Positions 1 through 30,138 of a stretch of DNA of 30,138 nt are shown in pieces. The notes below the pieces were generated by a model. It was not told the DNA's origin, searched no databases, and saw only the letters and a program-made list of their open reading frames with translations. Within the stretch, counting starts at the first letter, position 1. The number at the start of each line of letters is the position of its first letter. Origin of the DNA: a virus; IMG/VR virus record IMGVR_UViG_3300025102_006570, positions 1 through 30,138 of that record. One strand, written 5' to 3'. The position numbers and the translations under genes are program-made.

Positions 1-1005
1 ATTAATAAATCTGTTCCATCTGCACTCAATTGTATTGATGTACCAAATTTTGTATTTGCTTGAGCGGTGTCTTGCCTTAAGTTTTCTACTTCAATATATG
101 TTGCCCCAGACTTTTTCCACACAAACACAATACCTTGATCTGCTAATGTGCTGTCGTCATATAGTTTTACTCCAACAGCAATTACAGAACCATCATTGGA
201 TATTTGTAATGTTTCACCAAATCTTGCTCCTACTTGCGATAGTGTGTTAGGTGTTAGAGTTTGCCAATGCTCGTATTGAGCCAATCCTGATGAATCCGAC
301 ACACCTCTTTTGAATACATAAACTTGTCCTTGATCAGCAAGTGTTGAGTCATTTGGACCTCCTGGTGCACCAACTACTATCCATTCTCCATCACCTGATA
401 TGCCAACTGTTTCTCCAAAACGTTCTCCTGATTTAATGTTAGGCGAAACAAGGTTAGCCGATATAGCAAACTGTTTATTAGTGTCTTGCGTAATCACATT
501 CACTGTGCCTTGTGCAGTTCTATTACCATCTGTAATTACTTTGTCAATAATTGATACTGATGATGAGTCATTAGCATTTAATGTGCTGTCATCAAAGTCA
601 GTGCCACTGGTTACTTTTACGTAGAATATGTCTTGCGTTGTGCCCTCTTCGTAACGCATCACTGTACCAGTTGCTCCAGTGTCGCCACCTATTACATTTT
701 GTCCCCTAGCAAATGATCTAGTGCTGTCTTGTGAAGGACCAGGTGCTGTCATTTTTACAATATCTTCAGTGTTTGGAGCACCTACTAAAACTATTCCACC
801 ATCATCGGAAATTGCCACTGATGTGCCAAATTCATCATCTCCAGCAGTATTTTTAATGCCAGGAACAATCTGTGTGTACATAGATATATCATCAGATGCT
901 TTTGGTCTATTGTATATCAATATTCTTTCTGCACCTTTTGCCGTCACTGCAAGAAATTTTGTGTCTGTTGATAGTGCCAAGTTTGCACCAAATTCTTCAT
1001 TATCA
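1..1005 (-). repeat. FG-GAP-like repeats (predicted beta-propeller) in the giant structural protein
   Basis: From about residue 2100 to the window edge the protein contains at least five units of the form F-G-x2-(L/V/I)-x-(I/L)-S-x-D-G-x(3-4)-(V/A)-V-G, for example 'FGTSVAISDDGGIVLVGAP' and 'FGETVGISGDGEWIVVGAP'. The units start near plus-strand 1005, 840, 425, 235 and 56, read leftwards. About 110 residues are inserted between the second and third units. This is the FG-GAP pattern known from integrin-alpha-type seven-bladed propellers and many secreted adhesins. More blades may lie beyond the window. A host-surface-binding head is inferred. Confidence 0.75.
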
Positions 1006-4000
1006 TTTTTCTTGTCAGCAAGATCAGTGTTGATTCCTAGTGCATCTTCAAAAGTAAACACTCCTAGTGAATCACGTTGCCACACTTTCCAACTGCCGCC
1101 ATTGGTTTCATATGCATTGTCCACATAAACATAATCCCCGGTTTGCCATCCTTTGATAGGTGTAATGTCCTGCAAATTATCAATGTCGGCAGTTCGAATA
1201 GTTTGAATTTTAGCAAGGTCTCCGTCCAGACTTGAACTATCTAGAGTACCTTCAAAAGTGATTGTAAATTTATATGCAGTGTCAGTAGAATCAAGAGGTA
1301 AAGATATTTCGTACACCCCGTCTGCTTGTGTTCCAAAGTTTAATATTGCAATAAAGTCACCGGCATTCAATCCATGTTGTTCAGTTGTAGTAAATTGCAC
1401 TTTATTGTCAAATTGGGTGTAAGACAAAATTGAATTGTTAGTTAAATTTACACGTCTAACATCCCAATCTCCTGTAGGTGTGTTTGCAATCCAAATTGTG
1501 GTTCCTTCTTTGAACGTTTCAACATCAAGTGTAGTCATGTCAGTGGTATTCCACACTGTGAAGTCTACTTGCTCAACTTGAGGGTATCCTGCTGTACCCA
1601 TTTTGAATATATTACTAGGATAATTTGAACTGTCATATGAGTAAGCAGTAAATTTTTCTGCTGGAATTTCATAAGGACGTTTATTGAATTCATTATTAGC
1701 AACATTCAACACCACACCAGTATCATCTTTACTTGCATCTGTGATCTGATATACATGCTGAAGCTCTGTGTGATTTTCACCGCTTACTGGCCATGCGTAT
1801 TGATTTTTTGTTCTGTGTCCACCATATTCTCCAATCCTTATCATCCAATCCTCAAACAGAGAGAATGTTGCGTTTTGACCAAATTGTGTAGGCAATGTAA
1901 TTTTATCTATAATTTGATTTGTGCCTTTGTCTCGAATAAATCCTTGATACAATTTATATTGTGTTGCTTCTTCAAACCCCAAATTTACTAGATAATCACG
2001 TTTTTGATATCCTATCAAGTGCTGTGCATATTTTTGTTGTTCAGCATCAAAATTTTCTGTATCCAAAGAATAAAAATCTCTAAACGATTCGGCCTTGTTA
2101 TCTAAGTTATTGATTATGTCAGGAACAGGAGTAGTCTTAATTGCAAATTGTAAAGCATCAAAATTATTTGTAGATGTATGACTATTTTTTGCAACATAAG
2201 TGTTTCCTTGATACGTTACTACGTCACCAATTTTATAATCTTTGTATTGTTCCCAATCCGATATTTGTGCTCTGTCAATAATAAAACCAGGTGAATATAA
2301 ATCTCCTTGCCAGTCTGCTGTTTTGAATCCTACTAATTTTAATCTTTCTTGTCTTGCACCTAGTTCAATATCATAAATGACATCTTTGAACGATGTCAAA
2401 TTATCAAGCACTAATAAATGTTCTTTTTGCACTGTACGGATATCAGCATTGTAGATTCCATCTTCGTTAGGATTAGTGCCAATTACTAATTGTCCATCTG
2501 CTCTGCTTACTCTTAAATTTTTAGGAATAATAGGCAATCCATCTTGTTGTAATACAGTGTAAAATCTATCACCTTGTACTAGATCGTCACCTATCGATGC
2601 AGGTCTTACATGTGTCAATTGTGAACTAGCAGGTGATACAGACAAGACCGAACCGTTTGACCAGTTCTGTGTAGTCCAAAATAAAATTTCTTTGACTGAC
2701 AAATCCCAATCCATTGTTAATTCTAAATCAGTTGAATATTCATCAAATACAAATCCTATACTTTGCAAATATTGATCGTATCCGTACACAAAATTTGCAA
2801 GATCTTGCACACTGGTGTATTCTGTACCATATGGCACTGTGGTAATGTTTGTGTGATAGTTAGAAAATTTCTTTACACTGACTCCGCCTTTGAGTGGTAG
2901 CACTGGTCCTATTTCTGACCAATTGCTTTCTTCGAAAGTATCTCCAGATGCTACGGCATTCAATGCTCTGTAAAATATTCCCGCATTTCTTACGATCCAT
3001 CCTTTTGCATAAGAACCTCCAGGTTGCCATTCTGAAAATGAGTCAGTGGTCTGTCCTACTGCAATAACACTGGCATCACGTGTGGTGATAGGAGCATTAA
3101 TTTTGAATGCACGATTAAAGTTTGAATATCCACTTACCTTGTATCCGTTTGTTGATTTTTCAACAATTACACCTGAATAGTTAGACACAGAAGTTGGAGC
3201 AGATTTATGTAATATCAAATTGTAGTTTTCTTTTGGAGTAAACACTGATTGGTTTGACGACAAAGGAGAAGATGAAGAAAGTTTAACTTCTAAATTTTGT
3301 TTGTTGGAATATCCTGCTAGTTTGTAAACCAACTGTACACTTAGATTTTGTAATCTTACTTCTAGTGCTGTGCTAGTTAACCCTTGTGATTTTACATAAT
3401 CGTAAATTACATTAATATAACCTGCAGTTTGGGCCGTTGATGGAAGCACATAATTTGATGGCGACTGTCTGTATTGATTGTTGTAAATGTTTTGTCCAAC
3501 TGCATTTGTAGTATTCCTTGATATGTCAAAAAATACTCCTGCATACTTTACAGGGTGTGCTAAAAATTTTGCTATTTGTTCAGCAAATCTCCATGATGAC
3601 GATGAACGCCATGCCCATTCAGCTGGTCCCATATCACCATATGACCATTTGCGTGATAGGTTGAGAGAGTTGATAGTATCGTCGGTCAACAATCCAGCAT
3701 TAGGTGGAGCAACTAAGTCTCCATTTTCGCTTACAGGGATTACAGAATACACATCGGAACGTTTGTATTTGTTATATGTACCTTTTCTGTCACCAAGTGC
3801 TATTGTGCCTCTTGCTACATCGTTCCATAAAACATTGTTGCCTCTTGTGTATGGTGCTGGTCCATATCTATCATCCCACCAACTAGGTTTTGCTCCAAAG
3901 CCAAACATTTCCCATGGAGTAGAGTGTGGAGAAACAGTATCAAAATATTCCAAATACACACCACGCCAATGTCCAGGTAATGGATCACTGTCTGTTGTTC

Positions 4001-7000
4001 TGTTGATTGTTTTTGAATAGTCTGAATAGTTCCATGTGAATGGTTCACCATTTTGGTAAACATCGTTGGACACATAGTCTATCCCGTTTGTACCAGTCCA
4101 ATAATAAAAATCACGTGCATATGCATTGATTACTTCTGTACGAGTGTAAGAATTAGTTTTGAATCTACCATAAGAAAATTCAATTGCTTCAGGATTATGA
4201 GTAATTTTTATATTGTTGTATATTCTTTTTTCAAACTCTAATAAGATATCATCTCTAAAGTCACCAAATCCAATAGTTCTGCTTCCATCATGTCCTTTGA
4301 TAGTTAATAATCCACCTGTTGACGAATCTTCATTAAGATAGATATCATCATGTTCTAGAGTTGGTTCGTATGCTGGAGCTAGTCCTAGTTTACTAGGTGT
4401 CGCAGGTACAAAAGATCCATTTGTTGTGTCATGCTCATCTACAGTGATTTTATCATCAGTTGCTAGAGCAGATTTAATTTCAAAACCTATAAAGTTTGCA
4501 GAATCGTCAAGGCCAATAAATTCATAATCACGCCCATGTACCAATTGTGTGCCATTGACATATATGTAAAGTGCTTTTTGAGATAATGCAGTAAGATCAA
4601 ATGCAGATGTAATAGGATATAAAGTGACTGCAGGATCAACCACTGTGTATGACAATATTGTCTTGTCGCCACCATATGCAATCATGTCTGAATCATAATA
4701 AGCAAAACTAGAATTTTTGTTTGCATTAATTTCATCTAAAATAATATCAAGATTTTTTGATGCAGATTCTGTCATTACAAGTGTTTCTGCTTTTCTCAAA
4801 ATGTTAGCTTTGAATTGTTCGTAATCTACACCTGTCTTTCTCCAGGATTCTACAATATTGACTGTGTCATCACGTAAGAATAAAGAAGCCAAAGGCATAC
4901 TGCCTTCATGTTGTACAATTTTCGTTCCACGTTGAATTATTTCTTTTATGTCACGTGAATTATTTGCTCCGACTATGGTTCCTGTTAATGCATCTACTTC
5001 TTCTAAAGCAGAATACCAATGTTTTGCATAATCGCCTATTGTTAATGTGCCAACACTTTCATTCAATGGATTATTTTGTGCCGCAGGTGCAACTTCATAA
5101 TATCCATTCAAAGTTCTGATACCAACTGTCGAATGTGATTTGATTGTTACTATGTCATCTTGTGTAGATACTGTATCTAATTTTACAAACAATTTGTCTT
5201 GCACACCTGCCACTGTGGTATATGCTGTTGTTTTTATTCCATTTACAAACACTAATAATGTTAGATCAGTAAGCGAGTTTGGATTCTGATAAGATTCTAC
5301 TTCAAATTGATTTTGATCCGCAGTAGCAACATATTGTTCTACCACTCGTTGTTTGCCGTCTGCTTTGGTAATTCTGTAATTTGTAACTAATTCTTGTTCC
5401 CCAAATTGATTTGTTTTCCTTAGATAATATGATTTTATGTTTTCAGATACTGGAGCTGTACCTTGCACATAAGTGATAGTGTCTGTGTTGAAAGTGTCAT
5501 TCACTTGCATGTCACTCAACAATCCTAATCGTGAATATATCACATTTGTACCATACACAGTGTCAGGTGTACCTTGCGAATCATCAGTGTTGATTTCAAA
5601 CACAGTGGATCCTACAAAGTCTGTAGAAATAAATGTATCTAAATTAGATAATGATATTTGTGCATCTGTAAACACATCAAATAAAGGTTTTTGTTGCACA
5701 CTTGTCTTTTGTTGTGATTTGGTCCATTTGTAATCAGCTGATGAATAATGATAAGATATTCCTTGATTATTACCACGTGTGCCTACGACAGAGGTTCCAT
5801 CTGCTATCGCTGTAGAATCATCTACAATTTGTAAATGTAGTCTACTAGGATTGCCTGCAGTGGAATCTCCTAATTCATAAAATTTAACCTGGAAAATTTT
5901 ATTTTTCTGCTGTTCATCTTGTGTAAACACAACTAGATCATTCTCACGCAACACAGTGCCATCTGAAATAAATCCTAAAGTTCCACTTACAAGTGACAGA
6001 GCATCAGTGACCTGCGTGTCAACAACATCAACTAGTCTATGAGTATATCCATGATTGTATAAATTCAAGCCTGCTTCAAATTCTATGATAGGTCTCTTTG
6101 CTCTTTGATTTTCTGAAATTGGAATAGCATAGTTATTTTTTGAGTTGCAAAGTGCGATTACATCTTTGTGGAACCATCTGTTTGATCTTGACCAAGCATT
6201 TCTGTCACGTGCTGATCTGTTTATGGTCCAATAATCAACAGCAACCAATTGACCGGTTGAATTATCCCAGCCTCCTGTATCAAATCCTTCAGTGCCAGCT
6301 GCATCGAAAATTGCACCTATTTCTTCTGCCCATGTGCCATATGTTCTAATTTCACTTTCCAGTGTCAGTGTAGTTGATGTGCCTACACCTTCTACATAAT
6401 AAGTTTTGTTTTTATATGTTTCTGTTACGTCATTACCTATTCTGATAGGCAATCCGTTTGTCAACTTCAACCCAGTGTAATCCGTAAATGATGTTGTACC
6501 TATTAAATTTTCTTCAGGATCAAAATCTTCATCATCAAGATCTCTAATAATAATTCTACCTTTCATTCCGGTATGATTCTGACAATGATAAAAAATTATT
6601 GTAGGATATTGTGTGCTTGAATCACTTGCTGGAACATTCAATGTGACTGTACCATTGTCTGCCCCATTGTTTTCAACCATAGGTTCTTCCAACTTGTCTT
6701 GAGTACCAGTACCGTACTGTGACTTAATTAAAAATGGATGTCCTGATGCAGCTACATTAAATTTGTATGTGTTGCCTTTGTACACAATAATATCAGGGTT
6801 GTTTGCAGTCTTGTGACTGAACACATATGCACCACTGTAATTATTTTTTACATCAAATTCAATAGTTGCCCCAGGTGTGCCTGGTTGCAATACAATTGGT
6901 GACAATCCTTGTGCTATCCAAAAGTATTCTCTATAGTTTACAAATTTGTCATGGTCAATAGGTGGAGCATAAGAGTATGTTTGATTTGATAACAATCTGT

Positions 7001-7325
7001 CGTGTTTAATTTTTGAACCACCTTGTGCTTCAATATCGTTGATTACATCAATGTAAGGAGCCGCAAAATCAACATCTATTCCATTAGATTTGTAAAGTGT
7101 TGCTGGCTCTAACTGATAATTGGTTCTGTCATCAGTAAGTTCTGGCACATACCCATCCGTTGCCTTGTAGGAAGGAATTGTTGTATGACCTATGTAAGAT
7201 GATAACTTCTGTGTTTTGGTAGGCTCAATTAACTGATCCAAAGTGGCTGTTAAAAAGTCTTTGTTTTTATTGGTTTGGAAGACTTCAGGTAACAGAGTTT
7301 GCGATTTGCGTGTGCTCTTACCCAT
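1..7325 (-). CDS. Giant tail/baseplate-associated structural protein, partial (C terminus outside window)
   Basis: One uninterrupted minus-strand frame runs from an ATG at 7325 to the window edge, giving at least 2441 residues. The ATG follows the gp6 stop by one base (TAA-G-ATG), so it is the downstream partner of gp6, where marine T4-like phages often carry very long virion proteins. What can be seen, in order: an N-terminal region starting MGKSTRKSQ; a cupredoxin-like domain at about residues 150-260 with a complete His/Cys/His/Met ligand set; a long middle region rich in aromatic, Asn and Thr residues with no family I recognise; two W...Y-x-x-G-x-V...Y segments (about 1430-1470 and 1690-1725) resembling CBM5/12-type carbohydrate-binding modules; and FG-GAP-like repeats from about residue 2100 on. 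I infer a virion protein at the baseplate periphery that contacts the host surface, possibly a fibre or fibre-attachment protein. The structural role is likely; the precise role is unknown. Confidence 0.85.
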   Translation of the reverse strand, partial: MGKSTRKSQTLLPEVFQTNKNKDFLTATLDQLIEPTKTQKLSSYIGHTTIPSYKATDGYVPELTDDRTNYQLEPATLYKSNGIDVDFAAPYIDVINDIEAQGGSKIKHDRLLSNQTYSYAPPIDHDKFVNYREYFWIAQGLSPIVLQPGTPGATIEFDVKNNYSGAYVFSHKTANNPDIIVYKGNTYKFNVAASGHPFLIKSQYGTGTQDKLEEPMVENNGADNGTVTLNVPASDSSTQYPTIIFYHCQNHTGMKGRIIIRDLDDEDFDPEENLIGTTSFTDYTGLKLTNGLPIRIGNDVTETYKNKTYYVEGVGTSTTLTLESEIRTYGTWAEEIGAIFDAAGTEGFDTGGWDNSTGQLVAVDYWTINRSARDRNAWSRSNRWFHKDVIALCNSKNNYAIPISENQRAKRPIIEFEAGLNLYNHGYTHRLVDVVDTQVTDALSLVSGTLGFISDGTVLRENDLVVFTQDEQQKNKIFQVKFYELGDSTAGNPSRLHLQIVDDSTAIADGTSVVGTRGNNQGISYHYSSADYKWTKSQQKTSVQQKPLFDVFTDAQISLSNLDTFISTDFVGSTVFEINTDDSQGTPDTVYGTNVIYSRLGLLSDMQVNDTFNTDTITYVQGTAPVSENIKSYYLRKTNQFGEQELVTNYRITKADGKQRVVEQYVATADQNQFEVESYQNPNSLTDLTLLVFVNGIKTTAYTTVAGVQDKLFVKLDTVSTQDDIVTIKSHSTVGIRTLNGYYEVAPAAQNNPLNESVGTLTIGDYAKHWYSALEEVDALTGTIVGANNSRDIKEIIQRGTKIVQHEGSMPLASLFLRDDTVNIVESWRKTGVDYEQFKANILRKAETLVMTESASKNLDIILDEINANKNSSFAYYDSDMIAYGGDKTILSYTVVDPAVTLYPITSAFDLTALSQKALYIYVNGTQLVHGRDYEFIGLDDSANFIGFEIKSALATDDKITVDEHDTTNGSFVPATPSKLGLAPAYEPTLEHDDIYLNEDSSTGGLLTIKGHDGSRTIGFGDFRDDILLEFEKRIYNNIKITHNPEAIEFSYGRFKTNSYTRTEVINAYARDFYYWTGTNGIDYVSNDVYQNGEPFTWNYSDYSKTINRTTDSDPLPGHWRGVYLEYFDTVSPHSTPWEMFGFGAKPSWWDDRYGPAPYTRGNNVLWNDVARGTIALGDRKGTYNKYKRSDVYSVIPVSENGDLVAPPNAGLLTDDTINSLNLSRKWSYGDMGPAEWAWRSSSSWRFAEQIAKFLAHPVKYAGVFFDISRNTTNAVGQNIYNNQYRQSPSNYVLPSTAQTAGYINVIYDYVKSQGLTSTALEVRLQNLSVQLVYKLAGYSNKQNLEVKLSSSSPLSSNQSVFTPKENYNLILHKSAPTSVSNYSGVIVEKSTNGYKVSGYSNFNRAFKINAPITTRDASVIAVGQTTDSFSEWQPGGSYAKGWIVRNAGIFYRALNAVASGDTFEESNWSEIGPVLPLKGGVSVKKFSNYHTNITTVPYGTEYTSVQDLANFVYGYDQYLQSIGFVFDEYSTDLELTMDWDLSVKEILFWTTQNWSNGSVLSVSPASSQLTHVRPASIGDDLVQGDRFYTVLQQDGLPIIPKNLRVSRADGQLVIGTNPNEDGIYNADIRTVQKEHLLVLDNLTSFKDVIYDIELGARQERLKLVGFKTADWQGDLYSPGFIIDRAQISDWEQYKDYKIGDVVTYQGNTYVAKNSHTSTNNFDALQFAIKTTPVPDIINNLDNKAESFRDFYSLDTENFDAEQQKYAQHLIGYQKRDYLVNLGFEEATQYKLYQGFIRDKGTNQIIDKITLPTQFGQNATFSLFEDWMIRIGEYGGHRTKNQYAWPVSGENHTELQHVYQITDASKDDTGVVLNVANNEFNKRPYEIPAEKFTAYSYDSSNYPSNIFKMGTAGYPQVEQVDFTVWNTTDMTTLDVETFKEGTTIWIANTPTGDWDVRRVNLTNNSILSYTQFDNKVQFTTTEQHGLNAGDFIAILNFGTQADGVYEISLPLDSTDTAYKFTITFEGTLDSSSLDGDLAKIQTIRTADIDNLQDITPIKGWQTGDYVYVDNAYETNGGSWKVWQRDSLGVFTFEDALGINTDLADKKNDNEEFGANLALSTDTKFLAVTAKGAERILIYNRPKASDDISMYTQIVPGIKNTAGDDEFGTSVAISDDGGIVLVGAPNTEDIVKMTAPGPSQDSTRSFARGQNVIGGDTGATGTVMRYEEGTTQDIFYVKVTSGTDFDDSTLNANDSSSVSIIDKVITDGNRTAQGTVNVITQDTNKQFAISANLVSPNIKSGERFGETVGISGDGEWIVVGAPGGPNDSTLADQGQVYVFKRGVSDSSGLAQYEHWQTLTPNTLSQVGARFGETLQISNDGSVIAVGVKLYDDSTLADQGIVFVWKKSGATYIEVENLRQDTAQANTKFGTSIQLSADGTDLL
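2150..3040 (-). other. Two CBM5/12-like segments in the giant structural protein
   Basis: Two stretches of the giant protein share the pattern W-x(4-6)-Y-x2-G-x-(V/I)-V-x(3-5)-G-x-(F/T)-Y-x-A. One begins 'WQPGGSYAKGWIV' (about residues 1430-1470, plus-strand 2915-3040). The other begins 'WEQYKDYKIGDVVTYQG' (about residues 1690-1725, plus-strand 2150-2262). This resembles the short chitin/cellulose-binding modules of the CBM5/12 type, which recur in phage tail proteins. The pattern is visible; glycan binding is inference and the match is to a short, weakly constrained motif. Confidence 0.5.
6540..6875 (-). other. Cupredoxin-like (type 1 copper) domain inside the giant structural protein
   Basis: Residues about 150-260 of the protein starting at 7325 read like a small blue-copper fold. 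A strand-forming segment with 'VYKGNTYKF' precedes 'GHPFLI' (His196), and a later segment reads 'FYHCQNHTGMKG', with Cys248, His251 and Met254. The Cys-x2-His-x2-Met spacing is that of amicyanin; plastocyanin has Cys-x2-His-x4-Met. All four classical ligands are present in the usual order (His, then Cys-His-Met on one loop). The motif is seen directly; copper binding and any redox role are inference. A structural, metal-stabilised domain is an alternative. Confidence 0.75.
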
Positions 7326-7326
7326 C

Positions 7327-10300
7327 TTAATAATATCCTGAGCCTGATGATCCTGATGTGATGGTTGAATTCACCGATGTAGTAGCAGTTGCACTTGCAC
7401 CTGTGACAGCCGCTCCGGTAGTTGATGATACCACAGTGCCTGTTGATTTAAGTTGTTCTGCTGTGTTAGATGATATTATCTGAACATTATCAACTGTGGC
7501 AGATGAAATAGGCAATTGATGGCCATCCACAGTAATTTCAAACAATGATCCAAATGAAGTTGTTGCACTTGCTGGTACAATCACAATACTCAACACATCT
7601 GGTGCCAATACATTGTGCAAGTATGCCGCTAATTCTGTAAAGTAAAATGTGTCGCCGAAATCCCATAAAGCCAAAGTGAAATAATCATTGATTGCTTCGA
7701 TCAAATTAGACTTGATTTGATTATCTGACACTGCTGTTGCTTTATTTTTTACAACTTTAAATGTTGCCTGCAGAGATGTTTCAGCTCCTTTACCAAACAA
7801 CAGCACATACTCTCCTGGATTAAAAACTATTGTGTCACTTACACTTTTTAATTGATTCAGCGTTGGCAAATATGTGTCATTTAATTCTGCCACAGTTGGT
7901 GGTTGAGGCTCGGCTGTCAATTGATTTGCATTTAACCAAGCACGGAAATCTATATCATATGATTTTGTCATCACATAACAGTCTATAATGTTACTCACTG
8001 ATGGATCTAATCGTCTGTCTCTAGGAGCACCATGATTGTATCTGTAAATCAAACTTTGTCTGCCCAGTTTAGCAGTGTATCCTGTCAGTTCCTCTAACAG
8101 TTTTGTAGTTGAATTGTATGTCTTGAATTCGTCGTCTTGATAAAAATAAAATTTTTGTCCATCTGCATAAATGGCAGGATTAGTGATATCAGTTTCTTTT
8201 GGCACTGTGACAAACTCTGTATTGTTAATTGGATTCAATTGCTCAAATCCGTTTACTGTCACAGTTTGAAAGAATACGTATTTTTCATTAATGTCTGTTG
8301 TGGGCGAAACAATAAGAGCAAATAAATCAGGATTGTCTACCACTCCATCATCATCACCGTCAAATAATCCTATTTGTATTTTGCGTGTATCGGAATATCC
8401 ATCTGCACCAACAATATTTTTTACAATCTGCCATTTATAATCAAATGTCAAATTTGATACAAAATCAGGTTTTGTGTTGGATTTTAAAATGGTGACTGAA
8501 TCTTTTACAACCAAGCCTGTTTCAGGATCAATTGCTTTTACTGACTCATCGAAATAAAATTTATTTCTTGAAAAACTTTGGAATATGTATTGTGTTGCTC
8601 TGTTGAATACTGTGTACGTCAATCCATTGGTAGAAAATCTTATCAACCAAGATGCATCTAAACTTGCACTTGTTTTGTTTTCCGCAAAGGATAAATCAAA
8701 ATCTCCAGTGTTCAAGTTGTCATCATCAATTACATACCATGCTCTGGTTGTGTTGTTGTATCCTAGTCCAAAGTTTTTGAATGCAACTACTTTGTCTATG
8801 ATAGCAGTTTCTAATGTTGTAGAGATACTGTCTACATACTTAGGAATAATTTCTTTAAGTTCTGCATTAGTAGGAATAAGATCCGATAACACAATAGGCC
8901 CAGTACCATCAGCTAGTTCTCCTTGTCCGCCATTGGACCCATCACCCTCAACACTGATAGTTTTTGTCCACATTATTTCAGCACTGCCAGGATGGCCAGG
9001 CGCACCAGACATCTGTGTGCCTAGTTCAGTCATAAAGTGACTGCCAGATGTTGGCTCAAACTTTAACAATGCACCTTCTGTCACATATTGCAGATTAGAC
9101 ACACTAGATGTGCCAACTGCTAATACACTCGAATCTGCCCCTTCTGCAAGGAAGTAACCTGTGACTTGATTCCCAGTCTGTGTCGATTTTTTCCAAGTTT
9201 TAAGTCCAGAAATTTGTGGTCTCGGAAAATTATCATAATAAAATTGTTTGAGTGAACTGGATTCAAATATGTTTGCAACAGAACTAGTAATAACTTTTCT
9301 TGCATCATCCCTTGTTGTGAATGAAAAATCAAATGATTCAGTAACAATGTCTCTGTACACCATTCCATCATCAGCCACTATATCAGTTTCTGAGTAAACT
9401 CCTGTTGGATCTGTAACATCTAAAAATCTTGAAGTACCACTTATAGCTCTCACTTGTGATCTTGCTTTTGCCAATGAAGGATTTTGTGTCAAAGGAATAA
9501 TTTGATAATCTTCTGGAGTAATCATCCTGTTGTTGGCATAATACACTTGAGGAGCTTGTGTTTTGATGTCCACTATGCTTTGAGACTGAGCCGCATTAGT
9601 CACTGTGCTTGTGAGTGATGCTGTCACGGTTAATGTGTTGATTTGATTATTGCGTGACACATACTCGACATCAAATGAAATATTTTGCATGTCTCCTGTT
9701 TGAATTCTATATGTCAGTCCGTTACTTTGTCTGTAAAACACACGGAAGTTTCCTACAGGCATTGTTCCATATGTGCCATCTGAAAATACAAGATCAATTT
9801 GATCATTTGTTTTTGTAACCACAGCATACTGGTTAGTAATATTGTTGGCCAATGTGTTGTATATCACATTGTTGCCTGTGATAGCAGGCACTTTGGTCCA
9901 TGCTTGTTCTAACAATCCGTTTTGGTCTAGTTTGAACAAGAATACATCATCGTTATTGATTCCGTTTTCTTCAACAGTCACAATAGTGTTTGGAAGTTGT
10001 GAATCGATAGTAAAGTCTGTGCTGTTCATTTCTCCTTGTTTGAATGTGAAGAAATAACCAGTTGAATTAGAACTAAATCCTCTTCCATCATTTTTGTACA
10101 AGAAAGAAAGTGAATTGCCTGGCACTGGATTTTCTTCTATAACAAATCCATCGTCTAATGCAACAGGCACAATTTCAAAATCCATTGCTATTCCGTTGAT
10201 GTTGCGAGAAAATGATTGTGTTGGCAATCCAATATTACTAGAGTTTAATCTGTATTGATCTGTTGTTATTCCACCAACAGTTCCTGTTGATTGTGGTTTT

Positions 10301-10812
10301 CCAACTGTTTGTGCTCTTGGAAGAGCAGAGTTAAGCACAGCATTAAATTGTTCCTGCCAATTTGTGTTTGTAACATCATTCCAAAGTATCGGAGTGTTTG
10401 CTAAATCGTTTCCATTTGCATCTAACACAGTCTCAGTGGTTGTGATCGAGGTAACTTTTAGTTGTCCTGATCCAGAAATATTTCTTTTGGGTTGAAATGA
10501 TATGAGTCTTGCTAATCTTAACACTGACTCTTTACGTTCAGCAAGATCAATAAAGTTTTCTCTAGCATTTAGATCAACTCTGTATGAAATAGATTGTGCC
10601 ACATAAGAAATCAAATCAATCAGTGCAAGATATTCTGATGATTCGATGTAGTCATTGAACGACTCTGAATAGTTTAATCTAAGGTAATCAATCAGTGTTC
10701 GTCTTATGGTATCAAAATCATAAGATTTAAAGTCCGCTTGTGAAAACGTTCTGTATATTCTCTGCCAAGTGTCATTTACAAGTAGAGAGTTCTGTCTATC
10801 ATTAGATGGCAT
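7327..10812 (-). CDS. 6: Baseplate wedge protein gp6
   Basis: The 1161-residue protein opens with the characteristic gp6/gpJ-family N terminus. 'LRLNYSESFNDYIESSEYLALIDL' occupies roughly residues 44-70, followed by 'YRVDLNARENF' and 'SVLRLARLISF'. In T4, gp6 forms the inner ring of the baseplate wedge with gp7, gp53 and gp25 and links the hub to the outer wedge. T4 gp6 is about 660 residues, so this version is far longer. The excess lies in a long middle part and a C-terminal Ser/Thr/Gly-rich tail ending 'SSGSGYY', which may be flexible. It lies between gp25 and the giant structural protein. A TATAAATA late element directly precedes the ATG and no Shine-Dalgarno is visible. Family assignment is strong for the N-terminal region. 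Confidence 0.9.
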   Translation of the reverse strand: MPSNDRQNSLLVNDTWQRIYRTFSQADFKSYDFDTIRRTLIDYLRLNYSESFNDYIESSEYLALIDLISYVAQSISYRVDLNARENFIDLAERKESVLRLARLISFQPKRNISGSGQLKVTSITTTETVLDANGNDLANTPILWNDVTNTNWQEQFNAVLNSALPRAQTVGKPQSTGTVGGITTDQYRLNSSNIGLPTQSFSRNINGIAMDFEIVPVALDDGFVIEENPVPGNSLSFLYKNDGRGFSSNSTGYFFTFKQGEMNSTDFTIDSQLPNTIVTVEENGINNDDVFLFKLDQNGLLEQAWTKVPAITGNNVIYNTLANNITNQYAVVTKTNDQIDLVFSDGTYGTMPVGNFRVFYRQSNGLTYRIQTGDMQNISFDVEYVSRNNQINTLTVTASLTSTVTNAAQSQSIVDIKTQAPQVYYANNRMITPEDYQIIPLTQNPSLAKARSQVRAISGTSRFLDVTDPTGVYSETDIVADDGMVYRDIVTESFDFSFTTRDDARKVITSSVANIFESSSLKQFYYDNFPRPQISGLKTWKKSTQTGNQVTGYFLAEGADSSVLAVGTSSVSNLQYVTEGALLKFEPTSGSHFMTELGTQMSGAPGHPGSAEIMWTKTISVEGDGSNGGQGELADGTGPIVLSDLIPTNAELKEIIPKYVDSISTTLETAIIDKVVAFKNFGLGYNNTTRAWYVIDDDNLNTGDFDLSFAENKTSASLDASWLIRFSTNGLTYTVFNRATQYIFQSFSRNKFYFDESVKAIDPETGLVVKDSVTILKSNTKPDFVSNLTFDYKWQIVKNIVGADGYSDTRKIQIGLFDGDDDGVVDNPDLFALIVSPTTDINEKYVFFQTVTVNGFEQLNPINNTEFVTVPKETDITNPAIYADGQKFYFYQDDEFKTYNSTTKLLEELTGYTAKLGRQSLIYRYNHGAPRDRRLDPSVSNIIDCYVMTKSYDIDFRAWLNANQLTAEPQPPTVAELNDTYLPTLNQLKSVSDTIVFNPGEYVLLFGKGAETSLQATFKVVKNKATAVSDNQIKSNLIEAINDYFTLALWDFGDTFYFTELAAYLHNVLAPDVLSIVIVPASATTSFGSLFEITVDGHQLPISSATVDNVQIISSNTAEQLKSTGTVVSSTTGAAVTGASATATTSVNSTITSGSSGSGYY

Positions 10813-10817
10813 AATAA

Positions 10818-10825
10818 TATTTATA
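10818..10825 (-). promoter_or_regulatory. T4-type late promoter element TATAAATA upstream of gp6
   Basis: On the minus strand the exact T4 late consensus TATAAATA ends 5 nt before the gp6 ATG at 10812. In T4 the start site lies about 6 nt downstream of this box, which here would fall on the A of the ATG. The window encodes gp55, the sigma factor that recognises this box. With an AT-rich background a chance match is possible. Confidence 0.55.
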
Positions 10826-10851
10826 GTTTTTAAAAAGTGCTGAGTTTATGA

Positions 10852-11304
10852 TTAGGCCGCAGTGTAAACTTCTGAAGGACCAGCCAATAATCCTTGCTGT
10901 GAGTCGAATAACAAGTCCATAGATTCACCTAATCCGTATCCAGTGTACACAACTGACACTTTTACTTGTAGTCCTTGTTCGTAATCGTTAACTTCTATGC
11001 TGTCCATTTCAACACGTGGATCATAGTTTACAATCGCTTCAACTTCCTCAATCACAGCGTTTCTGGTTTCATCATCCAACGGATCCATCAAATATAACCA
11101 AATATTTGTACCAAAGTCTGGATTTTCCAGTTTTTCGCCCTTTAATATATTGAAATGATTGAGTAAATCTTGTTTGACTAATTCTATATCATATAGTTTA
11201 GTGTCAGCAAAGTCTCTGCCAACAGAACTGTGTCCTCGAAATATTCTTGTGTTAGACACACCTTGTGTGGTTGAATTTACTTCATTGAAGTTTTTTACTG
11301 CCAT
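10852..11304 (-). CDS. 25: Baseplate wedge protein gp25
   Basis: This 150-residue protein belongs to the gp25/GpW-type wedge family. Its core reads 'LLNHFNILKGEKLENPDFG', then 'NIWLYLMDPLDDETRNAV', 'YDPRVEMDSIEV' and a closing beta segment. In contractile tails gp25 sits at the junction of the first sheath ring and the wedge and helps start sheath polymerisation; the family was once thought to be lysozyme-like. T4 gp25 is about 130 residues, so the length is normal. The 39-bp gap to gp6 holds the late promoter element. The upstream neighbour is a 53-residue Cys-rich protein, and the position within PAAR-gp25-gp6 fits contractile injection machines generally. Confidence 0.93.
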   Translation of the reverse strand: MAVKNFNEVNSTTQGVSNTRIFRGHSSVGRDFADTKLYDIELVKQDLLNHFNILKGEKLENPDFGTNIWLYLMDPLDDETRNAVIEEVEAIVNYDPRVEMDSIEVNDYEQGLQVKVSVVYTGYGLGESMDLLFDSQQGLLAGPSEVYTAA

Positions 11305-11308
11305 AAAA

Positions 11309-11470
11309 CTATTTTACAATAGCCGAACCATCACATTGAACGCAATCGCATTTGTAACATCTATCGGCATCTGTACCCTCAGCGGACATGGCAAACTCTT
11401 TCATTACAGGAGATTCACCAGTGCAGTGTGACGGTGTATTGCATTTTTTACATATATCTTGATCAGCCAT
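11309..11470 (-). CDS. Small cysteine-rich protein between PAAR and gp25 (unknown function)
   Basis: A 53-residue frame starts at the ATG at 11470 (MADQDICKKC) and ends with TAG at 11309-11311, leaving 4 bases before the gp25 ATG and 8 bases after the PAAR stop. It fits exactly into what would otherwise be a 174-bp gap in a gapless operon, which supports it being real. It has seven cysteines in two clusters: Cys7-x2-Cys10-x5-Cys16, and Cys38-x2-Cys41-x-Cys43-x2-Cys46. These could bind zinc like a zinc ribbon, or another metal. I do not recognise the family. The position suggests a baseplate or spike assembly role. Confidence 0.75.
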   Translation of the reverse strand: MADQDICKKCNTPSHCTGESPVMKEFAMSAEGTDADRCYKCDCVQCDGSAIVK

Positions 11471-11478
11471 ACTATTAC

Positions 11479-11739
11479 TTATCCTACAAACACATCACTG
11501 GAACCTGTGGCAGCCTCGCCACACACTGACGCAACATCGCCAGCATTACACACTGCTTTGCCGCCAACAAATACTGCATTGGACCCGGCCACTATGGTCT
11601 GTTCTAAGTGTGGAGCAAGTCCATGTGCGGCCACTGTATCACCATTCACAATTATTTCTTCGCCATTAGCTATTACTGTGGTCTGTGATGGAACTAAATC
11701 ACCACCTGCCGCATCGTTGTCTCTGCATACTCCCGGCAT
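11479..11739 (-). CDS. PAAR-motif spike tip protein
   Basis: The 86-residue protein has the Gly/Val/Ala-rich pattern of PAAR proteins: an N-terminal 'VCRDNDAAGGD', a 'VIANGEEIIVNGDTVAAHG' repeat, and Cys/His residues (Cys5, His39, His44, Cys64, Cys73) of the kind that hold the metal at the cone apex. PAAR proteins cap and sharpen the gp5/VgrG spike; the T4 counterpart is gp5.4. The start codon overlaps the gp5 stop by one base (TAATG), and a strong Shine-Dalgarno lies 6 nt upstream, so translation is coupled to gp5. Confidence 0.85.
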   Translation of the reverse strand: MPGVCRDNDAAGGDLVPSQTTVIANGEEIIVNGDTVAAHGLAPHLEQTIVAGSNAVFVGGKAVCNAGDVASVCGEAATGSSDVFVG

Positions 11740-13589
11740 TACACACCTCTCCTTGCTTGAGCATCTTCATTGTCAGGTGTTTCTGTAAATCTTTCGTCTG
11801 TAAGTTCTCTGTCTGTGAACAATATTCCCGACTTGTCTACTGACACAATATTATTGAATACAACTTTTCTTTTGTTTTCATGTTCAGCATAAGGTTCTGC
11901 TGTTGGCACACGTTTCATAATAGATTGTCTTTTAATTTCTTTTACTGTTTTGTCTATACTTTCTGGCACAATTACATTTTCAAATGTGCTTAATTGTTGA
12001 ACACGTTCTCCTTCATCACCAACAACATTTTCTACCACAATGTTTGCTCCAACCACACCAGATACAACTTTGCCTGAAGTGTTAAAATGTATTTCACTTG
12101 CTGTGTTTACCAAATGATCATTGGCGGCAAAAATTTTGTTGTCATTTGCAACCTCTAGTACATTATCATTACCAACATAACTTTTACTGTCATTTCCTAT
12201 GAAAGTGTTGAAATTATTTTTTACTCTCAGCTGTAGTGTACCAGTGCCGGAACTATCACTGGCTGAAGCACTGCCTACTTCAATTTCTGCAAAATTTTGT
12301 GCATACAAAGAAAAATCATCTCTAGTTTGCAATCGCATGTTTTTTTGTGCTTCAAATATCATTTGTTCTTCTGATTTAACAGCAACATCTTTTTGTGCCA
12401 GCATCTCAATATCTTCGTTGGCATCAATGTGTATTCTACCTGTCACAATGTCTTCATTTGAATTTATAAATTGATCTGTTTTGTTTTGCCCTGTGGCTTT
12501 CATGTTGATGTTTCTGGCCGCTTCTATATTAATATCACGTTCTGCTCTAAGATTGAAATCACCAATGGTATGCACACTGAAAGACTCATCTGCATACATG
12601 TCTATTTTGCCATCTTCTGACAGTTCTACCCATGCTGTGCCTGTGCTGTTTATGATGTACACAGTGTTTTCTGAATCATGCAACAATACTTGAGCACCTT
12701 TGCGTGTTCTAAATCTTATCAATTCATTTTCGATAGGTGTTTTTCCTTGTACACTAGGAGTACCATCATCCATTACAAACGAATGTCCACCCAATCTTGA
12801 GTGTGCAAATTTTTCTCCTATTTTTCCATGTCTGTTTACAGAGTCTGTGTTAGGAGCCGCAAACTGCCCTTCGAAGTCTATAGGACCCGGTGTGCTGATG
12901 CCAAACACTTGTGAAGGTGTTTCACGTCTCGCTGACGAACTGGTGATGCCTCTTATTTTGTCTTTGATCAATCCTTGTGCCAACAATGACTCTGCCAAGG
13001 GTGTGTGCACCGGTCTATATTTTGCACTGTTATCGGTAGCATAATCTGTGTTGATGCCTACAGCATCGTCTGTAATTTTTCTGTTTGGTTCTGCCACAGG
13101 TAAATCTTCAATGCCTAATCCACCAAATCGTTTTTGTGCATCGCCTCCTCCAGGACCGCCTCCACCTTCTTCAATACTGCGTGGCGATGATGCTAATCCT
13201 GGCACCATGTGGTTGATCTGCATGTCTGGCACACAACCTATCCAAAACCCTTCATTGACATTTCCATTGGCAAACATCACAAGCACCTGTGTACCTATAT
13301 CTGGCGGCACTGCCCAAAAACCATATGACTTTTGTGTAGCATGAAAGTCTCCACTGTTGGTACCTCTTGCATCACGCACAGGAGTTTGGCCAGCAAAGGG
13401 TGAACAGTATCTCACTGTGTATGTGACGTCAGCTACAGCTCTATCAGGAACGTCTTTGTGTGTTTGTAAGGCAGGGATAGAAACTTCCAATCGGCCGGAT
13501 CTGTTTACATCAGCAGAGTTCATTACTGTGCCTATGTATACACCCATTGAAGGTGACATTGGATTGAACTCTCTTTTATGCTGTGGCAT
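11739..13589 (-). CDS. 5: Baseplate spike protein gp5 (VgrG-like, without a visible lysozyme domain)
   Basis: The 616-residue protein has an N-terminal OB-fold region (about residues 14-130: 'MGVYIGTVMNSADVNRSGRLEV', then 'PPDIGTQVLVMFANG' and 'EGFWIGCV') typical of gp5/VgrG. A Gly-rich linker follows near residue 148. The C-terminal half has short repeated beta-strand units ('IDMYADESFSVHTIGDFNL', 'DINIEAARNINMKA') that predict the trimeric beta-helix needle. T4 gp5 carries a lysozyme domain between OB-fold and needle; I see no such domain here, so cell-wall digestion would have to come from another protein. It sits directly between the hub gene and PAAR. The ATG abuts the upstream stop and has an AGGA Shine-Dalgarno at 13596-13599 with 6-nt spacing. 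Confidence 0.88.
   Translation of the reverse strand: MPQHKREFNPMSPSMGVYIGTVMNSADVNRSGRLEVSIPALQTHKDVPDRAVADVTYTVRYCSPFAGQTPVRDARGTNSGDFHATQKSYGFWAVPPDIGTQVLVMFANGNVNEGFWIGCVPDMQINHMVPGLASSPRSIEEGGGGPGGGDAQKRFGGLGIEDLPVAEPNRKITDDAVGINTDYATDNSAKYRPVHTPLAESLLAQGLIKDKIRGITSSSARRETPSQVFGISTPGPIDFEGQFAAPNTDSVNRHGKIGEKFAHSRLGGHSFVMDDGTPSVQGKTPIENELIRFRTRKGAQVLLHDSENTVYIINSTGTAWVELSEDGKIDMYADESFSVHTIGDFNLRAERDINIEAARNINMKATGQNKTDQFINSNEDIVTGRIHIDANEDIEMLAQKDVAVKSEEQMIFEAQKNMRLQTRDDFSLYAQNFAEIEVGSASASDSSGTGTLQLRVKNNFNTFIGNDSKSYVGNDNVLEVANDNKIFAANDHLVNTASEIHFNTSGKVVSGVVGANIVVENVVGDEGERVQQLSTFENVIVPESIDKTVKEIKRQSIMKRVPTAEPYAEHENKRKVVFNNIVSVDKSGILFTDRELTDERFTETPDNEDAQARRGV
11746..11753 (-). promoter_or_regulatory. 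Strong Shine-Dalgarno for the PAAR gene (AGGAGAGG)
   Basis: The minus strand has AGGAGAGG ending 6 nt before the PAAR ATG, inside the 3' end of gp5. It fixes the start and contrasts with the missing Shine-Dalgarno at transcription-unit starts in this window. Confidence 0.8.
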
Positions 13590-16094
13590 CTATAATCCTA
13601 ATCCTTGATTTAATCTACGTAATACCTTATTGTTTTTTCTCTTTTTATTATTATTAGCTATCTTGTCTATGGATACGTAACCGTTTGGTCCTCTATTGTT
13701 TTTGTTTTTGTAACTTACATTTCTAGTAGATCTGCCTAGTGCATCGTCATTAAAGGATCCACCTTGTAGATTCAAACTGTTTGAAAGTCCTCTTGTAGCA
13801 GGAGCATTACCTGAGCCAGCAAATGGTGCGATTCCTTTTGCTGGGGAAATATATTTCTTATCATTTTCTTGTTCTCTGAATCTTGTCATTGTAATTGTTT
13901 GTTGGAAAACACCACCTTCAAAATTAGACTCACATAATATTACTCTAAATTTTCCTTGGAAAAAAGCAGACAAATTAAGTCTCATCAATCCTGTGTCGTC
14001 ATTAATATCAGAAGGATATCTTGCATTCAATTGTACTACAATATTATTTGCATCTGGAGATACAGACCCGTCTGGTTCTGTTTGTCCATCCGATGTCATT
14101 TGATTGTTGCCAGGATTAAGTGTTTTTTGTTCAATCCAGTAAGGATCTCCTAATATTGTGAGATCCACAACAATTAAATCTGCGGCAGGATCTTCTAAAA
14201 TTTGTCTGAATACATCTGCCATTTCTCTATTGGCCGCAGGAGCATCTGGATTTGCAGTGTCAGTAGATTCTTGTGCTGTTGGCACTTTTGCCGCTGATGT
14301 TCCACCTTTGCCTAAAGAATTATCATCAAAACTTGGACCTTGATTAGATGTGCTTTCTTCCTCTAAATTATCGTCATCGTTTTTAAGTTTATTTTGCATG
14401 GCATCATAGTATCTGCCTGGTTGGAAATAAGCAAACTGATATTTTATATCTAGATTAAGCACATCTTTGTTTTCGCCTGTGTAGATATAATTGTAAGTTC
14501 TAACTGGCGATACATCGCTTGACTCTACTGCAATCTTTTGTTGTCTAAGTGAATAGCTAAATTTGTATTGCGGCTCGCCTAATCCGTTATCCAAATCTAT
14601 TATTTCTGTGCTAGGCATTATTTTGATCGTGCTATAAATTTCATCTGTTGAATCATTCGAAGCATCAAACTGATTCAATATAAATTTAGAATTTTGTACT
14701 ACATGAGTAAGATACTCCACAATAGATGTTCCTTTTTGAGCTGTGACTTTACGTGAAGCAGAATCACCGCCCCCTGGACCACCTGCAGGAGATGTGTTAA
14801 TTGCCTGATTTGCCGATGCTCCGGGATCACCAAATCCTAATTTAGATTTTATTATGTCTGCAGAGGATCCTTCGATATCAAATTCATACAAGTGAGGTTT
14901 GACAACAACTTTGTCATCATCCTTTTTTACTTTATAATTTTCATTTAATCCAACAAAGAAATTTTGCACTAAAGTTTGTACATCGGTTCCAGTATGAATT
15001 ACGGATTCATTTAGTTTGTCATATGCTGTTAGTTGCTGTATATAGTTGTAAGGCGCGGCCTGTATGTTGTATCTTCCGCCTCCTTCATCAATATCCAAAT
15101 CAACTTTAAACAGCCTACAAGGAATATATCTTGTAGTTCCGGAAATTTTACGTGGCACACCATTGTCATCATTGCCGACAAATTCAATTTTCAACACATA
15201 CACTGCGGATAAATGATTTTCATATCCTTGTTGCATCGCGGCTTGTATAAGAGCAGGAATCAAATCGACTCCTAATGGTTCTGTTATGTCAAAAAATATT
15301 TGGTATGCATTAGTGGCAAAAGCATTAGGGGTAGGAGCAACAGTGCTTCTTACTGTTAATCTTTCAATATAATAATCATATGATAATGGGCCTGTGCCTT
15401 GTCTTCCTTTACCACCTGTCTTAGCAATTACAACTCCTGGATTTCTTCTGTATGACCCACTGTTAAATTGTTGTTTGGAAACACAACTTAAGGTTATAAC
15501 ATAGTTCATTGTCTCGAAATCTAACAAAGGATTGCCCCTAGCACCCATGTATCTCCGCGAGGCCAAGTTGTTGGTTGAATTTACAAACTCTTGTGCTTCG
15601 CCTGAACCCATTCGTGATTTGACTCTAGGGTCTGATAAGGCATTTCCTTTTGTGTTAAGTTCTCCTGCTATGTCTCGCATGTTGATGCCTCTGGCTGTAC
15701 CATATGATGGTCCATCTCCATAAGTGATAGGTCCACTGCCACTTTTTACTTTGAATCCATCTGCATCTTTGAGAACTCCGCCCCCGGCAGCTTTATAACT
15801 GCCTTTTGTGATCATCGGAGGTATCTTTGTAGTATCTCCAGGGTTTTTGAATATGTTGCCTTCACTATCTTGTTGTACTGATGCAAACTTGTCACCTATT
15901 GCTCCTAACACGCCATCTACACCACCAGATACTATTCCATAAATTTGCGACAGATCGCTAGCCAAATTTTTTAAAAATTTAGATTTTTCAGATGATACAC
16001 CGGCACCAACAAGTTTCTCAGAATATTGAGTTTTTTTGGAGGATCGTTGCCATTCGTTGGCGTTGCCTTTACCTGTAACTGTTTTATATGCCAC
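13590..16094 (-). CDS. Putative baseplate hub protein (gp27-equivalent by position)
   Basis: The 834-residue protein starts with GTG at 16094, one base after the gp53 stop; GGA lies about 9 nt upstream. The central part (about residues 190-400: 'LDFETMNYVITLSC', 'NAYQIFFDITEPLGVDLIPA', 'YNIQAAPYNYIQQLT') and a late 'ILGDPYWIEQ' segment (about residue 640) look like hub proteins of contractile tails, where GDP-x-W/Y segments are common. A Gly-rich linker 'GGPGGGD' lies near residue 441 and another disordered acidic stretch near 570-610. T4 gp27 has about 390 residues, so this is more than twice as long and may combine hub and accessory domains. The position directly upstream of gp5, which binds the hub, supports the role. 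The exact family is not certain. Confidence 0.65.
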   Translation of the reverse strand: MAYKTVTGKGNANEWQRSSKKTQYSEKLVGAGVSSEKSKFLKNLASDLSQIYGIVSGGVDGVLGAIGDKFASVQQDSEGNIFKNPGDTTKIPPMITKGSYKAAGGGVLKDADGFKVKSGSGPITYGDGPSYGTARGINMRDIAGELNTKGNALSDPRVKSRMGSGEAQEFVNSTNNLASRRYMGARGNPLLDFETMNYVITLSCVSKQQFNSGSYRRNPGVVIAKTGGKGRQGTGPLSYDYYIERLTVRSTVAPTPNAFATNAYQIFFDITEPLGVDLIPALIQAAMQQGYENHLSAVYVLKIEFVGNDDNGVPRKISGTTRYIPCRLFKVDLDIDEGGGRYNIQAAPYNYIQQLTAYDKLNESVIHTGTDVQTLVQNFFVGLNENYKVKKDDDKVVVKPHLYEFDIEGSSADIIKSKLGFGDPGASANQAINTSPAGGPGGGDSASRKVTAQKGTSIVEYLTHVVQNSKFILNQFDASNDSTDEIYSTIKIMPSTEIIDLDNGLGEPQYKFSYSLRQQKIAVESSDVSPVRTYNYIYTGENKDVLNLDIKYQFAYFQPGRYYDAMQNKLKNDDDNLEEESTSNQGPSFDDNSLGKGGTSAAKVPTAQESTDTANPDAPAANREMADVFRQILEDPAADLIVVDLTILGDPYWIEQKTLNPGNNQMTSDGQTEPDGSVSPDANNIVVQLNARYPSDINDDTGLMRLNLSAFFQGKFRVILCESNFEGGVFQQTITMTRFREQENDKKYISPAKGIAPFAGSGNAPATRGLSNSLNLQGGSFNDDALGRSTRNVSYKNKNNRGPNGYVSIDKIANNNKKRKNNKVLRRLNQGLGL

Positions 16095-16095
16095 T

Positions 16096-16395
16096 TTAAA
16101 TTTCCAAGTATTCTTCTAATGTAGACTTCTTAGGAATACGAATTAAGGTTCCTGCTGTGAATGACCATATTGGATCTGTTATTGTGTCCATGTTGCGGTG
16201 CTGAAAACACCACCATAACTTAGGCGTTCCATACAAGTCATAACTTAACAGGTCTGGTCTGTGTTCGTAGAAGGAATCAATCTCGTACAATACATCATCC
16301 TGCATGAACTCAAATAATCTTTTGTTCAATAAACCTAATGTTTCTCTTCCTTGCGGAGTATCAAAATAGGGCGATGAATTTTCATAATTTGCCAT
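16096..16395 (-). CDS. 53: Baseplate wedge protein gp53
   Basis: The 99-residue protein matches the core of gp53: 'YEIDSFYEHRPDLLSYDLYG', then 'KLWWCFQHRNMDTITDPIW' and 'AGTLIRIPKKSTLEEYL'. That Trp-rich block and the closing 'IRIP' segment resemble LysM-like wedge proteins. T4 gp53 is about 196 residues, so this is a compact version. Its ATG overlaps the gp48 stop by one base (TAATG) and has an AAAGGA Shine-Dalgarno at 16404-16409, 8 nt upstream. In T4 it clamps neighbouring wedges around the hub. Confidence 0.88.
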   Translation of the reverse strand: MANYENSSPYFDTPQGRETLGLLNKRLFEFMQDDVLYEIDSFYEHRPDLLSYDLYGTPKLWWCFQHRNMDTITDPIWSFTAGTLIRIPKKSTLEEYLEI

Positions 16396-17309
16396 TAAAT
16401 GAATCCTTTATTTGTTAAATCCCCGTTAGCAAATGATTTAAGATCAAACTGATTTGAAATTTTGTTACGTGAGTATACAGGAATTACTGTTACTGTGATA
16501 AGTGAATCTGTAGGCACTTTATTAATCGGCCCTGATTCTTTAGCCTGTAATGGATCCGATGTTAGTTGCGATAATCCTGCCGCACCAAAACTCAATGCAT
16601 CTGGTCTTCTCAAATCCTGATCTCCAAAAGCATCTGGTCTCCTTACATCGTTCAACGGACTGCCTCCTCCAGTTGGCACTGAAATAGAAATATAGTCAAC
16701 ATTTTGTCTGAATTCAACTGTAAAGTCTGTGACCACACAAGGCACATTGTTAAACACATGATCTCCATACCCGTTGAGCCTAGCTACCGGAGGTGGATTG
16801 CCTGTATTCAATTCCCCACCGTAATACATTTTTGTTATTGTTCGTAAAAAATGGACTGTTGACAGCCATCTCAAACCACTCATTTGGTCTTGCACAGGAA
16901 AGTCACCTGATATTGTGATCTGTGCCACTTGTGAATTTTGATATGCTTGATAAGGATAATTGTTATGCATCACTGCAATTTGATTGTAGTTTGCTGTGTG
17001 CTGTAAATTAATAAACGGTGTGGTTGGAAATCGCATGCCGTTTTCACCGCTGGTCAATCCTGCCGACAGTGGCGATGCTCCAAACAAGTCCGAATATGTC
17101 TGTCTTGCAAGTGTTAATTTGACTGCCCAATCACCTGTGGATGAGGGCGAACCAGCATTTGATGCCAAAGGTTTCCTACTGGCTCCTGATATACCTCCAG
17201 GAAATAAACCTGCCTGTGCCAGTCTTGATTGCACGGCATTTACTCCACCAGTGCCTGCTATTCGCACTAAGCTGCCGATATTTTGTAATCCTCTAGTGAA
17301 TTTTCCCAT
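16395..17309 (-). CDS. 48: Tail tube cap/baseplate protein gp48
   Basis: This 304-residue protein resembles gp48 of T4-like phages: 'HNNYPYQAYQNSQVAQITI', 'GDFPVQDQMSGLRWLSTVHFLRT', 'KMYYGGELNTGNPPPVARL' and 'DFTVEFRQNVDYISI' match the tube-like fold shared by gp48, gp54 and the tail tube protein. gp48 sits on the hub and starts tube polymerisation; T4 gp48 is about 364 residues. I cannot fully exclude the related gp54. A short 11-residue tandem repeat ('RRPDAFGDQD'/'RRPDALSFG') lies near residues 223-244. It is the first gene of the minus-strand tail operon, preceded by a late-type promoter element and no Shine-Dalgarno. Confidence 0.82.
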   Translation of the reverse strand: MGKFTRGLQNIGSLVRIAGTGGVNAVQSRLAQAGLFPGGISGASRKPLASNAGSPSSTGDWAVKLTLARQTYSDLFGASPLSAGLTSGENGMRFPTTPFINLQHTANYNQIAVMHNNYPYQAYQNSQVAQITISGDFPVQDQMSGLRWLSTVHFLRTITKMYYGGELNTGNPPPVARLNGYGDHVFNNVPCVVTDFTVEFRQNVDYISISVPTGGGSPLNDVRRPDAFGDQDLRRPDALSFGAAGLSQLTSDPLQAKESGPINKVPTDSLITVTVIPVYSRNKISNQFDLKSFANGDLTNKGFI

Positions 17310-17316
17310 ACAAAGA

Positions 17317-17324
17317 TATTTATT
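17317..17324 (-). promoter_or_regulatory. Late-type promoter element (AATAAATA) upstream of gp48
   Basis: AATAAATA, one mismatch from the T4 late consensus TATAAATA, ends 7 nt before the gp48 ATG at 17309. The expected start site would give a leader of only 1-3 nt. It is the only visible promoter for the baseplate operon's first gene. Confidence 0.5.
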
Positions 17325-17351
17325 GCATAAATTAACACAGTAGTTTATAAT
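17323..17351 (+). promoter_or_regulatory. Sigma70-type promoter for gp55
   Basis: A perfect -10 box TATAAT lies at 17346-17351, with a weak -35 TTGCAT at 17323-17328 and a 17-bp spacer. Only 6 nt separate the -10 box from the gp55 ATG at 17358, so the start site is expected at or next to the A of the ATG. The -35 overlaps the opposing late-type element for gp48. Confidence 0.6.
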
Positions 17352-17357
17352 AATGAT

Positions 17358-18170
17358 ATGGCTAGAAACAAATACTTAAACAACAGAGACTTGCTGTTGG
17401 AAATACACAAGTCAAAGAAAAAATACAGTTCATACATTTCAGATGAAGACAGTGACTTTGATGTTATTGTGCCTGAGTTGAAAAAAATCAATATCAGGTC
17501 AGTGGCAGAAGCAAGACGTAACAGAGTCAAAAAAATGGAAAAAGCAACTGGTGAAAAAATCAATCCAAAGACCATTACAAAACAAGACTTGGTTTTTAGG
17601 GTCATGACATTTGATCATGTGCCAAATTCAAACAGAAAAGCAAAACCAAAAAACATAGCAGAATCAAAGGTTAAGTGTAACTTTCCTCCATTCCAACATT
17701 GGCGTTACAACAACAAAGACAAATTGATACTGGTAGGCAAATCCCACTGGAAAGGTGGCATGGAGAATGGACATTTTTCAGTTGACCATGGCGCCATGAC
17801 TCCTAAGTTGGCCAAAATGTTCCTGTTGCTGGTACAAAGATATGGTACCAGAGGTAACTGGCGTGGATACACATACAATGACGAAATGCAAGGACAAGCA
17901 CTGATGCAACTGTCACAGATTGGTTTGCAGTTTGATGAATCTAAATCAGAAAATCCGTTTGCTTATTACACAGCGGCCATCACAAATTCATTCACAAGAA
18001 TACTGAATGTGGAAAAGAAAAATCAGGCACTGCGTGATGACATACTGCAAGAGAATGGTTTGATGCCATCGCATACCAGACAGATAGAACACGAACTGAA
18101 ACAAGTTGAATTACAAAAACTAGAAGATCAAAAAGAAGAAGAACGTAAAAAGAGACTAGACACACTTTAG
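17358..18170 (+). CDS. 55: Late-transcription sigma factor gp55
   Basis: The 270-residue protein carries the conserved block of marine T4-like gp55: 'RYGTRGNWRGYTYNDEMQGQ', then 'MQLSQIGLQFDESKSENPFAYY' and 'AAITNSFTRILNVEK'. That block is the reduced sigma region 2 used to recognise the -10 late element TATAAATA. In T4, gp55 works with gp33 and the sliding clamp gp45; neither is in this window. T4 gp55 is 185 residues. The extra length is a Lys-rich N terminus (about residues 1-110) and a charged, probably helical C terminus rich in Glu/Lys. It is the first gene of the plus-strand unit, expressed from a sigma70-type promoter and divergent from the tail operon it should switch on. Confidence 0.9.
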   Translation: MARNKYLNNRDLLLEIHKSKKKYSSYISDEDSDFDVIVPELKKINIRSVAEARRNRVKKMEKATGEKINPKTITKQDLVFRVMTFDHVPNSNRKAKPKNIAESKVKCNFPPFQHWRYNNKDKLILVGKSHWKGGMENGHFSVDHGAMTPKLAKMFLLLVQRYGTRGNWRGYTYNDEMQGQALMQLSQIGLQFDESKSENPFAYYTAAITNSFTRILNVEKKNQALRDDILQENGLMPSHTRQIEHELKQVELQKLEDQKEEERKKRLDTL

Positions 18171-18179
18171 ATAATATAG

Positions 18180-18185
18180 TAAAAT
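18180..18185 (+). promoter_or_regulatory. Possible -10 element (TAAAAT) before gp47
   Basis: TAAAAT lies 8 nt before the gp47 ATG within a 23-bp AT-only-like gap; no convincing -35 or Shine-Dalgarno is seen. It is a weak candidate, since read-through from gp55 could suffice. Confidence 0.3.
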
Positions 18186-18193
18186 AATTTTAT

Positions 18194-19204
18194 ATGCAGA
18201 CATTTAAACGTGCGGCCGTTTTCACTGACATACATTTCGGCAACAAGGGCAACTCAAGACAGTTCAATCAAGACTGTGAGAGATTTGTTGATTGGTTTAT
18301 TGAGGATGCTCAATCCAAAGGATGTGAAACATTCATATTCATGGGTGACTGGCATCATCACAGAGCAACTATCAACATAGACACACTTGGATACTCATTA
18401 CGATCACTAGAAAAACTTGCAAAGGCATTTGAAAAAACTTATTTCATATTGGGTAATCATGATTTGTATTTCAAAGATTCCAGAGTTGTCAATTCAGTTG
18501 AATGGGCAAAAAATATTCCCAACTTAGAAATTATTCACGAACCATACTTCACAGAGGATTGTGCGTTTATCCCGTGGTTAGTTGGTGAAGAATGGAAGGA
18601 ACTCAAAGAGGCCAAATCAATGCCGTACGTGTTTGGTCACTTTGAGTTGCCCCATTTCTTAATGAATGCAATGGTGTCAATGCCTGACACTAATGAATTG
18701 CGAGCAGAACATTTACAACATCATGACTATGTGTTTTCAGGACACTTCCACAAAAGGCAAGTAAAATCCAACATCCATTATATAGGTAATTCATTTCCGC
18801 ACAACTATTCAGATGCAAATGATTTTGCTCGTGGATGGATGGAACTGGAGCATGGTGGCGATCCTATCTATCATGATTGGACTGACTGTCCTAAGTATCA
18901 GACAGCATCACTGAGTGAACTGCTACACAACTCATCCATACTAAAGAAGAATGCATATGTGCGTGTAGACATAGACACTGATATTACATATGAAGATTCC
19001 AACTTTGTAAAAGATACTTTTATGCGACAATACAAACTGCGTGAAATGACATTCATACAACAAAGAGATATGACGCAGTATGACTCAACTGAAGTTCCAC
19101 AAGCATTTGAGTCAATAGATGAAATTGTGCATAATCAAATCATGGCAGTTGATTCAGATCATTATGACAGCAACTTACTATTAGAGATATACAAAAATTT
19201 ATGA
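18194..19204 (+). CDS. 47: Recombination endonuclease subunit gp47 (Mre11/SbcD family)
   Basis: The 336-residue calcineurin-like phosphoesterase has the metal-binding motifs of the Mre11 family in order: D12-x-H14 ('FTDIHFG'), G-D52 ('IFMGDWHHH'), GNHD at 87-90, a 'FGHFELPH' segment near 145 and 'SGHFHKRQ' near 180. With gp46 it forms the nuclease-ATPase that resects DNA ends for recombination-dependent replication and host DNA breakdown. Length matches T4 gp47 (339 residues). Its stop overlaps the gp46 start (ATGA), as expected for a stoichiometric complex. Confidence 0.95.
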   Translation: MQTFKRAAVFTDIHFGNKGNSRQFNQDCERFVDWFIEDAQSKGCETFIFMGDWHHHRATINIDTLGYSLRSLEKLAKAFEKTYFILGNHDLYFKDSRVVNSVEWAKNIPNLEIIHEPYFTEDCAFIPWLVGEEWKELKEAKSMPYVFGHFELPHFLMNAMVSMPDTNELRAEHLQHHDYVFSGHFHKRQVKSNIHYIGNSFPHNYSDANDFARGWMELEHGGDPIYHDWTDCPKYQTASLSELLHNSSILKKNAYVRVDIDTDITYEDSNFVKDTFMRQYKLREMTFIQQRDMTQYDSTEVPQAFESIDEIVHNQIMAVDSDHYDSNLLLEIYKNL

Positions 19205-20964
19205 TAAAATTTAAGTCATTGACTGTTAAAAACTTTATGAGTGTGGGTAATGTTACCCAAGCATTGGATTTCGAGGGACATGACTTAACACTGGTACTAG
19301 GGCAAAACATAGACCTAGGTGGTGATGATGCTGGTTCAAGAAATGGTACTGGCAAAACAACTATTCTAAATGCACTATCATTTGCACTGTTTGGTGATGC
19401 ACTTACAAATATAAAACGTGACAATCTTGTTAACAAGACCAACGGCAAAAATATGTTGGTGTCTTGTGAGTTTGAAATAAACGGCAAAAAATACAAAATC
19501 GAACGTGGCAGAAAACCAGCACTGATTAAATTTTATGTAGATGGTGTTGAAGAAATAAATGACGAAGCACAGGGCGATTCACGTGAAACACAAAAAGACA
19601 TCACAAAAATATTATGCATGAGTCACATCATGTTCCAAAACATTGTGGCACTGCACACATATTCACCTCCATTCTTTGGTTTGAAAGCGGCAGAACAAAA
19701 AGATATTATTGAACAACTGCTAGGAATCACTGTGCTGTCTGAAAAAGCAGAAGTACTGAAAGAAGAACTAAAAGAAACAAAAGAAGTAATCAAAGAAGAA
19801 GAAATACGTTTGGATCAATTGGAACGCAATAATGAAAAAATACAATCTTCTATTGATACTTTAAACATACGAAGTAGTGCTTGGGCCAACACACAAAAAG
19901 AAGAAATAGACAAACTGGCACAATCATTAGAAGAATTAATGAAAGTGGACATACAGGACGAGATTGATCGACATAAACGATTAGATTCATACAGAGAAAA
20001 CTACAACAAGAAAAGAACTTGGGAACGTGAACTTTCAACTGTGCAGACAGCAATAAAACAATCAACCAAACAACTCACAGACATATTAGAAAACATAGAA
20101 AAAACTGTAGACAATCTTTGTCCAACATGCGGTGCCACAATGGAAGACGACAAACATCAAGCACTTGTACAAAAATATCAAGACGATCAAAAACAATTTG
20201 AAACTTATGTGGAAGAATTAGTTGCACAAGAAACAAGACTGAGCGGAAAAATAGGCACCATAGGTGATCTTGATCAACCAGACACATACTATGAAACTGC
20301 ACAAGAGGCCTACAAACATGAAAGCACAGTAGAATACTTGGGGCAACAACTTGAAACAAAAACAAAAGAAAATGATCCATATGCAGAACAGATTGCTGAA
20401 TTAAAATCTTCAGCAGTACAGCAAGTGTCATATGACAAAATGAACAATCTACGTAAACTACAAGATCATCAAGAATTCATGTACAAACTGTTGACTTCCA
20501 AAGATTCATTCATAAGGAAAAAAGTGATTGATCAAAACTTAACTTATTTGAATTCACGTCTTGCATTTTACTTAGACAAAACAGGACTGCCTCATGAAGT
20601 TGTATTCCAATCAGATCTCAGTGTGGAAATAACAGAGATGAGTAGGGATTTGGATTTTGATAATTTGAGCAGAGGCGAACGCAACAGATTGATTCTAAGT
20701 TTATGCTGGGCATTCCGTGATGTGTGGGAAATGTTGTATCACAGTGTGAATACATTGTTTATAGATGAACTGGTTGATTCAGGCATGGATACCGCAGGCG
20801 TAGAAAATGCAATCAAGATTTTGAAACAAATTTGCAGAGAGCGACACAAGAACATCTATTTGATATCTCACCGAGATGAACTGCAAGGACGAGTAAACAA
20901 TGTGTTAAAAGTAACCAAAGAAGGTGGTTTTACATCATATGCATTTGTTGACAATTCACAATAA
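19201..20964 (+). CDS. 46: Recombination endonuclease subunit gp46 (Rad50/SbcC family)
   Basis: The 587-residue SMC-like ATPase has a Walker A motif 'GSRNGTGKTT' at about residues 45-54, a Q-loop region, a Glu/Lys-rich coiled coil from about 170 to 450 interrupted by the zinc hook 'CPTC' at residues 307-310, an ABC signature 'LSRGE' near 489-493, and Walker B 'TLFIDE' near 518-523. These are the defining parts of Rad50/SbcC/gp46. T4 gp46 is 560 residues, so the size is normal. The coiled coil tethers DNA ends through zinc-hook dimerisation while ATP hydrolysis gates gp47 nuclease activity. The start overlaps the gp47 stop by 4 bp. Confidence 0.95.
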   Translation: MIKFKSLTVKNFMSVGNVTQALDFEGHDLTLVLGQNIDLGGDDAGSRNGTGKTTILNALSFALFGDALTNIKRDNLVNKTNGKNMLVSCEFEINGKKYKIERGRKPALIKFYVDGVEEINDEAQGDSRETQKDITKILCMSHIMFQNIVALHTYSPPFFGLKAAEQKDIIEQLLGITVLSEKAEVLKEELKETKEVIKEEEIRLDQLERNNEKIQSSIDTLNIRSSAWANTQKEEIDKLAQSLEELMKVDIQDEIDRHKRLDSYRENYNKKRTWERELSTVQTAIKQSTKQLTDILENIEKTVDNLCPTCGATMEDDKHQALVQKYQDDQKQFETYVEELVAQETRLSGKIGTIGDLDQPDTYYETAQEAYKHESTVEYLGQQLETKTKENDPYAEQIAELKSSAVQQVSYDKMNNLRKLQDHQEFMYKLLTSKDSFIRKKVIDQNLTYLNSRLAFYLDKTGLPHEVVFQSDLSVEITEMSRDLDFDNLSRGERNRLILSLCWAFRDVWEMLYHSVNTLFIDELVDSGMDTAGVENAIKILKQICRERHKNIYLISHRDELQGRVNNVLKVTKEGGFTSYAFVDNSQ

Positions 20965-20975
20965 AATGCTACAAT
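20948..20975 (+). promoter_or_regulatory. Strong sigma70-type promoter for the methyltransferase gene
   Basis: A perfect -35 TTGACA at 20948-20953 (inside the 3' end of gp46), a 16-bp spacer, and -10 TACAAT at 20970-20975 are followed by exactly 6 nt before the ATG at 20982. The predicted start site is the A of the ATG and no Shine-Dalgarno is present, so a leaderless mRNA is expected. Confidence 0.65.
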
Positions 20976-20981
20976 ATTAAT

Positions 20982-21521
20982 ATGAGCGATGCAGTAGAAC
21001 AATATTTTTCTGGCATTTGGAAACCAGATTGGACCAAGTTTGAACACAGTGGTTGGAGTCTTGTTGACAAAATTAACAAACTTGAGCCTAAATCTGTGCT
21101 AGACGTAGGATGTGGATTTAATGATCTGAAAGATAAGGTGCCTAATCTATATGGTATAGATCCATACAATGACAAAGCAGACGAGAAAGTCAGCATTGAA
21201 AATTTTAATTGTGGAACAAAAGAATGGGATATTGTACTTGCATTAGGCAGTATCAATTTTGGATCTGAGTTTATGGTGCGTAGACAATTTGCAAAATCCG
21301 TGAGTCATCTTAAAAACAAAGGTCATTTTTTTGGGCGGTTCAATCCTGGTTCAAGAGTAGGGCATACAAATCCTGTTGCAGAGGGTGTAACATTTTTTCC
21401 TTGGAGTAAAAGTTATTTGAGAGATTTGTGTTATGAATATTCGCTGGATGTGATTGCAATGGAGAACGATAATGCTCGAATTTTTTTCCACGGACAAAAA
21501 AATAAATTAGGATCTGCTTGA
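20982..21521 (+). CDS. Class I SAM-dependent methyltransferase-like protein
   Basis: The 179-residue protein shows the class I methyltransferase signature: motif I 'SVLDVGCGFNDL' near residues 38-49, an acidic residue ending strand 2 in 'LYGIDPYND', and a motif IV-like 'WDIVLALGSINFG'. It has no recognisable target-recognition domain, so the substrate (small molecule, protein or glycan) cannot be read from the sequence. It is short for a DNA methyltransferase and lacks a DPPY-type or PCQ motif. It is the last plus-strand gene of its block, has its own predicted promoter, and its 3' end overlaps the convergent P-loop gene by 15 bp. Confidence 0.75.
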   Translation: MSDAVEQYFSGIWKPDWTKFEHSGWSLVDKINKLEPKSVLDVGCGFNDLKDKVPNLYGIDPYNDKADEKVSIENFNCGTKEWDIVLALGSINFGSEFMVRRQFAKSVSHLKNKGHFFGRFNPGSRVGHTNPVAEGVTFFPWSKSYLRDLCYEYSLDVIAMENDNARIFFHGQKNKLGSA

Positions 21522-22196
21522 CGCCTCAGCAACTTCATCATCAAAGTCACCTTTTTCTATTTCTTTAAGATATTTGGCATTTGTGTTTTTCTTCAAATAA
21601 TCTTTGAGTAATGTTTCATAGTGCCAACCAACAGGAAAGTCTAAATTTTTTTGTAATGTTTTTAGATACTGTCCTCCATACAGGTAAAGTAATTCTGTTG
21701 AAGCATATTGTGTGTTTTCAGCACCTACAAATTGGTCAACTCCTTCTAAAGATCCTTTGCACACTGTCTTGTCAAAACGTTCAAATTCATCCAAAGCCAT
21801 GGGCGTTGTATGTTCTTTGCGTACTCTTGTTTGTTGTATTTTTAATATGTCTCTGTCTCTACCTATAATGCAAACAACCACTTTATCAAACTTTTTCTTT
21901 GCGTGTCTGATAAATTTTGCGTATTGCGGGATCTGTGGTTTCTTGTCCTTGAAGTATGGACATGAAATAGATGTAACAAAATTACGTTTCTCACTTATGT
22001 CTAAATCCTTTAATTTTTCCGGCTCTTGCCAATATTCGTTAAACGGTTCCTCATGATGCCCTTGCCATTCTTCACGCATCATATTCCACCCCTCTACAGA
22101 GGCGTGCATCGAAAATATTTTTGCCCAGAGATGATTTCCAGATCCTTGTGGGCCTGTCACGATCAATAACTTTTTTATATCTTCCTGATCTTGCAT
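21507..22196 (-). CDS. P-loop NTPase/sulfotransferase-like protein
   Basis: The 229-residue protein starts with strand-loop-helix 'LLIVTGPQGSGNHLWAKIF' (residues about 10-28), a P-loop-like nucleotide or PAPS-binding motif ending Asn-His rather than Lys-Ser/Thr, which favours a sulfotransferase-type fold over an ATPase. Later segments include 'KVVVCIIGRDRD', reminiscent of the second phosphosulfate-binding strand, and a charged C terminus. The ATG at 22196 is preferred because AAGGA (22202-22206) sits 5 nt upstream; an ATG two codons earlier (22202) lacks this spacing. It overlaps the end of the radical SAM gene by 22 bp, so the two are probably translationally coupled. Exact activity is unknown. 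Confidence 0.6.
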   Translation of the reverse strand: MQDQEDIKKLLIVTGPQGSGNHLWAKIFSMHASVEGWNMMREEWQGHHEEPFNEYWQEPEKLKDLDISEKRNFVTSISCPYFKDKKPQIPQYAKFIRHAKKKFDKVVVCIIGRDRDILKIQQTRVRKEHTTPMALDEFERFDKTVCKGSLEGVDQFVGAENTQYASTELLYLYGGQYLKTLQKNLDFPVGWHYETLLKDYLKKNTNAKYLKEIEKGDFDDEVAEASSRS

Positions 22197-23944
22197 CGCC
22201 ATCCTTGTTTCTTTCTTGTTAGTCCAACAAAAGAAGCAAAATTATTCATATCTCCTAATCCTGCATGTTCTACAACATACCCATTCATTGTTGTAGGATA
22301 TTGTATCTGTGGATTATAGTAATACATATCAAATATACTACAATATTTGTTACTGTCAACCTCTGGATAATATTGCTCTATAAAATTTCCAATGTCATTT
22401 AACAGTTTATTTCTATTTGTGTCACACAGTGTAGAAATAAAATCATAATGGTAAAGGTAATGATTGTATTTGTGTTCACGCAAATATTTGTTAGATATTA
22501 TAAATTGTTCATTGAGAATATCAAAACTGGTTTGTATGTATTGTAACCAATCTTCATAAAACTTTTTGTATGTAATGCCTATTTCTTCTTTCAATGTGTT
22601 TGCTATATCATATGTTATTCCTAACATGTGACCTAATCTAATACACCAAATCCATTGCCAAACTTTTTGCATATCCTTTGTTGGCATACTTTCTGTTGCG
22701 ATAACTTGTCTATCACGTTCTTCAATGTTGTGTTCTCCAAAACTGTTGTCTACCCATTTCCATTCAATTTTATGTTTTTCAATGTATTCCGGAAAAAACA
22801 TTTCCGAATTGTTTAACAAACTTAAAGGGTATGAATCAACTGATACGTTTGTGTGTTTAAGTAAAGCAATATAATTGTTAGTGTATGTTTCATAACTTTC
22901 GCCGGGCAATCCTACAATAGTTTCAACCATCACAGCAATATTATGTTCTTTTGCTTCTACTAAAATATCATCAAACTCGTTAATTTTCATATTAGAACGT
23001 TTGATCTTTTTCAAAACACTAGGTTCAGTACTTTGTACAGATACGCCGAATTTTCTTAACAAACCTTCGCTGTCTAAACGCATAGCCAATTCAAGAACAT
23101 CTCTGTTAGAATTTTTTGCCCAAGAGGTTTCAAACAGTTTTGGATATCCGTATTTTTGTTTTACTTCAATAATTTTATCAACAATGGCACTGTCTCTTTG
23201 TTTGAATATTCCAAAATTTGCATTCGATGAATTTAGCATTTCAACTTTATTTTTGCCTGCCCATTCTATTTCTCCAAACACACGATCCAAATCAAATTTT
23301 TTAACTTTACTAAATGTTGTTCCTCCCCAGTCACAAAATGTACACTTATAAGGACACCCCCTATCAGTTTCAACAATAGCATTTATGCTGTAACCTTCTT
23401 GTACAAGATTGTCAAACAGGCCCGACAAGTATGGACTTTGTATGTCCTCTAAATTTATAATTCTCTCACTTGGTCCTGTCTGTGTCCACCTGCCATTTTC
23501 ATTGTAAGTAATTCCGGCAATATCTTTATTTGCTTTGCCTAATGCTATGTCATTGAAAGTAATTTCACCTTCTTGATGCACACATATATCAACAAATTCA
23601 TGTTCATCATGCCAATCAGTGATTTTGTCTGGTACTTGTGGCCCACCATACATGATGATACATTCCGGCCAACGTGCTTTTATTTCTTTAGCAAGTGTGT
23701 CATTGTAGACTTCATTCCACATGTAATTACTGAAGCCTACTAATTTTGGATTGTAAAATTTGAGTATTATTTTTTCTATAGGTTCTTTAACAAAGAATAA
23801 ACCACCCAATTGTGATCTTTCTACAGTTCCTACCTGTTCAGCATAGGCCCAGACACAACCTATGCTGTAAGGAAAGTATACAAATTGATCTTGTACTGCA
23901 ATTGAAAATTGAGTTAGATATATGTTACCCTTTATTCGTTGCAT
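22175..23944 (-). CDS. Radical SAM enzyme with B12-binding-type N-terminal domain
   Basis: The 589-residue protein has an N-terminal Rossmann-like region (about residues 60-170, with 'VGFSNYMWNEVYN' and 'IIMYGGPQVPDK') typical of B12-binding radical SAM proteins. The radical SAM core follows, with the cluster motif 'CPYKCTFC' (Cys197-x3-Cys201-x2-Cys204), and further core segments include 'VETIVGLPGESYETY' near 340. I do not see the cobalamin DxHxxG ligand motif, as in many BchE/YgiQ-like members, so cobalamin binding is uncertain. The roughly 170-residue C-terminal domain is aromatic-rich and unrecognised. Members methylate, cyclise or rearrange varied substrates; the substrate is unknown. 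It lies between a symporter (20-bp overlap) and a P-loop gene, apparently in one mRNA. Confidence 0.85.
   Translation of the reverse strand: MQRIKGNIYLTQFSIAVQDQFVYFPYSIGCVWAYAEQVGTVERSQLGGLFFVKEPIEKIILKFYNPKLVGFSNYMWNEVYNDTLAKEIKARWPECIIMYGGPQVPDKITDWHDEHEFVDICVHQEGEITFNDIALGKANKDIAGITYNENGRWTQTGPSERIINLEDIQSPYLSGLFDNLVQEGYSINAIVETDRGCPYKCTFCDWGGTTFSKVKKFDLDRVFGEIEWAGKNKVEMLNSSNANFGIFKQRDSAIVDKIIEVKQKYGYPKLFETSWAKNSNRDVLELAMRLDSEGLLRKFGVSVQSTEPSVLKKIKRSNMKINEFDDILVEAKEHNIAVMVETIVGLPGESYETYTNNYIALLKHTNVSVDSYPLSLLNNSEMFFPEYIEKHKIEWKWVDNSFGEHNIEERDRQVIATESMPTKDMQKVWQWIWCIRLGHMLGITYDIANTLKEEIGITYKKFYEDWLQYIQTSFDILNEQFIISNKYLREHKYNHYLYHYDFISTLCDTNRNKLLNDIGNFIEQYYPEVDSNKYCSIFDMYYYNPQIQYPTTMNGYVVEHAGLGDMNNFASFVGLTRKKQGWRCKIRKI
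22202..22206 (-). promoter_or_regulatory. Shine-Dalgarno deciding the P-loop gene start
   Basis: AAGGA on the minus strand with 5-nt spacing to the ATG at 22196, inside the end of the radical SAM gene. It supports the second rather than the first in-frame ATG. Confidence 0.6.
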
Positions 23945-25370
23945 TTCCGTATTTACTGAGCACTAAAGTCAGTACCGGAGATCCAAAGATTGCAATCAAT
24001 GTTCCCATGAATGCTGTGTCTGAGTAACCAAGTTTGCCTGCAACAAATAAGACTTCACCTATAGATGCTGGTATTAGTATTCCCCAAAACATTCCTTGTT
24101 CTGTAATCCATTGCGGTCTTAACACTGCAATCATCGATGGTAACCACACAGATGCACGTAAAACAGCAAAGAATAAAAACAGATACACTAACTGCATACC
24201 CGGTATATTTGCCACTATAAGACCCGCTATTGCTAAAGCAATCATGCCATAACGTGCAGAACTGATAGGACTACCTTTCTTGAATTGATTGTATACATCG
24301 TGTCCAGTCATGTTGGCCACTGATGCAAACTGTGAATCAAGTATTGCAACCAAACCAGCAAATATCATAAACGCAAATATAATTGATGCTATCGGTGGTA
24401 GGAAAGTTCCTATTACGATTGCATTGGTTGTGCCTACCATGTTACCTGGAATATCTAATCCCGATCCTGCGGCCAAAAAGCCTAGCAGTCCCATAGAGAT
24501 TGGAATCACAATGAACACAAATGAAGCAATAATATACGCCGGTATGATTGATCCTATCTTGATAGAAAATGCTCTTTGATAAAATGAATTATCTCCCCAT
24601 GGTCCACCCAAGTGTCCAAGGAAAGCGGCCGCACCAAATCCAGTGAATATGCCCCATGCAAATGATGTACCAAATATCTGTCCACCTAATCCTGTTTTTC
24701 CACCAATACCTGCGGCAACAACGTCCCAGCCACCTGCACTAGAAATTGCCCATGGCACTAGTATTAATACACCAATCCACACAACAATAATTTTGATTAT
24801 TTCTGTGATCACAGTTGCTTTCAACCCTGTTCTGAATGAATACAGTATTGCCACCCCTGCCATTAAAAATGTTGCTAGTGTGTAGTCTACTCCTGTGAGT
24901 ACTTCAACTGTTTTTGATCCTGCTAATAGATTAATTGCAAAGGCACAAGTTGCCAACAACATCATTTCAACTACAAATAGACTTTGTACTCTGCCTGAAA
25001 AACGTTCGCGTAGATAACCTGAAAATGTAAAGCCTTCTGGTTCATTGTTTCTGATGCGTTTGGCAAAATAGGCAAATGCTCCCAGTGTAAGGAAGTTGCC
25101 TAGACAGAACCAAAATAAACCTACCAGTCCATTCACGTATGCCTGTTGAGCAGATATGAATAATCCTGGTGCCCATAACCAAGCGGCTGCCACACTGAGG
25201 GAGCCTTGAAATGTGCCAAGTTCACGTCTTGCTACTAAGAAAGATGTTTTGTTGTCGTTGTATCCTCGACTAAAGTAGTAGGTCATCGCAAACGCAAACA
25301 ACCCGTACACAAGCAAAATGCTAATCCCCGTCGAAGGAGCAAATAGTGGGAATAATGTTGTGATATCCAT
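23925..25370 (-). CDS. Sodium:solute symporter family (SSS) transporter
   Basis: The 481-residue integral membrane protein has about 12-13 hydrophobic segments spread over its full length and SSS-family features: an N-terminal helix followed by 'YYFSRGYNDNKTSFLVARREL', then 'SVAAAWLWAPGLFISAQQAY' in the region of the unwound first core helix, 'RTGLKATVITEIIKIIVVWIG' in the middle, and 'DSQFASVANMTGHDVY' in the late core. SSS proteins use the sodium gradient to import small solutes such as sugars, amino acids, urea or acetate. The Trp/Ala-rich core loosely recalls urea-type members but I cannot assign a substrate. Length and ends look complete, so it is unlikely to be a decaying fragment. It has its own promoter and is first in a unit with a radical SAM gene. 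Confidence 0.88.
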   Translation of the reverse strand: MDITTLFPLFAPSTGISILLVYGLFAFAMTYYFSRGYNDNKTSFLVARRELGTFQGSLSVAAAWLWAPGLFISAQQAYVNGLVGLFWFCLGNFLTLGAFAYFAKRIRNNEPEGFTFSGYLRERFSGRVQSLFVVEMMLLATCAFAINLLAGSKTVEVLTGVDYTLATFLMAGVAILYSFRTGLKATVITEIIKIIVVWIGVLILVPWAISSAGGWDVVAAGIGGKTGLGGQIFGTSFAWGIFTGFGAAAFLGHLGGPWGDNSFYQRAFSIKIGSIIPAYIIASFVFIVIPISMGLLGFLAAGSGLDIPGNMVGTTNAIVIGTFLPPIASIIFAFMIFAGLVAILDSQFASVANMTGHDVYNQFKKGSPISSARYGMIALAIAGLIVANIPGMQLVYLFLFFAVLRASVWLPSMIAVLRPQWITEQGMFWGILIPASIGEVLFVAGKLGYSDTAFMGTLIAIFGSPVLTLVLSKYGNATNKG

Positions 25371-25376
25371 AACGCA

Positions 25377-25405
25377 ATTATATACTAATTTTGAATTTTG
25401 TCCAA
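25377..25405 (-). promoter_or_regulatory. Sigma70-type promoter for the symporter unit
   Basis: The minus strand has a perfect -10 TATAAT at 25377-25382 and a -35-like TTGGAC at 25400-25405, spacer 17 bp. Six nt separate the -10 box from the ATG at 25370, the same distance as for gp55 and the methyltransferase. The -35 lies inside the 3' end of the upstream glycosyltransferase-like gene. No Shine-Dalgarno is visible. Confidence 0.6.
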
Positions 25406-26080
25406 GAGTTTTTTGACATCAAAATTAAAATATAATTCTTTGTGTTTGTTGTACACCCATTCATCGCGATCAAACACTCCTTGACCACGCATACGTTTTG
25501 CTGTTTTGTCTTTCATTTTTTTGATCTTGATAAAGATATCTTTGCGGAACACAAATCTATCAATTGCTTTTGCCAGTTCTCCTGTGTAATGATCCACGTG
25601 CCAATGCCATAGGAAAGGTGCCCAAAAATAACCCAATGCTTCACGCCATTCTTTGGTAATGATTGGTTGTGTGCATAATTGTAATTCAGCTCTGTTTTCT
25701 CTACCGTCATACACTGCCATACAAAAAATTCCGTCTGGGTATTGTGTTTTTGTTTCTTTGACTTTTTGATCCCAACCATCTGTCATGAATTGAATTTCAT
25801 CTCCGGCCAACATGTAATAGTCGGCTTCTGTAGATTCACACAGTTGATTCCAGCTCTGTATAGTATTTTGATCTGGTCCGATAATCCATTGCACAGAATC
25901 ACCATACTGTTGATATAAATTTTTAAGTGATTTTTTGTATAGTGGCAATACAGGGTCATCATCATTCAAATAATATTTGATAACAACTTGTTTCCAATCA
26001 GTTGCTGTTGCCTGTGCTGTCTTCACTAGTCTCTCTAGAAATTCTGGTCTTCCACGTGACGGGATAGCAATACAGATCAT
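25385..26080 (-). CDS. Glycosyltransferase-like protein (GT-A-type fold)
   Basis: The 231-residue protein starts 'MICIAIPSRGRPEFLERLV', the N-terminal strand and loop of GT-A-type transferases, and has an acidic loop 'YYMLAGDEIQFMTDGW' near residues 97-112 in place of the usual DxD metal site, plus a His/Trp-rich 'FLWHWHVDHY' segment. The start at 26080 is chosen because its ATG overlaps the upstream stop as ATGA; a longer frame from 26161 would run 85 bp into the purine nucleoside phosphorylase gene and adds a sequence unlike the family. It may transfer a sugar in surface-glycan building with the neighbouring nucleotidyltransferase. Donor and acceptor are unknown. Confidence 0.65.
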   Translation of the reverse strand: MICIAIPSRGRPEFLERLVKTAQATATDWKQVVIKYYLNDDDPVLPLYKKSLKNLYQQYGDSVQWIIGPDQNTIQSWNQLCESTEADYYMLAGDEIQFMTDGWDQKVKETKTQYPDGIFCMAVYDGRENRAELQLCTQPIITKEWREALGYFWAPFLWHWHVDHYTGELAKAIDRFVFRKDIFIKIKKMKDKTAKRMRGQGVFDRDEWVYNKHKELYFNFDVKKLLDKIQN

Positions 26081-26775
26081 ATAGCAAGTACAGCCTGTAT
26101 CATTTCTGAAAATCCTGTTTCTCTTTCTGCAGATGATAAATTTTTCTTTGAATCTAACCAATTGGGATCCAAATGATCAGACACTGTGTTCACACTTAAT
26201 GCTTTTCTACCATACTGAGCTGCCAGTGTGTACAACATGTAAGTTTCCATTTCTACTGCTAATATGTTGTACTTTTGACAATGCTTCCACCAATTTTTAT
26301 TTGGTTGATAAAAATAATCATTAGATACGATTCCTCCCACATGGGCATTCTTACAATTATTAAGAAAACGTTTCAGTAAATCAAAATCCACACTGGGAGA
26401 ATATGAAAATCCGGGTATCAAATCTTTGCCCATGGCACTGTCTGTAGAAGCAGTAGTTGCCGCCACAATGTCACCAACTTTTATTTTTCTTTGTAATGCT
26501 CCACAACTGCCTACTCTTATAATATTTTGTACATCATAATACTGAAATAATTCTGTAATGTATATTGAATTACTGGCCATTCCCATGCCCCCTGCTTGTA
26601 CAGATATTTTTTTATTGGCATATGTGCCTGTGTATCCTAAACAGTTTCTGACTCCGTTCACTTGTACAGGGTCCTTGAAAAATGTTTCTGCTATCCACTT
26701 GGCTCTAAGTGGGTCTCCAGGCAATAATACAGTTTCAGCATAATCACCTTTTTCAGCTTCAATGTGTGGCGTCAT
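26077..26775 (-). CDS. deoD: Purine nucleoside phosphorylase, DeoD type
   Basis: The 232-residue protein aligns by eye along its full length with bacterial hexameric DeoD: 'TPHIEAEKGDYAETVLLPGD' at the N terminus (His4, Gly20, Arg24), 'GYTGTYANKKISV', the phosphate site 'IIRVGSCGAL', the ribose-binding 'AVEMET', and 'TVSDHLDP' with the catalytic Asp. The 'AERETGF' segment keeps the Arg that assists protonation of the base. It catalyses reversible phosphorolysis of purine (deoxy)nucleosides to base and (deoxy)ribose-1-phosphate. All key residues look intact, so it should be active. The start overlaps the HAD gene by 17 bp with GGAA upstream as Shine-Dalgarno. In a phage it would fit salvage of host DNA and RNA breakdown products. 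Confidence 0.92.
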   Translation of the reverse strand: MTPHIEAEKGDYAETVLLPGDPLRAKWIAETFFKDPVQVNGVRNCLGYTGTYANKKISVQAGGMGMASNSIYITELFQYYDVQNIIRVGSCGALQRKIKVGDIVAATTASTDSAMGKDLIPGFSYSPSVDFDLLKRFLNNCKNAHVGGIVSNDYFYQPNKNWWKHCQKYNILAVEMETYMLYTLAAQYGRKALSVNTVSDHLDPNWLDSKKNLSSAERETGFSEMIQAVLAI

Positions 26776-27325
26776 ACAATTCCTTCCAGTTCTTTACACG
26801 TTTTCCATTATAAGATCTATTGTAAGGATGGTCAAATATGTATGTGTTCATTCCTATCTCGTCTCCTGCTTCAGCATGTGCGACACTGTCTTCGAGCCAT
26901 ACATAACCTGTGTTAGCATATCTTTTTTGTAACACATCCTTTTTGCCTTTTCTAAAATCTAAACTGCAATCTATATAATCAAACACATCACCAAATATAT
27001 GCTTTAAATTTTGTGTCCTTAATTTTTGTGCATATTTGTCCATGTGCAAACTGCTAATAACCTCAAACCTGTATCCATCCTCAGCAAACTTTGTCACATA
27101 TTCCACACTGTCTTTGTAAGCAGGCAAATAGCCAACAGATCCAGATTCGTTAAATTTAGAAACTTGATTTTGTGCTTCTTGTTCATCAATAGCGTATCTT
27201 AGTGTTTGTGAAAAATGTTCATCTGCTCCAGGCAGTTTTTGATATCCTTGTTCTGCCATCCACACATCAAATGCAAAAGACCAATCCAGCAATACTCCGT
27301 CACAGTCACTTATTATTTTCTTCAT
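26759..27325 (-). CDS. HAD-superfamily phosphatase, possibly a 5'-nucleotidase
   Basis: The 188-residue protein has HAD motif I 'IISDCDGVLLDW' (Asp7 nucleophile, Asp9 acid/base), a motif II-like 'FEVISSLHMD', and motif IV 'YVWLEDSVAHAEAG'. The 'FDHPYNRSYNG' ending recalls deoxyribonucleotidases of the NT5C type, in which a similar 'FDxPxNR' follows motif IV. It could dephosphorylate nucleoside monophosphates and feed the adjacent purine nucleoside phosphorylase, or act on a sugar phosphate with the upstream nucleotidyltransferase. HAD membership is firm; the substrate is inference. It overlaps the neighbouring genes by 20 and 17 bp. Confidence 0.8.
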   Translation of the reverse strand: MKKIISDCDGVLLDWSFAFDVWMAEQGYQKLPGADEHFSQTLRYAIDEQEAQNQVSKFNESGSVGYLPAYKDSVEYVTKFAEDGYRFEVISSLHMDKYAQKLRTQNLKHIFGDVFDYIDCSLDFRKGKKDVLQKRYANTGYVWLEDSVAHAEAGDEIGMNTYIFDHPYNRSYNGKRVKNWKELYDATH

Positions 27326-28043
27326 TTAGCAGTACTCTTCTTATTTCTTCCCACGTACCTAGATCCACATAATCTTCTACTTGGATTGCTTTTGAATTGT
27401 GTATAGGTGTTTGTGATATTTCATTGTTATTAATACGTTGTTTCAAAGTGGATTTTTCCATAAATGTTATAGAGGCATCAAATGCTCTTTTTCGAAAAGC
27501 AAACGCACACCAAAACGCATTGAATTTTTCAAATCCTGTTTCCGGTTTGTCTTCATACAATTTTACAATGTCAGTGTCATCCACAAACAATGCTCCTTTT
27601 GTTTTCAGCACATTTGAGTCATTTTCTTGCTTATACAAAAAAGTAAATCCTGTTTCGGTCAACGACTGTTTCACTGTGTCAAATAAATCTGTGTTGGGTT
27701 TCAAAGTCATTATTGTGTCGGGCAACAACACAATATTGTGTTCTCCGAAAAGGTGTTTGGCACTTTTGATTGCCCCTGTGTATTCATACTCATTTGGATT
27801 TTGATATACAAATGAAATATTATATCTGTCTTTGTATTTGGCAAGATAAGAAACAATTTCTGTTTTGTTTTCATTTATTACTACAACAAAGTCAACATCT
27901 TTACGTCCATAGTCTCTGAAGAAATTGAATGAACTGTCTATTAATGCTTCATGATCGTTTAGTCTAAGTATTTCTTTAGGATAAGGTAAATTTAATCTTG
28001 TACCATTTCCTGCGGCTGGTAAAATTACAGTTAAGTCACTCAT
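27306..28043 (-). CDS. Sugar-1-phosphate nucleotidyltransferase-like protein
   Basis: The 245-residue protein opens 'VILPAAGNGTRLNLPYPKE', the G-x-G-T-R-x(6)-K nucleotide-binding loop of sugar nucleotidyltransferases (RmlA/GalU-like). 'NIVLLPDTIMTL' supplies the strand and Asp that bind metal, and a late 'VEDYVDLGTWEEI' is typical of the sugar-binding end. It lacks a left-handed beta-helix acyltransferase domain. It probably activates a sugar phosphate to an NDP-sugar for the transferases encoded nearby. Base and sugar specificity cannot be read. The ATG overlaps the stop of the capsule-type gene upstream (ATGA). Confidence 0.85.
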   Translation of the reverse strand: MSDLTVILPAAGNGTRLNLPYPKEILRLNDHEALIDSSFNFFRDYGRKDVDFVVVINENKTEIVSYLAKYKDRYNISFVYQNPNEYEYTGAIKSAKHLFGEHNIVLLPDTIMTLKPNTDLFDTVKQSLTETGFTFLYKQENDSNVLKTKGALFVDDTDIVKLYEDKPETGFEKFNAFWCAFAFRKRAFDASITFMEKSTLKQRINNNEISQTPIHNSKAIQVEDYVDLGTWEEIRRVLLNEENNK

Positions 28044-29014
28044 ATCAATTTTTCAACTTGTGGCTTCATGTGTCGCCACACTGTACCATCTCTCACTTCC
28101 TGCAGAGTCCAGTTTGCATAAGCTAGATCGTGTAACCATTGTGTTCGATCAGGCATCACAGGATTTTCTATTTGTTTTAGATCATTTGAACCTATATCCC
28201 AAGCAAGGCACAGATCAGAAGTTAAAAATACAGGAATACCGTATGTGGCGGCATCCACTGCCGCTGTTGAATTGTGGGTGACTACACAATGTATATCATT
28301 CAGTTCTTCTAAGAATGTCCATCTGTATCCTTCAAACATTCCTCCACCTCTTGTCATGTCTGCTATTTTGATTTGCGGATGTCTTTTACGGATATCTTCT
28401 GCACACTTGTCTGCATGGTTAGGATGGGGCCGCAACAACAATGGTCTGTCTGTAACTCCTTTAAGTTGTTCAACAACCTCGTCAACCCACACATAAGGAT
28501 CTTTTTGTGCCATTGACCAGTTGTCTTTAGGTTGTGTACACAGCAAAATATATTTGCCTTCTTTACGCCAAGGTCTTTCATCTATGTTAAAAGTTGACTT
28601 AATTTTTTGCCATCTGTCACCAGGTGAATTTTGATTGAGGAAATTGCCATTACGCATAGGTGACCATAATCCACATCTAAAATAGTGTGTTTCAGGATTA
28701 CTGGCACGATTACCAAATGATGTCCATAATCCTCCGTCGAACACAATTGGTACTCCACCATGCTGTTCCATGTGTTGTCTTATCTTGCGTCTGTTGCCTT
28801 TGAGAAAATCCCCTGCATTGTCTGGACCATACCCGAAATGAACACACACTTTTTCTCTAGGAGGACCCATCCATTTTTCTTTGTCTGGTGATCCTTCTAT
28901 CCAAATTGGTTCATCGCCCACAGCGGCAATACCTTCACGCCATGCTTTCATCATCTCAAAAGAGGCACCTTTACCCCTGCGTTTTACTGTGTTTCGAAAA
29001 ATTTCAACTTTCAT
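28040..29014 (-). CDS. Capsule-type polysaccharide biosynthesis/export-like transferase
   Basis: The 324-residue protein (start MKVEIFRN) carries two hallmarks of KpsC/LipB-like and CDP-glycerol-type GT-B transferases: 'LLLRPHPNHADK' and 'VVTHNSTAAVDAATYGIPVF', the C-terminal nucleotide-sugar-binding block. The ATG at 29014 is preferred over one at 29053, because the longer form would overlap the divergent gene and cover the palindromic promoter. An N-terminal 'PIVFDGGLWTSFG' and 'HYFRCGLW' pattern recurs in the partial protein at 29832. It is the first gene of the long minus-strand accessory operon. Likely role: adding to or altering a surface polysaccharide. Donor unknown. Confidence 0.7.
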   Translation of the reverse strand: MKVEIFRNTVKRRGKGASFEMMKAWREGIAAVGDEPIWIEGSPDKEKWMGPPREKVCVHFGYGPDNAGDFLKGNRRKIRQHMEQHGGVPIVFDGGLWTSFGNRASNPETHYFRCGLWSPMRNGNFLNQNSPGDRWQKIKSTFNIDERPWRKEGKYILLCTQPKDNWSMAQKDPYVWVDEVVEQLKGVTDRPLLLRPHPNHADKCAEDIRKRHPQIKIADMTRGGGMFEGYRWTFLEELNDIHCVVTHNSTAAVDAATYGIPVFLTSDLCLAWDIGSNDLKQIENPVMPDRTQWLHDLAYANWTLQEVRDGTVWRHMKPQVEKLI

Positions 29015-29018
29015 ATAT

Positions 29019-29035
29019 GGGTATTTAAATACTCC
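29019..29035. promoter_or_regulatory. Palindromic divergent promoter/operator
   Basis: Between the divergent starts at 29014 (minus) and 29041 (plus) lies the perfect 12-bp palindrome GTATTTAAATAC at 29021-29032. It contains TTTAAATA on each strand, one mismatch from the T4 late box, ending 9 nt before the plus-strand ATG and 7 nt before the minus-strand ATG. It may be two overlapping late-type promoters or a dimeric repressor site. No Shine-Dalgarno is close to either ATG. Confidence 0.45.
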
Positions 29036-29040
29036 TACAT

Positions 29041-29835
29041 ATGGCACGTTCAATCGCGGTAATCACAACATTTTCTGATGCAGGCTGGGAACAGTACGGC
29101 AAACGATTTGTTGAGACATTTTTACAACATTGGCCAAAAAACATCAAACTAAAAATCTATTGTGACACCATACAACCAGGATATCCCGATGTTGAATGGA
29201 TCAAATTGAATGAAGCATGTCCTGATTTGGTTGCATTCAAAGACCGACACAAACACAATGAAAATGCACACGGATTACGTCCAGATGGTAAAAAGAAATC
29301 ATATTTGTGGGACGCTGTCAAGTTTGCACATAAATCATATTGTGTATCACATGAGGCTCTCAATAGCACAACAGATTTAATTATCTGGTTGGATGCAGAC
29401 GTTGTTACCCACTCACCTGTACCATTTGAATTTATTGAGAGCCTGTTACCCCAAAATCATTACTGTGCATATTTAGGTAGAGAAAAAATTTATCCGGAGT
29501 GTGGATTTGTAGTGTATGATACAAAATCAACATACAACAAACTTTTCATGCAAGACTGGCAAGCACTTTATAATACAGACAGTCTGTTCGAAGAAATAGA
29601 ATATCACGATTCATATCTTTTTTGGCAACTTGTTAAAAAACATTCAGCAAACGGAATGCACACAACAAACTTATCAGAAGGACATCCACACAGACCGGGT
29701 GTGCATGTGTTTATAAATTCGCCACTTGGTGAATACATGGATCATTTGAAAGGCAAACGCAAGAAAGATGGAAGAAGCAAACCCTCTGACATCTACAACA
29801 AACGTTCTGCAGAATATTGGAAATTTGCAAAGTGA
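29041..29835 (+). CDS. Glycosyltransferase-like protein with DxD motif
   Basis: The 264-residue protein starts 'SIAVITTFSDAGWEQYG' and has a GT-A-type DxD in 'LIIWLDADVVTHSP' near residues 115-128, then 'ECGFVVYDTKS' and an aromatic 'EIEYHDSYLFWQLVKK' segment, an arrangement seen in phage and bacterial glycosyltransferases of the GT8-like class. The basic C terminus (about 235-264) may bind membrane or glycan. The gene is divergent from the capsule-type gene and overlaps the next gene by GTGA. Likely function: sugar transfer in surface or virion glycan modification; substrates unknown. Confidence 0.7.
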   Translation: MARSIAVITTFSDAGWEQYGKRFVETFLQHWPKNIKLKIYCDTIQPGYPDVEWIKLNEACPDLVAFKDRHKHNENAHGLRPDGKKKSYLWDAVKFAHKSYCVSHEALNSTTDLIIWLDADVVTHSPVPFEFIESLLPQNHYCAYLGREKIYPECGFVVYDTKSTYNKLFMQDWQALYNTDSLFEEIEYHDSYLFWQLVKKHSANGMHTTNLSEGHPHRPGVHVFINSPLGEYMDHLKGKRKKDGRSKPSDIYNKRSAEYWKFAK

Positions 29836-30138
29836 AACTTAATGTAATAAACAACCGTCATGGATATGATTCAAAAGCATGGTACAGTCTAAGACCATTA
29901 CAGAAATACATGGATACCGACGGAATACCTACCATGTGGGGACTAGCAGTAGGAAACTACGCTAGATGCCTTGAATTAAAAAATACAAACAAACCATGGT
30001 TGTTCTGTGATATGCCTTACTGGAATCGTTGGGATCCATTCAATCCTCACAACGATTATTCATGGAGAATAATATACAGTGATATACATGTTACACACAC
30101 AATTCCGAATCTGCCGGCCGACAGAATAAAACACATAC
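29832..30138 (+). CDS. Capsule-type transferase-like protein, N-terminal part (runs off window)
   Basis: An open frame starts at GTG 29832, overlapping the preceding stop as GTGA, and stays open for 102 codons to the window end. It contains 'PWLFCDMPYWNRW' and 'SWRIIYSDIH' followed by 'NLPADRIKHI'. The same order of features (acidic strand, Trp-rich loop, Arg-containing strand, Asn...Pro-x-Asp-Arg) is seen in the protein at 28040-29014, so the two look like distant paralogues. The diagnostic C-terminal block lies outside the window, so the family assignment is tentative. Confidence 0.55.
   Translation, partial: MKLNVINNRHGYDSKAWYSLRPLQKYMDTDGIPTMWGLAVGNYARCLELKNTNKPWLFCDMPYWNRWDPFNPHNDYSWRIIYSDIHVTHTIPNLPADRIKHI

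Follow-up and report, generated by a model that had tools for sequence, protein, structure and literature searches.

Metal sites in phage tail proteins have a published precedent in the HxH tail fibres, whose sites hold iron with a proposed role in receptor engagement (PMC11705849). The blue-copper proteins closest to the domain described here are, unlike it, a soluble periplasmic electron carrier in the case of rusticyanin and a free-standing protein in the case of amicyanin. In the literature we found no virion protein of a phage described as carrying a cupredoxin domain, and since that coverage was open-access only, this absence is weak evidence of novelty. Here we analysed a 30,138-base virus record (IMGVR_UViG_3300025102_006570), referred to in its entirety as the window, in which an earlier note had pointed to a complete blue-copper ligand set inside a giant phage tail protein. 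Sequence comparison and structure modelling support a predicted cupredoxin fold with a complete type-1 ligand set within a giant virion tail/baseplate protein.

By the open reading frame listing, the minus-strand frame at 3-7325 is open for 2441 residues and continues past the window end. Contig G001 and the window agree at 100% identity across the 8.4 kb that were compared, and there the protein is complete at 4306 aa. The gene, two of its recognisable modules and the neighbouring baseplate genes are as follows:

3 to 7325, minus strand: giant virion protein occupying the place of gp7 in a T4-like baseplate cluster (phrog_10938 virion structural protein, E 2.4e-229)
312 to 458, minus strand: FG-GAP_2 repeat, residues 2290-2338 (PF14312, E 8.6e-14)
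2166 to 2255, minus strand: CBM_5_12 carbohydrate-binding module, residues 1691-1720 (PF02839, E 1.8e-6, 28.3 bits against a cut-off of 26.2)
7327 to 10812, minus strand: gp6-like baseplate wedge protein (phrog_10646, E 7.5e-284)
10852 to 11304, minus strand: gp25-like baseplate wedge protein (PF04965, E 1.2e-9)
11739 to 13589, minus strand: gp5-like baseplate hub / tail lysozyme (phrog_13211, E 2.2e-53)
16096 to 16395, minus strand: gp53-like baseplate wedge protein (phrog_7145, E 2e-24)

Read along the minus strand, the order is gp53-like, virion structural protein, gp5-like hub, gp25-like, gp6-like and giant protein, and Pseudomonas phage PA5oct has a matching gene order in which sigma factor and SbcCD genes adjoin, as in the window. 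The PA5oct homologue of the giant protein is gp355, and its record notes detection by ESI-MS/MS. Together, the match to a virion structural phrog, the gp25-gp6-giant order and this mass-spectrometric detection of a homologue bear out the placement of the ligand set in a giant phage tail protein. The giant gene directly follows gp6 in the baseplate cluster, which is the position of gp7, and gp7 is also the name given in the P-SSM2 record to the giant protein that comes after gp6. A phmmer search of residues 1-1242 against the PDB matched no baseplate protein, and because no sequence similarity to T4 gp7 was found, gp7 is used here as a positional name only. FG-GAP repeats and the CBM_5_12 module are present in the full-length protein on G001, and the two kinds of module in the window protein hint at contact with the host surface or with polysaccharide.

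The putative copper domain lies near the N-terminus of this protein, and its predicted ligands are encoded at the following positions:

6546 to 6866, minus strand: cupredoxin domain, residues 154-260 (AlphaFold2 and Foldseek, profile against the PDB, HMM envelope)
6738 to 6740, minus strand: His196, predicted N-terminal copper ligand in G-H-P-F (invariant over 17 domains; aligns with the GHSF His of rusticyanin)
6582 to 6584, minus strand: Cys248, predicted copper ligand (one of only 2 Cys in 2441 residues)
6573 to 6575, minus strand: His251, predicted copper ligand (invariant over 17 domains)
6564 to 6566, minus strand: Met254, predicted axial copper ligand (invariant over 17 domains)

The residues named in the earlier note, His196 and Cys248-x2-His251-x2-Met254 in a protein of at least 2441 residues, are present at coordinates that fit, and they follow the conserved His, Cys, His, Met order of type-1 blue-copper sites. 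C-x2-H-x2-M occurs once in the 2441 residues and in 0 of 2000 composition shuffles. The earlier description of the spacing as that of amicyanin holds for the Cys-His-Met loop; it does not hold for the His-Cys spacing of 52 or for the G-H-x-F context, both of which are closer to rusticyanin. For the known blue-copper proteins, this comparison uses a ligand numbering that we presume to be correct.

We next consider whether these residues sit in a cupredoxin fold. AlphaFold2, run without templates on a 37-sequence alignment, modelled the domain as an eight-stranded beta-sandwich (pLDDT 78.9, pTM 0.78), and the Greek-key topology of the cupredoxin superfamily is assigned to it from the strand count and the Foldseek matches. 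In Foldseek, all 50 PDB matches listed for this model were cupredoxin-fold copper proteins, with E values down to 3e-6; the top matches were rusticyanin (E 3e-6, probability 1.00, TMq 0.50) and small laccases, and similarity to the solved cupredoxins was moderate (TMq about 0.5, rmsd 5-7 A). Folding residues 1-443 (443 residues) gave the same cupredoxin result with probability 1.00, residues 140-320 being the best modelled. Structure prediction and comparison with known cupredoxins, which had been proposed as a check, thus favour a cupredoxin at the level of a model. The proposed profile search pointed the same way: a profile built from 17 related domains matched only blue-copper proteins in the PDB, with 42/42 matches at E<0.1. 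Its best match was amicyanin (E 2e-4), and the profile alignment places the four ligands of rusticyanin in register with His196, Cys248, His251 and Met254.

Searches with the window protein sequence alone against Pfam, NCBIfam and the PDB gave no match above cut-off (amicyanin, E 0.03), and the aligned profile was needed because these single-sequence matches are weak. PF00127 (Copper-bind) had no match in the window protein at its gathering cut-off and matched 9 of the 17 relatives (best E 1.5e-4). Whole-record searches with PF00127 and PF25489 gave no match; PF25489 was also silent in every control genome, so its blank result carries no information. Against the amicyanin equivalog TIGR02657, the window domain scored 14.5-14.8 bits, below the curated cut-off of 110.2.

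The 17-domain alignment draws on unlike marine-phage proteins (from P-SSM2, Bellamy, S-RIM8, P-GSP1, P-TIM68, S-H9-1, S-BM3 and others) at 34-51% identity to the window and spans 107 columns. Only 7 of these columns are invariant (His, Pro, Tyr, Cys, His, Met and Gly), and the ligands account for four of them, an outcome with a chance of about 7e-6 if columns are prespecified and exchangeable and relatedness is ignored. Among homologues on viral contigs, the complete set is present in 78/80, a collection gathered mostly by patterns outside the Cys-His-Met loop. Across the family, 130 distinct sequences include two that are incomplete, and 121 of the 128 complete distinct domains carry the full type-1 ligand set, all 25 complete domains from other phage proteins (25/25) among them. 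Alignment of marine phage homologues, which the earlier note had named as a check, therefore shows the set to be retained, and it is this conservation, beyond the motif itself, that raises the ligand set above chance.

The earlier note had also held that homologues keeping the fold while losing the ligands would count against its claim. Such domains exist (7/128) and come mostly from one sister clade (L306, L307, L309, L310 and L311), in which Phe or Tyr stands at the first His and Cys-His-Met is kept; L314, near this clade, has lost three ligands and kept the domain, and in L079 Asn replaces the first His. Ligand loss in 7/128 indicates that some lineages can dispense with the copper site, and does not make the set a mere coincidence; one lineage retains the domain without a copper site, which is evidence that the fold has a second use independent of copper. 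L306-L311 and L314 constitute natural ligand-less controls. A second, more diverged cyanophage subfamily (L206, L207 and L209; SNSGHPxRF ... HYQCSxHGxM) keeps the motif.

We rejected the possibility that the ligands are an artefact of the search patterns. Most of the 80 homologues differ from HCQNHTGM, the sole ligand-bearing pattern, and could be matched only by other patterns such as GNTYKFNV. One later homologue set was found partly via FNVxAxGHP, which includes the first His and might mask His losses; the ligand-less clade was recovered in a separate scan and not via this pattern.

Comparison with jumbo phages indicates how the domain is placed within the giant protein. Two conserved blocks flank it:

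6903 to 7325, minus strand: conserved N-terminal block, residues 1-141, ending in NYREYFW (common to jumbo-phage homologues; tblastn, 58 phage records)
5001 to 6482, minus strand: conserved block after the insert, residues 282-775 (common to jumbo phages without the domain)

The flanks match jumbo phages of Agrobacterium, Pseudomonas, Sinorhizobium, Salicola, Salmonella and Cronobacter, and in the homologues of PA5oct, SCTP-2, Munch and GAP32 the flanks are conserved and the domain is absent. In Atu_ph07 (Agrobacterium) and Phosso (Sinorhizobium), an unrelated V-G-D-G domain of ~80 residues occupies a matching insertion point, at residues about 165-250 of the giant protein (L167, L169). Whole-record searches found 1-4 cupredoxin domains in 22/22 marine phage records, which had been chosen for carrying one, and none in six jumbo phages from other sources. 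Judged from these alignments, the predicted domain is an optional accessory insert near the N-terminus of the giant protein. Since it is absent or replaced elsewhere, the site can be viewed as a loading dock for accessory modules, occupied by a cupredoxin in marine phages.

A separate blue-copper gene was observed in relatives of the window. Contig G004 matches the window at 91.7% identity across 8.4 kb. Flanked by a phage DNA polymerase on one side and a ferredoxin-family gene on the other, it has a gene for a pseudoazurin-like protein of 139 aa that carries an apparent signal peptide:

L224:12707-13126 (contig G004), minus strand: pseudoazurin-like gene (PF00127 E 2.3e-15; TIGR02375 E 2.5e-27, under cut-off)

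At least 279 viral stretches encode pseudoazurin relatives, L226-L305 among them. In two metagenomes with near-identical copies of the window, contigs L230 and L231 carry the pseudoazurin region at 91-96% identity to G004, so the population of the window probably has pseudoazurin too. By sequence, the pseudoazurin relatives give a weak hint of an alphaproteobacterial host.

How the domain is used can be read in several ways. That the motif is fortuitous, or the resemblance an alignment artefact hiding a different fold, is extremely improbable: the single sequence falls under the Pfam gathering thresholds, but every independent test led to cupredoxins, and the exact set is retained by homologues of about 35% identity. 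A chance motif was thus rejected on conservation. Contamination by a host gene was likewise rejected, as the open reading frame runs without a break into that of a baseplate protein and dozens of viral contigs carry it too. We regard as unlikely a purely structural or adhesive beta-sandwich whose ligands are kept for folding, or bind zinc or nothing, leaving virions without copper. Such a role would suit the L306-L311 clade and L314, which keep the domain and lose ligands, as well as the cytoplasm's small supply of free copper during virion assembly; however, the ligands outlast nearly all core residues over the 25 domains from other proteins, and cupredoxin-like folds that do not bind copper usually lose their ligands, as in ephrins.

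The conservation of all four ligands of an electron-transfer site, far above the rest of the domain, would also be expected of a redox-active copper centre. When the tail meets the host envelope, such a centre would pass electrons to or from periplasmic or surface carriers, or read their redox state, and would thereby help to trigger or commit the baseplate. Close relatives have a gene for a secreted pseudoazurin next to one of the ferredoxin family, and plastocyanin is encoded by some cyanophages, from which it follows that these phages do handle electron carriers. We nonetheless hold this explanation to be unlikely as well, because a second redox centre was not recognised in the scanned virion proteins, homologues work without the domain, and the sister clade lacks His196. 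The iron in HxH tail fibres (PMC11705849) offers a precedent for a Trojan-horse metal display, in which bound copper lets the tail engage a metal-uptake or metal-binding protein on the host surface, and the six jumbo phages tested yielded no such domain, in contrast to the marine phages. This appears improbable, given that copper in a type-1 site is largely buried, unlike HxH iron, and that homologous domains occur in varied proteins, including S8-peptidase-like ones, beyond receptor-binding tips.

The reading that we consider reasonably probable is that this is a genuine type-1 blue-copper cupredoxin domain, carried as an optional module close to the start of the giant protein that occupies the gp7 position in marine T4-like phages, and serving a metal-stabilised role in host contact. 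Related domains sit in other tail, connector and fibre proteins of marine phages, and the near-universal retention of four ligands in many such proteins suggests that the particles probably carry copper. The metal that the domain would bind within the particle is copper or some other soft metal. Virions are assembled in the cytoplasm, which offers little free copper, and our guess is that loading takes place after lysis or at the cell surface. The most economical role, and the likeliest, would be that of a beta-sandwich stabilised by metal and exposed at the baseplate periphery, together with the carbohydrate-binding and FG-GAP modules, where it may add to contact with the host envelope; copper-specific chemistry is possible and not required. 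We infer surface exposure and host contact solely from where the domain sits and what lies beside it. That the metal matters is argued chiefly by how much more strongly the ligands are conserved than the remainder of the domain, which also leaves room for the redox and Trojan-horse readings. Against the metal-stabilised host-contact reading stand the sister clade without His196 and L314 without three ligands: the domain can serve without a copper site.

A bolder and more doubtful picture is one in which the baseplate and fibre proteins of marine virions bear arrays of loaded type-1 copper centres that do work depending on copper where they meet the cell, either redox triggering or copper-dependent recognition of the host, and couple infection to the host's copper and electron carriers, some phages also expressing a secreted pseudoazurin. 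Should copper indeed be bound, blue-copper particles would number among the sea's most abundant viruses, representing a new virion metal chemistry and possibly a new sink and carrier for ocean copper, and would allow a direct test of whether phage-tail metal sites serve host contact. The proposal is testable now, since the domain is recognisable by its motif, cyanophages carrying it are in culture (P-SSM2, S-RIM8 and Bellamy) and natural ligand-less controls exist.

Among known systems, rusticyanin (PDB 1a8z, 1gy2, 1rcy) shares with the phage domain its four aligned ligands and the G-H-x-F context of the first His, where its G-H-S-F resembles the phage G-H-P-F, and it provides the top Foldseek matches; it differs in a longer Cys-His-Met loop and in an identity of only ~17%. 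Amicyanin (TIGR02657; PDB 1aac), the best PDB profile match, has the same C-x2-H-x2-M loop spacing and, in contrast to the phage domain, a shorter His-Cys spacing. The At5g54830-like domain PF25489, for which we found no documentation of function in the literature, matches 32/37 marine homologues (best E 3.4e-8) and leaves the window sequence itself unmatched. Short proteins from Verrucomicrobia and Deltaproteobacteria MAGs (L187-L190) have HPF-x-I ... Y-Q-C-G-N-H-x-x-M and 37-40% identity to the window domain; unlike the giant protein they are short, some with an apparent signal peptide, and are not virion components. They are a possible cellular source of the phage module. Four other matches, in MAGs labelled Pelagibacter, Rickettsiales and Betaproteobacteria (L183-L186), are the same giant phage protein, and these contigs are most likely binned phage DNA. 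Cyanophage proteins (P-SSM2 tail fibre-like, Bellamy, S-RIM8 gp9/connector and S8 peptidases) have the domain family and ligands in common with the window, but carry them in other proteins whose records have no copper annotation. Lastly, the HxH tail fibres of T4 (gp37) and Alteromonas phage R22Y (PMC11705849) are alike in placing a metal site with a proposed host-contact role in a tail protein; there the site is an octahedral surface iron within a fibre trimer, whereas the phage domain described here has a predicted cupredoxin-type site instead.
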